The notes beneath the pieces are model-generated. The model worked only from the letters and a program-made list of their open reading frames with translations, had not been told where the DNA came from and did no database searches. A DNA stretch of 64,000 bases, from contig NZ_SJPT01000001.1 of assembly GCF_007860095.1 (NCBI RefSeq), positions 262,212-326,211 of the forward strand, written 5' to 3'. This document shows, in pieces, positions 1 through 64,000 of this stretch; within the stretch, counting starts at the first letter, position 1; the number at the start of each line of letters is the position of its first letter. Made by a program: the position numbers and the translations under genes. Source of the stretch: Novipirellula galeiformis. GTDB lineage: Bacteria > Planctomycetota > Planctomycetia > Pirellulales > Pirellulaceae.

Positions 1-3000
1 CACCCCTTGGTCGTTGCGATCACGATTGGAATCGCCGCGGTGGTCAAAGAGTTGGATCGTTTGGAATGCCGTTCCACGATCGGTAATCGTGACGTCACCG
101 TAAACGTTGATGCGGCTATCGATATTGCTACCGTTGGCACCCGTGGCGGTGATGTTCAGGATTTGACGCACCGTCGTTGCGCGAAGTGCATTGATGATGG
201 CCGTGCCGACTTCCACTGCGGTGGCGGATTGGCTGACCACGATCGGGATCTGTGAAGTCGGCGAATTGAGCCCGTTGCTGACCCCATTGGCGTCCAACAA
301 GTCGAACTCGAACTTCAGCTCGGCACCGGCGGCACCAATCGAGAAGGTGGCACCATCGATGAGATCGTTTCCGGAAAAGGCGGTCAACGAGTAACCATTG
401 GTCAAACGGTCATTGGTATCAAAGGTGCGGAATTGCTCACTCTCTTCGCTCGAAACGTACTCGCTGGCATCGCGGATCTCGAGCTGGTAAGCGCCCGTGA
501 CGGTCGGTTGAGCCGGTCGTGGTGTCGAGGTAAAGAATCGCGTTCCATCTTCAACGAAGGTTTCGTTGGTTCCGACGGCACGAGAGTTTGTGGCGATTTC
601 ACCACGCTCGGCGAATCCGATAATGATGTCGTCGATGAAGACGCCTTCGTGATTATTGTCGGCGGTTCCCGGAAGGAATCCAGCGGCAAAGCGATCGCCG
701 TAGCGAAGTTGGTCGTTCACGAAGGGGCCGAAGTCGTCGATCGACAGGATGCCGGTGCGTACCGATGCTCCCGAGGCAGGGACGAACGAGGTGTCGTTTC
801 CACTGAATCGCTCGGCAAGTGATTGCGAGATCGACTCGGCCACTTGGGACGCGGTGTCGAATCGGCTGACCCGAATCGGCGAGCCGGTCAACACGTCTTG
901 GCCGCTCGTCACTAGCAAGGTCGGCGACGAGGTGGTGATCGAGGCGGTACCGTCGACTTCGATCAAGCTGCCGTCGGTTCGTGCGGAGATCGGAGATAGG
1001 AATTGCACCGAGACCGTGTACGAGTCGATTTGGCCCGTGGTCGCGGTTCCCGCGATGCGGGGGTCGTAGCTTTCGTTACCGATTCCGCTGATGCCAATGA
1101 AAATCGGCCCGTTGACGGTCGCTGTTAATTGAACCGTGTCGCGTTCGAGATTGACGATCCCCGACAATTCGTTGCCATTGGCGTCGAAGAATCGAACCGC
1201 TGCGTTGAGGGTCGGGTTGGTCACCAAGTCCACATCCACGAACAACGTGGTGCCTGCGGTGACGTCCGCTCGCACGAGGTCGACATCGTTCAAGTTCGAT
1301 GGAACTCCGAAGGCGTCGACCGATCCGATGCGGCCGCTGCCATTGATCGTGGCGTTGCCGCCTGAGTATGGCAGTGGGGTCGCTTGGTAAAGCAAGTCGT
1401 TGCGTTCCCCGATGCCACCCGGGATGTCCGAAGGATCCGAGAAATTGAAGTTGTTCGTCACGTTGTACTGAGGCAGTGGCAATCCCGCTGCCAACGAGAA
1501 CGCCGCAGCGATCTCCAATTGAGTCAATTGGCTTAGCGTCACGTTCGATTGGGGGTTCAGCAGGTTGACGCTGATTTCATTCGTCGCGACGGGACGGGTT
1601 CCATCATTGAGGATGAACGTTTGTCCGGCATACTCAATGACTTCTCGGTAATCGGGGTCGGCGTAACGAGCCGCCAAAACGGTGCCCGAAGGAACCAATC
1701 GTTTCAAGTCGACCGTGTCGGCAATCAACGTCGCAATCTGGCTCGCACTGAGATCAGCGAGCGTGGTTCCCGTTGGTTGGCTCGACAACAGGTCGATGCG
1801 GATTTGGCCTGCGGCCACCGGGCGAATGCCATCATCGAGTACGTAAGCTTGTCCATCAACGGTCAATACCGCGACCGCATTCGGGTCGGCGTCATACAAC
1901 GCCGCGAGTTGTTGGCCGGTAGGTGCGTTGACCGCAGGAGCCAAGTCGATGGCAAACGCTTCGCCGTTGACGACGAGTTGCGAATTTTCGACAAGCACAT
2001 TTCCAGCGACTGCGCGAAGCGAGGGAGTGCCCGTGGACGTTTTACCCGCCGTCGAGAACTCGATTCGCATGCTCAGACCCGATTGTCCTGCGAACGCCTT
2101 GAGGGGGACGCGTGCTTGACGCCATGTTCCCGTGTTATCAAAGAGGCGTTGGACTTCCGTATCGATATCGTCGTCATACAACGAGCCTGAGAGGAAGTCG
2201 TTCGGCAACGGATCATCGAATTCATCGTCGCTGGAGAAGTTTTCGCGATCTCCCGGACGGAGGGTATTGCTATTGGTTGCGACCAGATGCTCGACTCCGT
2301 TTGCGTCGACAATGTAGACACGTAGCGAATCGCGAGCTCCGTTGATGTCATCGACATCGTCGGTGTCCAAGAAGTAACTGAAGTACAGCGTGGGCAAATC
2401 GGTTGACGAATAACCGGCTAGGTCAAACGTATTACTTTGCACCTCGCCCTTCGCTCCGCCAGGCATGTTGTAGGTATTAACAATGCTGGATCCATCCAAT
2501 CGCGTTCCGTTGGGATACTCTTGGAAATTAGCGTAGTTTTGGTTGAATTGGTCGATGTTTTCATAGTTAAAGGCAAGGCTGTTGCCGCCTTCGGTGCTTG
2601 GGCGCGTGCCACTGAAAATGTCTCCAATGCCGTGCCCAGCATCCAAACCGCGTCGTTCGGTGACGTGCCACAGGTTGTAGTCAAGGATGCTGAAGTCCAA
2701 GCCCAGGGCACCGCCGATGCCCGTGGAGATCATCGAGCGACCGCCCGCGAAGACGGGTTGCAATTCGCCACGCGTGTTGAAGGCGTAGATTTCGCCGGCG
2801 CCGGTCACGCCGAACAAAATTTGACGTAGTTCGCCATCTTCGACGCTCGCCGGACCTGCACGTAGTCCCGTGAAGTTGATGCCGACCAAGTCCGTTGCCG
2901 AGAGCACATATTGTCCGACGGTACGGTTTCCGACCGCACTGCCTAACTCGCCGCCCGAAACAACAAACAATCCGCCGGTATCGGTAACCGCGTAGAGGTT

Positions 3001-6000
3001 GTTGTTGACCAATTCGATTCCGGTCACGGTGCCGCCGGTGGGCAAGCCTCCCGCACTTAGATTCCCGGTGGGCTGGCTGCCTAAGCTACTGGCCGGATCG
3101 CCGATGAAGCCGCCGACGATACGAACCGAGTGAGCATCGGTGGCTCCCGCATCAATGAATGCGTTCACATTGGGCAGGTCGCCAGCCGTATTGGCTTGGG
3201 CGACCGCGAGCACGATGCGTTGTGCTACGGTGCCCGCGGTGTCGGTTGGGAACAACGGAATGCGGAAGTTGCCGCTTTCGACCCCTGGGGTTCCGCTCAA
3301 AACCAAGCTCGTCGTGCTGGTCGTCGGATTGGTTTGGATCGAAACCGTTTCGGCGGTTGGTAGGGAAAGCTGGGAACCGGCAGCAGAAACCGAGATGCCC
3401 GCGTTGCGAATGGCCGAAGCCAAGCGATCGATTAGCGCCTCGGGACCGAGGTTCGGAGAGATCACCACTGGAATGTTGGTGCCCGTGACATTCGCGGGGT
3501 CACTGACAAACTCAAACAACTTCGCGGTTTGTCCGGGCAACTTGACCAAGACGGTATCGCCAAACGGAATCGTTCGAGCGACTGGCAATCCATCGGGACC
3601 AATGACGGTCGAATTGTCAATGCTGAGGGTGAAACCTTGGTCGAATTCGAAGGTGACCGTTTCTAATTGGTTGGTCAGTGTGAAACGGTCGCCATCAAAC
3701 AGACTCGCAACGGCGACGCCAGACGAGTTCACCTCGGTGGCCGCAGTGAAACCGAGTTGCAACGGTCGAGCCCCCGTTGGAGCGGCGGTGTCGATTTGAC
3801 CGATTTCGCGACGGCTGGTTCCTGCACCAGGGATGCCCGCATCGAGATTGAAGTTACCGCCGTTGATCAGACCGGTGTTCTCATCAAATCCGTACAGAAT
3901 GTTGGTGGTGTAGGAGAGTCCCGCACGCGGGAACGGTCGGTTGCCAACCAAGAAACCGGTTTCCGCATTTCGGAATTCTCGGATCGTGATCGCTTCGACT
4001 TCCAAACCATCATCACTGTCGACATCGAGTACCGTGATCGGGTCGGGTGCCGGAGTGCTGAGGTGATGGGTGGTGATGCCGCCACCGACCGTGATTGGAG
4101 TTCCCAATGCGGCGGTCGAGGTATCGATGCTGTAGTAGCTCCAAGCGGTATCCGATGGGGGACGATTGCTAAATCCAGTATAGGCAAACAGTTCGCCGTT
4201 ACTACCGAAGGCAACGTCACGAACTTCGTCGCCGAAGCCGCCGAGGAAACCACCGCTTTGGGTGTTTGAGTTGTAAGTCGCTCCGGTGTAAGGGTTGACC
4301 AGGAACAATCCGGTTCCAGTATTGACGTACAACATGACGTCATCGAACGTGTAGTCGATGATCGAATTTTGATCAAACAGGACCGGGACCTCCGGCGCGC
4401 TCGCCGTGCCGTAGACCACGGGGAAGTCGAAATGCTCTTCGACGACTCGCTTGACCGAATCGATCGGCTCGAGTCGCAACAGAGGGTTGGTCGAGTTGGG
4501 ATCAAAGAATTGATCCATCGGTTGAGGAACGCGTTGTTGGTTCGATACCGCAACGTAATAAACCCCTTCGGACAACTCGGCCGAGCCGATGAACGGGTCG
4601 CCTGTGCCAAACGATCCACGCGATAGGTCTTCGGCGTTGGCGCTACCGAGCGGTTGGTCGTCAGCGATATTGCTATCGGTTCCTACCAGGACCAATTGGC
4701 CCGCTTCGTTGAAGACGTAGATCGCGGTGTCGGTGCGTGCCAAGCCGTCGGCGTAGTCGAGGTCGAATGCCGTGGCCAGATACATCGCGGCATTGTCGCG
4801 TGTCAAATTCTCGTATTGGATGTCGAATTGATACCAATCCACATCGGTTAAACTCTCGATCACTCCACCGATCGTTTTGGACAACCGGTCACTCGACAAT
4901 GGACCGTTATTTCGAGCGGCAACGAGCACGGGATTTCCCGCGGCATCCACCACGGGGTTCCCTGCGGCATCCAGCAACGGCACGTCTTGATTGTCGATCG
5001 CAACCGAGTACAAACCGAGCCGCTGAGCCGCTCCCAAGGTCTCGTTGGCGGTATCGACTTCATACTCGTCACCCGCCAATGGGCTGTGAATTGGGCCGCC
5101 AATCACTTGGATCCCATTCACGGCGAAACGCACATCGCTGAATCGCACTTGGGTGCCCGCATGTTCATCGGTTTCTTGCAATCGCACCTGCAACTGGTAT
5201 GCACCGGCAGTCAAACCGCGACGCAAACTCGATGGTACCGAAGCGGCTGATTGCCCCGAAACGACTAGCGATTGATTCGAACCCGATTCCACGCTGCTGC
5301 TGCGGACTCGCACGTGGTACAGGTTGCGTTGTCCCGCTTCGCCCGGCAATACGATCCGCATGCCGGCGTCGCGTGGGTTCGTTGAAAATAGATCCTGGTG
5401 ATCTTGGGTGGTCACATTCGGATCATTCGGTGCGATCAAGTTCAGCGACCGCGCGTTGGCGGTCGGGAAACGTCCATCCGGTGCAACCAGTCGGCTTTGT
5501 GTGCCTAGGGACTCGGCCATGGAGTTGTCCGACAGCACCAAGGTGTTGCCGTTGGCATCGATTAACTCAATGATCGTGTCGAGTCGCAAGTCGGTGCGGT
5601 CAATGTCGAGCCAAACTTGAGTTCCCGCTTCGCCAATGAACGAGTACACGTCGATGTCGCTCGGTTGGCTGATCGCACCATCCACGATGAAGCCAAGTCG
5701 GCGATTTTCGTCGCCGGAACGTTCGTTCGGTGCCAATTCCCCGAGGTATTGGGATTGGCCCGGAGTGGGGTTGGTGTCTGAAACCCCGACGTTGCGAGGC
5801 TCGTTTTCGCTGGTGATCGCAACGTTTCGGTCGGCTGCCGCTTCGCGAATCGTGATCCCGTTCCAATCGCCACTCCCTTCGATGTTCACCGGCAATTGGA
5901 TCGCAAACGGATTGGATGGGTCGCTGGGGATCCATTCAATAAAGCTAGTCACCTTGGCGCGATCTTGAGCGGCATCGAGCGTCCAAGCAAAGCTGGTGCC

Positions 6001-9000
6001 AATGTCGGCGATCCCGCCAGCCACGGTGGCATTCGGGAACAACGGGCTGTTGGGAACCGGTAGCAGCGATTGATCGACGTCACCAATCACGGTGAAGTCT
6101 GTGTTTTCGGTGTCGATCGCGTTCAACAATCGACCTGCACCATCGGCCATCCAACCATCGTATTGGGCGTTGAATTGGTTCGTGCCATCGTTGCTGTAAA
6201 TACCCCCATGGCTGAATCCAACTCGCGACGTGCCATCGATCACCGCCGCTCGGAAGTCTTGCTCGCCCGGAACGCCAACACGATACAGGGTGTCTTGAGT
6301 TCCGGTCCCGACGTCCCCGTCGAGATAGTTGATCACTTGGATATTCTCGATGATGTTGTCACCGAAGTCACGATTGTCCGGGGTAAAGAATTCCACGGTC
6401 GTGTACATCACCGCCCGGTTGTCCAGGAAGAACGTCGTCGCAACCCAGTTCACCGGCCGTGGATCGGATCCAGCGACCGATACTAGCATGTCAAACGTGC
6501 CTTCACTGACGACCACGTCGGGTGAAATCAGTTGGGCAGGACGCGTGATCGTTGTTTGGCTCAAACGGAAAGTGGTGTCCGCGAGATATCTCGCTGCAGC
6601 TCCGACCGGCGCCGGGACGACATAATCAATGTCGACAATGGTCGTTTCAAGAAACGTATAGTTCTGTTGCTGTAGTCGAGTGCCGGTGTTTTGGTCGATG
6701 CCCGATACTGAGATGTTCGTGACTTCGTTTCCGTCTTGGACCGTGCCTTCGAAGAACCCGATCACATTAGGATCGATATCGTTGTCGATTCGCGTTCCGT
6801 TGTTGACTTCGCGATCGGTGCGGTCGTACTCAGGTCCGACGGGAAGCCCAGGAGGGGTTGCGGCAGAGCTTGTTTCGGACGACAGAATCGACGTGCGAAT
6901 GCCATTCGAATCGGTATCGAGCGAAGGTAAACCGTCCGGTCGGAAGCCTGCTCCGATCGTATCGTCGACCAATGCGGTGAGCACCACGGGGAAGTCGGGG
7001 TGACCGACAATTTGCAAGCTGCCGCCGATGCGATCGGCAATGTCTTGGAATTGGTCTTCGGAAGTTTGTAGACTGCCTCCCGCGACGATGCCGGCGGTGA
7101 CGCCATCGAATTTAACCACCAAACTTCCGCGTGCATCGCTTTCAAGTCGCATGCCGCCGTAGATATGCTGATTGGGAATCTCGATGGTGTCGCGAACGAT
7201 GTGCACCATATCGACATCATCAAACACGACTTCGGTGGCGACAGCGCCGCCCCGAACTTCGATGCCATTGAGGCCAAATTTGTCGGCGGCATCGGGATCG
7301 TCCATCGCTTGTGCCGAGCGGTTGCCTTGGATCAAGGGACCGCTGTTACCGGTCGAGCGAACGACATCGATCTTACCGGTGCTGCGGCCGGGATCGGTGA
7401 CTTCGTTGAACGAAAAACTGTTGACGTCAAACGTGCCAACCGGTCCATATCCGTCGACGAAGGTGTTGTTAACGATCACCGGCTGCGATGCTCGTACGAA
7501 CACGGTTCCGCTGGCATTGTCGCTGCGGCCACCGCGATCGGGGTCATTGGGATTGACGAACTCACGTCCATCTTCGTTGAGCTCCAAGCGACTGTTCGCC
7601 AGGCGAAGATCCCCTTGATGTACTTCGATCGCGTTAAAGCTTGCGAAGCCACCAGGGATACGTGCGATCCCGCCCGCACCCGCGATCACCGCGTGGTCAA
7701 TGGAGGCGGCGCCGCCAAATCCGACGTAAATGCCCGCCCAATCACCCCGGTTGAGCGTGGTGTTCGTATTGGTGCTGTTGGTGTCAAACGAGCCTCCGGC
7801 ACCGTAACGATTGTCCGACAAACCGGTCATAACGATCGGACGTTCGGTCGTGCCTTCCGCGTAGAAATTGGCGCCAAAGGTGACGTCGATTCGAGCGCCT
7901 TCAAGCTTAATGATGGTGCCTGGGTCGACCGTCAAACCGGCATCTGGACGTGCGGTCCGTTGGCCGGTCATCGTCGGCAACGCGGTCGTGCCGGCTACCG
8001 CGGTGTCGATATAAGCGGTGTCGCTCGCGTTCAACGTTGCGACGAGCAAGTACGGTCCATCGCTGCCGTCGGCTTGAACGGTGGCTCGGTACAAAAGGCG
8101 TGAGTTGAAGGAGGAGGTGCTGGGGACCGTAGGCAAACCGGTCAATTGCAAACCGCCATCATCGGCCAGGGTAAATGCCGCAGTCGGTTGGCTGGGGTCG
8201 CTTTGACCGCCGCTAGAATCGGCGAAGGTCATGCGGTAGCGATACGATCCCGCAACGAGATTGCCGTCCAATGGGTCGCCTGCGGCGTCGGTGGCCGATC
8301 CACGAATCAGTAAACTGATTGGCGCGTCGACCGTTTGCAATAAACCACCCGCTGAGCCGGCGATTTGCAGATTCTCCGTCAAAACGTGCACCACATCGGT
8401 GTCGTCAAACCGTGCATTGACCGTTAGCGGTTGCAATTGGTCGCCGCTGCGCGTGGTCACGCGAACAAACAAACCATTGATCGAGTTTTCGACGATTTGG
8501 TTGCCGCGAATGTGAGGACCCACTCGCTTGTAATCGGGAGTGAAGGCCATCCCGGCAACCGTCGGGATCATGAAGCGTGATTCGGCAAACGTGTCGGGCG
8601 TCGCCGACATGGCGGCGTCCGCCGACTGACTAATCACGCTGTTGATGATCGTTGGACGCGTGACGGCCATGTCGATCGGGCTGACCACCACTTGGCGACC
8701 GTCAACGGAGACTTGACCACCTCCGTAGCGAAGGTCGGCGAATTGAATGTGATTGAGGAAGATACCGGCATCTTCGCTAAACACACGCGACTCATCGGCG
8801 GAATCGATTTCGCCGCGGAAATCGATGCCTCCCCAATCCCCCTTCGTAGCGCTATCGGGAACTGCAGGGTTAAGGTCGTCATTGAAACTGGTAAAGACAA
8901 CGCTACCGGGAACCTCTTCACCGTTGGCGTCAACGATCACTTGTCCATTGGAGCCGACCAAGGTTGGTGTTCCTAAGATTTGCAGCGAAGATTGGCTTTG

Positions 9001-12000
9001 GTCGACCAACGGAGCGGTGCTGCCAACGCTGACTCGGCTGCGTCGCATCTTGAAAACCGCCCCCGCGTCGATCACCACATTGACGCCCTTGGGCACAATG
9101 ATCGAATCGCCGTCGGGTAGGGTGACGCCGCGATTGTCTTGACCCACTTGATAAGCAAAGTTGTCCGCCAACGTGCTGACATCACCGTCCACGCCACCGT
9201 TACCGACCACGCGAATCGTGTCTCCCGGTAATGCGGCCGCCAACGCATCCTTCAAGTTGACGTAAGGATTCGGCGTCGAGCGGATCAAGTCGGGGTTGGA
9301 TGCCGCTTTATCGACGAACAAGGTGGTGTTCGGATCGTTGGGGACGAACCAGAAATCAAACAATCCACCGGGGGTGCCGTCGAGATCGCCATCCAACGCG
9401 TTGCCCGAGTTGTCCGTAATGCCATCGGCACCCGCGGCTCGGAACGCCAGCGACAATTCGTACGCACCTTCGCTCTTGCCACCAAATCCACTGTCCGCGA
9501 TCGTGGGGTCGTAAGTGGTGTTGCCCGATGCACTCACGCCAACCGCGTAGGTGCCCTTGGTTAAGTCCAGTTCGATCAGCGAGTCTGCGCTGAAGTAATC
9601 ATCATTTGCGGCAATCTCGCTGTATTTGCCTGTCGCCGGGTCTTGCTTGTACAAACGCAGCGCGGTGTCCAGCATGCTGGCGTTGGGAAGCCGCTCGGCC
9701 ATCGTTTCGATGCTGATCCGGCCGGCTTGATTGAGCGTGAATTTGTAAACATCGACATCATTGCTCTCGGGACGATACAGGAATTGTCCGTTGACAATGT
9801 CCGCAACGCTCGGGAATGCAGGTTCATTGTCCGTGCCGGGATTCAAGACCGACGCCGTGCTTTGGGTCACCGGTTGGGCCAGGTGATCGGCATAGCCGTA
9901 GCCTAGCAATTGGCCAATCGCCAGGAATGCACCGCGGAAGAATTGACCGCCGAGTTGGTCGTCCGTGGATTGGTCAAAGTCTTGGAAGTCCAAGACCACC
10001 AAATCATCGATACCGTCCAGGTTGCGGTCACGTGTGGCCGCTACCACCGATTCAGGCCCTGTCGTGAGCACCGAGCCATCGGGATTGCGGATCGCCGACG
10101 CGCTGTTTACGCGAGGATCCGCTCCATACAACTCACCGACCGCGATCGAGAACGATGCTTGGTCCGTTAAGCCTCCATCGGTTTCGACAAACTGAACCCC
10201 AAGGTACTCGCTGAACAACGACAGCACTTCGCGAACGCGAGACTTCTGTTGCTCGGTGATCAGATTGAAGTATTCGCGAGACTCATCGATGCCCGCTTTG
10301 TTGGGGTCATCCCCCAACCAACTATTCACAAAATTGTATTGGAATACCGCGATCCCCGAGTCGGAATCGGCGCCACGACGAAAGACGTCCAACGGAATCG
10401 TGCGGTCCAAACGCGATGGATCCTCAGGACGCAGATTGCGTATTCCCGGAGCCCCAGCACCAGGAAGATTCAAGTTGTAGTCGGTCGTGTTTCGGATCTC
10501 GCTCGTCAAACGCGCCGATTGGATGCCCGCGTTTGCGTTGCTGTTGATCGTCCAGGTGTTGGTTAAGTTCAGCGCCTGAGAGAAGCTGTCCTTGGGATCC
10601 GAGTTGACCGGGATCTGCGTTGGGGTGACGTTGATCGGTTCACTCGACCCGATTCGCAGCCGTGCTGCTCCCTGGAGGAACGTATTCCCATTGGTAAGTG
10701 GATCGGGCACGCGCGACAGTGCATTGGGGAACTCCAGCCGGACGATTTTCGTCAAGGGATTATAAACCGCGGATGTCGGCGTCACCGAAAAATCATCGTT
10801 GCTGGTCAACGTATCGCGAGTGTAGATCAAGCGATAAAACTCTTCACGCTCAAGTTGAACTCGGTTGACGTCGCCACCGTCGACATGAACCTCGATCACG
10901 TTCGGAGCCGAATTCAGCGTGCCATCCGCCGCCCGAGTGACCGGTTGAGGAACCACGGCAAGGACTTGGGGACCCCCGTTAACGGTGAACTGGCCGGTGA
11001 CACTCATGCCATCGTTAAAGTACTCGCCATCCTCGTTTCGCAATCCCAAAGCGCCGGCGGCGTTGATGTCGATGCGGTAGGTGTCATCGGGAAGGGTTTC
11101 CGCAAATCGGAATACAACTTCGCGTGGGGAATCGCCCAGTCCAACGTAACCAGGTTGGATCACCGAGTCGCTCGCACCACTTAATGTCAACGGCGAGTAA
11201 AACGGATTGCGATTGCCCATCAATGTCGAACCGCTGCCGACCTCAAGCGATGCCGTCACCAAACTTGACGCTTCTTCGTTGCTGTTGAGCGACGTCAAAA
11301 ATTGGTCGACGGTGGTTTGGAAACCCGGCGTCGAGTTGACTTGAATCTCCACCGTGTTTCCATTGACCAACACCAATGGCAATGCGGCGCCACCAAAATT
11401 ACGCTGCTTGACGATGATCTGGGTTCCCGTACCGGCAGCGCCCGTTTGCGTTGCCGTCACGCGTATCCGAGTCGCCCCTTCGGTTCCCAAGTCGGTGATC
11501 GCCTGAGCCGCATTGGCCCCTGTCAAAACGACGTTGCGACTGGTGTCGACACTCAACCCAACTTTGGCCAACGACGGACCGCTGACTTGTTGAACGTTGA
11601 TGAATTGACTGACCGAGGCCGCGTTGTTGACCGCACTGACCAAATCAGCCACCGTGGCAGGACGCCCCGGCGCACTGTTCAAATCGATCGTGATCACCGG
11701 CTGAGCCCCCGATGCATTGACCGAGGTCAAGACGGGGAGCCCGTTGGAGCCGCGGTCGGTTTTCGCGAAGATGATTCGCGTCCCGTTTCCGGACATGCCG
11801 CTCGCCTCGGCACGAAATTCAAGTAACACCGAACCGTTGGTGCCCAAGTCGGTCGTCGCACTGGCCGAGTCAAAGAAACCATCGCTTCCCGCGCGAGTAA
11901 TCGTGATGCCTCCCAAGCTTTCAGGAGAAATCACCGCGTCATCATTGAACCGGAATACCAGTTCACGCGGCGACACCTTCAGCTCAGGCATGCTGTTGGG

Positions 12001-12216
12001 CAGCGTATTGGTGACCTGGGTTTCGAAGTCACGAAACAGATCGCCCTCGTTACTCTGCACCCCGATTAACTCGGGACCGGCAAGTAATTGTCGCGTTTCT
12101 AAGGTTTCCGACAACAGTCGACGTTCTTTTCGTCGACGCTTGCTGCGCAGACGATCCGACAGATTGCGAACTCGTTTCTCGATACCGTCTCGAACACTCG
12201 ATTTACGGTTGGTCAT
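1..12216 (-). CDS. Giant multidomain secreted/surface protein (C-terminus beyond window)
   Basis: One reading frame stays open from the ATG at 12216 to the left edge, at least 4072 residues. The N-terminus is very basic and then carries RRLLSETLETRQLLA (residues 32-46), the planctomycete-type motif found at the start of large exported proteins. Then follow Ig-like segments (about 75-110 and 345-370), a metallopeptidase-like domain (about 610-780) whose zinc site is replaced (L765, A766, Q769, Y775 where HExxHxxGxxH would have H, E, H, H), a pre-peptidase C-terminal (PPC)-like domain (about 800-895), a long region of parallel beta-helix character with GDWGGI- and YGGG-type strings (about 965-1740), further PPC-like domains (about 2170, 2450 and 3640) and a propeller-like stretch (about 2615-2685). 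Role: likely an extracellular matrix or surface protein; this is inference. No enzymatic function is assigned. The next gene is divergent. Confidence 0.9.
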   Translation of the reverse strand, partial: MTNRKSSVRDGIEKRVRNLSDRLRSKRRRKERRLLSETLETRQLLAGPELIGVQSNEGDLFRDFETQVTNTLPNSMPELKVSPRELVFRFNDDAVISPESLGGITITRAGSDGFFDSASATTDLGTNGSVLLEFRAEASGMSGNGTRIIFAKTDRGSNGLPVLTSVNASGAQPVITIDLNSAPGRPATVADLVSAVNNAASVSQFINVQQVSGPSLAKVGLSVDTSRNVVLTGANAAQAITDLGTEGATRIRVTATQTGAAGTGTQIIVKQRNFGGAALPLVLVNGNTVEIQVNSTPGFQTTVDQFLTSLNSNEEASSLVTASLEVGSGSTLMGNRNPFYSPLTLSGASDSVIQPGYVGLGDSPREVVFRFAETLPDDTYRIDINAAGALGLRNEDGEYFNDGMSVTGQFTVNGGPQVLAVVPQPVTRAADGTLNSAPNVIEVHVDGGDVNRVQLEREEFYRLIYTRDTLTSNDDFSVTPTSAVYNPLTKIVRLEFPNALSRVPDPLTNGNTFLQGAARLRIGSSEPINVTPTQIPVNSDPKDSFSQALNLTNTWTINSNANAGIQSARLTSEIRNTTDYNLNLPGAGAPGIRNLRPEDPSRLDRTIPLDVFRRGADSDSGIAVFQYNFVNSWLGDDPNKAGIDESREYFNLITEQQKSRVREVLSLFSEYLGVQFVETDGGLTDQASFSIAVGELYGADPRVNSASAIRNPDGSVLTTGPESVVAATRDRNLDGIDDLVVLDFQDFDQSTDDQLGGQFFRGAFLAIGQLLGYGYADHLAQPVTQSTASVLNPGTDNEPAFPSVADIVNGQFLYRPESNDVDVYKFTLNQAGRISIETMAERLPNASMLDTALRLYKQDPATGKYSEIAANDDYFSADSLIELDLTKGTYAVGVSASGNTTYDPTIADSGFGGKSEGAYELSLAFRAAGADGITDNSGNALDGDLDGTPGGLFDFWFVPNDPNTTLFVDKAASNPDLIRSTPNPYVNLKDALAAALPGDTIRVVGNGGVDGDVSTLADNFAYQVGQDNRGVTLPDGDSIIVPKGVNVVIDAGAVFKMRRSRVSVGSTAPLVDQSQSSLQILGTPTLVGSNGQVIVDANGEEVPGSVVFTSFNDDLNPAVPDSATKGDWGGIDFRGEIDSADESRVFSEDAGIFLNHIQFADLRYGGGQVSVDGRQVVVSPIDMAVTRPTIINSVISQSADAAMSATPDTFAESRFMIPTVAGMAFTPDYKRVGPHIRGNQIVENSINGLFVRVTTRSGDQLQPLTVNARFDDTDVVHVLTENLQIAGSAGGLLQTVDAPISLLIRGSATDAAGDPLDGNLVAGSYRYRMTFADSSGGQSDPSQPTAAFTLADDGGLQLTGLPTVPSTSSFNSRLLYRATVQADGSDGPYLLVATLNASDTAYIDTAVAGTTALPTMTGQRTARPDAGLTVDPGTIIKLEGARIDVTFGANFYAEGTTERPIVMTGLSDNRYGAGGSFDTNSTNTNTTLNRGDWAGIYVGFGGAASIDHAVIAGAGGIARIPGGFASFNAIEVHQGDLRLANSRLELNEDGREFVNPNDPDRGGRSDNASGTVFVRASQPVIVNNTFVDGYGPVGTFDVNSFSFNEVTDPGRSTGKIDVVRSTGNSGPLIQGNRSAQAMDDPDAADKFGLNGIEVRGGAVATEVVFDDVDMVHIVRDTIEIPNQHIYGGMRLESDARGSLVVKFDGVTAGIVAGGSLQTSEDQFQDIADRIGGSLQIVGHPDFPVVLTALVDDTIGAGFRPDGLPSLDTDSNGIRTSILSSETSSAATPPGLPVGPEYDRTDREVNNGTRIDNDIDPNVIGFFEGTVQDGNEVTNISVSGIDQNTGTRLQQQNYTFLETTIVDIDYVVPAPVGAAARYLADTTFRLSQTTITRPAQLISPDVVVSEGTFDMLVSVAGSDPRPVNWVATTFFLDNRAVMYTTVEFFTPDNRDFGDNIIENIQVINYLDGDVGTGTQDTLYRVGVPGEQDFRAAVIDGTSRVGFSHGGIYSNDGTNQFNAQYDGWMADGAGRLLNAIDTENTDFTVIGDVDQSLLPVPNSPLFPNATVAGGIADIGTSFAWTLDAAQDRAKVTSFIEWIPSDPSNPFAIQLPVNIEGSGDWNGITIREAAADRNVAITSENEPRNVGVSDTNPTPGQSQYLGELAPNERSGDENRRLGFIVDGAISQPSDIDVYSFIGEAGTQVWLDIDRTDLRLDTIIELIDANGNTLVLSDNSMAESLGTQSRLVAPDGRFPTANARSLNLIAPNDPNVTTQDHQDLFSTNPRDAGMRIVLPGEAGQRNLYHVRVRSSSVESGSNQSLVVSGQSAASVPSSLRRGLTAGAYQLQVRLQETDEHAGTQVRFSDVRFAVNGIQVIGGPIHSPLAGDEYEVDTANETLGAAQRLGLYSVAIDNQDVPLLDAAGNPVVDAAGNPVLVAARNNGPLSSDRLSKTIGGVIESLTDVDWYQFDIQYENLTRDNAAMYLATAFDLDYADGLARTDTAIYVFNEAGQLVLVGTDSNIADDQPLGSANAEDLSRGSFGTGDPFIGSAELSEGVYYVAVSNQQRVPQPMDQFFDPNSTNPLLRLEPIDSVKRVVEEHFDFPVVYGTASAPEVPVLFDQNSIIDYTFDDVMLYVNTGTGLFLVNPYTGATYNSNTQSGGFLGGFGDEVRDVAFGSNGELFAYTGFSNRPPSDTAWSYYSIDTSTAALGTPITVGGGITTHHLSTPAPDPITVLDVDSDDGLEVEAITIREFRNAETGFLVGNRPFPRAGLSYTTNILYGFDENTGLINGGNFNLDAGIPGAGTSRREIGQIDTAAPTGARPLQLGFTAATEVNSSGVAVASLFDGDRFTLTNQLETVTFEFDQGFTLSIDNSTVIGPDGLPVARTIPFGDTVLVKLPGQTAKLFEFVSDPANVTGTNIPVVISPNLGPEALIDRLASAIRNAGISVSAAGSQLSLPTAETVSIQTNPTTSTTSLVLSGTPGVESGNFRIPLFPTDTAGTVAQRIVLAVAQANTAGDLPNVNAFIDAGATDAHSVRIVGGFIGDPASSLGSQPTGNLSAGGLPTGGTVTGIELVNNNLYAVTDTGGLFVVSGGELGSAVGNRTVGQYVLSATDLVGINFTGLRAGPASVEDGELRQILFGVTGAGEIYAFNTRGELQPVFAGGRSMISTGIGGALGLDFSILDYNLWHVTERRGLDAGHGIGDIFSGTRPSTEGGNSLAFNYENIDQFNQNYANFQEYPNGTRLDGSSIVNTYNMPGGAKGEVQSNTFDLAGYSSTDLPTLYFSYFLDTDDVDDINGARDSLRVYIVDANGVEHLVATNSNTLRPGDRENFSSDDEFDDPLPNDFLSGSLYDDDIDTEVQRLFDNTGTWRQARVPLKAFAGQSGLSMRIEFSTAGKTSTGTPSLRAVAGNVLVENSQLVVNGEAFAIDLAPAVNAPTGQQLAALYDADPNAVAVLTVDGQAYVLDDGIRPVAAGQIRIDLLSSQPTGTTLADLSASQIATLIADTVDLKRLVPSGTVLAARYADPDYREVIEYAGQTFILNDGTRPVATNEISVNLLNPQSNVTLSQLTQLEIAAAFSLAAGLPLPQYNVTNNFNFSDPSDIPGGIGERNDLLYQATPLPYSGGNATINGSGRIGSVDAFGVPSNLNDVDLVRADVTAGTTLFVDVDLVTNPTLNAAVRFFDANGNELSGIVNLERDTVQLTATVNGPIFIGISGIGNESYDPRIAGTATTGQIDSYTVSVQFLSPISARTDGSLIEVDGTASITTSSPTLLVTSGQDVLTGSPIRVSRFDTASQVAESISQSLAERFSGNDTSFVPASGASVRTGILSIDDFGPFVNDQLRYGDRFAAGFLPGTADNNHEGVFIDDIIIGFAERGEIATNSRAVGTNETFVEDGTRFFTSTPRPAQPTVTGAYQLEIRDASEYVSSEESEQFRTFDTNDRLTNGYSLTAFSGNDLIDGATFSIGAAGAELKFEFDLLDANGVSNGLNSPTSQIPIVVSQSATAVEVGTAIINALRATTVRQILNITATGANGSNIDSRINVYGDVTITDRGTAFQTIQLFDHRGDSNRDRNDQGV

Positions 12217-12687
12217 CAAACAGCCTCTTATTCAGTGCCAATGGCAATGGCAAAAATGTGTTTTGGTAATCTGCGCAAAACTTTCCAACTGCTGGCACAC
12301 GACGTTTCGCGGTCAATTCAAACCAAAACGTCGTTTTGCAGTGCCAAATTCTTCGTCTCGCAAGGGAAGACGGTTCCAATTGGCACGAATTGGTCGGAAT
12401 GGCAATGTGGGAAAGTTGGCGAATCTGGGGTGGCTTTACGCAGAGCCTGTCCTGAATTCTAGTTGTGGATTAGCGTCAAGCAACGAAAATCGTCTGCGGT
12501 ACGGGGTTTAGGTGAGGTTAGCGCAGTTGTAACCCGACCTAAGTTGCCCTCGATTCTCGGCGATGTTGGACGATTCGTTAGAACCGAAAGTTCCGCTATT
12601 GCCTTTCGAATCCTTGCGTTGCTAATGTTCAGCCTAAATCGCACCGTTAATCCAGAAATTCACCGTTATTGGAGGGGTTTTCGGGGC
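12217..12687. other. Divergent intergenic region
   Basis: This 471-bp gap separates the divergent giant gene and the TPR lipoprotein gene, so it should hold both promoters. I could not pick a convincing -35/-10 pair. An open frame from 12463 runs into the lipoprotein gene, but its first part has no family character. Confidence 0.5.
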
Positions 12688-13509
12688 ATGCCAGTCGAAC
12701 ATCGCTTCGCTACCCACGTCAGGATGACTTATCTCATGACTGGACAAACGTATCCTGTCGCTCCTCCGTTTTGTTTCGCCAATCGTCGGGTAGCGTTCGC
12801 GCCGCTTGCCGCAATCGCCCTGTTTTGCTGCTCGGGTTGCCAATGGGCCGCCAGTGGCAAGAACGCGATGGGGGCTCGGCTCTACGAGCAGGGCCAGTAC
12901 ACCGCCGCGCTACAGCAGTTCCAGCAGGTGATCGAAACCGACCCTCAAAACGCGGACGGTTACTACAACTTGGCTGCCACCACTCACCGCTTGGGGAATC
13001 AGCGTGGCGAGACTGAATTGATCCAACAGGCGGAGTCGCTTTACAACCAATGCCTGGATTACGACCCTAATCATGTCGATTGCCATCGCGGACTTGGCGT
13101 GTTGTTGGTCGACACCGGCCGTGCTGATCGCGCGTTCGCGCTATTGAAGAATTGGGCCGCTCGAAACCCATCGTTTGCCGAACCGCGGATCGAATTGGCT
13201 CGCTTGTATGAAGAGTATGGTGAGCCGCAAACGGCGCTGAAGTACCTTGAGGATTCCGTCCAATTGGATGCAAATAACGCTCGGGCTTGGTTGGCACTGG
13301 GACGATTGCGTGAACAATCCGGTGACCTGCGTCAAGCGCTCCAGAACTACCAACGCAGTTTGGCCTTGAACAATACGCAAACGGCCGCCGCAGAGCGCAT
13401 CGCTTCGCTGAGCCAACATCTCAACGCGGCTCCGGCTCAGAATCTACAGAACGGGGGAACTCAAATTGCTTCCCCCGTGGGCTACGACAGCGGGTTTATC
13501 CGCCGCTAG
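12688..13509 (+). CDS. TPR-repeat lipoprotein
   Basis: About 273 residues. The chosen ATG (12688) follows GGAGGGG at 12671. The protein has a hydrophobic stretch ending in a lipobox-like FCCSGC, with Cys51 as the probable lipidated residue; a later start at 12736 would give a more usual signal length. After it come tetratricopeptide repeats, seen as YEQGQYTAALQQFQQVIETD, a second around NLAATTHRLGN, and later pairs ending near residue 250, followed by a low-complexity Asn/Gln/Ala tail. TPR lipoproteins act as scaffolds in envelope complexes, often in secretion or pilus assembly, but no partner is adjacent here. It stands alone between the giant gene and glyQS. Membrane location is well supported; the specific role is unknown. 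Confidence 0.85.
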   Translation: MPVEHRFATHVRMTYLMTGQTYPVAPPFCFANRRVAFAPLAAIALFCCSGCQWAASGKNAMGARLYEQGQYTAALQQFQQVIETDPQNADGYYNLAATTHRLGNQRGETELIQQAESLYNQCLDYDPNHVDCHRGLGVLLVDTGRADRAFALLKNWAARNPSFAEPRIELARLYEEYGEPQTALKYLEDSVQLDANNARAWLALGRLREQSGDLRQALQNYQRSLALNNTQTAAAERIASLSQHLNAAPAQNLQNGGTQIASPVGYDSGFIRR

Positions 13510-14020
13510 GGTTCGTGCCATTCTTTGCTCTTGTGCCACAATGCCACCTCGGGCAACCGCTTGCGGAGTTCGCAGCCCGAGGACCCAGGCGAATCGTCTG
13601 GGGGTTGGAGGGTCGTCGACATCGAATTTCGATACCGGGCCTTGTTTGATACCGGGTCTTGAACGGGCGCCGCCGCCCGAGTCCCGATTCGAGTCGGTTA
13701 TTCGCCTCAGAAGACTCAGGAATGCTCGCCTTGGGTGCCGCCGTCGCTCGCACGCCCGCGAATCAGCGAGTTGAGTGCGTGGTGCACAGCGTCCGCGAGG
13801 AAAAAGGCTTGGCCGCCTTCAAATCCCTCGCGAGCGTATTCGGGCTAGGATACTCAGGCAATTCTCGCCTGGACAATGAAAATCCAAAGGCCCGAACATA
13901 GCGGCTCGGGCAAGTGAGAACCGCTTCGTTCGCCTACTCTCGTCTAAACCGCCAAAAAGTCCTACGATTGGCAATTCGTTTTGAACAGACTCCCTTTCCC
14001 CCCAAATTAATTAACGCATC
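13510..14020. other. Intergenic region upstream of glyQS
   Basis: These 511 bp contain no credible gene. They hold several small GC-rich inverted repeats, for example CCCGA...TCGGG just after 13880. An 80-codon open frame at 13659-13901 has no recognisable features. The glyQS leader and promoter must lie here, but no T-box-like element was recognised. Confidence 0.4.
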
Positions 14021-15634
14021 ATGAAGTCGATGGACAAAATCGTTTCGCTGTGCAAGCGACGTGGCTACCTGTTTCAATCCAGCGAAATTTATGGTGGTAT
14101 CCAAGGATTTTGGGATTACGGTCCGCTTGGCGTCGAGCTCAAGCGAAATTTGAAAGACGCTTGGTGGCACGACATGATCGGCGGCCACAACGAGTTGATC
14201 CAACCGCAGACGGCGCCCTCGACCTTCGAGATGGTGGGGCTCGATAGCACGATCATCATGCATCCCCAAGTATGGAAGTGTAGCGGTCACTATGACCTGT
14301 TTCACGACCATATGGTCGATTGTCGCGAGTCAAAGAAACGCTATCGCTTTGATCAAATTCGCGGTCGTTGGGTCGAGTACCAGGACAAAAAGGTGTTTGT
14401 GACCACGTTGGCCGAAGCCGAGCAAGAGCTTGATGAGGTCCGTCGCCGAGGCATGAAGTTCTTCAAGCTGCGCAACAAGGACGCGGACAAGATCGCTGTT
14501 GGCAATGAATCGCTCACGCTCGACAAGCTCGATTCGACCGTTGACGTTCTCGCGCCCGATGCCAAGAGCTTGGATACATTAACGGAGCCGCGCGAGTTCA
14601 ATTTGATGTTCAAGACGACGCTCGGAGCCCTCGGCGGGGCGGACGACACCACCTTCCTTCGTCCCGAAACCGCCCAGGGGATTTTTGTCAATTTCAAGAA
14701 CGTGCTCGACAGCAGCCGCATCAGCCTTCCCTTTGGGATCGGTCAAGTCGGCAAGAGTTTTCGCAACGAGATTACGCCGCGCAACTTTACCTTCCGCTCG
14801 CGAGAATTCGAGCAGATGGAGATTGAGTTCTTTTGTCACCCCGACCAGTCTCAAGAGTGGTACCGTTATTGGCGTGATCGCCGCTTAGAGTGGTACAAGA
14901 GTTTGGGACTTTCGGATGAATCGCTGATCATGCGCGAGCATCATCAAGAGGAGTTGGCGCATTACAGCGTGGGCACGGCGGATATCGAATACGCGTTTCC
15001 GTTCTTGCCCGAAGGCGAATACGGGGAATTGGAAGGGATCGCCCATCGAGGCGACTTTGATTTACGCAGCCACATGGAGGGCAAACTCGATCCCTCGACG
15101 CGTCCGATGCAAGTCGAGTTGGGCGAAGATGGCAAACCCAAGTACCGCGGCAGCGGTCGCGACCTGACCTATCGTGATGAAGCGACCAACGAAAAGTTTG
15201 TGCCGCATGTGGTCGAGCCTTCTGCAGGAGCGGATCGTGCCGTGTTGGCCTTCCTCTGCGAGGCTTTCACCGAAGACGAAGCTCCCGACGAGAACGGCAA
15301 ACTGCAAAGCCGTACGGTGATGAAATTGCACCCTCGTTTGGCTCCGATCAAAGCTGCCGTTTTTCCGTTGGTCAAAAAGGATGGCATGCCCGAGGTGGCT
15401 CACGAGATTTACGGCGAACTGAAACGGCACATGAACGTCTTCTACGATGAAAAGGGCGCGGTCGGACGACGTTATCGTCGTCAAGACGAAGCGGGCACGC
15501 CGTACTGTATCACCGTGGATACCGAAACGTTGACCGACAAAACGGTGACGATTCGTGATCGTGACACGTTGGAACAAAGCCGCGTCAAAATCGACGACGT
15601 GGTCGCCGAGTTGCAATCGCGTATCAACGCCTAG
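14021..15634 (+). CDS. glyQS: Glycyl-tRNA synthetase, dimeric type
   Basis: The 537-residue protein charges tRNA-Gly with glycine using ATP. It is the single-chain, class II, homodimeric type rather than the alpha2-beta2 type. The N-terminus (CKRRGYLFQSSEIYGG then WDYGPLGVELKRNL) is diagnostic, and class II motifs follow: FRPETAQGIFVNF near residue 215 and the motif 2 region FRNEITPRNFTFRSREFEQ near residue 248. The anticodon-binding domain lies in the last 130 residues (from about LHPRLAPIKAAVFPL). The length is normal for the family. An insertion between motif 1 and motif 2 (about 110-190) is rich in charged residues. It is a single-gene unit, convergent with the WavE-family gene. Confidence 0.97.
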   Translation: MKSMDKIVSLCKRRGYLFQSSEIYGGIQGFWDYGPLGVELKRNLKDAWWHDMIGGHNELIQPQTAPSTFEMVGLDSTIIMHPQVWKCSGHYDLFHDHMVDCRESKKRYRFDQIRGRWVEYQDKKVFVTTLAEAEQELDEVRRRGMKFFKLRNKDADKIAVGNESLTLDKLDSTVDVLAPDAKSLDTLTEPREFNLMFKTTLGALGGADDTTFLRPETAQGIFVNFKNVLDSSRISLPFGIGQVGKSFRNEITPRNFTFRSREFEQMEIEFFCHPDQSQEWYRYWRDRRLEWYKSLGLSDESLIMREHHQEELAHYSVGTADIEYAFPFLPEGEYGELEGIAHRGDFDLRSHMEGKLDPSTRPMQVELGEDGKPKYRGSGRDLTYRDEATNEKFVPHVVEPSAGADRAVLAFLCEAFTEDEAPDENGKLQSRTVMKLHPRLAPIKAAVFPLVKKDGMPEVAHEIYGELKRHMNVFYDEKGAVGRRYRRQDEAGTPYCITVDTETLTDKTVTIRDRDTLEQSRVKIDDVVAELQSRINA

Positions 15635-15639
15635 CGTCG

Positions 15640-15679
15640 GCGTTTAGTGTCCAACGCTTAGTGTCAACGCTTAGTGCGT
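15640..15679. repeat. Three imperfect 13-bp direct repeats
   Basis: Just after the glyQS stop, the unit ACGCTTAGTGTCA occurs three times in near tandem (15640-15652, 15654-15666, 15667-15679) with a few mismatches. Function unknown; it may be replication slippage. Confidence 0.7.
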
Positions 15680-15705
15680 TGTCACCGCGGGCCATATGAG
15701 AATGT

Positions 15706-15728
15706 GCTCGGTGGAACTTCCACCGAGC
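15706..15728. terminator. Hairpin between convergent glyQS and WavE-family gene
   Basis: GCTCGGTGGA and TCCACCGAGC form a perfect 10-bp stem with a 3-nt loop, placed between two convergent stop codons. There is no U-tract on either side, so it is a candidate bidirectional terminator or mRNA-end stabiliser, not a textbook one. Confidence 0.55.
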
Positions 15729-15768
15729 GTGAAGTGATGGCCCGAGTGATTGTACCAAGCCGATGCGA

Positions 15769-16863
15769 TTAGCTGACTTGCGACATTTTTGCCGCGGGAG
15801 CTTTGGCCAGGATCGCGTTGATCTTCTCGTGTTCTAAATCCTCGATTGTCACCGAGGGCCGCATTTGCATTTGAGCGATGCTGATCCAGTGGCGGAAGCT
15901 GCATGTCGCTAGATTTCGATACTCGTCATTCTCGCTGAGCGCGTGATTTTCGTGATAGTTGTACTTGGGCCAAAAGAAGCCAAGCGACGAACGGTCGAGG
16001 GTGATGAAACGATCGGCCAACAATTGCCACCATTGTTCGAGCGTTCCGTCAAGCGTGACGCCAAGTTGCTCGAGAAAGTGACGGCAAAGCCAAACTTCCG
16101 AAACCCAGACCTCGGAGCTTGGTTCTTGGATCAGTTCCCCAAAGTTCTGAGGTGCCAGCACAACCTGATTGTCAATACACAGGGGGGCGGACCAATAACG
16201 CAGCAAGTCTTCCGTGCGACCGAACATCAGGATGTCCGAAGGGTGATAGGGGATGTAGAGACGGGTGGCGTGGTCGAGTACCGCAATCCGTTCTTGCTGC
16301 ATGTCGTTACTGCGGATTGGGAACGACTTTAGTAGCCCCGTTAGAAAATCGCCGAGGTGGGGTGAGTGTAAACGCGTGTCGGTTCGCGTTTTCAACGTGT
16401 ACTTCGCCCCGAGCTGCTCAGCTTTTTCGATTCCGCGTCGCGTGGACACGATTTGCATGTTCAAATTCGCGGGGCCGAAGTGCTCCGGCGGAGGGCCCGT
16501 GACGATATGAATGCCCATTTGCTCGGCAGTGGAAAGGCAGTCTGGCGATGCGTCTTCCCAGGTAGACAGGATAATGGGTTGGTTTGCGAACAGCCCGCGA
16601 TAGAGTTTTAGCGTCTCGAGGGTTAGGTTGTCGCGGCAGACCACGGGGCCTTGAACGACGATGGCCATGTTGCTGGTGGTGTGAGATTCAAACGGCACCG
16701 GCGGGCACGTTTTAGAATATTGCGTGGCTACCTTCCAAGCCTCGTCATACTGATCGAGCTCGACACTCACTCGCTTGCTTAATCGCTCGAAATGATGACG
16801 TCGCTTCCTTGGCTTTCGCGTCAGGAAATTGATGAGCCAACATAGAAAATTCCACTTCCACAT
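15769..16863 (-). CDS. WavE-family lipopolysaccharide/glycan synthesis protein
   Basis: About 364 residues from the ATG at 16863, which lies 25 bp after the upstream stop; the frame is open further upstream, but that part would overlap the previous gene. A short hydrophobic segment (KWNFLCWLINFL) sits at the N-terminus. The conserved block MAIVVQGPVVCRDNLTLET begins near residue 67, followed by LSTWEDASPDCL and KTRTDTRLHSP, the acidic TRTD string being typical of this glycosyltransferase-like family. WavE was named from the Vibrio cholerae LPS core cluster; its exact sugar transfer is not firmly known. It is the last gene of a four-gene minus-strand operon with an ABC exporter, cupin and nucleotidyltransferase, so a role in decorating a surface glycan is likely. 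Donor and acceptor are unknown. Confidence 0.85.
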   Translation of the reverse strand: MWKWNFLCWLINFLTRKPRKRRHHFERLSKRVSVELDQYDEAWKVATQYSKTCPPVPFESHTTSNMAIVVQGPVVCRDNLTLETLKLYRGLFANQPIILSTWEDASPDCLSTAEQMGIHIVTGPPPEHFGPANLNMQIVSTRRGIEKAEQLGAKYTLKTRTDTRLHSPHLGDFLTGLLKSFPIRSNDMQQERIAVLDHATRLYIPYHPSDILMFGRTEDLLRYWSAPLCIDNQVVLAPQNFGELIQEPSSEVWVSEVWLCRHFLEQLGVTLDGTLEQWWQLLADRFITLDRSSLGFFWPKYNYHENHALSENDEYRNLATCSFRHWISIAQMQMRPSVTIEDLEHEKINAILAKAPAAKMSQVS

Positions 16864-16888
16864 CTTGCTGAGTCTTTGCCTAGAGGAG

Positions 16889-17665
16889 TTAAGCGGGAGT
16901 CCGTAGTTTTCGATTCGAACTCTGGATGCGGCTGGCAAAACCAAGCGTTAAGAAACGCTCCAAGTCTTCGGGGGTGCCCAGTCCGTACATCACGTTTCCT
17001 GCGTCGCCGACATTGTCCGTCGCGATCTTAGCTCCGTTGCGAATCAATCGTGAGTAGACCGGAGCGACATAAAATTCATTCTTCGATCGTTCGTTCGCCT
17101 CGATCATCTCAAATGCCGCTGCCACAAATGCGTTGCCTCGGGCAAAGTTGTAGATTCCCACGGTCGCTTCGTCGGAAACGACTTCCTTCTCCACAATGCA
17201 TTGCATCTCTCCTTGGGCATCGCGTTGGACATACGACCATTTGGGCGAATCGTCTTTCATCGTCATGACCAAGCCCTCAACGCCATCGGCATCGCCCATC
17301 GATAGATAGTCATCGATCGAATAGTCAATCCACTGATCGCAATTGGCGATCATCAGCGGTTGTTCGTTGTCAATCCATTCTTTCGCCAACAATACGGTGC
17401 AGGCGGCTCCCTGGGTGACTCCCTCGACGGAGACAATTTCACAGTCAGGGGAGGATTGCTTCAGCGTCTTCTCAAGCTCGTAAGATTCCAGATGTTGGGC
17501 TTGGCAGATAAAAATGAATCGATGCTCTCGTTGGGGACGAACATTTTCGATCACCGTTTGGATCATCGGTACCCCATGGACGGGGATCAACGGTTTAGGG
17601 ATGTCGTAGCCAGCTTGTTGGAATCGTGAACCACGTCCGGCCATGGGAATGACGATGTTAAGCAT
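16889..17665 (-). CDS. Sugar-phosphate-type nucleotidyltransferase
   Basis: This 258-residue protein is a nucleotidyltransferase fold enzyme. The N-terminus IVIPMAGRGSRFQQAGYDIP carries the glycine-rich nucleotide-binding signature, followed by KPLIPV with the conserved Lys, and ANCDQWIDYSID near residue 108 with the metal-binding Asp region. Such enzymes join NTP to a sugar-phosphate or another phosphorylated headgroup to give an activated donor. The single short domain without a beta-helix tail resembles those encoded in capsule and LPS clusters beside HAD and phosphodiesterase-like genes. It is 25 bp before the WavE-family gene and 50 bp after the cupin gene. The substrate cannot be read from sequence. 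Confidence 0.88.
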   Translation of the reverse strand: MLNIVIPMAGRGSRFQQAGYDIPKPLIPVHGVPMIQTVIENVRPQREHRFIFICQAQHLESYELEKTLKQSSPDCEIVSVEGVTQGAACTVLLAKEWIDNEQPLMIANCDQWIDYSIDDYLSMGDADGVEGLVMTMKDDSPKWSYVQRDAQGEMQCIVEKEVVSDEATVGIYNFARGNAFVAAAFEMIEANERSKNEFYVAPVYSRLIRNGAKIATDNVGDAGNVMYGLGTPEDLERFLTLGFASRIQSSNRKLRTPA

Positions 17666-17715
17666 TCCGGTTCTCTGGGTAAAAGATTTTGAAATGGGAA
17701 GGTCGGCGGAAGGTC

Positions 17716-18039
17716 TTAATCCAGGTATTTGTCGTCCGCAACGCTGGGGAATTTTAGGACGACCGTGATCGTTTCTTCTAACGCCGTAAAGTCGGTCGAC
17801 GTGCCAGGCGGGATTTCGACAATTTGTCCCGCTTCGTACTCCTGGCCGAGCATGCGTACACGACCACTTGCCACAACGGTGTATTCGGTTGCAATACGGT
17901 GATGGTGACTTGCTTCATAGTCGCCAGCAGCATATCGCTTGATCGCCACTTCCACTGCGTCTTGACGAAGAAGGGCGGGTTCAAAGTGGCCGGTCAACCA
18001 ACCGCCAACGAAGTCATCGAGATGTAAGGGTTTGGACAT
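17716..18039 (-). CDS. Small cupin-domain protein
   Basis: About 107 residues from the ATG at 18039, preceded by AGAGGAA at a good distance, which decides against the longer open frame. It is a single cupin barrel: motif 1 is ASHHHRIATEYTVVASGRVRM with clustered histidines that could bind a metal, and motif 2 is GQIVEIPPGTSTDFTALEE. Family members are sugar isomerases, dioxygenases or ligand sensors. Position between the ABC exporter and nucleotidyltransferase suggests a step on the same activated sugar or headgroup, or a sensing role. The catalytic function is not determined. Confidence 0.85.
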   Translation of the reverse strand: MSKPLHLDDFVGGWLTGHFEPALLRQDAVEVAIKRYAAGDYEASHHHRIATEYTVVASGRVRMLGQEYEAGQIVEIPPGTSTDFTALEETITVVLKFPSVADDKYLD

Positions 18040-18061
18040 TCGCTGTGTTCCTCTGAGCAAG

Positions 18062-20002
18062 TTATGCGGCGTAGCGGTTGTGAGTGAGGTTGCGGTCAAT
18101 TCGCATCGTGCCGTGTTCAAAATTCAACAAGATGTCGGCCATGTCAAGCATCGTGGATCGATGGGTAATGAAGATGACGGTGCAGTTTTGACAGGACTCT
18201 TGCAAGGTTTGATAGATCAATTGCTCGCTCTTGGCATCCACTTGGCTCGTCGCTTCATCGAGAATTAATATCTCAGGCTTCCGCAATAAAGCTCGGGCCA
18301 GGGCAATGCGTTGGCGTTGCCCGCCGCTCAATCGCAAACCGTTGTGTCCGATCCGCGTGTCATACTGATCGGGTAGTTCCGTGGTGATGAAATGGTCTGC
18401 GTGAGCCAGTTTCGCCGCTTCGACAATCTCTTCTTGTGTGGCGTTTTCACTACCATAGGCAATGTTGTAGGCAATCGTTTCGTTGAACAATTCCGTGGTT
18501 TGCGTCACCAGGGCGATGCTGCGGCGAAGATCGTGCAACCGTAGCGATCGAACGTCGACATCGTCCAAACACACACTGCCTTGCTGGGGGTCATAGAACC
18601 GGCACAACAGACTGATCAGCGACGACTTGCCGGCGCCGTTAGGGCCGACGATTGCCACCTTGGATTGAAACGGGATGGTCAATGAAATGTTGTTGAGGAC
18701 ATTGTGGACCCCATCGTAAGCAAACGTGACTCCCTTCAATTCGATCGCCGAGTGAGGTTTCGGAATGTCTACCGGATCGGCGGGGTCGGTGATCAAGCAT
18801 TGGCGGTCAAGCATCGGGTAGAGCATGTCCGCAGCGACCACGCCCGTGTTGATGCCGTCAATGATTTGAGCCATCTTGCGAACCGGATCGGTCGCCCCGA
18901 CCAGCAATCCGAAGAAGACCAACATGGACGCCACGCTGAGCGGGCGTTCGGTTATCGGAATGCCCCAAATCATCGTCGCTTGATTCATGACAAGGTAAGA
19001 TCCCGCGATGATCGCGGTGCCCATCATGCCCAACGCGAGGACTTCGGTGACCGGACGATTTAATGCGTTTAGGAACACGATGCGGACCGAAAAACGCTGC
19101 ATATCCAGGGTCGCTTTGTCAAAGCGTTTCTGCTCGTGGGGTTCACTCGTATACGCTTGCACGGTGCGGATGTTGCCAAGGGACTCGAGCATCACGTGGT
19201 GTAGCCCCATCGATTTTTCCAGCAAGCTGTGGCAAATCTTTTTGAGGGCCCGGCTGAGCACCCAAATCAGCAACGCCACGACCGGCACAATAATCAAGCT
19301 CAGTAGCATCAGTCGCCAACAAATCAGACTTGCCCCGATCAAGCACGAGAGCAATTTCAAGGGTTCGCGAATGGCGCCTCCATAAACGCTGACGATGCCG
19401 TTGGTCAACATGTCGGTGGTGTGAGTGATGTGGGCAACGAACCCGCTGTTGCCATAACCTGCAAATCCGGCTTGGTCCATCATCAACGCTTTGGCAAAGA
19501 TTTTTTGGCGAATTTGTCGTCCAATTCTCGCCGCCACCAGAGCGACGGTGTAAGTGTTGATGAGCTGGAAAATGTGTTTCAGCACGGTGCCAATCAATAA
19601 CATCACCATCACCAGAACCACCGTCTGGAATGGGCTTGTGGGAAGATAGTCGTCAACCCAGGGTTTCAGTTTCTGGGATGAAGCAAGCGATGCCTTTTCC
19701 GTCATCAACTGCGTTTGTAACATCTCAAGTTGAAGTGCATCGCGACGCTCCAGCGGTGTTGACTTGGCTTTAATCTCCGCGACTTGTAGCTGAACGTCCG
19801 AAATTCGGCTATGCGCTGAATCGATTTCTCGGTCGATCCAATCCTGCAGTGGCTCGCCCGCGATGGTGACCTCAATGACGGGAAATAATGCGCCAATGTT
19901 GATGCCCCACAGCGCGCCGGTTCCAACGGAACACAGGGTTGCTAGAACAAGCAATGGCCAGAAGCGAAACGCGTCGCGTAGAGAACGTTGGAAATTCTTC
20001 AT
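18062..20002 (-). CDS. MsbA-like ABC exporter (fused permease and ATPase)
   Basis: About 646 residues from the ATG at 20002; an upstream ATG at 20053 is possible. The membrane domain begins with FRFWPLLVLATLCSVGTGAL and continues with hydrophobic helices to about residue 370. Between the first and second helices lies an unusual polar, heptad-like insertion (about 45-120). The nucleotide-binding domain has Walker A GPNGAGKSS near 452, LSGGQ near 558, Walker B ILILDEAT near 580 and the H-loop ITHRST. It is the type IV (lipid A/glycolipid flippase-like) exporter layout. As first gene of the operon with cupin, nucleotidyltransferase and WavE genes, it probably flips a lipid-linked glycan or lipid. 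The substrate is inferred only. Confidence 0.93.
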   Translation of the reverse strand: MKNFQRSLRDAFRFWPLLVLATLCSVGTGALWGINIGALFPVIEVTIAGEPLQDWIDREIDSAHSRISDVQLQVAEIKAKSTPLERRDALQLEMLQTQLMTEKASLASSQKLKPWVDDYLPTSPFQTVVLVMVMLLIGTVLKHIFQLINTYTVALVAARIGRQIRQKIFAKALMMDQAGFAGYGNSGFVAHITHTTDMLTNGIVSVYGGAIREPLKLLSCLIGASLICWRLMLLSLIIVPVVALLIWVLSRALKKICHSLLEKSMGLHHVMLESLGNIRTVQAYTSEPHEQKRFDKATLDMQRFSVRIVFLNALNRPVTEVLALGMMGTAIIAGSYLVMNQATMIWGIPITERPLSVASMLVFFGLLVGATDPVRKMAQIIDGINTGVVAADMLYPMLDRQCLITDPADPVDIPKPHSAIELKGVTFAYDGVHNVLNNISLTIPFQSKVAIVGPNGAGKSSLISLLCRFYDPQQGSVCLDDVDVRSLRLHDLRRSIALVTQTTELFNETIAYNIAYGSENATQEEIVEAAKLAHADHFITTELPDQYDTRIGHNGLRLSGGQRQRIALARALLRKPEILILDEATSQVDAKSEQLIYQTLQESCQNCTVIFITHRSTMLDMADILLNFEHGTMRIDRNLTHNRYAA

Positions 20003-20441
20003 CCTATAAGCCTGTTGGCGTCCGTGCCTTTTCGCGAGATTCTGTCGTTCCATCCCGCTCAACAGCCTCACTAACCGGTCAGCCTGGAAAGAAGCGTCGC
20101 GCAATGGCGTCAAGTTGCAAGCGGATTTTCCGAGGATCATGGCACAGCGGTTTCGGATTTGGCAACCCCAATCGCTTGTGGTTGCAACCGATCCGCCGCA
20201 TCCGGATAAAAACGCGTGCTTGATGTAAAAGATTATCGGGCCAACACCAACATCCTCTGTGGAGGAGGTGCAATCGCGGTTGCAGCACGAAGCGTGGATT
20301 TGCTATTCCTCGGGTTGAGGATAGGTTTGCCGCGTGGCTGCGTCATCTGGGGTACATGGTCATCTGGGGTGCATGATGTGCAGCCTATGGCAAAATGAAA
20401 CGCTGTTCGCTAGCAAAAACGAAGTGGTTTCGATATCAGCG
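20003..20441. other. Divergent intergenic region with 17-bp tandem duplication
   Basis: These 439 bp separate the divergent ABC-exporter operon and the GDPD-like gene and should hold both promoters. GTCATCTGGGGTACATG occurs at 20342-20358 and again, with one change, at 20359-20375. A GCAACC...GGTTGC inverted pair lies near 20165. No gene is supported. Confidence 0.55.
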
Positions 20442-21101
20442 ATGATGGATGTGGAATTGTTGGCCCACCGAGGCCTGTGGAACGATGCCAGTGAGAAGAA
20501 TCAACGGCGCGCTTTGCGTTGCGCGTTAGATTCAGGTTTTGGGCTGGAAACCGATCTACGAGATTTTCAAGGCCAAGTCGTAATCGCACATGATTGTCCC
20601 ATCGCCGATCACAATGAAAAAATCACGCTGGATGATTTATGCCAGCTTTATCGCAAATCCGCTTCTCATGCTTGCTTGGCATTGAATATCAAAGCGGATG
20701 GACTCGCCGACATCGTTCATTCAACGCTGTTGAAGCACAAAATTGACAATTACTTTGTCTTTGACATGTCGGTTCCCGACCTGCTCGCCCACCTTCGCCA
20801 ATCGCAACACTGCTTCACTCGTCAAAGCGAATACGAATCGGTTCCCTCGCTGCTCCAACGCTGCGAAGGCGTTTGGCTCGATGCGTTTGAGTCACGTTGG
20901 TATGGTGAAGAGGTGATCGAGGCACATCTTTGCAGCGGTAAAAGTGTTTGCATCGTTTCATCGGAGCTTCACGGGCGTTCTGCTCACGAAGTGTGGCCTC
21001 TCGTTCGGCGTGTCGCCAAACGAAATCTCCATGATGCACGATTGTTGTTGTGTACGGACAACCCTAATGAGTTTAAAGGATTCATGAATGACCAAGATTA
21101 A
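20442..21101 (+). CDS. GDPD-like phosphodiesterase domain protein
   Basis: About 219 residues starting MMDVELLAHRGLW; the open frame extends upstream but without family character. The fold is the PI-PLC/glycerophosphodiester phosphodiesterase TIM barrel: HRG at residues 8-10, LETDLRD (metal-binding Glu and Asp) and VIAHD (second catalytic His) are all present, so it is probably active. The chain is shorter than typical housekeeping GlpQ and lacks a signal peptide, so it is likely cytoplasmic. The downstream HAD gene starts 14 bp inside this gene, implying translational coupling. Short GDPD-like genes of this kind occur in surface-polysaccharide loci with nucleotidyltransferase and HAD genes. 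The substrate is unknown. Confidence 0.85.
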   Translation: MMDVELLAHRGLWNDASEKNQRRALRCALDSGFGLETDLRDFQGQVVIAHDCPIADHNEKITLDDLCQLYRKSASHACLALNIKADGLADIVHSTLLKHKIDNYFVFDMSVPDLLAHLRQSQHCFTRQSEYESVPSLLQRCEGVWLDAFESRWYGEEVIEAHLCSGKSVCIVSSELHGRSAHEVWPLVRRVAKRNLHDARLLLCTDNPNEFKGFMNDQD

Positions 21102-21738
21102 GGCAGTCATTTTCGACATGGATGGCGTTCTGGTTGACGCGAAAGAGTGGCACTTCGATGCGCTAAATCGTGCCTTGGCTCTGTTTGGATTCCACATCAG
21201 CCAATTGGAGCATGTACGAGATTATGATGGGCTTCCCACTCGGCATAAGCTTGAAATGCTGACACAGAAGCAAGGGTTACCGTCGTCGCTTCATCGGTTT
21301 ATCAACCAGATGAAGCAGACATACTTGTATGAGATTGTTGAGCAGCAATGTGTTCCTAACCCGCAGCATATCGAGACGCTTCATCGATTGCGTGAGGAAG
21401 GTTTCTCGGTTGCACTTGCATCGAATTCGATTCGTCGCAGTGTCGACCTCTTAATGGAACGCACCGACCTCGGGCAGTTTATGCAGTGTACGTTTAGCAA
21501 CGAAGATGTTGCGTTACCCAAACCGCATCCTGAGATCTACCAATTGACCATGCAGCGACTCGGGTTTCTTCCCGAAGAGTGTTTGGTCGTTGAGGATGGT
21601 TTGTACGGGATACAAGCCGCCCAGCAGGCAGGCGCCCATGTCCACCGGGTCGATACGGTTCACGACGTTCACTACGCTGGCATTTGTCAGACGATTCAAC
21701 AGCTCGAATCGCAGACGCCATTACGCCGGGCCGTTTGA
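21088..21738 (+). CDS. HAD-family phosphatase/phosphomutase-like protein
   Basis: This 216-residue protein is a class I HAD hydrolase. Motif I is FDMDGVLVD (nucleophile and acid/base aspartates), motif II is ALASNSI, and motif III/IV is KPHPEIY then VVEDGLYGIQAA. The helical cap between motifs I and II resembles the beta-phosphoglucomutase subgroup. It could remove phosphate from, or rearrange, a sugar-phosphate or another small phosphorylated compound. It overlaps the GDPD-like gene by 14 bp and lies opposite the nucleotidyltransferase operon, consistent with shared use in making an activated headgroup. The exact substrate cannot be inferred. Confidence 0.9.
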   Translation: MTKIKAVIFDMDGVLVDAKEWHFDALNRALALFGFHISQLEHVRDYDGLPTRHKLEMLTQKQGLPSSLHRFINQMKQTYLYEIVEQQCVPNPQHIETLHRLREEGFSVALASNSIRRSVDLLMERTDLGQFMQCTFSNEDVALPKPHPEIYQLTMQRLGFLPEECLVVEDGLYGIQAAQQAGAHVHRVDTVHDVHYAGICQTIQQLESQTPLRRAV

Positions 21739-21830
21739 TCGCGTCGAACGGGTTTGCGGGGTGAACGACAATACGTCCCGCTTTGGGTTTGAGTGCTCCG
21801 GTTGAAGGACTCTGTCTCGTCCCGTTTAGT

Positions 21831-21942
21831 AACCCTTCGGAATCAACTTCGTTGTTAGCGGAGCGAGTCGCCCCATTGTGTCACCAGAGGGCTGCGCCCT
21901 GCCGCTATTATTTAGCAATGCCGAAGTTGATTCCGAACGGTT
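21831..21942. repeat. MITE-like inverted-repeat element, 112 bp
   Basis: The 410-bp gap 21739-22148 contains no gene. Within it, 21831-21851 and 21922-21942 are inverted copies of each other over 21 bp with one mismatch (16 bp at 21836-21851/21922-21937 match perfectly). A smaller hairpin (AGGGCTGCGCCCT, 21888-21900) lies inside. No target-site duplication was evident. It could be a small non-autonomous element or a large terminator for the flanking convergent genes. Confidence 0.75.
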
Positions 21943-22148
21943 CCTTAGGAGGGCAGGCCAGGACCGGACATTGGCGACTGATAGCCGTTGCGAGTTGGAG
22001 ACCACCCCGGTTTATGACGTTGCGGGGGGAGGCATCTGAGGTCACGATGTGGCACCTTGCAACCCTTCACTGAATTGGTGAGGGCATGGTCAAGGGGATT
22101 GCACGCGGCGATCTTTTTCTAACTCGGATGCGGTTCGGCAGGGGGACG

Positions 22149-23204
22149 CTAGGCGGTTTGGCGAATGGTCAATTCTTGATAGCGTGTCAGTGCGGAGGTG
22201 TCGATTCCGCGGCAGAGAAAGACGACTTGGTTACGTGTCCTCAGTGTAATGCGTGGCACCGACAACTTGGCACACGCGAAGTGAACCGCTTTGGCGACCG
22301 CCTCGCACTGGGTGTCATGAAACGCCATCACAAATCGATTGGGATTCAATCGTCCCAGGATGGATTCCACGTCTTTGACGGGCTGTTCCCCGAAATGCCC
22401 GCCATCAATAAACGCAAAGTCAAATTCTCGCCCTTGCGTCAGCTCGTCCACATGAAGCGGGCTGAAACCGACTTGGTAATCAATGATGTTTGCAATCCCG
22501 AGCTGCTCGGCGCCCCATCGGGCAAACCGCAATCCTTCGGGAATGTCGCTCTCAGTGCCGTTTTTCAAAGCGGCGCGAAGTGACTCCGCGTGCTCACGAG
22601 CGCGCTCTTCGGTGTACTGGAAATCTTCCTCGGCTTCCTCGATATAGGCGTCCACGCTTAGCAACGATCCGCCTGTCGCCTGGAACGCCATGCCAAGATA
22701 AAAGCTGCTGTAGCCAAACGCTGTCGCGATCTCATATCCGCTCTTCAGTTGGTTGTCCGCGATCACCTTGTACAGCATCAACCCTTCTTCGTCAGTGAGC
22801 GAATAGGGAAACGCTTTGTTTTTAAGTTTGTGCATCCAATCGAGATCGTCGAGGGGCTGCTCATGTGGGAATAGCACTCGATCCAATTGTTCGTGAATGG
22901 GAGTCATTCGAGTGAGCACCTCGTCGGACAATCTCAGCCGCTCGGGATGGTACTTGGCAAACACCGAAGGCTTACGTGCCTCATGTTCAAGGCAATCGAG
23001 ACGTTGCATGCAGGTCTGCAACGTCGGGGCTGAGGATTGGTTTTCCACTCGATGCGACAATTGCGATACCGCTTCGCGTAATTCGGTTCGATCCGCTTCG
23101 AGGTCTCTCAGCCTCCCTTTCCATTGGCGAGATTTGCGCTGCAATGCGACTCCGACTACGACAGAAAGAATCGTGCCTGTTATTGCAAAAATGGTTGTCA
23201 GCAT
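22149..23204 (-). CDS. Membrane-anchored SAM-dependent methyltransferase
   Basis: This 351-residue protein starts with a hydrophobic helix (FAITGTILSVVVGVALQ), followed by a coiled-coil-like region (about 25-70) and a C-terminal Rossmann methyltransferase domain (about 140-330). The SAM motif is YEIATAFGYSSFYLGMAF, followed by LLSVDAYIEE (acidic residue after strand 2), and later FDFAFIDGGHFGEQPVKDV, the class I pattern of the Methyltransf_24 group that acts on sugars or small molecules. The anchor suggests action at the inner membrane face. It sits beside the surface-glycan genes, so glycan or lipid methylation is plausible but unproven. It is transcribed alone toward the HAD gene. Confidence 0.8.
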   Translation of the reverse strand: MLTTIFAITGTILSVVVGVALQRKSRQWKGRLRDLEADRTELREAVSQLSHRVENQSSAPTLQTCMQRLDCLEHEARKPSVFAKYHPERLRLSDEVLTRMTPIHEQLDRVLFPHEQPLDDLDWMHKLKNKAFPYSLTDEEGLMLYKVIADNQLKSGYEIATAFGYSSFYLGMAFQATGGSLLSVDAYIEEAEEDFQYTEERAREHAESLRAALKNGTESDIPEGLRFARWGAEQLGIANIIDYQVGFSPLHVDELTQGREFDFAFIDGGHFGEQPVKDVESILGRLNPNRFVMAFHDTQCEAVAKAVHFACAKLSVPRITLRTRNQVVFLCRGIDTSALTRYQELTIRQTA

Positions 23205-23331
23205 AGTGGGGGGGGGAATATCGAAGGGAGGAGTGGCTGCGGAATAGACGCGTTAAAGGTTTAGTGCTGAATTTGCGCCAGCGTCAAGTGAAGATAGTGG
23301 TTGGCTCGAAGGGCGCAGGCGATTCGGAAGC

Positions 23332-24777
23332 TTAGTGAGCGATCATGCAGTTGGCCAACCAGCCGCGTTTCAGTCCCGGGTCGGGGGCGATACTCGGTAA
23401 CCCGGCGTTTTCAAAAACACCGCCCGCGGCTTGGATGCCGCTGATTACGGCGCCTTCCATCGTCGCGGGCCAACCGGTGCGTGTCCAGTCGCCTGCGAGG
23501 CAAAGCCAGGGTAATTTCTCCGGGGCAGGGGAGGGTGACGGACGAAGTTGCTCGACCGTTGGCCGGACGGAGAACACCGAGTTGGGGTCGGTGACGACGC
23601 GGTGCCGCAGTAGCGTTGCGGACTTGGTCGGTGGAAACACGGCCCCTAATTCCGACAACACTTGCCGGACGATCTCATCCTTTGACGATCCGCTCATCGG
23701 ATGCGATCCGCTGATCACCACTTGGTAGTAGTGCTCCGAGCTGTTTTTCGCAGCTTGGAATTGGCCACACGGCTGGCGAAACAACCACTGCGTCAACGTG
23801 TCGACCAACACCGCGTGGGGACGCTCGGTGATGGGGCGATCGAACCACAAGTGCAGCCCGCTGATCGGGGAGGATGGAAAGTGTTCAAACGAACTCAAGC
23901 GAGGCAGGATCCGAGCGATTTCGGGATCATCAAACAGCCGTGCAACGGTGTGCCATGGGACGGCGCTGATCACGTGGTCCGCTGCGATCCGTTGTCCGTC
24001 ACTGGTGAGTACGGCTTGAAGGTTTCCCTGGTGCGTTTGGATTTTTTGGGCTGGGGTTGCACAGCGTACCTTGACCCCAAGTTGCGTGAGCACGCCCACG
24101 ACGTCACGCCCAAAGAGCGTCGAGAGCGGGCGATCGGGAACTAGCACATCCGAAGCGCCGCGTGCCGCCGCAAAGCCATCGACAAAGACCTTTCGCGCTG
24201 CCGTCATCGAGGCGTGTTGGCTGGATTCTCCTAACGCACTGGTCAAAATCACGTCCCAGAACAATCGAATCGTCTCGGCGCTTTGCCCATGGGATTGCAG
24301 CCACTCGGATGCGATCGCGTGATCGAGTTGGTGATGTGAGCTGCGAATCAGTTTCCACAGCCCGCGACGGATTTCATTTTTCTGCTTTCGATTCAAGTAA
24401 TTTAGCTTCCCAATCACGCTGGCGAGATGCAGCGGTGCGGGCAGCCATGTCGAAGGGGTGAATTTGCTGGGAGGAAAATGAGGGTGGAAGAACGTCAGTG
24501 ACTTGTAACGTCGCAGTGCATCGGTAAGCCCACATCGCGACAACAGCCCAATCAGGTTTGTGCAACAGCCCATCGCCACATGTTGGCAATAATCGAGCGT
24601 TTCGCCGCTATCGGGGTCCGTGAACGATCCCGCTCGTCCGCCAGCGACGCGTTTGGCTTCGAGCACGCTCACACGGAAGTGCTCGGGATGATGACGGACG
24701 ATGCATTCCGCGGCAGCTAAACCGGCTACCCCGCCACCGACGATCACGACATGACGCCGATCCTCACTGCCGCTCAT
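23332..24777 (-). CDS. hpnE: Hydroxysqualene dehydroxylase HpnE
   Basis: This 481-residue flavoprotein belongs to the amine oxidase/phytoene desaturase-like family. The FAD-binding motif VVIVGGGVAGLAAAE sits at residues 10-24, LEAKRVAGGRAGSF follows, and the C-terminal LCLAGDWTRTGWPATMEGAV completes the FAD site. In the HpnCDE route the enzyme reduces hydroxysqualene to squalene. The start codon overlaps the hpnD stop (ATGA), so the two genes are translationally coupled. The N-terminal Rossmann motif rather than a signal peptide indicates a cytoplasmic, membrane-associated enzyme. Gene order hpnC-hpnD-hpnE supports the name over a carotenoid desaturase. Confidence 0.93.
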   Translation of the reverse strand: MSGSEDRRHVVIVGGGVAGLAAAECIVRHHPEHFRVSVLEAKRVAGGRAGSFTDPDSGETLDYCQHVAMGCCTNLIGLLSRCGLTDALRRYKSLTFFHPHFPPSKFTPSTWLPAPLHLASVIGKLNYLNRKQKNEIRRGLWKLIRSSHHQLDHAIASEWLQSHGQSAETIRLFWDVILTSALGESSQHASMTAARKVFVDGFAAARGASDVLVPDRPLSTLFGRDVVGVLTQLGVKVRCATPAQKIQTHQGNLQAVLTSDGQRIAADHVISAVPWHTVARLFDDPEIARILPRLSSFEHFPSSPISGLHLWFDRPITERPHAVLVDTLTQWLFRQPCGQFQAAKNSSEHYYQVVISGSHPMSGSSKDEIVRQVLSELGAVFPPTKSATLLRHRVVTDPNSVFSVRPTVEQLRPSPSPAPEKLPWLCLAGDWTRTGWPATMEGAVISGIQAAGGVFENAGLPSIAPDPGLKRGWLANCMIAH

Positions 24778-25784
24778 CGATGATTCACTTCCGCTTGGGC
24801 GTTGCCACGCAGTGGAGCGGTCACTTCGAGAGGCGGGACCGGCAATCGTCGAAAACTAGGAGGCCAAAAATGTTGTGAAACCAGGCCAATTCGATCGCTC
24901 GGGGAAAGCGTGATTCGGCACACGGCAATGCGGGTCGGATCTTCCTCGATTCGCGTCAACAACCGTCGATAGGTCCGCCACATCATGCTGAAAATTGGCT
25001 GTCCGTCGGGGTGAATGCTGTCCCAAATTTTCCATCCCGAATCGAACAGACGCTTGGCACGCAGAATCTCGTCTTGGAGCAAGCAGCGAAGTCGGTTGTC
25101 CCGTCGGAGCGTTAAAATATCGTCTTCGCACAAGCCATGTTGTTCGTAATGTTGTCGCGGCAGATAGATGCGTCCCCGTTTCGCATCTTCAACCACGTCG
25201 CGGAGGACGTTGGTCAATTGGAAAGCGAGTCCACAATCGACCGCCGATTCGAGCGGCAACGGTTCCTCGAATTCCCAGATATGTAAACACGCCAAGCCGA
25301 CCGCAGAAGCAACAAGGTAGCAATAGTGTTCGAGTTGTTCGTAGGTTTCAAAGCGGGTCTTCTGTTGGTCGGCGAGCACGCCGTCAATGATTTCGAGTAG
25401 GTACCGCGACGGAATTTTGTATTGTGCCGATGTGTGTCGCAGCGCCGGCAAGATTTCTCGAGCCTGTTGATACAACTGGCTGGCCCATGCTGGCTCTTCT
25501 CCCACCGGGCCTTCGGGAAGGATGATTTTTGAATGCGAACTGTCGCTAATCAAGTTGATTGCGGTCGTTTGACGCCACCACTCTAGCCACCGGCCACGAA
25601 TCGCCGCAGGCTCATTGCAATCTCCCAAATCGTCGGTGATCCGCGCAAACGCATAGAGCGCGCACATCGCTTCGCGTTTGGGCCGCGGAAGCAACCAAAA
25701 CGAACGATAAAAGTTGCTTCCACTTCGTCGCGACAAACGACGAGCAAAGTGATAGCTAGTGGCAACGGGGATTTCCTCGGGCAT
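24774..25784 (-). CDS. hpnD: Presqualene diphosphate synthase HpnD
   Basis: About 336 residues, start chosen at MPEEIP (25784) because the family begins here; the frame is open to 25877. It is a trans-isoprenyl diphosphate synthase of the squalene/phytoene synthase family, with both aspartate-rich metal sites: ITDDLGD and, later, NVLRDVVEDAKRGRIYLP. HpnD joins two farnesyl diphosphates head to head to give presqualene diphosphate. It lies between hpnC and hpnE; the hpnE start overlaps its stop. The assignment of HpnD versus HpnC rests on order and on the better-conserved DxxxD sites, so the two names could be swapped. A phytoene synthase function is less likely in this context. Confidence 0.88.
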   Translation of the reverse strand: MPEEIPVATSYHFARRLSRRSGSNFYRSFWLLPRPKREAMCALYAFARITDDLGDCNEPAAIRGRWLEWWRQTTAINLISDSSHSKIILPEGPVGEEPAWASQLYQQAREILPALRHTSAQYKIPSRYLLEIIDGVLADQQKTRFETYEQLEHYCYLVASAVGLACLHIWEFEEPLPLESAVDCGLAFQLTNVLRDVVEDAKRGRIYLPRQHYEQHGLCEDDILTLRRDNRLRCLLQDEILRAKRLFDSGWKIWDSIHPDGQPIFSMMWRTYRRLLTRIEEDPTRIAVCRITLSPSDRIGLVSQHFWPPSFRRLPVPPLEVTAPLRGNAQAEVNHR

Positions 25785-25955
25785 ACGATGATGATACTCA
25801 GGTGCCAAGTGGAGTTGGAGGCCCCCCCATTCTAGAGCATGGAGGTCGATCGCGTTGCCGCGATCGCAGAGAAGCACATCGACCGGAATCGTTTCAGTGT
25901 AGGCGAACGTTCCATGGCTACGGCCGCTTACAGCGGATCATTCCTGGCCCGATGT

Positions 25956-26825
25956 TTAACGCCTCGCGATCAGGGATCGCAGGACCAAGCGAGCCTGAGT
26001 CGTCTTGCTGACCTTGGGGCGTTTTCGCATCACATCGAAATCAATCGCCCGGATGGCGTCGAGCGTTGCTAGGCCTCCGCCGGCAAACAACCGCAGACTT
26101 CGTCCAAGCCAATGCGGGACTCGGTCGCACAGCGGCATCCCGCGATGGAAAAAGGCCTCGGTTTGGTTGCATTGATGCTGGATCAGTCGTTTGAGTGCCT
26201 TGTCGGTCGACCGGTTGCTCGCCATGGAATCGAATTGCGACTCGGAAATGCCAAAGGAACGCAATTCGGATTGAGGGATATAAATTCGCCCGATCGCATA
26301 ATCTCGCGCCACGTCTTGCCAAAAATTGGCCAATTGAAGTCCCGTGCAAATTTGATCCGACAATGCTAAATCGGTCTCGTTGTCGTCCGCTTCCGCCATT
26401 CTCAGCACGATCCGGCCGACCGGATTGGCGCTGCGGCGACAGTAGTTATTCAGTTCGTCAACCGTTTCGTAGCGAGTTTGATGTTGGTCTTGGCGGAAGG
26501 CGTCCAATAAATCGTCAAACGGGGTTTGGTCCAGACGAAACGGGGGGATCGTTTTAGCCAGTGCAAGGAAGATTCCGTCTGCCGGGTGCCCCTGGAACGT
26601 GGCGTCGAGCGAAGCTTGGAATTCGGAAAGGGCACGCAGGGCTGCCTCGGGCGTCGCCGATTCATCGGCCAAATCGTCCGCCGTGCGGCAAAATGCATAG
26701 ATGTTATAGAATGGCTGCCGCAATCGGTGGGGCAACAGCACGCTGGCGACCAGGAAATTTTCGTAATGCGAACGGGCAAGCCGTCGGCACTCTCGCTCGG
26801 CTTGTCGGACAGGGTCGCCTTTCAT
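25956..26825 (-). CDS. hpnC: Hydroxysqualene synthase HpnC
   Basis: About 289 residues from ATG 26825. It is a second squalene/phytoene synthase-family protein: CRTADDLADE is the first aspartate-rich site and NFWQDVARDYAIGRIYIPQ the second. In the three-enzyme route HpnC turns presqualene diphosphate into hydroxysqualene, with water as acceptor, and HpnE then makes squalene. It is the first gene of hpnC-hpnD-hpnE, and its promoter shares a 260-bp gap with divergent ispH. No Shine-Dalgarno is evident. In planctomycetes squalene feeds hopanoids and sterols; no cyclase is present in this window. Confidence 0.9.
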   Translation of the reverse strand: MKGDPVRQAERECRRLARSHYENFLVASVLLPHRLRQPFYNIYAFCRTADDLADESATPEAALRALSEFQASLDATFQGHPADGIFLALAKTIPPFRLDQTPFDDLLDAFRQDQHQTRYETVDELNNYCRRSANPVGRIVLRMAEADDNETDLALSDQICTGLQLANFWQDVARDYAIGRIYIPQSELRSFGISESQFDSMASNRSTDKALKRLIQHQCNQTEAFFHRGMPLCDRVPHWLGRSLRLFAGGGLATLDAIRAIDFDVMRKRPKVSKTTQARLVLRSLIARR

Positions 26826-27085
26826 TGTCGGTGTATCGCGATTTTTTTGGGGGCGTCCATCGAGGAAAACCGGAGGCAATGATGCGTTGGGTCAAGGCCG
26901 GCGACACGTTGGGGCAAGCCCGGCGAGGAAGGGAAGCGTGCATGCATCTAGGGAGATAGCAAAGTGATTTCTGCCCTTCCCAAACGCGAATTGTAGAGGG
27001 GCTTTCCAGATGCTGCCATGATGCGACAATTGACAGCGGGAGTTCACCCCCGAAGTCTCCACTTTCCTCACGTTATTGGCATCCC

Positions 27086-28033
27086 ATGAAGATCATTTTG
27101 GCAGCACCGCGAGGATTTTGTGCGGGCGTAAATATGGCGATCGATTCCCTCGATTTGACGCTCCAGAAATTTGGGCCGCCCGTTTATGTCTATCACGAAA
27201 TCGTTCACAACCAATACGTGGTCAATACGTTTCGCGATAAGGGAGCCGTCTTCGTTAACGAGATTGACGAGGTACCCGAAGGCAGCGTGTTGCTCTTTTC
27301 CGCTCACGGCGTCTCTCCGCAAGTCCGTGAGGCGGCCAAAGCCCGCAGCTTGAACGCCCTCGATGCCACCTGTCCCTTGGTCACCAAGGTGCACCTCGAA
27401 GCGATCAAGTACGCCAAGGCGGGGTACACGATTATCTTGATCGGTCACGATGGCCATGATGAAGTGATCGGCACGATGGGGGAGGCGCCCGAGGCGATTC
27501 TGTTGGTCGAAGATGAAGCGGATGTTGCCGAGTTGCAGGTCAAGGATGAGTCCAAGCTCGCTTATTTGACCCAGACAACATTGAGTGTCGATGATGCTAA
27601 TCGAGTGATCAACAAGCTTCGCGAGCGATTCCCCCATATCGAAAGTCCTCCCAAAGGCGACATTTGCTACGCAACTCAGAATCGCCAGGAAGCGGTGCGA
27701 GTGCTATCGGATGACGTCGATGTGGTAGTGGTATTGGGCAGCCAAAATAGTAGCAACAGCCAGCGTCTTCGTGAGCTTGCGGCCGAAGGTGGGAAGCAAG
27801 CCTATTTGATCGATGGCCCGGACGACCTCGATTTGGATTACTTTACAGCCGCCTCGACCGTTCTGATTACGGCCGGAGCGAGTGCCCCCGAATCGGTGGT
27901 GCAAGCGACGATCGATTGGTTGATCAAGCATTTTGATGCGACCGTGGAAGTGAAGCAGATTCGCGAGGAATCGGTCCACTTTCCGTTGCCCAAGCCACTC
28001 CGGGCGTTCGCCGCGGAAGTGCAAGCTCAATAG
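27086..28033 (+). CDS. ispH: 4-hydroxy-3-methylbut-2-enyl diphosphate reductase (IspH)
   Basis: The 315-residue enzyme catalyses the last step of the MEP pathway, reducing HMBPP to isopentenyl and dimethylallyl diphosphate with a [4Fe-4S] cluster. The three cluster cysteines are visible in APRGFCAGV (residue 13), DATCPLV (about 95) and the later GDICYATQNRQ (about 195). The AHGVSP string and the SQNSSNSQRL diphosphate-binding region are typical. The length is normal. It lies divergent from hpnC, placing precursor supply beside squalene synthesis. Transcription likely starts in the shared 260-bp gap. Confidence 0.97.
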   Translation: MKIILAAPRGFCAGVNMAIDSLDLTLQKFGPPVYVYHEIVHNQYVVNTFRDKGAVFVNEIDEVPEGSVLLFSAHGVSPQVREAAKARSLNALDATCPLVTKVHLEAIKYAKAGYTIILIGHDGHDEVIGTMGEAPEAILLVEDEADVAELQVKDESKLAYLTQTTLSVDDANRVINKLRERFPHIESPPKGDICYATQNRQEAVRVLSDDVDVVVVLGSQNSSNSQRLRELAAEGGKQAYLIDGPDDLDLDYFTAASTVLITAGASAPESVVQATIDWLIKHFDATVEVKQIREESVHFPLPKPLRAFAAEVQAQ

Positions 28034-28128
28034 AAGTCGAAATCCGGTCGGTTTGGAACCTTGAGCGGACCGGGCTCGATCTTATTTTCACACACTCACC
28101 CACTCTGCGAATAAAGGAATAGGTAGTC

Positions 28129-28869
28129 ATGTCGACTAAAGAGCAGCGACGGCAGAAAAAACTCGCGAAGAAACGTTCCAAAGAGATTGTGAAACGAAAG
28201 GAACTCGCGCGTGAGAGGAATTCACTTCAATCGCTCGCTGGGCAGATGAAGGCCGCCTCGGCTGGTCCGCTCGACCAATGTTTGATGAGTGCGGGGTTGT
28301 TCCAACCCGACACCAAATTTGGGTCCGTTTTCATCAGTCGGCGAATGCGTGATGGGCGTGTTGCGATTGTCAAGATTCTGGTCGATGGGCTTTGTTTAGG
28401 CGTCAAAAATGTCGCTGCATTTGTCTGCTATCCTGCAGATCAAAACCAAATCTTGGAGGACATGTCGCAGTCGGAGTTGATGCAAGAGGTGCCGCTGGCC
28501 AAGGCTCGCAAGTTTGTCGAGGGGGCGATCGCCTTTGCCGAGCAATTCAAGTTCGATCCCCATGCGGATTATCGTAAAGTCGAGGTGATGTGGGGCGACA
28601 CCGATCCAAACGAATGCAGCGAAGCGTTCGCTTTCGGAGACCACGAAGGCAAGCCACGCTTCGTCAACGGACCTTATGATTCGCTGGTGCTTCAGCAACA
28701 GATCCGTGAGAAATTGCAAACGCATGCCGGCGAAGGCAATTACAGCATTGTCGTGATGATGGATCCGGTGGACTCAGCATCGGGCGGCGATTGGAGTGAC
28801 GGTCCTGAATTGGATGCGGACATCGACGAGGACGTGATCGATGGCCGAGCGGTCCCGCGGATTCGTTAG
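28129..28869 (+). CDS. Conserved hypothetical protein, basic N-terminus
   Basis: This 246-residue protein has AAGGA upstream of the ATG. The first 40 residues are strongly basic and likely helical (KEQRRQKKLAKKRSKEIVK). A globular part follows with GSVFISRRMRDGRVAIVKIL and GVKNVAAF, and the tail is acidic (DGPELDADIDEDVID). No catalytic motif or domain was recognised. It is cytoplasmic by appearance (no signal). It may share transcription with ispH, 95 bp upstream, and is followed by a strong terminator. The name reflects that I cannot assign a function. Confidence 0.8.
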   Translation: MSTKEQRRQKKLAKKRSKEIVKRKELARERNSLQSLAGQMKAASAGPLDQCLMSAGLFQPDTKFGSVFISRRMRDGRVAIVKILVDGLCLGVKNVAAFVCYPADQNQILEDMSQSELMQEVPLAKARKFVEGAIAFAEQFKFDPHADYRKVEVMWGDTDPNECSEAFAFGDHEGKPRFVNGPYDSLVLQQQIREKLQTHAGEGNYSIVVMMDPVDSASGGDWSDGPELDADIDEDVIDGRAVPRIR

Positions 28870-28925
28870 AGTCACCTCTTCGCTAGGGCAACTTCATTGA
28901 GGTGAGGTATCACGCGGCATGCGGC

Positions 28926-28959
28926 AATGGCACGGTGGAGAGCACCGTGCCATTTTTTT
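28926..28959 (+). terminator. Rho-independent terminator
   Basis: AATGGCACGGTG and CACCGTGCCATT form a perfect 12-bp stem (28926-28954) with loop GAGAG, followed by a run of T to 28959. It ends the ispH-hypothetical transcript, just before the convergent DUF1080 gene. Confidence 0.93.
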
Positions 28960-28971
28960 GCTGCCGTCAAT

Positions 28972-30321
28972 TTACTTGGCTGGTTGCTCCGCGGAGGCTG
29001 CGAGGCTGGCGATTTCAAATTTTTTGAACTGAGCGTCGGTCGTGGGATCGTGGCCTTGGATCATGATCGTGCCCGCTTCGAGACGTTTGCCTTTGCGCGG
29101 GTTTTCGTGCGGTTCCCGATCGTCTTGCCAATTGCTGACTTGCACTCCGCCTACCCAAGCGGCGATCTTGGCGCCGTGGGCGGCCAGCACAACGGTGGCC
29201 CATTTGCCCGATTCGCCCGCGACGAATCGAGCGTCTTGGCGGCGAAAGATGCCCCCAGTTCCGCAATCGCCCGGCGTCAATGGTGATCCGTCCTTCATCG
29301 CGTTACTGACTTGGCACTCGTATCCCATCATCTCCAGCCCAGGGATACAGCGGAAGAAAATGCCTGAGTTGATCTCGGGTTGAGGCAGCTTGTATTCGGC
29401 GAGCAAGACAAAGTCATCATACGTTTGTTTGGTTTCGATTTGCCCTTTGCCCCCTTTGACTTGCAGCACCCCTTCGTCGTTGACCGTGTATTCGGTCTTC
29501 ATTTCGGGGTACTTTTTCCACTGCGAAAGGTCTTGGTCGAGCAGCGAATTCAAACCGAGCGGGCGAAGGCGGATGTTGCGAAACGCGATACGGCCCCCGT
29601 TATGTTGCAGCCCGATTCGGCCCGCCGCTAAGGTTGTTTCGTCAGTGTATTCGCATACCAATTGGTCATCGACGGTGATTTGCAAACGTTTGCCATCGAG
29701 TTGGATTTGCATCGTTCGCCATTGGCCGTACGTTTGCTTGGGGGCTTTGTCCGAAGCCTTTTGGCGTTTGACCACACCACCGGTAGGAAAGGGATTGTCG
29801 TCCCCAGCGATGTTGACTTCGTAACACTCGGTCGCAGGATCGTCGACTTCTAGCGGAGTGCGAAGGAACACGCCGCTATTGGTTTGTTCGTCGGCGTTGA
29901 ACTCGAGCGTCAATTCATAGTTCGTCCACGGCATCGACGTGCAGAGCAGCGAAGGTTCGCCTTGATCGACGGTGATCGTTTCGTCTTCGATTCGCCAATT
30001 GGCGTTGCCCGCGATTTCCCAGCCAAAGAAGGTGTGTCCGTCGAACAAACGAATCCAACCCGCCGAGGCATCGGCTTCATCCAAGCGGGCGGCGAGCAAT
30101 TCGTCTGCGGTGGCTTCGTACGCTTGCCGATCGAAGCTCGTTTGTGAATCGGTTGCGGTTTCACTTGCTGTGGCGTTTTCGGTTGGGTCGCCCGCGGGCG
30201 GCGTTTTGGAACTGCATCCCGATGCGAGCAGCGCCAGCAGCGAAAGGGTTGCTAGGGGCAGTGAAAACGCGGCACAGGGGAAATCACGGCGTTGGTTGGT
30301 AAACAAGTCAAGCATATCCAT
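28972..30321 (-). CDS. DUF1080 (3-keto-disaccharide hydrolase-like) lipoprotein, two domains
   Basis: About 449 residues from ATG 30321 (30315 is an alternative). The signal ends in the lipobox LLASGC with Cys36. Two concanavalin-like DUF1080 domains follow: about 85-250, including GWIRLFDGHTFFGWEI and SGVFLRTPLEVDDP, and about 260-445, including NSLLDQDLSQWKKYPEMKTE and SGIFFRCIPGLEMMGYECQ. The family is abundant in planctomycetes and is now linked to 3-keto-glycoside cleavage; the active role here is inferred. The ATG lies 14 bp inside the upstream sulfotransferase gene, suggesting coupling. Probably periplasmic face of a membrane. Confidence 0.9.
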   Translation of the reverse strand: MDMLDLFTNQRRDFPCAAFSLPLATLSLLALLASGCSSKTPPAGDPTENATASETATDSQTSFDRQAYEATADELLAARLDEADASAGWIRLFDGHTFFGWEIAGNANWRIEDETITVDQGEPSLLCTSMPWTNYELTLEFNADEQTNSGVFLRTPLEVDDPATECYEVNIAGDDNPFPTGGVVKRQKASDKAPKQTYGQWRTMQIQLDGKRLQITVDDQLVCEYTDETTLAAGRIGLQHNGGRIAFRNIRLRPLGLNSLLDQDLSQWKKYPEMKTEYTVNDEGVLQVKGGKGQIETKQTYDDFVLLAEYKLPQPEINSGIFFRCIPGLEMMGYECQVSNAMKDGSPLTPGDCGTGGIFRRQDARFVAGESGKWATVVLAAHGAKIAAWVGGVQVSNWQDDREPHENPRKGKRLEAGTIMIQGHDPTTDAQFKKFEIASLAASAEQPAK

Positions 30322-31477
30322 AGCGTTCAAAATAAGACGCCCAACGTGACCGAATGAGTTCGTCGGCTGCGGGGGCGAGTTGGTGTTGGTTGGTTTTGTA
30401 GTCTTTGTGCTCGGTTTCCGCCCAAGCTTGGATCGTTGGTTCCACCGCGTCAAAGTCGCTTAAGCGTAGCGTTTGGTAGATGTTCCTTAAGGTTCCAACG
30501 GGATCGGCAGTCAGATCTTCGTAGCGAATATCGATCAAGCGGTCTGCGGGGATCGATTCGCGTTGCTGGTGAAACGCATCGTACATCTTTTCGAGGCATT
30601 CGATCACGTAGGGCTCGATGGTTTCTTGGTCGGGCTTCTGTAACGCTTGGACTTCATCGAGTCCTTTCCACAGTCGGCAAGTCGATGGGAAAAGCGAACG
30701 TGGATCGCGGCTGATGTGAATGAATTTGGCTTCGGGGAATTCACGGGCCAAGTAGGCGATTCGGCCGGTATGCGTCGGGCTTTTGATCACCAATGGACGA
30801 CCCGTCGCGACGCTGACGTTCAATAAGAAACGGCGCAGCGATTTCAGCCAATGGTCCACTGCGGCATCATCGACTCCATCAAAACTGAGGTAGTCGAGAT
30901 GCACCGGACCTTCGTTTGGAAACGCAATCCGTCGATAGGGCGAAGGCAATCCCATCGTCAACAGGGCAAACTCGTCCTCTTGAGGGCGGTCCCAGCCTGC
31001 GGCCATGTTGTCCATGGGGCGTTTTCCAGGCAGTAACCAATTGGCAAACCGTCTGAAAAACCACTCCGTCGCCAAAAAATGAGCCGGCGCAAAGCACTGG
31101 TAGGTCGATGGACTGCTCAGCCGTTCGTCACGGACCATTAACTCGTGCAACAGTGTCGTCCCGCTCCGCCAATGGCCGATGATGAACACGGGGGTGCCGT
31201 GTAGTTCTGCTTCACGCAGTTGGCGGCGGAATAAGAGCTTCTGTATGCCCCCCATGATGGTGTTGAAGGGGGTCGCGATCGAGACCCCGATCACGATACC
31301 GACTCGGCTGGCTGAGACACGAAAGCGGCCTTCGCGTAGCAGCCGGTACCATACGGTCGGCTTCATTCCGTGCCAAAAGCGGGGGGAGTAGAACGGATAT
31401 TGATGGAAGGGAGTCTCGGACAACGCAATCGCTATGAATAAATGAGGAAAGCAGCGGAACCAAATCACCTCTAACAC
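30308..31477 (-). CDS. PAPS-dependent sulfotransferase family protein
   Basis: This 389-residue protein begins with a GTG; the upstream homologous stretch FYSPRFWHGM argues against the later ATG at 31366. The 5'-phosphosulfate-binding loop is FIIGHWRSGTTLLHEL (residues about 93-108), and the 3'-phosphate motif is FIHISRDPRSLFPS (about 244). RYEDLTADP later is also typical. It would transfer sulfate from PAPS to a hydroxyl, commonly on a glycan. An N-terminal hydrophobic patch may associate it with the membrane. The downstream DUF1080 gene overlaps it, suggesting a shared sugar target. Planctomycetes are rich in sulfatases and sulfotransferases. Confidence 0.9.
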   Translation of the reverse strand: MLEVIWFRCFPHLFIAIALSETPFHQYPFYSPRFWHGMKPTVWYRLLREGRFRVSASRVGIVIGVSIATPFNTIMGGIQKLLFRRQLREAELHGTPVFIIGHWRSGTTLLHELMVRDERLSSPSTYQCFAPAHFLATEWFFRRFANWLLPGKRPMDNMAAGWDRPQEDEFALLTMGLPSPYRRIAFPNEGPVHLDYLSFDGVDDAAVDHWLKSLRRFLLNVSVATGRPLVIKSPTHTGRIAYLAREFPEAKFIHISRDPRSLFPSTCRLWKGLDEVQALQKPDQETIEPYVIECLEKMYDAFHQQRESIPADRLIDIRYEDLTADPVGTLRNIYQTLRLSDFDAVEPTIQAWAETEHKDYKTNQHQLAPAADELIRSRWASYFERYGYA

Positions 31478-31675
31478 TGTAATTGGTTGGTGTTAGCCCG
31501 TGCAGTCGTGGGGCCGGATCCCTGCGATGCTTTGTGACATTTTTCAACACTGGGGGCATTCTCCCCTACATTGCTTCGTTTAGCTCCCTCACTCATTTCT
31601 TGGTTTTAGTTACAATCGCGGCTCCCTTCGTCCGATTCACTGCCGCAATTTTCACCTCCTTACGGTTTCATTCCT

Positions 31676-32032
31676 TTGTCCGAAAGCCCTGAATCAACCA
31701 ATCCCGAGTCTGCGGACTCTCCCCTTCGCGAGTTATCGATCGTCGATCTGCAGCGGCACATCCACCAGATGTACTATGAAAAAGACGTCGCTCGGGGGGT
31801 CGAAGGCACCTTTATGTGGTTGATGGAGGAGGTGGGGGAATTATCGTCGGCGCTCCGCGGCAACGATCGCGAAAACTTGGCCGAAGAGTTTGCTGACGTG
31901 ATCGCTTGGTTGGCAACGATCGCCAATGTGGCTGAAATCGACCTCAACGCGGCGCTGGTTGCTAAGTACGGTCACGGTTGTCCCGGTTGTCGTCGCTTGG
32001 TTTGCGAATGCCCCGATTCCGAGAAACCGTGA
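31676..32032 (+). CDS. MazG-like nucleotide pyrophosphohydrolase with Cys-rich tail
   Basis: This 118-residue protein uses a TTG start in the best frame; no in-frame ATG lies before the family region. The MazG-type helical fold is shown by FMWLMEEVGELSSALRGND and LAEEFADVIAWLATIAN, whose EExxE and ExxD groups bind Mg2+ and hydrolyse noncanonical NTPs. The C-terminus YGHGCPGCRRLVCECPD has four cysteines that could bind a metal. It is a small single-domain version. It is divergent from the sulfotransferase and is followed closely by the membrane-protein gene. The start is the least certain part. Confidence 0.85.
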   Translation: MSESPESTNPESADSPLRELSIVDLQRHIHQMYYEKDVARGVEGTFMWLMEEVGELSSALRGNDRENLAEEFADVIAWLATIANVAEIDLNAALVAKYGHGCPGCRRLVCECPDSEKP

Positions 32033-32058
32033 TTTCTATCAAGTTAAGTTCTGATCCC

Positions 32059-34536
32059 ATGATTCAGTCGAACCTTTTCCGGTCGCTAGTGTTACTGCTC
32101 TGCGGGGTGGGCGCCTTAGCGCATGTCGTTTCCCCAAGTTGCGGGCGAGCTCAGGATCAGGCGGCTTTGCCAACGCGCGGCGCGGTCGATACCGGCGATT
32201 CCGAGTTCGTCACGCTACCCCAGCAAATCTCGCCCCAACCCACTTCGCCTGCGGCCTCCGGCGCGGAGGTGCTCTTTGGAATCGAAGGTCTGTTTCGCGT
32301 AGGATGTTGGACGGGGGTTCGCGTCGAAGGCGATTCGCAGCCACCGCCGCGCGTCGTAACCGAGGACGGCGATGGCGTTTCGGTCGCTTATGTTCAAGCC
32401 AATGGGCCAGCAAACGGGCCCACGAACGAGCGTCCACACGGTTCGGCATGGACCTATGTGATCCCGGGCAGCGAAGCTGCACCGCTGGTGATCCAACGCG
32501 CGGTTTCCCAGCCCGAAGACGCCACAACGAACCCCCAGGCCGCGGAGCGCCAAGCAACGGAACGCCAGGCCGCGGGGAATGATGGCGCAACGGGGAATGA
32601 TGACGCAACGGGGAATGATGACGCCACGATTGTGACGCGATTTCCGCCGATTGGATCTCCGACGCGTGAATCTTCGCAAGTTCCACTGGGGATGCCTTGG
32701 GTCGTCTGTTTTGGTGACCCACTCGGTGTCGAACAAATCGGGGCGAATGCACTTTTGAAGCGAGATGCCACGGTGGCTGTCTCGCGACCTAGCGCTCCGG
32801 AGCATTTGCCCGATTCGGTGATTGGTTATGACGGCGTCGATTTGATCATGGTCGAGGCGAGCGGGATTGAGTTGCTCTCGGCATTAAATCCCGCTCAGCA
32901 AGAGGCGATCACCCAATGGGTGCATTCCGGGGGTCGACTGCTTTTAATGCTGGGCAAATCGTTGCCGCAATGGAAGTCGGCAGCCCCGTGGTTGCTCGAT
33001 TTTTTACCCGCGTCGCCCGATTCCGATTGGATGCGGGTGGAGCTGGAACCGGCGGCGATCGAGGCATTCACTTCGACGCAAACACCGCTGACACCCTTCA
33101 TGGGCATCAAGCTTCCCCGAGGCGTTGGCGAGGTGATCATCACGGGACGCACGACTCGCCGCGTCAGTACGCCGATTGCAGCGGAGTACGTCGCTGGGCT
33201 TGGCAAGGTCACCGTGATCACGGCCGATCTAAATGAAGCTCCCTTTGTGGATTGGCCTCAGCGTTTGGACTTGGTGACCAGTTTGACAGGATCGCTTTTG
33301 CAATCCGATAATACTCCCTTTACGAAAACGAATCGTGCGACCGCATACGATGATTTGGCGGGCCAGATGCGGTCGGCGCTCGATCAATTCCAATCCCAAA
33401 GCCGACTCGGATTTTCGCTCGTCTCGTTGATCTTGATTGGCTTGATCGCTTTGATCGGTCCGCTTGACTACTTGCTTGTGAATCGTGTGCTCGGCAAGCC
33501 GATTCTCGGCTGGTTTACGTTTCCGTTGATGGCGATCGCGATTTCAGTCCTGCTCGTGCTCCAGGCCCGACCCGTAGCGGTTGCCGATTCGGAGGACGCC
33601 TCTGGTTCGTCAGCGAATTCGGCTGCCCCAGCCCCTGCTGATCCCCAGGCCAATTCAGGGTTGCACAGCAACCGGGTTGAGATTGTGGATCTAGACGTCG
33701 AAAGTCGTTTGGGGACGGTGTTCACTTGGAATACGCTCTACACGCACGAGGCTTGCCAACTCGATCTCAGCGTCACCCCGAGTGCCGCCTTCGCAGGGTT
33801 CTCCAAACGGATCGATTCTAACTTGACGTTTCCCTTTGGTTTCCCAGGACGCTCGTTCGGAGCGATCCAAGTGACCGGTGAAAGTGCTCGCTTGCCCGGT
33901 TACGAGGTGTTGCTCGATACCACCTCGAGTGCGTGGACAAGCAAATTGAGCGACTTGCCACTCGCGCCACGCAGCAGCAAGTCGTTCGCGAGCCAGCTTC
34001 GTTTTGTCGTCAACATTGCCGATGATTTGTCGATGCAATCCCGCAGTGGTACGGAGTTGCTCGAAGGTTCGTTGTCCAACCCGTTGCCCGTCGACGTGCT
34101 CAACGGAATGTTGATCTATCGCAATTGGATTTATTTCTTGCCGACTCGGTTCCCGGCGGGGGCCCGGATTGCCTCGGTCGATTCGCTTCGGCAAAAGAAT
34201 TTTCGCTGGCAACTTTCTCGGCAAAAGGCACTCGAAAGCGCCACCGAGACCGAGTCTTGGGACCCTGCGGCGACCGCCAGCCTCGAGCGGATTGCTGAAA
34301 TCATGATGTTTCATGATGCGGTGGGTGCGGCTCGCTACACCGGTTTGAAAAACGAGGTGCTTTCGGGCTTGGACTTCAGCGATGTGTTGACCAGCGAGCG
34401 TTGCATTTTGATCGGAAAACTTGCCAAGCCGGTGACTCAGTTCCGTGGCGAGAATGGTTTCGATGACACGATTGAGGTCGACAAAAGCCTGTCCATGATG
34501 CGGCTGGTGATTCCCGTCACAAGCAAACAAAGATAA
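32059..34536 (+). CDS. Large membrane protein, GATase-like domain plus two helices
   Basis: About 825 residues from ATG 32059, 26 bp after the mazG stop. It has a signal peptide (LFRSLVLLLCGVGALAHVV), an extracytoplasmic part containing a Rossmann-like/GATase-like segment (GYDGVDLIMVEASGIELLSA, then GGRLLLMLG; about 245-300), two transmembrane helices (about 455-510: SLVSLILIGLIALIGPLDYL and FPLMAIAISVLLVLQ) and a long C-terminal beta-rich domain. Low-complexity NDGATGNDDATGNDD lies near residue 175, encoded by an 18-bp tandem repeat at 32578-32631. The ABC ATPase gene follows 76 bp later; in other planctomycetes similar proteins accompany ABC ATPases and resemble gliding-motility auxiliary proteins. 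Role: probable ABC partner, inferred. Confidence 0.75.
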   Translation: MIQSNLFRSLVLLLCGVGALAHVVSPSCGRAQDQAALPTRGAVDTGDSEFVTLPQQISPQPTSPAASGAEVLFGIEGLFRVGCWTGVRVEGDSQPPPRVVTEDGDGVSVAYVQANGPANGPTNERPHGSAWTYVIPGSEAAPLVIQRAVSQPEDATTNPQAAERQATERQAAGNDGATGNDDATGNDDATIVTRFPPIGSPTRESSQVPLGMPWVVCFGDPLGVEQIGANALLKRDATVAVSRPSAPEHLPDSVIGYDGVDLIMVEASGIELLSALNPAQQEAITQWVHSGGRLLLMLGKSLPQWKSAAPWLLDFLPASPDSDWMRVELEPAAIEAFTSTQTPLTPFMGIKLPRGVGEVIITGRTTRRVSTPIAAEYVAGLGKVTVITADLNEAPFVDWPQRLDLVTSLTGSLLQSDNTPFTKTNRATAYDDLAGQMRSALDQFQSQSRLGFSLVSLILIGLIALIGPLDYLLVNRVLGKPILGWFTFPLMAIAISVLLVLQARPVAVADSEDASGSSANSAAPAPADPQANSGLHSNRVEIVDLDVESRLGTVFTWNTLYTHEACQLDLSVTPSAAFAGFSKRIDSNLTFPFGFPGRSFGAIQVTGESARLPGYEVLLDTTSSAWTSKLSDLPLAPRSSKSFASQLRFVVNIADDLSMQSRSGTELLEGSLSNPLPVDVLNGMLIYRNWIYFLPTRFPAGARIASVDSLRQKNFRWQLSRQKALESATETESWDPAATASLERIAEIMMFHDAVGAARYTGLKNEVLSGLDFSDVLTSERCILIGKLAKPVTQFRGENGFDDTIEVDKSLSMMRLVIPVTSKQR

Positions 34537-34612
34537 CGTTACTGACCGGCGTCCTGGGGGGCGTCGATCCATCGACGATGGTAAACCTTTACATCGAAAG
34601 CGAAGACAACGC

Positions 34613-35551
34613 GTGATTAAGACAGTTGACTTAACGAAAAAGTATGGCGACGCGTTCGCGATCAAAGGCATCGACTTGGATCTCCAGGCCGGAGACTTGT
34701 TCGGGTTTATCGGTCCCAACGGAGCGGGCAAGACGACGACGATGCGGATCATCGCGACGCTGCTTGAACCGACCTGGGGCGAAGCCTACGTGTGCGGCCA
34801 TAGTGTGCATACCCAACCCAAAGAAATTCGCCGTCTGGTGGGATACATGCCCGATTTTTTCGGGGTTTATGACGACATGACCGTGGTGGAGTATCTCGAA
34901 TTCTTTGCCGCGGCGTATCGTATCAACGGCCAAAAACGGACGGACCGCGTTGACGAAATGTTGGATGTGGTCGACTTGGAATTCAAACGCGATGCTTACG
35001 CCAACACGCTCTCCCGAGGGCAAACCCAGCGTCTCGGTTTGGCTCGCACGTTGTTGCATGATCCGCAAGTGTTGTTGCTGGACGAACCGCTTTCAGGGCT
35101 CGATCCGCGAGCTCGTATCGAGATGCGGAATCTGCTTCGCAAGCTCGGAGAAATGGGCAAGACGGTGATCGTTAGCAGTCATATTTTGCCGGAGCTCGCC
35201 GATGTTTGTAACAAGGTCGGAATCATCGATCGCGGCGAATTGAAACAGAACGCCAAGGTGACCGAGGTGATCCGCATGGTGCGCGAGCATACCGTGTTGG
35301 TGATTCAAACCGCGGAGCGCGAGCAGATGGACGAGGTCGCAAAATTGTTGCAAGGGCACGAAAAGGTGCAAGCGACCGAACCCGGCGATGATGCGATTCG
35401 CATCATCCTAAAGGCTGGCGTGGATGAGTACAGCGATCTGCCGAAGTGGTTGATCGAAAACGGAATCAATTTGAAACGGTTCAGCGAAGAGGAACTCGAT
35501 CTCGAGTCCGCGTTCATGGCGTTGACTCAAGGCACCAGCCGCCGCATGTAG
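34613..35551 (+). CDS. ABC transporter ATP-binding protein
   Basis: This 312-residue cytoplasmic ATPase starts with GTG. Walker A is GPNGAGKTTTMR (residues 34-45), the signature is LSRGQTQRLG (a Gly-to-Arg change within LSGGQ), Walker B is VLLLDEPLSGLDP, and the H-loop is VSSHI. A C-terminal segment of about 90 residues follows the ATPase domain, as in the DrrA/CcmA-like export group. It follows the large membrane protein gene; no separate permease gene is next to it (holA is convergent). Together they may form one transport system whose permease is elsewhere or is the two-helix protein. The transported substrate is unknown. Confidence 0.9.
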   Translation: MIKTVDLTKKYGDAFAIKGIDLDLQAGDLFGFIGPNGAGKTTTMRIIATLLEPTWGEAYVCGHSVHTQPKEIRRLVGYMPDFFGVYDDMTVVEYLEFFAAAYRINGQKRTDRVDEMLDVVDLEFKRDAYANTLSRGQTQRLGLARTLLHDPQVLLLDEPLSGLDPRARIEMRNLLRKLGEMGKTVIVSSHILPELADVCNKVGIIDRGELKQNAKVTEVIRMVREHTVLVIQTAEREQMDEVAKLLQGHEKVQATEPGDDAIRIILKAGVDEYSDLPKWLIENGINLKRFSEEELDLESAFMALTQGTSRRM

Positions 35552-35587
35552 CATGTCACAGTGTGATTTGGATCGTCGTCCTTTGCT

Positions 35588-35610
35588 CCGGCAAAAATCG
35601 AGTTTGCCGG
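35588..35610. terminator. Hairpin between convergent ABC ATPase and holA
   Basis: CCGGCAAA (35588-35595) pairs perfectly with TTTGCCGG (35603-35610); a further TTTGCCGG copy lies at 35618-35625. There is no T run immediately after, so termination is a candidate use only. Confidence 0.45.
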
Positions 35611-35627
35611 CGCTACGTTTGCCGGCG

Positions 35628-36674
35628 CTATTTTTTCGGTGCGGCTTTGGCCAATCGCATCACCAGATGTTCGAGCAAGAATCGATCGCGGCCCTCGGCG
35701 CTGTGCGTTCCTTTGAGTCGTAGGTCGGCATCGAGCAGCCATGGCAAAAGCTGTTTGCCTCGGGCCCGGCCGAGGCCTCGTAGTTGAGCCTTGGATTGTT
35801 GAATGTCCGAGGGCCGGTTGATGCCTGCCGCCGCCAATGCATCTTCCAATTGCACCGTGCGACCTTCACGCTCACGATGCTCGACCACGGCGGTCGCCAT
35901 CCCTAATCGCCGCAGCGACCATGCGATTTGAGGCAACAAGGCGATCGGTCGCTGACCCCCACTCATCAATTTGTCGAGCTGCAATAGTGCCTCCGCAGCG
36001 TTGCCCGTGGCGATGGCTTCGGTGATCTGCCAGACCGTTTTGCCTTGCCATCCTGCAACCACTTCACGAACCAAAGGTTCGTCGATCGTTTCGCCTGGCG
36101 CCTTGTAGAGGGCCAGCTTGGCAATCTCGGTCTCGAGCATGCCGATCTCTTCGCCCAGCATTTCAATCAGCGCGTCGGCCGCTTCGCCCGACAAGGTCGC
36201 GCCATGCTGTCGGGCGACGTAGCCGGTCAAGAATTTTCGCCGCGTCGCAGCGGTGATCCCCAGCTTTTTATCCGAGCTCGATGTGCAGGCGACGGCGAGA
36301 TGGTCACCGGCGATCGCCTTGTACAATTTGGTGTTCGACGCCAACGACGACAGCTCAATGATGAACCGATTGGATGTCCCCGGGGTGGCGACGTACTTTT
36401 CCAGTTCCGGGCGATGTTGGGAGACAAATTTGTCGGCATCACGAATCACGATGCTTCGTTTGCCGTCAAAATCGAATAGCGAAGCGGTGGCCAAATCGTC
36501 GCGCAAGTCGGACCAGCGGACCGATTCGCCATCGAACGAAGTCACATCGCCATCCGACGAAAGCGCCGCAATCACCCACGTTCGCAGCGTCGTGTCGGGA
36601 CCAAATACGGCAGCCACCGACGGCAAGTCCGCTGGCGGTTTTGACAACATTTCAAAGGCGTTTAAGATCGCCAT
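35628..36674 (-). CDS. holA: DNA polymerase III subunit delta
   Basis: This 348-residue protein is the clamp-loader delta subunit, which opens the beta clamp for loading on DNA. Family strings are visible in order: an N-terminal AAA-like domain (FGPDTTLRTWVIAAL and DGESVRWSDL), KRSIVIRDADKFV, then GYVARQHGATLSGEAADAL, EIGMLETEIAKLALY, and a C-terminal helical collar with GGQRPIALLPQIAWSLRRLG. The N-terminal domain lacks a usable Walker A, as expected for delta. The length is normal. It is monocistronic and convergent with the ABC ATPase gene. Confidence is high for family, and the gene appears complete. Confidence 0.92.
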   Translation of the reverse strand: MAILNAFEMLSKPPADLPSVAAVFGPDTTLRTWVIAALSSDGDVTSFDGESVRWSDLRDDLATASLFDFDGKRSIVIRDADKFVSQHRPELEKYVATPGTSNRFIIELSSLASNTKLYKAIAGDHLAVACTSSSDKKLGITAATRRKFLTGYVARQHGATLSGEAADALIEMLGEEIGMLETEIAKLALYKAPGETIDEPLVREVVAGWQGKTVWQITEAIATGNAAEALLQLDKLMSGGQRPIALLPQIAWSLRRLGMATAVVEHREREGRTVQLEDALAAAGINRPSDIQQSKAQLRGLGRARGKQLLPWLLDADLRLKGTHSAEGRDRFLLEHLVMRLAKAAPKK

Positions 36675-36811
36675 TGTTTACTTCTTAGCGAGAGTTCGAG
36701 TGGAGACTGCGAAGGCTCAAGCCTAAAGTTTGTGCCGCAGAAACGCCAGATGGTGTGCGGTGACCGTCATGCTGCTCTGCGAAACAGGGCATGGTCGACG
36801 TCCGCTCGCAG

Positions 36812-39463
36812 CTATTTGAATGCGGCGTTCGGACGCGCCGCGGTCTGCTCATTTTTCGTTGGCATCGGGAATCCACTAATCGGCTGGAAACCTCGGATGC
36901 GTGCTCGCGGAGCGAGACCCTGGGTGTCAATCGGTTGGTCCAAAATGTAACTGCCCATGTTGCCCGCGTTGTCGGTCGCGTCGATTCGCAAATACAGTTC
37001 ACGCGGTAATTGCGGGTCGGCGGGCCAAACGTAGTCGCCGTCGTTGCGAAGTCCTGCGGCGATCGTGGTCCAGGGACCATCGACTTCATTGCTGAAGGAC
37101 AACGTGATCGGACGTGTCGCCAAATTCGCATCATCGCATTCGTAACGAATCACCAACGAACCGGTCCGATCGGCTTCTCCATATTGAGCTCCCGTGATTC
37201 TTACTTCCGGCTTGCTCTGATCGACCACGACGACAATATCGGGGCTCTCACTCGCTTGAGGTCGAGGGCTGGCAAGCCCATTGGAACTGACCACGACGAT
37301 GCGGAATCCGAACACCCCTTCCTCTTTCGTCTCAATGTCGAAGGGGCTCGCTTTATCAGGGTCTTGCCCCCAAAACTTCCAACTCTTGCCGCCATCGGTG
37401 CTGCCGTAAAGCTCGACTGATTCGACGCCCACCATACCCACCGCCTCGAGTTCGTATTCCAAACTAAAGCGATTCGAATCACTGAATCGGGTTGGGATGC
37501 GTCCCCCAAAGGTGGCTGCATCGATACGCGATTCCAGCGCACGCCGGGCGCTGTAGCGATCGGTTTCTGGCGTGGCGGAGGGAGCTGAATTGGTTGTAGC
37601 TGGACTCGTTGTAGCTGGACTCGTTTGAGCTGGGACACTGTTCACAGGGGGGCGGTTCATAGGGGCGGATGCCGCGCGACGTTCTGGTTCCGCCGGACGT
37701 TTGGGGCGGGCGTTCGAGTCCAATGGCCGCATCGCTTCCGCCAGCGTGCGCGGGCGAGTCGGTTGCGGTGAGGTGGTTTCTGGATTCGCAGCGGGCTGAG
37801 TGCTGGGCATGTTACTAGGCATGCTGAACGGCCCCGCCGAGGAAGTGGTCGGTGGCGTCGCCGGCGAACCGGTGGTGGGGGCGAACAACGCTGGGCCACG
37901 TGAGCCGGTGGGGGCGAGCGGGCCAAATCCGCTGCTCACTTGCTCCGGCGTTGCCGGTGGCGGTAATTCAATCATCCCTTGCCGCTGAGCATAGCGTGGC
38001 ACGAAACTCGGATTGCCGATCTGGCCGACCACTTGGCCCGTCGCGTTCGGGTGGAGCGTCGTCAGGCCTGAATCCGATTGCAAACTGGGCGGCGTTGTGA
38101 TTTGCCGGGGTGGCATTCCTGACGCTTGGCCCGCCGCGTTGGACGGAGGAATGAAGCTCATGGGCGGAATCGCAGAGGCTGGGGGAATGGCCTGCCGCGG
38201 TGGGATCGCGATCGCGTTTCTCGGAGGAACGCCAGTTAACGGCGATTGTGCGATCGCACGTTGGGTTTGTCCGTGCAAGGTGTCGCCCCGAAGTTGGTTC
38301 ATCTGAACATCCTTGCGGTACGATCCAAAGTTTGTAGCGACGCTGAGGTGCCCTGGGGCCGGGGAAACCTCGGACTTTTTGCGATCGAGCTTAATGACCG
38401 GGTTCGATGCGTCCTCGGGATGATTCTCCGCAGGATGAATATACAATTCCGTGGTCGTCGATTCTGTGGTCGTGTCGGTGCGGAAGCGAACCGGTCGTGC
38501 CTCGAACCGATTGCGGTGCGTTGCATCGAGATAGGGCTGTTCGCGGACGTTCTCCGACGGAACCGTCCCCGTTTCGGGAACGGGTTGTTTGTGTTCACCG
38601 GCGATCGTGTTGGCGGCAAAGCGGTTCGTTGCCAGCGACGCTAAGCGAGGGCGATGCAATCGCTTCATCGTTACCGTTTGGTTTCCGGCGGCATCAACCA
38701 CGGTGACGTGAATCGAAAGTTGGCGCCAGTCTTCTTTGGGTTGAAACGAAAACGAGCGATCATCGCCTACAGGGGTGATCGAAAGCGGTTGCCATTTATT
38801 CTCAACGTCGCTCGCGTAATAGAAGCGTGTGTCGGAGATCGCGGTTGCGTCTTCGATGTTGAGCTTTCCGCGCACGGTGCCGTCGGAATCGCCGTCCGCT
38901 TCTAAACTCAACAACGGTCCCGTGGTGTCAACCACGACTTGCAATTGAGGTCGGATGGGCCCCGCAGGATACGCGGTGCCTTTGGAATCGAGCGTTTGAG
39001 TGGCGAACAAGAAGACGCCGTCTTCTTCGCTCGTGAACGTAAACTCACGGGTGCTCGGCGGTTTGGAATCAAAGTGTTCCCACGTCGATTGGCCACCGCG
39101 ATTGACGTACAACCGTACCTCCACGGGATGCGATTCGGCCGAGTCCACATTGAAGGGGATTTTGAACGAGCGAGAGCTCAAGATCGCCACAGGGTCTGTT
39201 GCGGGCGGCACCTTGGCGGGCACCGAGCCAGTGGCTTTGGCAAGTGAAGTTGCCGCGGCAGTCACGTCGCTGGACGATTTCGGGCGACGAGGCACCGAGG
39301 CGCTAGCGGTGGGGCTGGCTGAGCCTTCGCTTGATAAGATGGGACGGGGGTGAACGGTGCCGGAGGCCGGCGAATCGTCGCGAGGCTGGGGGGTTGCAAT
39401 CGCAAATCCACATCCGCTGAGAGCGAATACCGCAGCGACGATGGCTTTCTTGGCGGTACGCAT
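36812..39463 (-). CDS. Large secreted protein with duplicated Ig-like pairs and proline-rich middle
   Basis: This 883-residue protein has an N-terminal hydrophobic signal (AIVAAVFALSGCGFA), possibly a lipoprotein cleaved before Cys18. Residues about 95-265 hold two beta-sandwich segments, including FTFTSEEDGVFLFATQTLD and VVDAAGNQTV. Residues about 370-640 are rich in Pro, Thr, Ser and Ala with short repeats such as PPRQAIPPASAIPPMSFIPP. Residues about 665-850 repeat the first layout (FDIETKEEGVFGFRIVVVSS, then RIDATDNAGNMGSYIL). The pattern suggests a wall- or matrix-associated structural protein. Enzyme residues were not seen. It is alone, divergent from mnmG. Confidence 0.8.
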   Translation of the reverse strand: MRTAKKAIVAAVFALSGCGFAIATPQPRDDSPASGTVHPRPILSSEGSASPTASASVPRRPKSSSDVTAAATSLAKATGSVPAKVPPATDPVAILSSRSFKIPFNVDSAESHPVEVRLYVNRGGQSTWEHFDSKPPSTREFTFTSEEDGVFLFATQTLDSKGTAYPAGPIRPQLQVVVDTTGPLLSLEADGDSDGTVRGKLNIEDATAISDTRFYYASDVENKWQPLSITPVGDDRSFSFQPKEDWRQLSIHVTVVDAAGNQTVTMKRLHRPRLASLATNRFAANTIAGEHKQPVPETGTVPSENVREQPYLDATHRNRFEARPVRFRTDTTTESTTTELYIHPAENHPEDASNPVIKLDRKKSEVSPAPGHLSVATNFGSYRKDVQMNQLRGDTLHGQTQRAIAQSPLTGVPPRNAIAIPPRQAIPPASAIPPMSFIPPSNAAGQASGMPPRQITTPPSLQSDSGLTTLHPNATGQVVGQIGNPSFVPRYAQRQGMIELPPPATPEQVSSGFGPLAPTGSRGPALFAPTTGSPATPPTTSSAGPFSMPSNMPSTQPAANPETTSPQPTRPRTLAEAMRPLDSNARPKRPAEPERRAASAPMNRPPVNSVPAQTSPATTSPATTNSAPSATPETDRYSARRALESRIDAATFGGRIPTRFSDSNRFSLEYELEAVGMVGVESVELYGSTDGGKSWKFWGQDPDKASPFDIETKEEGVFGFRIVVVSSNGLASPRPQASESPDIVVVVDQSKPEVRITGAQYGEADRTGSLVIRYECDDANLATRPITLSFSNEVDGPWTTIAAGLRNDGDYVWPADPQLPRELYLRIDATDNAGNMGSYILDQPIDTQGLAPRARIRGFQPISGFPMPTKNEQTAARPNAAFK

Positions 39464-39569
39464 CTTGTTAATCAGGCCTCAAAGACGGAAAACAGTATCT
39501 TCATCCCTAGATCGGGTTCGTCCTACTTCACTTCGATTCTTGAAATAATTACCCCAGCGACGCGATTCC

Positions 39570-41402
39570 ATGGCAAAGTCTTGTTATCTCTATGACGTTA
39601 TTGTCATTGGTGCCGGTCATGCGGGCACCGAGGCGGCCGCCGCTGCGGCGCGGTTGGGAGCCAAAACCGCGTTATTGACCACGAATTTGGACACCGTGGG
39701 ACAAATGTCGTGTAACCCGGCCATCGGGGGTGTCGCAAAAGGGCAGATCGTCCGCGAAGTCGACGCCTTGGGGGGATTGATGGGCCGCGCGATCGATGCC
39801 AGCGGGATTCAGTTTCGCTTGCTCAATTGCCGCAAAGGCCCGGCGATGCACAGCCCGCGGGCTCAGGCCGACAAAAAGGCCTATCAAAATCACATCAAAT
39901 GCCAGATCGAGCAGCAAGACAATTTACATCTGCGGCAAGAAACCGTCGTCGACCTGATGACCGAAACCATCGACGGTAAAACGCGAGTTGTCGGGATCAG
40001 CGTGGTGGGTGACGCCGAGTACCGCGCGCCCACGGTGATTCTGACGACCGGTACGTTTCTCAAAGCGATCATGCATACCGGCGACGCCAAGACCTCCGGG
40101 GGCAGGGCAGGGGAGGGGACGACGACCGGGATTAGCGGGGCGCTAAACCGCTTGGGATTCGAGGTCGAGCGGTTCAAAACCGGCACTCCGCCTCGGCTCA
40201 ACGCCCGTTCGATCGATTATTCGCAGTTGGAATTGCAGCCCGGCGACGACAACCCGCAACCCTTTTCGTTCATGACCGGCGCACTCGATCCGCTCGATCA
40301 ATTGCCTTGTCATATCGCCTACACCAACGATGCCGTGCATGAATTGATCCGAGCCAATTTGGATCGAGCGCCGATGTACAGCGGCCAAATCAATTCCCGC
40401 GGTCCTCGCTACTGTCCTTCGATCGAAGACAAAGTGGTCCGCTTTGCTGACAAAGATTCGCACCAATTGTTTCTCGAACCCGAAGGTCGCCAAACCGAAG
40501 AGGTCTACGTCAATGGGATCTCGACCAGCCTGCCTCGCGATGTCCAAGATCAAATGTTCCGCATGATCAAGGGACTCGAGAAGGCACAAATCATGCGTTA
40601 TGGCTACGCGGTGGAGTATGACTTTTGTCCCCCCACCCAGCTGTGGCCCCACTTGGAAAGCAAGTCGGTGGACGGCTTGTTCCTGGCGGGCCAAATCAAT
40701 GGCACCACCGGCTATGAAGAAGCGGCCGGACAAGGTTTGATCGCCGGACTGAACGCGGCCCGCAAAGTGGCCTCCCAATCCCCTTGGACCCCGACTCGCG
40801 ATCAAGCCTATATCGGGGTCCTCGTGGACGACCTTGTGACCGCCGGAACGGACGAACCCTACCGCATGTTCACCAGCCGTGCGGAGTATCGGTTACTGTT
40901 GCGACAAGACAATGCCGATCGGCGATTGACCGCCGCGGCCGACGAGCTGGGCTTGATCGACGCCGATCGTCGCCAACGCTTTGCCGATAAAATGACGCAA
41001 ATCGAGCGTGCGATGGAGTGCCTCAAACAGGCTCGCGTCGATGGCACCCCCGGTGACGTTTACTTGCGACGACCCGAAGTCGACTGGGAGACGATGTGTG
41101 GCCACGTCGAAGGCCTGCGAGAAATCGATCAAGAGGCTGCCACGCAGTGCTTGTACGACATCAAATACGAAGGCTACATCAACCGCCAAAAAATGGAGGT
41201 TGAGAAACACCTTCGTTTGGCCGGCAAACGAATCCCACAAACGTTCTCTTACGATGCGATTGGGCCGTTGCGTCAGGAGGCACGTGAAAAATTGAATCGC
41301 GTTCGTCCACTGAATCTGGACCAAGCAAAGCGGATCAGCGGCGTCACGCCCGCTGACTTGGCCTTGGTGTTGGCCCACCTTGAACGCAAGAAGTCAACGT
41401 AA
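39570..41402 (+). CDS. mnmG: tRNA uridine-5-carboxymethylaminomethyl modification enzyme MnmG
   Basis: This 610-residue flavoprotein, with MnmE, installs the cmnm5 group at U34 of tRNAs. The FAD motif VIVIGAGHAGTEAAAAAARLG begins at residue 10, continued by the conserved SCNPAIGGVAKGQIVREVDA and the GRAGEGTTTGIS region. The C-terminal GTDEPYRMFTSRAEYRLLLR and later helical domain complete the family. The length is normal (about 620). mnmE is not in this window. It is preceded by a divergent secreted-protein gene, with about 105 bp for both promoters. No frame problem was seen. Confidence 0.97.
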   Translation: MAKSCYLYDVIVIGAGHAGTEAAAAAARLGAKTALLTTNLDTVGQMSCNPAIGGVAKGQIVREVDALGGLMGRAIDASGIQFRLLNCRKGPAMHSPRAQADKKAYQNHIKCQIEQQDNLHLRQETVVDLMTETIDGKTRVVGISVVGDAEYRAPTVILTTGTFLKAIMHTGDAKTSGGRAGEGTTTGISGALNRLGFEVERFKTGTPPRLNARSIDYSQLELQPGDDNPQPFSFMTGALDPLDQLPCHIAYTNDAVHELIRANLDRAPMYSGQINSRGPRYCPSIEDKVVRFADKDSHQLFLEPEGRQTEEVYVNGISTSLPRDVQDQMFRMIKGLEKAQIMRYGYAVEYDFCPPTQLWPHLESKSVDGLFLAGQINGTTGYEEAAGQGLIAGLNAARKVASQSPWTPTRDQAYIGVLVDDLVTAGTDEPYRMFTSRAEYRLLLRQDNADRRLTAAADELGLIDADRRQRFADKMTQIERAMECLKQARVDGTPGDVYLRRPEVDWETMCGHVEGLREIDQEAATQCLYDIKYEGYINRQKMEVEKHLRLAGKRIPQTFSYDAIGPLRQEAREKLNRVRPLNLDQAKRISGVTPADLALVLAHLERKKST

Positions 41403-41907
41403 ACCTAGGGAACGCTCGCCCTGATGTCCGGTTCAATGAATCAGGCTTTGGGAATGAGCTGTCGTGGGGGTTTGCGTTGATTTTGTAACAAGAAAATGCG
41501 GCCGAATTCTCTTAAGTTGCGATCAATACGTGACTTAAGGGAATTAAATCGATCTTGACCCCATATGTTAACTCGATAGAATTCGTCGGTGAGGCAGGCT
41601 TGGTAAAGCAGGGGGACTCGGAGTTTCTTGCTGTTTGCGTTTTTCGCACACTTTGGCGTGGAAACGTGCTAGTGCGGGGGACGGGAAGTTTGTTAAACAA
41701 AGACTCGTGGTGAACGGTTGGGTGACTTGTGCATTGGATTGCACAACGAATCATTAACTTACATTTGCTAGCAAGTGACATCATGATGGTCTGTCTTTGG
41801 ACTTAAGCTCGTTGCGGTTGGCTTGGCGTCGATCTCAGTGGAGATATTTCCAGAGCTCCAGGATTCACAATGTAACGGCTCGTCATGCAGGGAGGATGGT
41901 TTCTGCC
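41403..41907. other. Intergenic region upstream of HTH-receiver gene
   Basis: These 505 bp hold no credible gene; the minus-strand frame 41512-41784 lacks features. They hold the inverted repeat at 41505-41545. The leader of the HTH-receiver gene lies at the right end. Confidence 0.45.
41505..41545. promoter_or_regulatory. Inverted repeat, possible operator or hairpin
   Basis: AATTCTCTTAAGT (41505-41517) and ACTTAAGGGAATT (41533-41545) are inverted copies with one mismatch and a 15-bp spacer. The AT-rich arms look unlike the GC-rich palindromes elsewhere. It is about 360 bp before the HTH-receiver ATG. Operator role is a guess. Confidence 0.4.
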
Positions 41908-42495
41908 ATGACCAATAAAACGGTCTTCACGACAGGCGAAGCGGCCAAAATTTGTAAGGTCAGCCAGCAAACGATTATCCGTTGTTTCGACAACGGTTCG
42001 TTGAAGGGGTTTCGTGTCCCCGGAAGTAAGTTCCGACGCATTCCACGTGAACAGCTTTTTCTGTTCATGAAGGAGAACGGAATTCCCACCGATGCGCTCG
42101 AAAGCGGCAAAAAGAAGCTGCTGATCGTTGACGACGACCAAGATTTGGTCGAGTTGATCAGCGAAGGATTTGCCCGCGATGGGCGATTTGAGATCCGCAC
42201 GGCGAACAATGGGTTTGACGCCGGAATGGGGGTCAAAGAGTTTCGTCCCGATTTGGTAATCTTGGATGTGATGTTACCTGACATCAACGGAAAAGAGGTT
42301 TGCCAACGCGTGCGGAGCGATCCCGCCTTAGATATGGTCAAAATTCTATGCATTTCCGGCATGGTCGAGCATAGCAAGGTGGACGCGCTGAAAGTCGCTG
42401 GCGCAAATGATTTCATGCAGAAGCCGTTCTCGATCGATGATTTGATCAATCGTTCGTGCGACCTGTTGGAAATCGAACGTGGCGTGATTGGGTAA
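41908..42495 (+). CDS. DNA-binding response regulator, HTH-first architecture
   Basis: About 195 residues from ATG 41908, which is 12 bp after GGAGG; ATG 41896 abuts the same Shine-Dalgarno and is less likely. Residues 7-50 form an excisionase/MerR-like winged HTH (FTTGEAAKICKVSQQTIIRC, then GSLKGFRVPGSKFRRIPREQ). Residues about 70-190 form a receiver domain with the acidic pair LLIVDDDQDL, phosphoacceptor Asp120 in VILDVMLP, and Lys172 in FMQKPF. The order HTH then receiver is the reverse of most response regulators. The kinase gene 324 bp downstream may be its partner, though pairing is inferred. It likely binds DNA in a phosphorylation-dependent way. Confidence 0.88.
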   Translation: MTNKTVFTTGEAAKICKVSQQTIIRCFDNGSLKGFRVPGSKFRRIPREQLFLFMKENGIPTDALESGKKKLLIVDDDQDLVELISEGFARDGRFEIRTANNGFDAGMGVKEFRPDLVILDVMLPDINGKEVCQRVRSDPALDMVKILCISGMVEHSKVDALKVAGANDFMQKPFSIDDLINRSCDLLEIERGVIG

Positions 42496-42551
42496 CCACG
42501 CGTTGGGTCACCCGAAACCGCTGGCCACCTTGTGGGGGCGGTTTGATTCAA

Positions 42552-42615
42552 GTGACCCAGGTTCCAGGCGACCCAGTTTCCAAGCGAACTAGTTTCCAAG
42601 CGACCCAGGTTCGTC
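42552..42615. repeat. Four tandem 16-bp units
   Basis: Units at 42552-42567, 42568-42583, 42584-42599 and 42600-42615 follow GCGACCCAGTTTCCAA with a few changes each. They lie in the gap before the histidine kinase gene. The core GCGACCC-N-TTCC resembles the 15-bp coding repeats inside that gene (43038-43127). Confidence 0.75.
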
Positions 42616-42818
42616 GCAGCGGCATGCGACGTTAGGGATAAAACGACGAGTGTTCTCCGGATGGTTCTAGCAATCGTTCGGAAATCACTTCGTCCTTTGT
42701 CTCCTCATTCCTCATCGCAAAGCGAGATCCCACTCCCCAAAACGGATTTGTCGAACGCGGGACTAGGTGCAGAGGCCCAGTGAACAACGGCGAAGTTATT
42801 TCGGAACGATTCCTGAGC

Positions 42819-44153
42819 ATGATCCCCACGACTCCCTTGTTACCCAATCTGCGTTTCCAATCCTTTCGATGGTGGTTGCCGCGTTCGCTCGTCGCGACTG
42901 AAACATTGATGCGGTTGCTGCTTCGCAGTGCGGATGCGTCAAGCGACCGACATGTCGACCCGGTAACGCTTCAGCAAACGGTGCAGTGCTTGCGCGCCGA
43001 CCCGCCATTGTTGATCTTTGCTGTGGCTTCGTTTCCCGGCGACCCGACTTCCGGCGACCCGACTTCCGGTGACCCGACGTCAGGTGACCCGACTTCCGGT
43101 GACCCGACTTCCGGTGACTCGACGTCGCTCTCGAATTTGGCCACTTGGCTGGCCAACAACGCGGTCACGCTGTTTGCCAACGGGGATGCGTTTTTGGCGG
43201 CGCCGACGATTACCTCCCAAACTCGCGCTCGCTGGTCCGAGCTGGACGCTTATTTTCAAACCATTCCGCTGGACCGCTGGATTAGCGAAGCGTCATTGTG
43301 GCTGGAAGCGACCGGACCTTCTCTGCCGTCGGCATGGCAACAACGATGGGCGAATGTTTGCGTCCAAGACGAAGCGGTCTCATCCTCTCGAGTCGTTGCC
43401 GATGCGAGTGGGACTGCGGGCGATTCTCTGCAGCAATTGGCGCGTCAAATCGAGCACACCGGAGTGCTGGAGCGTTCGTTTGATCAACAAATTCACCAGC
43501 GTAAGTTGGCGTCATTAAAGCAATTCGCCTACGGGCTCTCTCATGAAATCAACAATCCGTTAGCGAACATCTCGACGCGGGCTCAGCAGTTGAAGCAGGG
43601 GGAAGCGGATCCGCAGCGCAACGCATCGTTACAAAAGATCGTCGATCAAGTTTATCGAGCGCACGAGATGATTGCGGATTTGATGTTTTACGCAAATCCA
43701 TCGCTGCCGGAGCCATCGCCGTGTGACCTCGGGCAGTTGCTATTACAGATTGCTGATGAATTCGTCGTGGAGGTTGATTCGCTCTCGATCCGCTTGGAGA
43801 CGGAGGTTCCGTTGGACGCGGTATTGCTCGATGTCGATTCCACGATGATCGGCGAGGTGATGCGGGTGTTGTTGCGAAATGCGATCGAAGCGATCGGTTC
43901 GAGTGGCGCGATCATGATTTCGATCGTGGATCAGTCCGATCGTGTGTTGATTGATGTGGCGGATAGTGGCCCAGGGCTGTCGCGTGGTGCACGCGAACAT
44001 GCCTTTGATCCTTACTTTAGTGGTCGCGAAGCGGGCCGAGGACTCGGGTTGGGGCTTTGCCGAGCCTATCGGGTGATCAAGCTGCATGACGGCGAGATCA
44101 CGCTCTCGGGCGGCCCGAGCGGTTGTGTCGCAACGATCTCACTTCCTCGCTAG
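42819..44153 (+). CDS. Cytoplasmic sensor histidine kinase
   Basis: About 444 residues from ATG 42819; a GTG at 42780 in frame is possible. There is no clear membrane helix. The N-terminal part (residues about 1-225) has no recognised sensor domain and includes six tandem GDPTS-type pentapeptides (about 74-103). The kinase core has the H-box FAYGLSHEINNPLANIS with His242, N-box VLLRNAIEAIG, G1 VADSGPGLSRG and G2 GRGLGLGLCRAYRV. It resembles NtrB/HtrB-like soluble kinases. It may signal to the HTH-receiver regulator encoded just upstream; the 324-bp gap and repeats make a shared operon uncertain. The signal sensed is unknown. Confidence 0.88.
   Translation: MIPTTPLLPNLRFQSFRWWLPRSLVATETLMRLLLRSADASSDRHVDPVTLQQTVQCLRADPPLLIFAVASFPGDPTSGDPTSGDPTSGDPTSGDPTSGDSTSLSNLATWLANNAVTLFANGDAFLAAPTITSQTRARWSELDAYFQTIPLDRWISEASLWLEATGPSLPSAWQQRWANVCVQDEAVSSSRVVADASGTAGDSLQQLARQIEHTGVLERSFDQQIHQRKLASLKQFAYGLSHEINNPLANISTRAQQLKQGEADPQRNASLQKIVDQVYRAHEMIADLMFYANPSLPEPSPCDLGQLLLQIADEFVVEVDSLSIRLETEVPLDAVLLDVDSTMIGEVMRVLLRNAIEAIGSSGAIMISIVDQSDRVLIDVADSGPGLSRGAREHAFDPYFSGREAGRGLGLGLCRAYRVIKLHDGEITLSGGPSGCVATISLPR
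43038..43127 (+). repeat. Six in-frame 15-bp tandem repeats in kinase gene
   Basis: Units of GGCGACCCGACTTCC type repeat six times (43038, 43053, 43068, 43083, 43098, 43113) with small third-position changes; the last unit is GDSTS. Being a multiple of three, copy changes keep the frame. This is a candidate variable-length linker. Confidence 0.9.
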
Positions 44154-44501
44154 CTCAATGTCATCTACCCCGACACCAAACGGGTGGGCTTTCTAGCGAT
44201 GCGTCCAGTGTTTTTTGAACGTTTTTTCTGGCTGTGACCGGGCGGCATGCGCCGCACCGCGACTAAAGCCGATGTCGTTGAATAAGCGGATGTCATTGAA
44301 CGCTGGGTCGGTCGGCGGTGTGATCTTTTCTCCCGCCCTCCATTTCCACTAGATAACCTTCCATTGACGCCGTTGTGGCCGTTCCGCATTTCTGTTGTCC
44401 GTCATTTCACAAAAAAGATAGCCCGGTAGTCGGCTGCCCCCGGATCTCCAATAATTCCTCTCTATTGAAACCGTTTCCACCACACGATTGATGCAGAAAC
44501 C
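44154..44501. other. Intergenic region before gatA
   Basis: These 348 bp hold no supported gene; a 74-codon minus frame (44165-44389) lacks features. GATGTC(A/G)TTGAA occurs twice near 44271 and 44289. The gatA promoter should be here. Confidence 0.4.
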
Positions 44502-45977
44502 ATGCTAGATTCCGCCCTGGAATTGGTTCGATTGCAAGAAAATGGCGATTTGACCGCAGTTGAAATTGTTGAGAAAGCGTTGTCGTCGATCCAAGACACC
44601 CAGGCTTCGATCAACGCGTTCACCCACGTTGCGGCGGAACAGGCCATTGACGCTGCCAAGCGGGTCGATGCGAAACGCGCCGCCGGTCAGCCGCTGGGGC
44701 GTTTGGCGGGCGTTCCCGTGGCGGTCAAGGACGTGCTTTGCACCTCGGACATGCCGACCACCTGTTCCTCACGCATGCTCGAAAACTTTCGTCCTCCCTA
44801 CGACGCCACCGTCGTCAGCAAGCTGCGCGCTGCTGATGCGGTGATCATTGGCAAAACGAACATGGACGAATTCGCGATGGGTGCCAGCACCGAAACGAGT
44901 GCGTTCGGCGTGACGCGAAATCCCTGGAATACCGACTGCACGCCGGGGGGCAGCAGCGGTGGAGCGGCCGCCTGTGTCGCCGCCGGTTCGGTGCCGCTTA
45001 GCCTAGGGACCGACACTGGAGGCTCGATCCGGCAGCCCGCTGCGTTTTGTGGGATTACGGGGATGAAGCCCACCTATGGGCGCGTCAGCCGCTATGGGTT
45101 GGTCGCCTTCGCCAGCAGTTTGGATCAAGTTGGACCGATGGCATGGTCGGTTCCCGATGTTGCTCTGTTGCTCGAAGCGATTGCCGGATTCGAGCCGCGT
45201 GATTCAACTTCGCTGAATCAATTCGTACCAAACTATTCCGATGTCTTGCAATCGGCGGATCTGCGTGGGCTGCGGATCGGTGTTTTGAATGAGGCCGCAG
45301 AGACCGCGGGAATCGATCCTGCGATCATTGCTGCGGTCAACGAAGCGGCCAAGGTGTTTCAGTCCCAAGGCGCTGAGATTGTCGAAATCCAACTGCCGCA
45401 CAGTAAGTATTGGGTGCCGACGTACTACGTGATCGCGCCCTGTGAAGCGAGTAGCAATCTGTCGCGATATGACGGAGCTCATTATGGTCACCGCACCGAT
45501 TCGATCGATTTGACCAGCGAGCATGGGCCCTTGGTTTCGGCGTACTGTCGCAGTCGCGCCGAAGGATTTGGATCCGAGGTGAAACGCCGCATCATGGTCG
45601 GCACGTACGCCTTGAGTGAGGGATATGCCGACAAGTACTACAGTCAAGCGCTCAAGGTGCGTCGTTTGATCAAAGGCGATTTTGACGCCGCGTTTGGGCA
45701 AGCTGATTTGTTGCTCGGCCCGGTCACCCCTTCGACCGCGTTTCGGCTTGGCGACAAGATCGAGGATCCCATTCAAATGTATCTTTGCGATTTGTTTACT
45801 GTCGGAGCGAATCTCGCCGGCTTGCCCGCGATTTCATTGCCCGCAGGAAACGATGCCAATGGATTGCCCATTGGGATCCAATTGCAAGCACCGGCGCTCG
45901 AAGAGTCGCGTTTGCTGTTTGCCGCAAACGCCTTTCAAACGGCCACGGATCACCACCACCAACGTCCCTCCCACTGA
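44502..45977 (+). CDS. gatA: Asp-tRNA(Asn)/Glu-tRNA(Gln) amidotransferase subunit A
   Basis: The 491-residue amidase-signature subunit releases ammonia from glutamine and supplies it to GatB. The catalytic triad region is visible: VPVAVKDVLCTSD with the base Lys, then TPGGSSGGAAACVAAGSVPLS with the cis-Ser, then LGTDTGGSIRQPAAFCGI with the nucleophile Ser. KPTYGRVSRYGLVAFASSLD is also diagnostic. The length is normal. gatB follows 98 bp later, but gatC, which often precedes gatA, is not seen on either side. Cytoplasmic. The alternative, a general amidase, is disfavoured by adjacency to gatB. Confidence 0.96.
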   Translation: MLDSALELVRLQENGDLTAVEIVEKALSSIQDTQASINAFTHVAAEQAIDAAKRVDAKRAAGQPLGRLAGVPVAVKDVLCTSDMPTTCSSRMLENFRPPYDATVVSKLRAADAVIIGKTNMDEFAMGASTETSAFGVTRNPWNTDCTPGGSSGGAAACVAAGSVPLSLGTDTGGSIRQPAAFCGITGMKPTYGRVSRYGLVAFASSLDQVGPMAWSVPDVALLLEAIAGFEPRDSTSLNQFVPNYSDVLQSADLRGLRIGVLNEAAETAGIDPAIIAAVNEAAKVFQSQGAEIVEIQLPHSKYWVPTYYVIAPCEASSNLSRYDGAHYGHRTDSIDLTSEHGPLVSAYCRSRAEGFGSEVKRRIMVGTYALSEGYADKYYSQALKVRRLIKGDFDAAFGQADLLLGPVTPSTAFRLGDKIEDPIQMYLCDLFTVGANLAGLPAISLPAGNDANGLPIGIQLQAPALEESRLLFAANAFQTATDHHHQRPSH

Positions 45978-46075
45978 TCACACGTCACGTTGTCTCTCAA
46001 CGAATTTTGGGGGGCAACGTTTTACGAGTCTTCCCTGGGCTCGTTTTCGTGACCATCGCAACCACTCATAACGCC

Positions 46076-47545
46076 ATGTCAACTCAGCAAGTCACCACCA
46101 TCATCGGGCTGGAAGTCCACGTTCAACTCAAGACAAAAACAAAATTGTTTTGTGGGTGTCGCACCGAGTTTGGCGCACCGCCAAACACGCAAGTTTGCCC
46201 CACGTGTTTGGGGTTACCCGGCGCGCTTCCGGTGATCAACGAGGCGGCGATCGATTTGGCGATCCGCACTGGGTTGGCGATCCATTGCTCCATTCCCGAG
46301 ATGACCAAGTGGGATCGTAAGCAATACTTTTATCCCGACTTGCCCAAGGGGTATCAAATCAGCCAATTCGATTTGCCGATTTGTGCCGATGGGTATCTTG
46401 AGATCGTCGATCCCGCGGACGAGAACAACACGCGTCATATCGGCATCATTCGCGCGCACCTTGAAGAGGATGCGGGCAAGAGTATGCATGACGAGGTCGC
46501 TGGCAAAAGCGACACGCGAATTGACTTGAACCGCTGTGGCACGCCGCTACTGGAGATCGTCAGTCAGCCGGATCTGCGTTCTGCTGCGGAGGTCCGCGAG
46601 TACTTAACCCAATTGAAATTGATCCTGATGCATCTCGATGTTTCAGATTGCGAGATGCAAGAGGGCAGTTTGCGTGTCGACGCGAATGTGAACTTGCACA
46701 TCGAGATCGATGGACAAAAAATCGCGACTCCGATTGTCGAAGTCAAGAACATGAATAGCTTCCGCGCGGTCGAGCGGGCGCTCGAGTTTGAAATCGAGCG
46801 TCAATACATCGACTGGGAAGCGGATGGGTTGACGATCGAGGATCGCGCCAAGACCACACGTGGTTGGGATGACTCCAAGGGCTGCACGTTCATTCAGCGT
46901 GAAAAGGAAGAGTCGGCCGACTATCGTTACTTCCCCGATCCCGACCTGTTGCCGATCCGAATCCCAGCCGAACGAATTGAACAGGCACGTGCATCGCTGG
47001 GTGAGTTGCCGCAAGTGACGATCGCGCGACTGCAAAATCAGTATGGCTTGAACGTGTACGATTCCAATGTGATCGTCAATCAAGGGCCCGCGATGATCGC
47101 CTATTTTGAAACTGCAGCAGAGATCTCAGGCGATGCAAAGCGTTCGAGCTCGTGGATCCAGCAAGATGTGATGCGGACGCTCAAAGAGCAAGAGTCGACG
47201 ATTGACGCGTTCGCAGTTTCAAGCGACCAACTCGGCGCGTTGCTGAAACGAGTCGCGGCAGGCGAGATCGATAACACGCGAGCAAGAGACGTGTTTGCGT
47301 ATCTGCTTGAAAATAATGTCACGGTCGAAGCGGCGATGAAGACGCTCGGTATCGAGCAGGTCGATAGCGGCGAACTCGATTCGTTGTGCCAAGAATTGCT
47401 CGACGCCAACCCGCAAGTGGTGGCCGACGTGCAAGGCGGCAAGGTGCAAGCGTTGGGCGCATTGATTGGGCAAGCCAAGAAGAAGAATCCTAATGCCAAT
47501 CCCGGCAAAGTCCGCGAAACCCTGCTGCGTTTGATCCAGTCGTAG
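46076..47545 (+). CDS. gatB: Asp-tRNA(Asn)/Glu-tRNA(Gln) amidotransferase subunit B
   Basis: About 489 residues from ATG 46076 (MSTQQVTTIIGLEVHVQLKT); the frame is open to 45785 but that part overlaps gatA and lacks family character. GatB binds the mischarged tRNA and, with ATP, converts Glu-tRNA(Gln) or Asp-tRNA(Asn) to the amide form. Signatures are IGLEVHVQL, FCGCRTEFGAPPNTQVCP with the zinc cysteines, FYPDLPKGYQISQFD and HLEEDAGKSMHD. The C-terminal YqeY-like tail is present (GKVRETLLRLI). It is the second gene of a gatA-gatB unit. The gene appears complete. Confidence 0.96.
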   Translation: MSTQQVTTIIGLEVHVQLKTKTKLFCGCRTEFGAPPNTQVCPTCLGLPGALPVINEAAIDLAIRTGLAIHCSIPEMTKWDRKQYFYPDLPKGYQISQFDLPICADGYLEIVDPADENNTRHIGIIRAHLEEDAGKSMHDEVAGKSDTRIDLNRCGTPLLEIVSQPDLRSAAEVREYLTQLKLILMHLDVSDCEMQEGSLRVDANVNLHIEIDGQKIATPIVEVKNMNSFRAVERALEFEIERQYIDWEADGLTIEDRAKTTRGWDDSKGCTFIQREKEESADYRYFPDPDLLPIRIPAERIEQARASLGELPQVTIARLQNQYGLNVYDSNVIVNQGPAMIAYFETAAEISGDAKRSSSWIQQDVMRTLKEQESTIDAFAVSSDQLGALLKRVAAGEIDNTRARDVFAYLLENNVTVEAAMKTLGIEQVDSGELDSLCQELLDANPQVVADVQGGKVQALGALIGQAKKKNPNANPGKVRETLLRLIQS

Positions 47546-48045
47546 GCCAAACCAAGCCGATGGAAATAGGCGGATACCATCCACTTCGTTAGCAACACGG
47601 CGCAACGACGTGCGGTTTAATGCTTTCGTAGCTACGCTCGCCAGAGCGTGGATTTCCGCCGCGATCGCGACGGCAGCGACGCCGGTACCCTCGAGTTGTT
47701 TTTACGTCTCCCAAGCCGTCCGGTTGCAGCGAGCAAAACGTTCAAATCAAACCGCGTGGCCCCTCGCCGCGCCGACTCCTCCTTCTCATGTCCTGACGAC
47801 TCCCTGGTCCTATCTGCACACTTCTGTGCGTCGACGCGCGGTTGACAATGAAGAGATAGGATATCCGTTGGAATTTTTTGTTCAGCGTTCATTTTGCGGT
47901 TGTCGTCTCCGAGCGTTGACTAGATGCTTAGCACCGCCTGCAGGGCCATAAAGGGTTGTTGATCGCGCGGCGATTCAGCGGCTCGATTTACACAATCAGC
48001 GACAACGTGTTGTAGCCTCCTTATCTGAAAGTAGTCTCGCGGCGG
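47546..48045. other. Intergenic region upstream of nrfHA with hairpin
   Basis: These 500 bp contain no supported gene. ACGCTC-GCCA-GAGCGT at 47634-47649 is a perfect small hairpin. A TTGACA at 47842 could be a -35 element but no good -10 follows. Nitrite- or oxygen-responsive sites were not recognised. Confidence 0.4.
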
Positions 48046-48555
48046 ATGGAACCATCAATACCGCAATCATTCGATAGCGTCGCTCCATCACGAACCGGGT
48101 GGCGGCGTTTCGGACGTGCCACCCTCATCTTTGTCGTCTTGATCGGCGTGCTCGCCGGGCTTGGCACCTTTACGTTTGGTTACGGCAAAGGAGCGAGCTA
48201 TTTGAGCAACGACCCGCTGACGTGCATTAATTGTCATGCCATGCAGGGGCAATACGATTCTTGGCAGCACTCGAGCCACCATCACGTCGCCGTTTGTAAC
48301 GATTGTCATCTGCCACATGATGCAATCGGGAAATGGGTGACCAAGGCCGACAATGGTTTCTTCCACTCGTTGGCGTTCACGCTGGGCAACTACAAAGATC
48401 CGATTCAGATCAAACCGCGTAACAAGCGTGTGACTCAGAGCACGTGTGTGGATTGCCACAAAGATTTCGTGCACTCGATGTTGCCCGCGGTCAAGGGCGA
48501 AGACATGCAGTCGTGCGTGCACTGTCACGCCGATGTGGGCCATGCGCAACGTTAG
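48046..48555 (+). CDS. nrfH: Cytochrome c nitrite reductase small subunit NrfH
   Basis: The 169-residue membrane-anchored tetrahaem cytochrome takes electrons from menaquinol for NrfA. A single N-terminal helix (LIFVVLIGVLAGLGTFTFGY) anchors it, and four CxxCH motifs follow: CINCH, CNDCH, CVDCH and CVHCH. The NapC/NirT family layout and its position directly before nrfA (51-bp gap) support the name. It would sit at the outer face of the cytoplasmic membrane. The length is normal. An N-terminal 20-residue polar extension precedes the helix. Confidence 0.95.
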   Translation: MEPSIPQSFDSVAPSRTGWRRFGRATLIFVVLIGVLAGLGTFTFGYGKGASYLSNDPLTCINCHAMQGQYDSWQHSSHHHVAVCNDCHLPHDAIGKWVTKADNGFFHSLAFTLGNYKDPIQIKPRNKRVTQSTCVDCHKDFVHSMLPAVKGEDMQSCVHCHADVGHAQR

Positions 48556-48606
48556 TTATTGGTTTTGCTTTTTTACTCTCTCCTCTTTGGGCATGGTTTT
48601 CGCTAA

Positions 48607-50160
48607 ATGGAATCCAAGAAATCACGCGGTTTTGGCTTGTTGATTGTGCTAACGGCATTGGTGGCGATGGCGACCGTCGGTGTCGTTGGATTGCTGGTCA
48701 ATATTTTTGAACGCAAACAAGAGGCGCGGAAGCCCTTTGTGAGACTCGTCGAAGTCAATGAGGTGAGCACGGACCCCGAGCCGTGGGGCGTCAACTTTCC
48801 GCTGCAATACGAAAGCTATCTGAGAACCGCCGATACCGAGCGTACCGAGTACGGCGGCAATCATGCGTTCACGCCAAGCAAGCTCAAGCAGGATCCTTGG
48901 CTGACGCGTTTGTACGACGGCTACGCCTTTAGCGTCGACTATCGCGAGGCTCGCGGGCACGCCTATATGCTGCACGATCAAGAGGTGACCAAACGGGTGA
49001 CCGATTTCAAGCAGGCCGGTGCCTGTTTGCATTGCCATGCCTCGATTATCCCGACCTATCGCCGGATTGGACTCGAGCAAGCGGGCGAGGAGGTCAGTGA
49101 AGCGAAATTGGCCGAAGGGTTCAACCAAGAAGCGGTGATGGCGGGATTCCGAGCGGTTAGCCGCAAGCCGTACGAAGAGGTTTACGCTGAATTGTTAAAG
49201 ACCCATGACGGCGTCACCAAGGCCGCCGACGGCGATCCGCACATGGGCAGCGCCCACCCGGTGTCGTGCATCGATTGTCACGATCCTGACTCGATGAAGA
49301 TCCGTGTCACCCGTCCTGGATTCATTGATGGAATCGCAAAGCTTGCCCGCAGCGACGATCCCGTTCCCCATTTGCCAAGTATTCAAAAGTGGCGTGATTC
49401 GGGCTCAGAGACTCCTTACGACCCCAACACCGATGCGACGCGTCAAGAGCTCCGCTCGTTCGTTTGTGGGCAATGCCATGTCGAGTATTACTGTGCCAAC
49501 AAAATGACGTTGACCTTCCCCTGGGGCAACGGGCTGAAGGTCGAGGATCTTGAACAGGAATGGGATGAAACTGAATTCCCCGATGACGGCGGCGAGTTCT
49601 ATGACTTCGTTCACAAAGAAACCGGAACCAAGGTCTACAAGGCTCAGCATCCTGAGTTCGAATTGTGGAGCCAAGGGATTCATGCTCGTGCCGGAGTCAG
49701 CTGCAGTGATTGTCACATGCCGTATGAGAAGCAAGGAGCGACGAAGGTCAGCAGCCACTGGGTTCGCAGCCCGATGCTGAATATCAACAAGGCATGTCAG
49801 ACGTGTCACAATGTTTCCGAGACCGAACTGCAAGCACGCGTTGATACGATCCAGGATCGCACGCGAGCTCTCATCGATCGCGCGGCGATCGCGATGACCG
49901 AGATGCTCGATGCAATCGTGATGGCACAAGAAAACGGTGCAACCGAAGCTCAACTAAAACCGATCCGTGATCTGCAACGCAAAGCGATGTGGCGGTTGGA
50001 CTACATCAGCAGCGAAAACTCCAAAGGTTTTCATGCCGATCAGGAAGCCGCACGGATTTTGGGCGAATCGATTGATTACAGTCGCCAAGCCCAAGCGGCC
50101 GCCTACAAGCTGGGGTGGAAAGCCAACGACTCGGAATCCAACGAAGTGGCCACGAAGTAA
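48607..50160 (+). CDS. nrfA: Ammonia-forming cytochrome c nitrite reductase NrfA
   Basis: The 517-residue pentahaem enzyme reduces nitrite to ammonium with six electrons. An N-terminal helix (LIVLTALVAMATVGVVGLLV) anchors or exports it. Five haem sites are seen: C140LHCH, C221IDCH, C287GQCH, C366SDCH and C397QTCH. The first, the catalytic haem in the family, has CxxCH where many NrfA have CxxCK, so its proximal ligand would be His. Active-site context is kept: CHVEYYC (Tyr) and AQHPEFELWSQGIH (His). KMTLTFPWG marks the calcium-site region. It forms an operon with nrfH. Function call is strong; the ligand effect is inference. Confidence 0.95.
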   Translation: MESKKSRGFGLLIVLTALVAMATVGVVGLLVNIFERKQEARKPFVRLVEVNEVSTDPEPWGVNFPLQYESYLRTADTERTEYGGNHAFTPSKLKQDPWLTRLYDGYAFSVDYREARGHAYMLHDQEVTKRVTDFKQAGACLHCHASIIPTYRRIGLEQAGEEVSEAKLAEGFNQEAVMAGFRAVSRKPYEEVYAELLKTHDGVTKAADGDPHMGSAHPVSCIDCHDPDSMKIRVTRPGFIDGIAKLARSDDPVPHLPSIQKWRDSGSETPYDPNTDATRQELRSFVCGQCHVEYYCANKMTLTFPWGNGLKVEDLEQEWDETEFPDDGGEFYDFVHKETGTKVYKAQHPEFELWSQGIHARAGVSCSDCHMPYEKQGATKVSSHWVRSPMLNINKACQTCHNVSETELQARVDTIQDRTRALIDRAAIAMTEMLDAIVMAQENGATEAQLKPIRDLQRKAMWRLDYISSENSKGFHADQEAARILGESIDYSRQAQAAAYKLGWKANDSESNEVATK

Positions 50161-50312
50161 CTGTTACTGCAGCGGAAGTCGTCAAGACTTTCGGTGGGTT
50201 ATCGGCACGGTCAGGACTCGTGTCACGCTGCCAGAATTCGGCATTCCGTGGTAACTTCGTTTACGCAAGTTGTGGTTCGATTCTTAGTCGCGATAGCGAC
50301 GGCAGGCAGTAG

Positions 50313-50481
50313 CCTCGGACGTGAGTCCGGGGAACAGGTCAACCTTGCGAACCCCCAGTCGCGAAGCGACGACAGGTGCCGATTCCTGGTTGTTTATTCG
50401 TGCATATATCCGGGTTTCCTGTCGTCGCGTTGCGACTCGGCTTCGCTTTGTTTTCCCAAACCACGGACTCACGTCCGTGGC
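50313..50481. repeat. REPIN-like inverted doublet
   Basis: In the 492-bp gap 50161-50652, which has no gene, two hairpins are inverted copies: CCTCGGAC-GTGA-GTCCGGGG (50313-50332) and CCACGGAC-TCAC-GTCCGTGG (50461-50480). Inner arms at 50358-50376 and 50418-50436 also pair over 17 of 19 bp. The whole could fold as one long hairpin. The pattern resembles REP doublets; no RAYT transposase is nearby. Confidence 0.75.
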
Positions 50482-50652
50482 AATTGCATATCGTCACTTG
50501 GTGACTAACGAATCGCGAATGACGGGAACAAAAAAAATACCGAAATGGACTGTCAGAACGTCGTGTTAATACCGAGTTTTTAGCAGCCCTGGCTAATGCC
50601 GGCTAACGCCGTCGGCTCACAATATGATATTGAATGACTCATGTTGGCCCGT

Positions 50653-51942
50653 TTAGCTGGCGTCTCGCTCGAATCCGGGCTTGGTGGCTCGCAAGATTTC
50701 CAGGATGTCGCGTCGCATATCTGTGGTCAAATGAGCGTAGGTTTCCGACGTGTCTCGTTCTTCGAGTACATCCCGCAATTGGCGGATCACCTCGCCACGC
50801 AGTTCCTCGCTCAGCGAATCAAAGGCGTCGGAGTAGATCAGATAGCTGAGCGGGTATTTGAACATCCGTGTCTTCAAGTCGAATTGACGCAGCGAGCGGC
50901 CTTGTTCATCGTGCGGCCCGCGGCTTTCGAACTCGTGTGCAAATTCGATCGATCCTTTGACTTCGCTCGTCAATTCGGTCTCATCGCAAAACAACATCGC
51001 CTCGACGAGCGGTTTGGCAATCAAGTGCAACTGAGCACGCCACTCGTCCTCGGATTCCTCCGTCGCTTCAGCTTGGGATCGTTCGTGTCGTAGTTGACGT
51101 ACGGAAAAATCGGCTCGAGTCATCGCGTTATGCGTCTGAGATTGATGCTCCAGTACCACGAGCGCGACGATGTCGCTGTACGGCAACAAGTAGTCGTGGG
51201 TGTCAAACTTGTCTCGCAAATGCGTCCGATTGCCGTTGTTGTCGGTATCGAGCTGACCGCCGCGCAGGAACGAATTTCCTAGATGCGTCATCTCGCCATG
51301 GTGTCCGGTCACATACCATCCACCCCACCGCTGCGAAAATGGACTGCGATGGTTTGTAATAAACGATTCGAGTTGCGACGCAACGCTGCCGTCGAAGCTC
51401 GGTAGCACGCTACGAACGGTATGCCCCGGGACGCCCTGAGTCATCGACGTCAGATGACACGCTAAACAGTCGTACGTCGCCTGCTCGATTTTCGCCCGCC
51501 ACGGCATCATGTCGACCGTGTAAAAGGCGGCACCGAGCTTGGGGTCGACCGTGGAGATTTCCATCAACGAACTGCCGCGGATCCAGCCCAAGTAGGTGTC
51601 GTCATTGAAGTAGATCGCACGCGGGTTGCGTGGCGAGATGTGCCGCACTTGCATGCTGGTCTTGGAAAACACCAATGTTTGAGAGGACTGCGGGATCTCC
51701 AGTGCGTCCAGTAGCGAAGCGAGGTAGCCCCGCTCGCGGGTGTATTCCAACTTGAGCTCTTTCGATTTCAGCTTTGCGATCAACCGGCTGACACGATTGT
51801 TGGGCTCGGTTTCTGAATATTCAAACGGAGGCTTTTCAACCTCGAAGCGAAGGTTCAATTGCGCCGACGCAACGTTGCTGGCAAGTAAGCCGAGCAGCGT
51901 GGCGAGGGCGGAGGCGAGGCTCAGGCGGCAGGTAGGATTCAT
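50653..51942 (-). CDS. Secreted mono-haem cytochrome-like protein
   Basis: About 429 residues from ATG 51942, with a signal peptide (LASALATLLGLLASNVASAQ). One CxxCH, DCLACHLTSMTQGV, near residue 160 (C-L-A-C-H) suggests a single covalent haem; the rest shows SSQTLVFSKTSMQVRHISP before it and GGWYVTGHHGEMTHLGNSF after it. No other known domain was recognised. It is periplasmic. It is convergent with nrfA across a repeat element, so any link to nitrite reduction is by neighbourhood only. Similar proteins appear to be widespread in planctomycetes; the electron partner is unknown. Confidence 0.75.
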   Translation of the reverse strand: MNPTCRLSLASALATLLGLLASNVASAQLNLRFEVEKPPFEYSETEPNNRVSRLIAKLKSKELKLEYTRERGYLASLLDALEIPQSSQTLVFSKTSMQVRHISPRNPRAIYFNDDTYLGWIRGSSLMEISTVDPKLGAAFYTVDMMPWRAKIEQATYDCLACHLTSMTQGVPGHTVRSVLPSFDGSVASQLESFITNHRSPFSQRWGGWYVTGHHGEMTHLGNSFLRGGQLDTDNNGNRTHLRDKFDTHDYLLPYSDIVALVVLEHQSQTHNAMTRADFSVRQLRHERSQAEATEESEDEWRAQLHLIAKPLVEAMLFCDETELTSEVKGSIEFAHEFESRGPHDEQGRSLRQFDLKTRMFKYPLSYLIYSDAFDSLSEELRGEVIRQLRDVLEERDTSETYAHLTTDMRRDILEILRATKPGFERDAS

Positions 51943-52040
51943 TGCAGTGCGAACGCAAGGAGGGCGGGGCGTTTGTGCACCCAATGGTATAGGATTGGTG
52001 TGTGTCAGTCAATGTCGTTGGGTCGGGGGTGTAGCGGTAC

Positions 52041-53020
52041 CGCGTACTGACGCTGCGTGTACCACCGGCTATTTTCTGAGAATCCCTTCGGGAATCGTCG
52101 CGTGGGGTCACCGCGAAGCGGTTTCCGACAATAGCCGGCGGTCGCTGCGCAGCGGCGCACCTCCGGTATCCGAACCCGAGAAAGAAAGCGGACCCTGCAT
52201 GAGGTCCACGACCGGTCACTCCAAATACTTGGGATCGTAGTCGATACCGGCACCGTCGAGCATTGAAATCAGCTCGTCGTGACGCGATCGTTTTCGATGA
52301 TGATGTTCTTTGATCCCTCCAGGATCAGCGGTTGGCGTTGCGCTAAATATCCGGTGGTGACGCTGCGCTTACCACCGGCTATTTTCTGAAAATCCCTTCG
52401 GGAATCGTTGCGCGGTCACCGCGAAGCGGTTTCCGACAATAGCCGGAGGTCGCTGCGCAGCAGCGCACCTCCGGTATCCGAACTCGAAAAAGAAAGCGGA
52501 CCCCAGATGGGGTCCACGACCGGTCGCTCCAAATACTTGGGGCGTAGTCTATACCGGCATCGTCGATGCATTGAAATCAGCTCGTCGTGACGCGATCGTT
52601 TTCGATGATGATGTTCTTTGATCCCTCCAGGATCAGCGGTTGGCGTTGCGCTGAATATCCGGTGGTGGCGCTGCGCTTACCACTGGCTATTTTCTGAGAA
52701 TCCCTTCGGGAATCGTCGCGCGGTCACCGCGAAGCGGTTTCAGACAATAGCCGGAGGTCGCTGCGTAGCGGCGCACCTCCGGTATCCGAACTCGAAAAAG
52801 AAAGCGGACCCCGGATGGGGTCCAAGACCGGTCACTCCAAATACTTGGGGCGTAGTCGATACCGGCATCGTCGAGCATGGAGCTCAGTTCGTCGTGACGC
52901 GATCGTTTTCGATGATGATGTTCTTTGATCCCTCCGGGATCAGCGGTTGGCGTTGCGCTGAATATCCGGTGGTGACGCTGCGCTTACCACCGGCTATTTT
53001 CTGAAGATCCTTTCGGGTTA
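52041..53020. repeat. Array of about 308-bp repeats (three copies and a partial fourth)
   Basis: The 1176-bp gene-free gap 51943-53118 holds units starting near 52041, 52351, 52659 and 52966 (spacing 310, 308 and 307 bp). Each carries several palindromes: GGTGGT...ACCACC at the start, CCGGAGGT...ACCTCCGG (52443-52474 in copy 2) and GGACCCC-AGAT-GGGGTCC (52498-52515 in copy 2). The left half of each unit gives stop-rich frames. The right half of the first copy encodes a gene-end fragment on minus (52216-52371). Confidence 0.9.
52216..52371 (-). pseudogene. Gene-end fragment repeated within the 308-bp units
   Basis: On minus, the frame reads RIFSATPTADPGGIKEHHHR and then KRSRHDELISMLDGAGIDYD before ending PKYLE and TGA at 52216-52218. 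There is no start codon and a stop lies just upstream, so it is a C-terminal fragment of about 50 codons. Copies 2 and 3 carry the same tail with frameshifts before the stop. The parent gene was not recognised and is not in this window. Confidence 0.6.
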
Positions 53021-53118
53021 AGGATCTTTGAACCTTGGGCAGACCGCAAGAAATACCCAAAGGTCGCTACGCAGCAGCGAATGCTGCCGCTACGCTAAAA
53101 TCCATGCTCGACGCTGCG

Positions 53119-54897
53119 TTAGCGAATTGCAGCTTGGGGCACGCATAGACAGGTGGAGCCAATTTCGGTGTCGGCTCTTCGCCATGCGGTTTGATATCGC
53201 TGCATCATTTCGCCGGCTGCCTTTAGCTCGCCTTTGGCTTTCAAGCACTGGGATAAGCCGTACAGCGCCCAGCCGTTCTCGGGCCACTGGACCAAGTCCT
53301 CGCGATAGACTTGTTCCGCTTCGTCCCAACGCTCGTCGGCGACCAGTACGGCGCCAAGCGAATGACGCACCGGTTGGATCCACTCGGGCGGCTCCATGTA
53401 CAGTAGCTTCGTCTCCGCAGCGACGCCTTGTTTCAATTCGGCGATCGATCGATCGATGTCCCCCTGTAGAAATGCCAATTCGCCGCTCAACACATGCTCG
53501 GCCACGCGCAGGATGTCGTGCGCCTTGTTGATCGCTCCGACCGCTTGTTCGGGAACCGCCGAGACCGCCGCACGGAACAACGCTTGCTCTCGCTGAGCGG
53601 CTTCGTGATCTTGCTTGGCGGCAAACGCGGTGGCCCGAGCGAAATGGCCCATTGCGGTCGTGATCGGCAAATCGGCTCGCGGTGCAGGCAAGGCAAGGAC
53701 TTGATCCCATTGACCAAAGCGAACCAGGGTTTGGTGTTCGATCGCCATGAAGGGGTCGGCCAGCGGCGCGGATTGATCAAGGAATTCGGGCGGAATCAAG
53801 GCTAACATTTCTCGCGCCGCCTTCACGGCTCGCTCGCGGCGTCCCTCCATCATGCAGGCAAAGGAGAGGAAATGAGGATTGTGGATCATGTACACCGAAT
53901 AGAACTCCTGTTGCGGTGACGCTTGTCGATAGACTCGGTCGACGGCGATCGCGATTTCGTTTTGATCAGAAGCCTGGTCCCATTTGCCCGTGCGGACATC
54001 AATGTGAGATGGCATGTGGACGAGGTGTCCCGATCCAGGCATCAGCGTCCTCAAACGGTCCGCCGCGGCCTCGGCTCGCTGCGGATTCGCCGATCCTTCG
54101 ACCGCGTGAATGTACAAGTGGTTGGCTCCCGGATGATTCGGGGCGCTTGCCATCACCTGTTCGAGCAACGCGAGTACGATGGGCGTTTCGGGTCGCGGTT
54201 CCCCCTCGTCGGACCATAGATCCCAGGGACGCAAGTCCATCAGCGATTCCGCGTACAGCACCGTGACATCGAGATCGAGCGGGAATGTGTCATGCACCTG
54301 CTTCATCGCGTCGGCGTAGCGTCGATTGAGGGCATCACGCTCGGCAATGTTTTCTTTTGTGTCCGCCACATACCGTTGCTCAAGGGCATCGATCAACGCT
54401 TTTTCGAGCGGCGAATCCATGTCCACACAGGCCTTGGCTTTTCCGATCGCTTCCCACGCGGCGCGCGAATGATCTTCAGCCATCAACGGATTGTTGATGT
54501 GCGGTCCGTGACACAGTGCGATCCCCCACCATGCCATCGCGCACTGGGGGGCGAATCTCAACGATTGACGAAACGAGCGAATCGCCTCGTCGTGGTTGAA
54601 TGCAAAGGCCAGATTGAGTCCTTGGTCAAAGTACCGCTGGGCCTCGGCGGTGGCGTTCGCGACGGGACGCTTGTGAACGGTGATGCCGACGAACAAGGGC
54701 GTTTCAGCGGTCGGAGGCGTCGCCTCGCTGATCGAGCCCGGTGCGGCGGAGCCAAACGGCTCAAGAGGACGTGGCGGCAACGGAGCGTGGGTGACTTGGC
54801 CGCTGCACGACTCGCGGCCCATGAGCCCGCTACCGAGCATCCCGCTACCAAGCACCAGTGCGACACAGAACCCTTTACGAATCAAGCGATTCATCAT
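53119..54897 (-). CDS. Secreted TPR-repeat protein
   Basis: This 592-residue protein has an N-terminal signal (GFCVALVLGSGMLGSGLMG). The body has tetratricopeptide-like repeats: AQRYFDQGLNLAFAFNHDEA near residue 87, then AMAWWGIALCHGPHIN, ANHLYIHAVEGSANPQRAEA, and a C-terminal set with ERWDEAEQVYREDLVQWPE. Histidine-rich strings GSGHLVHMPSHIDVRTGKW and CHGPHINNP look conserved and could bind metal, which is unusual for plain TPR scaffolds. Location: periplasm or outside. It is downstream of the repeat array with no operon partner. The role is unknown. Confidence 0.8.
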   Translation of the reverse strand: MMNRLIRKGFCVALVLGSGMLGSGLMGRESCSGQVTHAPLPPRPLEPFGSAAPGSISEATPPTAETPLFVGITVHKRPVANATAEAQRYFDQGLNLAFAFNHDEAIRSFRQSLRFAPQCAMAWWGIALCHGPHINNPLMAEDHSRAAWEAIGKAKACVDMDSPLEKALIDALEQRYVADTKENIAERDALNRRYADAMKQVHDTFPLDLDVTVLYAESLMDLRPWDLWSDEGEPRPETPIVLALLEQVMASAPNHPGANHLYIHAVEGSANPQRAEAAADRLRTLMPGSGHLVHMPSHIDVRTGKWDQASDQNEIAIAVDRVYRQASPQQEFYSVYMIHNPHFLSFACMMEGRRERAVKAAREMLALIPPEFLDQSAPLADPFMAIEHQTLVRFGQWDQVLALPAPRADLPITTAMGHFARATAFAAKQDHEAAQREQALFRAAVSAVPEQAVGAINKAHDILRVAEHVLSGELAFLQGDIDRSIAELKQGVAAETKLLYMEPPEWIQPVRHSLGAVLVADERWDEAEQVYREDLVQWPENGWALYGLSQCLKAKGELKAAGEMMQRYQTAWRRADTEIGSTCLCVPQAAIR

Positions 54898-55529
54898 CCC
54901 CGCCTCCGCTTAGCGTTTTCGAAGCGACTTGGTTTTCCCTTTACCATTTTAGGACTTGCGATCCGTGAAGGAAAGTTTGCCGCTCCTTCCGCAATCGGCG
55001 GCCCCGTGGGCATCTTGATTGTCGATTGCGAAGCGAGCGGCAGCACTAAACAAAGGTTCCAGAAGCCATTCCCGTGATTGCGCTCGTTGTAGTGTGGTCA
55101 ATGATTCGGCGTTGCGTTTGGGACGCCGCGATGTCGATGCTCATTGCCGGCTCCGTTCTTAACGCTTGCGGCGGTGCGTGGTCGGTCTTCATAAGGCCCG
55201 CCAGTGCGAATGGCAATGCGGAAACCCACGCACAAGAAGCTGTGATCGCTGGGAGAAAACTGTTTCGGAATTAAGATAGGAAACAGCTAAGGCGTCAGAA
55301 TGTTTAAGGGCGACGCTGGAGCGACTTCTGGAATCTTCGTTTTGTTCGAAGGCCCTCGCCGAAGAGGAGGCAGGACAAATTTAAAAAGTTAAGTTGACAA
55401 CTGAAAATTTGAAATTGATGAGCAGGGAAAAAGGACGGTTGCTCGTGACGTATCCTTTTGTTGTCCAAGGCAAGGTTTTTAATGGTTCCTGCTACTGCTT
55501 GACGGTCCCCACGCCGCGGATTGGATTGG
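54898..55529. other. Gene-poor intergenic region
   Basis: These 632 bp separate the TPR gene from the DUF2786 fusion gene. A 66-codon frame (55074-55274) has no support. The right part is unusually AT-rich (near 55375-55435) compared with the window. No RNA or repeat was recognised. Confidence 0.4.
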
Positions 55530-56726
55530 CTACGACAAACCGATCCGTTTGCGGCCGTTCTCGGCGGTGACGTCATGTTTGGCGCCATGTCGTTTTCCAC
55601 GGTTGGCGGCGTCGGGGTCATGTTGATTGCGACCACTGCCGTGAACCGTCACGATCGAAACGCCGCATTCTAGCTTCAGCCATTTTCGAGCGGCATCGTG
55701 AACCGCCATGGTACGCGTTTGCACGAGCGCCGTTTCGCTGGCCACGGCACTGGGGGCGTTGCCGTTTTCATCATGAGGGGAGTGATGGCGTGGCAGTCCT
55801 CGGACGTAACCTTCAGCATACGAAGCACCGCTGCCACGGGCGTAGCCACCATATTGCAATCGCGCCGAGGTGGCAATCGTGAGTAGCAATTCGCGAAACA
55901 ACGTGATCCCGTTCTGCACATCCTCGCGCGGTCCGTAGAACCAAAATAGAGTGCGGTTGCCTTTGGCGGAAAAGTACCAGCTCGTCATCGGAAATATCTC
56001 TGCGACGAGATAGGCGGCCAATTCCTTTTCCCAGCTGCAGGCTCGGCGACCGTTTACTGGACACGCTCGGCGAGTGAAGCAGACGCTCTCGACATTGTCA
56101 TCGTCGCTGATGTCTTCACGCGACAGGTTATGTCGCAGCATCAGGTTCTGCATCATTCGCAGCGCATTGCGTTTCTCGCCCTCGGTGCTGGCGTGGTTGT
56201 TCGCGGTGCCGTCGAGCGCGCGGAGCCGATGCAGGATCTTGTCAAATTCCTTTTGCGTCGTCACTTGCTCCGCATTTTGTGACGATCCCGGTGCCACACG
56301 CGGCAGCGTCGTGTCGCTGGCCGTGGCAACACATGTCCAAAACCCTGCAACGATGTAATCGGTTTCTTCGCTGGGGTTCCATGTGTCATGGATCACATGG
56401 TCGATCACGCAACAGAAATGACCGTGACGACGTCGCTCGGGCATCTCCAAATGTACGATGACAATTCCTTGGGGAAGTGAATCGGCGGTGAATCGTCGTC
56501 CTCGGCCTGGTGTGTATTGCCAATCGAGTTGCTTCAAATACGATTTGCTGTGACTCGTGCAAACCCCATTGCGTGGTGTTTTGTTAGAGACTTCACCAAG
56601 TTCGCGATAGACATCACGGTAGCTGGTTCCGGTGGCGATCGCGATCGCGCGAGTGACACAATCGCCCGCGAGTCCGACGAACCCGCTGGCCGCTCGCCCA
56701 CCGTCATTCCAGAGAAACTCCATCAC
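55530..56726 (-). CDS. Papain-like peptidase domain fused to DUF2786
   Basis: This 398-residue protein joins two parts. Residues about 10-130 resemble a C39/papain-like cysteine peptidase domain: LAGDCVTRAIAIATGTSYRD carries the candidate nucleophile Cys23, and HGHFCCVIDHVIHDTWNPS the candidate His and Asp. Residues about 165-220 match DUF2786 (KILHRLRALDGTANNHASTE and MMQNLMLRHNLSREDI), followed by a domain of the kind that usually accompanies it (SWEKELAAYLVAEIFPM). Both parts are common on phages and mobile elements. The tail is basic and low complexity. It follows hisB by 46 bp on the same strand and could be co-transcribed. Substrate and role are unknown. Confidence 0.78.
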   Translation of the reverse strand: MMEFLWNDGGRAASGFVGLAGDCVTRAIAIATGTSYRDVYRELGEVSNKTPRNGVCTSHSKSYLKQLDWQYTPGRGRRFTADSLPQGIVIVHLEMPERRRHGHFCCVIDHVIHDTWNPSEETDYIVAGFWTCVATASDTTLPRVAPGSSQNAEQVTTQKEFDKILHRLRALDGTANNHASTEGEKRNALRMMQNLMLRHNLSREDISDDDNVESVCFTRRACPVNGRRACSWEKELAAYLVAEIFPMTSWYFSAKGNRTLFWFYGPREDVQNGITLFRELLLTIATSARLQYGGYARGSGASYAEGYVRGLPRHHSPHDENGNAPSAVASETALVQTRTMAVHDAARKWLKLECGVSIVTVHGSGRNQHDPDAANRGKRHGAKHDVTAENGRKRIGLS

Positions 56727-56772
56727 TCACCTTCTCGCGTATGCACGGAATCGAATTTGGATCGAGCCGTCG

Positions 56773-57360
56773 CTACAGCACCCCTTTGGTGCTCGGGATT
56801 GCGTCGCTGCGTGGATCGCTCTCAGCAGCCATCCGGATCGCTCGCGCGGTTGCTTTGAAAACGCACTCAGCGATATGGTGCGAGTTGCGGCCGTGGTGCA
56901 GCACCACGTGCAGGTTGCTGTGTGAATTCGCCGCAAACGATTGCCAAAAATGCTCGACCAATTCGCTGTCGAACGTCCCGATCTTTGCCGGGCCAATCGG
57001 CGCATGGTATTCAAACGCGTAGCGGCCACCGAGGTCCACTGCGGCGGTCACCAAGCACTCATCCATCGGCAGCGTGAAGTGTCCGTAGCGTCGAATTCCC
57101 GCTCGGTTGCCCAGTGCTTCGTGCATCGCTTGCCCCAGTGCGATGCCGATATCTTCGGCCGTGTGATGGTCATCGACGTGAAGATCACCCTTGGCCTTCA
57201 CATCCAAATCAATCAGGGCGTGTTTCGCCAGTAGATCGAGCATGTGGTCGAGAAAGCCGATTCCCGAGGCTCGTGTGCCGCCGCCATCCCCGTCCAGGTT
57301 CAGCGTCAGTTGGATGTCGGTTTCACCCGTTTTGCGAGCGATCGTTGCGGTGCGTGTCAT
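56773..57360 (-). CDS. hisB: Imidazoleglycerol-phosphate dehydratase
   Basis: The 195-residue enzyme dehydrates imidazoleglycerol phosphate in histidine synthesis using Mn2+. It is the monofunctional type. Metal-binding histidine groups are clear: GFLDHMLDLLAKHA, DDHHTAEDIGIALGQ, FEYHAPIGPAK and VLHHGRNSHHIAECVFKA. The length is normal. The start overlaps the hisC stop (ATGA), so translation is coupled. hisD lies further upstream. Cytoplasmic oligomer. Confidence 0.97.
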   Translation of the reverse strand: MTRTATIARKTGETDIQLTLNLDGDGGGTRASGIGFLDHMLDLLAKHALIDLDVKAKGDLHVDDHHTAEDIGIALGQAMHEALGNRAGIRRYGHFTLPMDECLVTAAVDLGGRYAFEYHAPIGPAKIGTFDSELVEHFWQSFAANSHSNLHVVLHHGRNSHHIAECVFKATARAIRMAAESDPRSDAIPSTKGVL

Positions 57361-58427
57361 GCGTTTTTCTTCAAGTAGTTTTCGAGCATCATCAAGCAGG
57401 CGTCAATTTGATCATCGGTTCCGACCGAAATGCGAAGTCCGTCGCCCCACTCAGGAAATTTCATGTAACGAACCAGGATTTGGTTCTTCTTCAAAAAATC
57501 GTACATCCCTTGGTGATCGCCGCTGGGGTGTTGGCACCAAACAAAGTTGGCTTGCGACGGCGTGACATTGAACCCGAGCGTTGCTAGTCGTTCGGAAAGT
57601 CGCGATCGTGTTGCATTCATCTTGGCGACCACCTCGGCCAACCATTCTTGGCTGCCCATTGCGGCGGTGGCTGCGGCGATCGAAATCATGTCGCAGTTGT
57701 AGCTGTCTTTGATTTTGGCAAGCTCGGTGATCACTTGCGGTTGAGCGACCAGGAAGCCAAACCGGATGCCCGCCAAACCGTAAGATTTGCTGAGCGTGCG
57801 GGTGACAAGGATGTTTTCGTGTTTTTGGACAAGGTCCAAGCAATTCGCTTCAGCGAAGTCCGCATACGCTTCATCAACGACCAACGGGCAGGTCATGGTT
57901 GAGGCGAGTTGCTCAATTTCCGCAGGTGGGACCACCGTACCGCTGGGGCTGTTCGGGTTAGGCAAGAAAACCAAACGAACGTCGTTTTCGGTTTTGCCAA
58001 AGGCCGCCGGCAATTGCCATCCGTCCTCAAACGCGACCTGTTCCCAATCGGCACCTTGGATATCAGCTAACGTGCGGTACAGGATGTAGCTGGGGTAGGG
58101 CAGTCGCAATCGTTGTCCTTCACCGACAAAACCGCGAACCAGCATCGTCAGGATCTCGTCGCTGCCGTTGCCCGCCAAAATCCATTCCGGCCCCGGCAAC
58201 CCCAGAGCATTGGCGGCAGCGCGGCGAAACGAGGTCGCCACCGGGTCGGGGTAGCGATTGATGGCACCGGTGGCCGCGTGTTGGATGGCTTCGACCACGG
58301 CCTTAGGCGGCGGATAGGGATTCTCGTTCGTGTTCAGTTTGATGGTCTTGCCCGGCGCCGCTTGTTCGCCCGGTGTGTAGGGCTGCATTTTGGCAAGGGC
58401 AGGGCGGAAGAGCGTTTTGTCGGGCAC
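57357..58427 (-). CDS. hisC: Histidinol-phosphate aminotransferase
   Basis: The 356-residue PLP enzyme converts imidazole acetol phosphate to histidinol phosphate. The class II aminotransferase layout is seen: KLNTNENPYPPPKAV near residue 30, GNGSDEILTMLVRGF, FLPNPNSPSGTVVP, VVDEAYADFAE and the PLP-lysine motif RTLSKSYGLAGIRFGF. Length is normal. hisB follows with a 4-bp overlap and hisD precedes with a 217-bp gap that holds two hairpins. The histidine context supports HisC over other aminotransferases of this class. Confidence 0.95.
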   Translation of the reverse strand: MPDKTLFRPALAKMQPYTPGEQAAPGKTIKLNTNENPYPPPKAVVEAIQHAATGAINRYPDPVATSFRRAAANALGLPGPEWILAGNGSDEILTMLVRGFVGEGQRLRLPYPSYILYRTLADIQGADWEQVAFEDGWQLPAAFGKTENDVRLVFLPNPNSPSGTVVPPAEIEQLASTMTCPLVVDEAYADFAEANCLDLVQKHENILVTRTLSKSYGLAGIRFGFLVAQPQVITELAKIKDSYNCDMISIAAATAAMGSQEWLAEVVAKMNATRSRLSERLATLGFNVTPSQANFVWCQHPSGDHQGMYDFLKKNQILVRYMKFPEWGDGLRISVGTDDQIDACLMMLENYLKKNA

Positions 58428-58480
58428 TTCTTAATTCGTTTCAGCTGGGAGGTAGCTCGGGATTGGGAAATTATTGTCGT

Positions 58481-58530
58481 CTTTCGCTCCGCGAAAGATC
58501 CGGAAAAACACTGCTTTCGCTCCGCGAAAG
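58481..58530. repeat. Two identical palindromes between hisD and hisC
   Basis: CTTTCGCTCCGCGAAAG occurs at 58481-58497 and again at 58514-58530; each is a 7-bp stem with a 3-nt loop. Flanking GTCGT and ACGAC make the pair a larger inverted unit. They sit inside the likely his operon. Confidence 0.8.
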
Positions 58531-58644
58531 ACGACGGTGCTTCCCCGCTCGATCATTGTGTCGCTTCTCGGTGAATGAGGCAGGAGCCTCCATTGCAGTG
58601 CGTTCCTAGACAGGAGCCCGGGAACGAGTTCATGCGTGTTGTCA

Positions 58645-60024
58645 TTACCGCCGGATGGAGACGCTGCGGGCGTGAGCGGTCAGCCCTTCTTTCTCGGCAA
58701 GTCGCTCGACATCAGGAGCGATTTGTTTCAGTGCAGGTTCATCGAATTCGGTAATGCTGCCGCTTCGTAAAAAACTGTTGCTCGACAAGCCCGCTGCCCA
58801 AGTGCAAGTGCCGCCGGTTGGCAAGACATGGCTCGGCCCAGCGGCGTAGTCGCCCAGTGCCACCGGCGTGTGGTGCCCCAAGAACGCCGCACCGCTGTTG
58901 TGGATCTTGGCGATCAATTCGCGAGGATTCGCGGTTTCAATATGCAAGTGCTCGGGAGCAAAGTCGTCGGTCAGTTCGCACGCTTGCTGTTCATCGCGAA
59001 CCAGGATCAAAGCACCGAATGCTTCCAAACTATCGACGGTCAATTCGTTACGTTCGAGTTGGACAACTTGTTTTGCCAACTCGTCGTGAACGGCATCGAT
59101 CAGTGCTTCGTCCCAAGTGATCAGGATCGCGGATCCGGGCGAGTGTTCGGCTTGCGCCAACAAGTCGGCCGCGATGTAGTCGGCGCGGGCGGTGCCGTCG
59201 GCAATCACAATCACTTCGCTGGGACCGGCGAACGAATCGATGTCGACGGCGCCAAACACATGTTTCTTCGCGAGTGCGACAAATAGGTTGCCCGGGCCGA
59301 CGATTTTGTGAACCGGTTCAATGCAGTCGCAACCGTATGCCATCGCTGCGACCGCTTGCGCCCCGCCCATGCGATAAACCTCGGTAACACCTAGCTCGTG
59401 GCACGTCGCCAGCATGTCGGTGTTGTAGGCGCCGAACTTGGTTGGCGGGGCCACCACCGCGATCTGTTTTACCCCAGCGACCTGGGCCGGGACGACCGTC
59501 ATTAACACGGTCGATGGATAGGCAGCCGCTCCGCCGGGGACACACACGCCGATTCGCTCAAGCGGGACGTAACGCTGAGTCAAACGGACGCCTGGGCGTG
59601 GCTCGATGGTGACATCTTGGTGCAGGATCGCGGTTTGGAATTCGGTGATGTTGTCGCGAATCCGGCGAATCGATTCGATCAACTTCGGATCCGCTTCCGC
59701 GTGAGCTTGCTCGAGTGCCTCGGCGGGAACGCGAAGCTCCGCGGCGGAGAGCTCTGCGTTATCGAGCGATTGGCAATAACGCAGTAACGCGGCGGTGCCT
59801 TCGGTTTTGACGTCGTGGCAAATCGTCTGGACCACTTCGACCGGCGTCAACGGCTTGCCAAACACCTTTTCGGTCAATGCGCGGCCTCGGGGGCTCACGA
59901 CATCGCCAGCCGGACTGAGTTTTTGACGCAGCGAAAGTAGCACGTCCGCCGAGCCCTCGCGAGCATCCACTCGTTGGATCTTGAGCGATGGGAGGTTTGA
60001 GTTGGATGGGTTCGATGCTGTCAT
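58645..60024 (-). CDS. hisD: Histidinol dehydrogenase
   Basis: About 459 residues from ATG 60024 (MTASNPSNSN); the frame is open further upstream without family character. HisD oxidises histidinol to histidine with NAD+ and Zn2+. Family strings are RIGVCVPGGAAAYPSTVLMT, YRMGGAQAVAAMAYG, GPGNLFVALAKK, DSFAGPSEVIVIAD, AEHSPGSAIL and DFAPEHLHIETANP (zinc/catalytic residues). An N-terminal extension of about 30 residues precedes the core. It is the first his gene here, followed by hisC and hisB on the same strand. The remaining his genes are not in this window. Confidence 0.96.
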   Translation of the reverse strand: MTASNPSNSNLPSLKIQRVDAREGSADVLLSLRQKLSPAGDVVSPRGRALTEKVFGKPLTPVEVVQTICHDVKTEGTAALLRYCQSLDNAELSAAELRVPAEALEQAHAEADPKLIESIRRIRDNITEFQTAILHQDVTIEPRPGVRLTQRYVPLERIGVCVPGGAAAYPSTVLMTVVPAQVAGVKQIAVVAPPTKFGAYNTDMLATCHELGVTEVYRMGGAQAVAAMAYGCDCIEPVHKIVGPGNLFVALAKKHVFGAVDIDSFAGPSEVIVIADGTARADYIAADLLAQAEHSPGSAILITWDEALIDAVHDELAKQVVQLERNELTVDSLEAFGALILVRDEQQACELTDDFAPEHLHIETANPRELIAKIHNSGAAFLGHHTPVALGDYAAGPSHVLPTGGTCTWAAGLSSNSFLRSGSITEFDEPALKQIAPDVERLAEKEGLTAHARSVSIRR

Positions 60025-60143
60025 GATTCGCTTCTTCGCTGTTTTCGTTCGATTACCGAGACAGGCGGGCAAGCCTATCCCGTCGGTATCATAAGCCGAT
60101 ACAATGCGTTTTGTTTAGCCACAGCCCCCTCGAATTATGCACA

Positions 60144-61187
60144 ATGCCTGAAGAAATTGACTTGCGTAGTGACACGTTGACCAAGCCGACGCCCGCGATG
60201 CGGCGGGCGATGGCGGAGGCCGAAGTGGGCGATGCGGTTATCGATATCGACCCCACCGTCGAGCGGCTAGAGCATTTAACCGCAGAAATCCTTGGCAAAG
60301 AAGCGGCCGTCTTCATGCCCAGCGGCTCGATGGCCAACCAAGTCGCGGTGCGGGGGCATTGTGAGCGTGGCAGCGAGTTTATTTGTGAGCAAGATTGCCA
60401 CATTTATCAGTATGAACAGGGGGCGTTTGCCTCGCTGTCGGGTTTGGTGGCGAAAACAATCCCAGGTCAGGGCGGGGGGCTGACCGTCGATCAGTTGCGT
60501 GGCCAAGTCCGCGCCAACACCGATCACTTCGTTCGTACCCGTTTGCTGTGCCTGGAAAATACTCATAACCGGGGCGGCGGGCGAATTTTGCCTCAAACGG
60601 AGGTTGTCCAGTCGTGCCAGTGGGCGAAGTCCCAAGGCTTGGCGACCCACCTCGATGGAGCTCGGCTGTGGAACGCCGCGGTTGCCACGGGATCCAGCGA
60701 AGCCGAGCTTGCCGCCCCGTTTGATTCGGTCAGCGTTTGTTTTAGCAAGGGACTCGGGGCTCCCGTCGGCTCGGCCCTAGTCGGCAGTCGTGAATTTATC
60801 GAACAAGCACGTCGCACGCGAAAGCTGTTTGGTGGAGGGATGCGACAAGCCGGCATCATCGCCGCGGGAGCCTTGTACGCGATCGAAAACCACCGCCATC
60901 GATTGTCCGAGGATCACGAACTCGCCAAGCGGCTCGGGGAAGCGTTTCAGTCGTACGATGGTTTTTCGATTCGTGGTGATTCCATCGAAACCAATATTGT
61001 GGCGGTGGAGATCGCGCCGCGTCGTGGTACGGCCCAGCAATGGGTGACCACGTTAGGTGATCATGGCGTGCGTTGTTTTCCGATCAGCGATCAAGCGATT
61101 CGATTCGTCACCCATCTCGATGTTCACTCGGGGCATATCGATCAAGTGCGCGACATCATGGATCGTTTGGTTAGCGCGAACGGATGA
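60144..61187 (+). CDS. ltaE: Low-specificity L-threonine aldolase
   Basis: About 347 residues from ATG 60144 (MPEEIDLRSDTLTKP). This PLP enzyme cleaves threonine or allo-threonine to glycine and acetaldehyde. Seen are DLRSDTLTKPTPAMRRAM at the start, VFMPSGSMANQVAVRGH, ICEQDCHIYQYEQGAFA, HLDGARLWNAA (PLP-ring Asp and neighbours) and the Schiff-base lysine motif CFSKGLGAPVGSALVG. Length is normal. The gene for a GT39-like protein begins within its stop codon (ATGA), an overlap with no obvious functional link. Cytoplasmic. Confidence 0.93.
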   Translation: MPEEIDLRSDTLTKPTPAMRRAMAEAEVGDAVIDIDPTVERLEHLTAEILGKEAAVFMPSGSMANQVAVRGHCERGSEFICEQDCHIYQYEQGAFASLSGLVAKTIPGQGGGLTVDQLRGQVRANTDHFVRTRLLCLENTHNRGGGRILPQTEVVQSCQWAKSQGLATHLDGARLWNAAVATGSSEAELAAPFDSVSVCFSKGLGAPVGSALVGSREFIEQARRTRKLFGGGMRQAGIIAAGALYAIENHRHRLSEDHELAKRLGEAFQSYDGFSIRGDSIETNIVAVEIAPRRGTAQQWVTTLGDHGVRCFPISDQAIRFVTHLDVHSGHIDQVRDIMDRLVSANG

Positions 61188-62800
61188 GTGATGTCTATCC
61201 TAAGCGGTCGACCTTTGTATGGGTTGCAGGGGCGATCTTTGTCTTCGCCTGCGTTCTGCGGATCCCAGCGTCGGGGGAGAGTTATTGGGTCGATGAATTG
61301 CACACGGCGTGGGCTGTGAATGATGCGTTCGTTGACGTGGCACCACGCGCCGCGTTGGGCCATCAACAATCGCTCTATTTTCAAGGGCTGTGGTGTTGGA
61401 AACAGCTCGTTGGCGGTGGCGAGCTCGCGATGCGGCTTAGCAGTGTGTTGGCGGTGGCGTTGGCGTGCAGTTTGATTTTTGTTGCGGTCGCCAAATTTCA
61501 CCGATCGCTTGTCGGTGGCGCTGCCGCCGGGTTGGTGATGGCGGTCGAGGCGAGTTCGATCTTTTTTGGCACGGAGCTGCGCCCGTATGCCGTGGTGCTC
61601 CTCGCATCGGTGATCGCGTGCGGGGTCACTTCGCAATTGTGGACCATGTCCCCCCGCGATGGTCGCCGCTCGGTGGCATGGTTGGGGTTGGTCGCTTCGA
61701 TTGGAGTATCGGGGGTGTGCCAGATCACTTCGCTCGGAGTGTTGGGGTGGTTGGTGGTAGCACTTGGCGTGCGATGGGCTTGTGTCGATTGGCGAGCGAC
61801 GCTGCGATGGTCGAGATGGGACATCCCCGTGCCAATCGTGTTGCTATGGGTCACGTTGTCGATGGCTTCGAGTGGCGGGATGGAAGTTTGGAACGAGCGA
61901 AAGATGTGGGCGAGTTTTGCCTCGGCGACGTCGCTCAAGCAGGTCTGGCAAATTTGGCCATGGGCGTACCTCGTTGGGGCACCTGTGCTGCTGTGGTTGG
62001 CCGTGGGGTTGTGGAGGCGGATGAGCGGCGAGGCGTGGATGGGCGTTAGGACAGAGGACACTAGGAAACAGGGCGTTGTTTCGTTGCGATTGGCATTTTT
62101 GGCGATTGCGGTGGTCAGTGTCGTAGGCTTTTGGTGTTTGGCGTACGGGGAATTCGCTGCCCTTTGGCACCGCCGCTATCTGATTGCGTCGTTACCGTTT
62201 TTGGTCTGGTTTTTTGGTGCGACGATCGGCGAGGCGGAAAGTCGATGGCACGCAAAACGCAGGGGCTCGAATCGTGGAACGCGACTTCACCGTTTGATCG
62301 GAGTGGCGGTGGTTGTGATGCTGATTGGGCTGTTGATGCAAGGGCAGGGGACTGCGAAGCGATTCGTCCGAGGCGAGTGGATGGTCCAGCGTGGTGAGGA
62401 TTGGCGTGGTGCAATCGCGTGGGTCAATGGCGCGGCGGCCCCGGATGCCCTGGTCTTGCTCGACCCTGGGTTAATCGAGCAAGGAAAGCTTGATGGAAAG
62501 CTCGAGGATCAGCAGCGACGTGCGAAGCGGGGCGAGTATCTGAGATACGTCGTCGATGGTCCGTATGCGATTCGAGATGATTTGGTCGTCGAAATCGCTG
62601 GCCGCCAAGCGTGGCAGCCGATGCGGAATGAGGGGCCCGACGTGATCTTGACGCGGCGGCCGGCGCGGTCACTGAGGCGGTTGCTGGAGTTGACGTCCAG
62701 CGCGGAGTCGTTCCGCGTTCGTTCCTTTCGTGGCGTTTCCGCCGCGATCCGATTGCGCGGCGACGTTTCGTTTTCCAGTAAATCCTCACCCGAAGCGTGA
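61184..62800 (+). CDS. GT39-like polytopic membrane protein
   Basis: The 538-residue protein has about ten hydrophobic helices. Near the N-terminus SGESYWVDELHTAWAV carries the acidic DE motif seen in the first loop of the ArnT/GT39 family of lipid-sugar-dependent glycosyltransferases; SIFFGTELRPYAVVLL is a typical later loop. C-terminally a soluble part of about 120 residues follows the last helix. The likely role is transfer of a sugar from a polyprenyl-phosphate donor on the outer face of the membrane. It overlaps the threonine aldolase gene by 4 bp. Donor and acceptor are unknown. Confidence 0.82.
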   Translation: MSDVYPKRSTFVWVAGAIFVFACVLRIPASGESYWVDELHTAWAVNDAFVDVAPRAALGHQQSLYFQGLWCWKQLVGGGELAMRLSSVLAVALACSLIFVAVAKFHRSLVGGAAAGLVMAVEASSIFFGTELRPYAVVLLASVIACGVTSQLWTMSPRDGRRSVAWLGLVASIGVSGVCQITSLGVLGWLVVALGVRWACVDWRATLRWSRWDIPVPIVLLWVTLSMASSGGMEVWNERKMWASFASATSLKQVWQIWPWAYLVGAPVLLWLAVGLWRRMSGEAWMGVRTEDTRKQGVVSLRLAFLAIAVVSVVGFWCLAYGEFAALWHRRYLIASLPFLVWFFGATIGEAESRWHAKRRGSNRGTRLHRLIGVAVVVMLIGLLMQGQGTAKRFVRGEWMVQRGEDWRGAIAWVNGAAAPDALVLLDPGLIEQGKLDGKLEDQQRRAKRGEYLRYVVDGPYAIRDDLVVEIAGRQAWQPMRNEGPDVILTRRPARSLRRLLELTSSAESFRVRSFRGVSAAIRLRGDVSFSSKSSPEA

Positions 62801-63124
62801 GTTTTGAAGAGGCGTAATGCTAGCGGTTCCCGTCCGACGGCCCAGCCATTTGCCTAGCCTACCCAGCGGGCTAGCTAAACGACCGGGGTTTTGCTTCTAA
62901 ATACAAAAGTGCAACCTCAAAGTCTACGCGTCAGGCGATGAAAGAGGCGAAACTTCAAAATCGGATCGCCTGTGGCTTGGCGCTTAGACGGAAATGGGAG
63001 AAAGGTAAGACGGGGGAGTGAGGAGGAGAGGATTCGCGGTGTCTTTCAGGTTAGAATCGACGGTGGTTTGCGGTCAAACCTTGATGATTGCCTTGCCTCG
63101 TTGCCTCGACGGTATAATAAATCC
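62801..63124. other. Intergenic region before cytochrome gene
   Basis: These 324 bp contain no supported gene. A weak hairpin TAGCC...GGCTA near 62856 could end the previous transcript. The promoter of the cytochrome gene should be in the right half. Confidence 0.4.
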
Positions 63125-64000
63125 ATGTGGAAACAATCTCTTGCATCCGTCTTTGTGCTCCTTTTCGGTTCCGTTGCCACGTTTTCCGCGGCGGAAGAGA
63201 TCGATGCGGCAGCGCGTGGATATCGCTGGTTGACTGAGAACGCGTTTTTGTCAAGCGATTTTAGCCAGCGCGTTGTCGACGAGGTTTGGCGCAGTTGGCC
63301 GGAGCCGTTGCGCAGCGAAGCGGAACAGGCAACGCCTGAGCAGCGACGTGCAATGACCTTCGCCCGCTATGGGTTGACCACGCGGCCCGGTGACGACTCG
63401 GGGAAACCGTTGCAGTATGTTGTTTCCGATGACGGTCAATGGACGATGAATTGTTTTTCATGTCACGGCGGCAATGTCTACGGCACTCCGACGCCGGGGG
63501 CGCCGAACAACCGGTTCGCGTTACAGACGATGACTGAAGAGCTTCGCCGAACCAAGTTGCGGCTCTTCGAACCGTTGTCACGAATGGATGTGGGGTCGCT
63601 TGTCGTTCCGCTGGGGACGACCCATGGTACGACCAATGCGGTTGTGTTCGGGATGGGGTTGATGCTTCATCGAGACGAACAACTCAATCTCGTTAACCGA
63701 GCTCCAGTCCAATTCATGCACCACGACTTGGATGCTCCGCCGTGGTGGCATTTCTACAAACGGCCTTATCTTTACATCGACGGATTTGCCCAGAAGGGGC
63801 ATCGTGGTTTGATGCAGTTTATGCTCGTTCCTGAAAATGGGCCCGAGTTTTTCCATCAACATGAAGATGAATTTCGCGATATCTACGCTTACCTCTCCTC
63901 GCTGCGGCCGCCGAAGTACGAGGGCCAGATTGACGAGAAGTTGGTCGGAGTCGGCAAGGGCATTTTTGACCACAATTGTGCCGAATGTCATGGTACCTAT
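63125..64000 (+). CDS. Di-haem c-type cytochrome (C-terminus beyond window)
   Basis: The frame is open from ATG 63125 to the right edge, 292 codons. A signal peptide (WKQSLASVFVLLFGSVATFSA) indicates export. Two CxxCH sites are seen: C110-F-S-C-H in MNCFSCHGGNVYG and C285-A-E-C-H at the right edge (NCAECHGTY). Family members with this spacing are planctomycete secreted cytochromes, perhaps related to di-haem peroxidase-like proteins; the exact subfamily cannot be read here. Electron transfer in the periplasm is likely. Partner genes are outside the window. Confidence 0.88.
   Translation, partial: MWKQSLASVFVLLFGSVATFSAAEEIDAAARGYRWLTENAFLSSDFSQRVVDEVWRSWPEPLRSEAEQATPEQRRAMTFARYGLTTRPGDDSGKPLQYVVSDDGQWTMNCFSCHGGNVYGTPTPGAPNNRFALQTMTEELRRTKLRLFEPLSRMDVGSLVVPLGTTHGTTNAVVFGMGLMLHRDEQLNLVNRAPVQFMHHDLDAPPWWHFYKRPYLYIDGFAQKGHRGLMQFMLVPENGPEFFHQHEDEFRDIYAYLSSLRPPKYEGQIDEKLVGVGKGIFDHNCAECHGTY

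Follow-up and report, generated by a model that had tools for sequence, protein, structure and literature searches.

A GDPD-fold protein, a HAD protein and a nucleotidyltransferase form a linked, horizontally moving gene set at a candidate surface-glycan locus of Novipirellula galeiformis

Gene content and boundaries of the locus

The genes considered here lie in a window of 64,000 nucleotides, the whole stretch of Novipirellula galeiformis DNA that was analyzed, and are listed in Table 1. All six ORFs of the initial annotation were found, arranged as it had claimed: an operon encoding a WavE-family protein, the nucleotidyltransferase NTP1, a small cupin and an ABC exporter, all on the (-) strand, and a divergent pair encoding the GDPD-like and HAD proteins, which do overlap by 14 bp (21088-21101). 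Comparison with relatives suggests later starts than the ORF ends for four genes, namely ATG 20442 for the GDPD-like protein, ATG 20002 for the exporter, ATG 18039 for the cupin, and ATG 16863 for WavE. With these starts the apparent overlaps within the operon vanish, leaving gaps of 22, 50, and 25 bp.

Table 1. Features of the locus (positions are those of the window)
Feature	Coordinates	Strand	Remarks
WavE-family protein	15769..16863	-	ORF to TTG 16944; core looks GT-A-like, probable transferase
NTP1	16889..17665	-	sugar-phosphate-type nucleotidyltransferase; GxGSRF...PKP signature intact
Small cupin	17716..18039	-	ORF reaches 18120
MsbA-like ABC exporter	18062..20002	-	ORF reaches 20140
Divergent intergenic region	20003..20441		439 bp
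GDPD-fold protein, divergent family	20442..21101	+	219 aa; ORF to GTG 20334
HAD protein	21088..21738	+	beta-phosphoglucomutase/sugar phosphatase type
Methyltransf_24 protein	22149..23204	-	PF13578, 5.4e-9

Both promoters are expected in the intergenic region. The promoter and terminator scans returned fewer sites than shuffled sequence: the single promoter-like site in 15600-22200 is at 20165-20136(-), compared with an average of 4.5 in shuffles. An Rfam search of the module gave no match.

Nucleotide homology to two genomes of the same genus ends at about 15634 and restarts at 23329, which delimits a cassette of about 7.7 kb. The break points are the end of GlyRS and the end of HpnE, between which both same-genus genomes carry another ABC exporter cassette; GDPD, NTP1, and WavE are missing from both. 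One cassette has thus replaced another at this position.

The methyltransferase gene, overlooked in the initial annotation, goes with the gene set. Of five genomes tested, G000, G087, and G025 carry it at the module and the same-genus G013 and G077 lack it; it is an extra member of the planctomycete form. Its N-terminus is hydrophobic, as judged by eye.

Proteins encoded by the gene set

The GDPD-like window protein has no match in Pfam or NCBIfam, and of 17 family members only one, which is not the window protein, matches Pfam PF03009 (E 0.054). The identity of the window protein was settled by its fold. The predicted model (pLDDT 91.5) has the GDPD fold in a structure search against the PDB, matching 2o55 with Z 21.5 and rmsd 2.5 over 206 residues. 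Among the first 43 structure matches, 38 bear titles of GDPDs, of phospholipases C or D, or of similar enzymes, the titles of the other five (7ww4, 7wwc, 9f5m, 9eul, 8cwp) being uninformative on GDPD kinship; further TIM barrels rank below, at Z 13.0 or less. The fold, together with an N-terminus that by eye lacks a signal peptide, agrees with the cytoplasmic GDPD-like enzyme of the initial annotation. In the annotated records examined, this gene is mostly called "hypothetical protein".

The likeness to the GDPD/PLC-like superfamily (2o55, 3no3, 2pz0) covers the whole length of the TIM barrel and the His-Arg, Glu-x-Asp, His-Asp, and x-Lys motifs, of which the first three are kept intact. Residues H9, R10, E36, D38, H50, D51, N82, and K84 are invariant in 17 aligned sequences, as are R127, S129, E132, and D147 in the family. 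H9, E36, D38, and H50 align with solved GDPDs, and we take H9 and H50 to be the catalytic histidine pair and E36 and D38 the Glu-x-Asp metal site. Unlike that superfamily, the window family escapes the Pfam GDPD model, is tied to a nucleotidyltransferase (see below), and has Asn in place of the Glu of the ExK motif, presumably the third metal ligand in GDPDs. This Asn, N82, is found in all 17 sequences and aligns with the Glu of the LEIK motif of 7wwc. The same NxK occurs in three of four weakly matching GDPD-type ORFs of other planctomycetes, so the change may mean little.

The HAD protein matches Pfam HAD_2 (7.3e-35), and D10, D12, H22, K76, K145, E169, and D170 are invariant in 12 HAD sequences; D10 and D12 presumably correspond to the nucleophile/acid Asp pair of beta-phosphoglucomutase. 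NTP1 matches PF00483 (2.6e-14; 53.8 bits, curated cut-off 21.2), and all 11 aligned NTP1 sequences carry the GxGxR...PKP-type signature, one of them reading GQRF. Among solved structures, 4evw (8.9e-32), a nucleoside-diphosphate-sugar pyrophosphorylase, is nearest to the NTP1/NTP2 profile. In the records examined, the nucleotidyltransferase is mostly annotated as "glycosyltransferase family 2".

WavE is the sole PF07507 match in the genome (8.9e-22; 78.1 bits, well above the curated cut-off of 27), and 11 of 11 aligned relatives match this family. Residues R187/D189, D237, and E283 of WavE are conserved. Searching the PDB with a WavE profile returned no matches. Its structural model has a mean pLDDT of 56, better at approximately residues 91-200, and the best PDB matches of the model are GT-A glycosyltransferases (Z up to 13.5); in this low-confidence model the core looks GT-A-like. 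A tested activity of WavE was not found in the openly licensed literature searched. The cupin has only sub-threshold Pfam matches (Cupin_7, 1.2e-4) and weak matches in a PDB profile search; in an alignment of 11 sequences the HxHxxxxE motif is invariant and the His of the second motif is absent.

The exporter has strong PF00664 and PF00005 matches, and falls below the cut-off of MsbA_lipidA, its best NCBIfam match (349.1 vs 602 bits). It is not alone in the cell: contig C5 encodes another MsbA-like protein, 39% identical to it. The surroundings of that copy resemble those in G013, as read from ORF lists. The exporter family is widespread in planctomycetes without the module; of the loci probed with it, just three have it at the module, namely the window, L007, and L009.

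Linkage and horizontal movement

The initial annotation had named a survey of co-occurrence as a test that could refute it; the outcome was the opposite of a refutation. In 119 genomes of the family, the GDPD-like protein was found in five; NTP1 (at E<=1e-30, a threshold of our choice) is present in these five at the same positions, and WavE in three of them and in no other of the 119. The chance of the joint occurrence of GDPD and NTP1 is 5.5e-9, with kinship ignored. The gene set is nevertheless rare: at the phylum level, 4 of 294 genomes encode a full-length GDPD-like protein.

Thirty loci from planctomycetes, alpha- and gammaproteobacteria, and contigs of a viral collection were compared as stretches of 10-21 kb, in which more distant genes are missed; of 26 plasmid matches 18 were read, seven from Rhizobium and H23 (Sinorhizobium) being left out. 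The GDPD-like protein is paired with a nucleotidyltransferase in all 30, the profiles having been built partly from the same loci that they counted. L007 and L008 were retrieved by the NTP1 query, so NTP1 is not an independent observation there; the other type A loci are the window itself and those retrieved by GDPD queries.

The 23 type A loci contain HAD in 23 cases, NTP1 in 23, the degenerate second nucleotidyltransferase NTP2 in 16, cupin in 13, and WavE in 13. The GDPD gene adjoins HAD in every one, including a HAD with a broken frame (G025; locus L010). L021, which ends within NTP1, and L051, with NTP1 split over two frames, were counted as having the gene, and a weak WavE match in L042 (29 bits) was not. 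NTP2, absent from the window, was counted at a profile score of at least 214 bits, as its own ORF or in a fusion, which leaves out a 59-bit match in L019. The seven type B loci have GDPD and a nucleotidyltransferase without the type A HAD. The family genomes G043 and G113, for instance, are type B and lack the type A HAD, cupin, and WavE, and two of the four phylum genomes are also type B.

Of the 23 type A loci, 10 have no WavE gene in the stretch read, and 10 have no cupin gene. Given these counts and the restriction of the exporter to three of the loci probed with it, the defining core excludes all three genes, which are optional; some Rhizobium plasmid loci have no obvious adjoining transferase or exporter. 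In type A relatives the GDPD/HAD pair keeps company with NTP1, and the rest of the operon is often missing. Of the module as initially proposed, the linkage of GDPD, HAD, and nucleotidyltransferase and the GDPD-like enzyme stand, and the GT-A-like core seen in the low-confidence model of WavE supports the part given to that protein; WavE, cupin, and exporter as core members do not, nor does the name "headgroup", since we found no evidence of a lipid headgroup.

The gene set has moved between phyla. In a tree, the HAD of the planctomycete G356 groups with those of Ruegeria and Roseinatronobacter (support 98/99), and the G356 operon has the same gene order as theirs. In other phyla the genes form co-directional runs. 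The settings of the module vary, and an association with exporters, as initially proposed, is seen in several of them. The module adjoins ABC permease/ATPase pairs, which we read as Wzm/Wzt-type, in Pseudomonas alcaligenes, P. caricapapayae, Scandinavium, and L042, where a match to rhamnan synthesis protein F is also present, and in Ruegeria a flippase and an O-antigen ligase are close by. In contrast to the Wzm/Wzt-type glycan loci, the exporter slot of the window is filled by a single MsbA-like ABC protein.

Two further associations were considered and set aside. One was that the module is an antigen locus of E. coli: the GDPD-HAD DNA of Scandinavium is unmatched in ecoli_genomes, a DNA search that distant type A copies escape; a type B plasmid region is present in 2 of 5426 E. 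coli genomes, in both on a plasmid. The other was a link to erythritol: of the annotated loci read just one, that of R. tumorigenes, has flanking genes of the erythritol type (gene names inferred).

Predicted pathway and alternatives

We think it fairly probable that the locus is a horizontally moving surface-glycan cassette that makes and attaches a nucleotide-activated unit and in the window includes an exporter of its own. The core GDPD-fold enzyme, HAD, and NTP1 would convert a phosphorylated compound into NDP-X in the cytoplasm: the first would cleave or re-form a phosphodiester, HAD would move or remove a phosphate, and NTP1 would activate X-phosphate. WavE could then add X to a glycan or glycolipid under construction, the methyltransferase might provide a cap, and the local ABC exporter would carry the product outward. 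For the direction and order of the steps, the identity of X, its acceptor, the activity of WavE, and the cargo of the exporter, this is the arrangement that we infer.

The same genes could serve an ordinary NDP-sugar pathway, a reading that we find doubtful, in which HAD is a phosphomutase converting sugar-6-P to sugar-1-P, NTP1 makes an NDP-sugar, WavE acts as a plain glycosyltransferase, and GDPD is accessory. All 12 HADs match TIGR02009 and TIGR01990 (E<=1e-5), their invariant H22 lines up with EYH20 of beta-phosphoglucomutase, and the relatives of NTP1 are mostly sugar-1-phosphate nucleotidyltransferases. However, the window HAD scores far under the beta-phosphoglucomutase cut-off of TIGR01990 (84.7 vs 189.4 bits), and R49 of that enzyme, which we take to bind phosphate, is replaced by an invariant Thr (T51) in one pairwise alignment. 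Moreover, GDPD is constant in loci of both types, next to HAD in type A and with a nucleotidyltransferase but not the type A HAD in type B, which makes an accessory role hardly likely.

It is rather unlikely that the GDPD-fold enzyme acts after activation, cleaving, editing, or cyclising a nucleotide- or lipid-linked unit. The link of GDPD to the nucleotidyltransferase (30/30 loci, two of them fetched by NTP1) is tighter than that to HAD, which is consistent with such a role, and Asn in the ExK motif may signal altered chemistry, but NxK is shared with the weakly matching planctomycete ORFs. The 2H-phosphoesterase superfamily includes enzymes that open cyclic phosphates, and a member is present in the type B locus L011.

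A CDP-alditol pathway akin to the CDP-6-D-glucitol or CDP-mannitol route appears improbable. NTP1 has a sub-threshold match to the IspD model (0.029) and HAD one to a hexitol phosphatase model (83.7 vs 191 bits), and both capsules and LPS can contain alditol phosphates (PMC10918830). The capsule pathway described there also resembles our gene set in combining a nucleotidyltransferase with a partner enzyme to make an unusual surface-polymer donor. Yet the published pair is a PF01128 cytidylyltransferase and a PF01370 reductase (PMC10918830), whereas the annotated loci show no single type of oxidoreductase that keeps turning up next to the module (L049 and L050, without annotation, were left out); GDPD and HAD are there instead. 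Assorted oxidoreductases lie some kilobases away in a few loci, in Azospirillum, Pseudomonas, and Ruegeria.

Finally, that unrelated genes adjoin by chance is very hard to believe: the two groups in the window are divergent and 439 bp apart and the exporter family is found on its own as well, but the joint presence of GDPD and NTP1 in five of five genomes and the co-directional runs in other phyla refute this for GDPD, HAD, and NTP1.

The gene set was not recognised in the openly licensed literature, an absence that counts for little because the word "wave" swamps WavE in searches; a passage on ManC in PMC3584217 is unrelated to the set. Beyond the surface-glycan cassette that we favor, we advance tentatively the possibility that the GDPD-fold enzyme is obligatory for making nucleotide-activated surface units of a new class, derived from a phosphodiester or cyclic phosphate, by a route not yet described, with a pair of active and degenerate nucleotidyltransferases in most proteobacterial copies, on a cassette exchangeable between phyla.

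The identity of surface glycans as antigens and phage receptors is shaped by unusual donors, many of which come to light through chemistry alone. To our knowledge, little is known of the envelope glycans of planctomycetes. The recurrent GDPD-HAD-nucleotidyltransferase set offers a direct handle, namely three small enzymes with an assayable product. It would supply the WavE family with a substrate and would document an exchangeable surface-glycan slot in planctomycetes.

Conserved core and variable parts of the cassette

The GDPD-like protein and a nucleotidyltransferase form a constant pair, present at 30/30 loci read (two of these, L007 and the Pseudomonas caricapapayae locus L008, were retrieved with the module nucleotidyltransferase NTP1, and the profiles for locus counts were built partly from the same loci). 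In the window's family (119 genomes searched), GDPD and NTP1 (E<=1e-30) occur in the identical five genomes, at identical places, and WavE is found in three of them and in none of the others; if kinship is ignored, the chances of these coincidences are 5.5e-9 for GDPD/NTP1 and 3.7e-5 for WavE. Three of the five genomes (G000, G087, and G025) carry type A loci, that is, GDPD, HAD, and NTP1, and two from one genus (G043 and G113) carry type B loci, where the module HAD is missing. The linkage guessed in the initial annotation, which had proposed co-occurrence in relatives as its test, thus held. Among 294 genomes of the phylum, four contain full-length GDPD members (G000 and G356, type A; G043 and G348, type B), and 20 further matches are weak and partial. 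The GDPD-like protein is also encoded on 26 of 72,556 plasmid records, and 18 of these loci were read.

In type A, the HAD gene adjoins the GDPD gene at all 23 loci (with a broken frame in G025), and NTP1 is likewise present in 23, counting a gene cut in L021 and one in two frames in Acetobacter persici (L051). A second nucleotidyltransferase, NTP2, is found in 16 loci, the cupin in 13, and WavE in 13. Hence the operon proposed as a unit stands in part: WavE, the cupin, and the exporter do accompany the module in some loci, but they are optional. Four arrangements recur: GDPD-HAD-[NTP2+NTP1 fusion]-third, more distant NTP-like gene (eight loci: L013, L014, L045-L050); NTP1-GDPD-HAD-NTP2-cupin (five: L008, L015, L042, L051, L052); GDPD-HAD-NTP2-cupin-NTP1-WavE (three: L018, L020, L053); and a divergent arrangement without NTP2 (the window, L007, L009, L010). 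In L017, the parts are split into two runs.

The seven type B loci (L011, L012, L016, L022, L043, L044, L054) all contain a nucleotidyltransferase and encode a shorter GDPD-like protein; a profile search of these loci detected no module HAD, cupin, or WavE. Where neighbors were tested with Pfam, L016 and L022 each have a phosphoribulokinase-type protein and another HAD, L016 and L011 have class II aldolases, and L011 also has a 2H-phosphoesterase and a histidine phosphatase. Together with the type A HAD, phosphate-handling enzymes therefore recur across both types. The L016 locus, from an Escherichia coli IncR plasmid, is on plasmids in 2 of 5426 E. coli genomes.

In the window, all six annotated ORFs were recovered in place with the 14-bp GDPD/HAD overlap, and Pfam agreed with the assigned WavE (PF07507, 8.9e-22), nucleotidyltransferase (PF00483, 2.6e-14), HAD (HAD_2, 7.3e-35), ABC exporter, and, weakly, cupin. 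Since relatives begin at matching points, later start codons are probably used for four genes (see table). With these starts, 22, 50, and 25 bp separate the genes of the operon, and the two divergent gene groups lie 439 bp apart. The closest named relative found for NTP1 is from Rhodopirellula sp. JC639 (70% identity), and on that basis the window is probably of planctomycete origin. The G+C content of the module genes (0.49-0.54) is lower than the window mean (0.56), although that of GlyRS is nonetheless 0.55.

Coordinates of features in the window and in the compared loci
Feature	Position	Remark
GDPD start	20442	ATG, probable
ABC exporter start	20002	ATG, probable
Cupin start	18039	ATG, probable
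WavE start	16863	ATG, probable
GlyRS-HpnE interval	15635-23328	exchangeable slot; same-genus loci L072, L073
Methyltransferase	22149-23204	Methyltransf_24
Squalene/hopanoid-type genes	23332-26879	adjoin cassette; presumably HpnE, HpnD, HpnC; first alone family-searched
Acido-Lenti-1 RNA	50286-50332	39.4 bits, over gathering score of 37
NTP2	L008:12021-12752	nucleotide-binding signature lost
NTP2	L015:10346-11080	nucleotide-binding signature lost
NTP2	L018:10258-11004	nucleotide-binding signature lost
NTP2	L020:10250-10990	nucleotide-binding signature lost
NTP2	L042:6590-7312	nucleotide-binding signature lost
Class I methyltransferase	L018:8128-9000	beside module
Class I methyltransferase	L013:7903-8727	beside module
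Class I methyltransferase	L045:5934-6758	beside module
Class I methyltransferase	L007:13215-14030	beside module
HAD, G025	L010:3669-4333	broken frame
NTP1, A. persici	L051:6226-7010	two frames

Predicted functions of the module proteins

The GDPD-like ORF has no match in Pfam or NCBIfam. A structure model built from six natural sequences (mean pLDDT 91.5, pTM 0.89) best matches the solved structure 2o55 (Z 21.5, with an rmsd of 2.5 across 206 residues). Judged by their titles, 38 of the first 43 structural rows are GDPDs or phospholipases related to them, the rest being two multidomain glucanases, two phage spike proteins, and Protein D; other TIM barrels rank lower (Z <=13.0). A PDB profile search with 17 relatives reaches GDPDs by sequence (3no3, 3.4e-7; 1o1z, 6.5e-5) via the HR...E-x-D...HD stretch, and H9, R10, N20, E36, D38, R40, H50, D51, N82, and K84 are invariant in all 17. 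Given the fold, the profile matches, and these motifs, the protein is predicted to act as a superfamily member, yet its family is divergent and falls outside the Pfam model. At the ExK motif usual in GDPDs, 17/17 proteins have Asn in place of the metal-binding Glu; NxK was also read in three of four weak-match GDPD-type ORFs of other planctomycetes, which by eye seem exported.

The NTP1 signature GxGSRF...PKP is intact (GQRF in one of 11 aligned), and GxGSR is lost in all five aligned NTP2 proteins, two of which retain a partial PMAG...F...KP. Most proteobacterial module copies are therefore predicted to encode an active/degenerate nucleotidyltransferase pair, as do some pyrophosphorylases. 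The HAD falls in the beta-phosphoglucomutase/sugar-phosphatase group, passing no specific cut-off, and 12/12 module HADs match the same models; H22 aligns with His20 of beta-phosphoglucomutase, but R49 of the latter with an invariant Thr, so the enzyme may be either a mutase or a phosphatase. In the cupin, HxHxxxxE is invariant and the second-motif His is absent. Overall confidence in the WavE model is low (pLDDT 56), though higher at about residues 91-200. In the structural comparison, GT-A glycosyltransferases rank best (Z 13.5, rmsd 3.1 over 161), and IspD cytidylyltransferases also appear among the 50 rows, at Z 11.5-11.8. The model supports a GT-A-type core, and WavE may thus be a glycosyltransferase.

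Exchange of the cassette and its probable glycan setting

GlyRS and HpnE flank the equivalent site in the two other same-genus genomes returned by the search, G013 and G077 (HpnE is fragmented in G013), where nucleotide homology ends at about window position 15634 and restarts at 23329. Their slot is instead occupied by another MsbA-like exporter (33% identity), a 315- or 348-aa protein without a Pfam match, and a 198-aa protein (DUF2585 in G077). In G087, the module is distant from GlyRS (5.28 versus 5.91 Mb). The adjacent methyltransferase is part of the planctomycete form, because its presence tracks the module in the five genomes tested (present in G000, G087, and G025, always located at the module, and absent from G013 and G077); the class I methyltransferases beside several module copies are distinct from it. 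In the HAD tree (16 sequences), planctomycete G356 groups with Ruegeria and Roseinatronobacter (98/99), whose GDPD-HAD-NTP2-cupin-NTP1-WavE order it shares, separately from the window, G087, and JC639 (100/100). Tree and gene order both point to transfer between phyla.

The module adjoins ABC permease/ATPase pairs, by our reading of the Wzm/Wzt type, in P. alcaligenes, P. caricapapayae, Scandinavium, and L042; in Ruegeria, genes for a flippase and for an O-antigen ligase are found close to it. An MsbA-like protein fills the exporter place in the window, L007, and L009; this family is frequent in planctomycetes, other settings included. The window's copy looks like a dedicated one, as the genome has a second (39%, on contig C5) in surroundings that read like those in G013. 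The P. caricapapayae run consists of permease, ATPase, NTP1, GDPD, HAD, NTP2, cupin, two unknown ORFs, and WavE. No further sugar-nucleotide gene was recognized in this run (the contig ends shortly beyond it, and upstream ORFs lay outside the family search), so X, the building block activated by NTP1, may be a main constituent in this case.

With moderate confidence, we favor a scheme in which the core of GDPD, HAD, and NTP1 would make a donor that supplies the WavE transferase and the local exporter; the order of the GDPD and HAD steps and the nature of X are what we infer. The 'headgroup' of the initial annotation found no support. No paper describing the gene set was found in the openly licensed literature, where WavE is masked by the word 'wave'. 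Donor cassettes for surface glycans are already known; the unusual part of this probable one is the phosphodiesterase-fold step.
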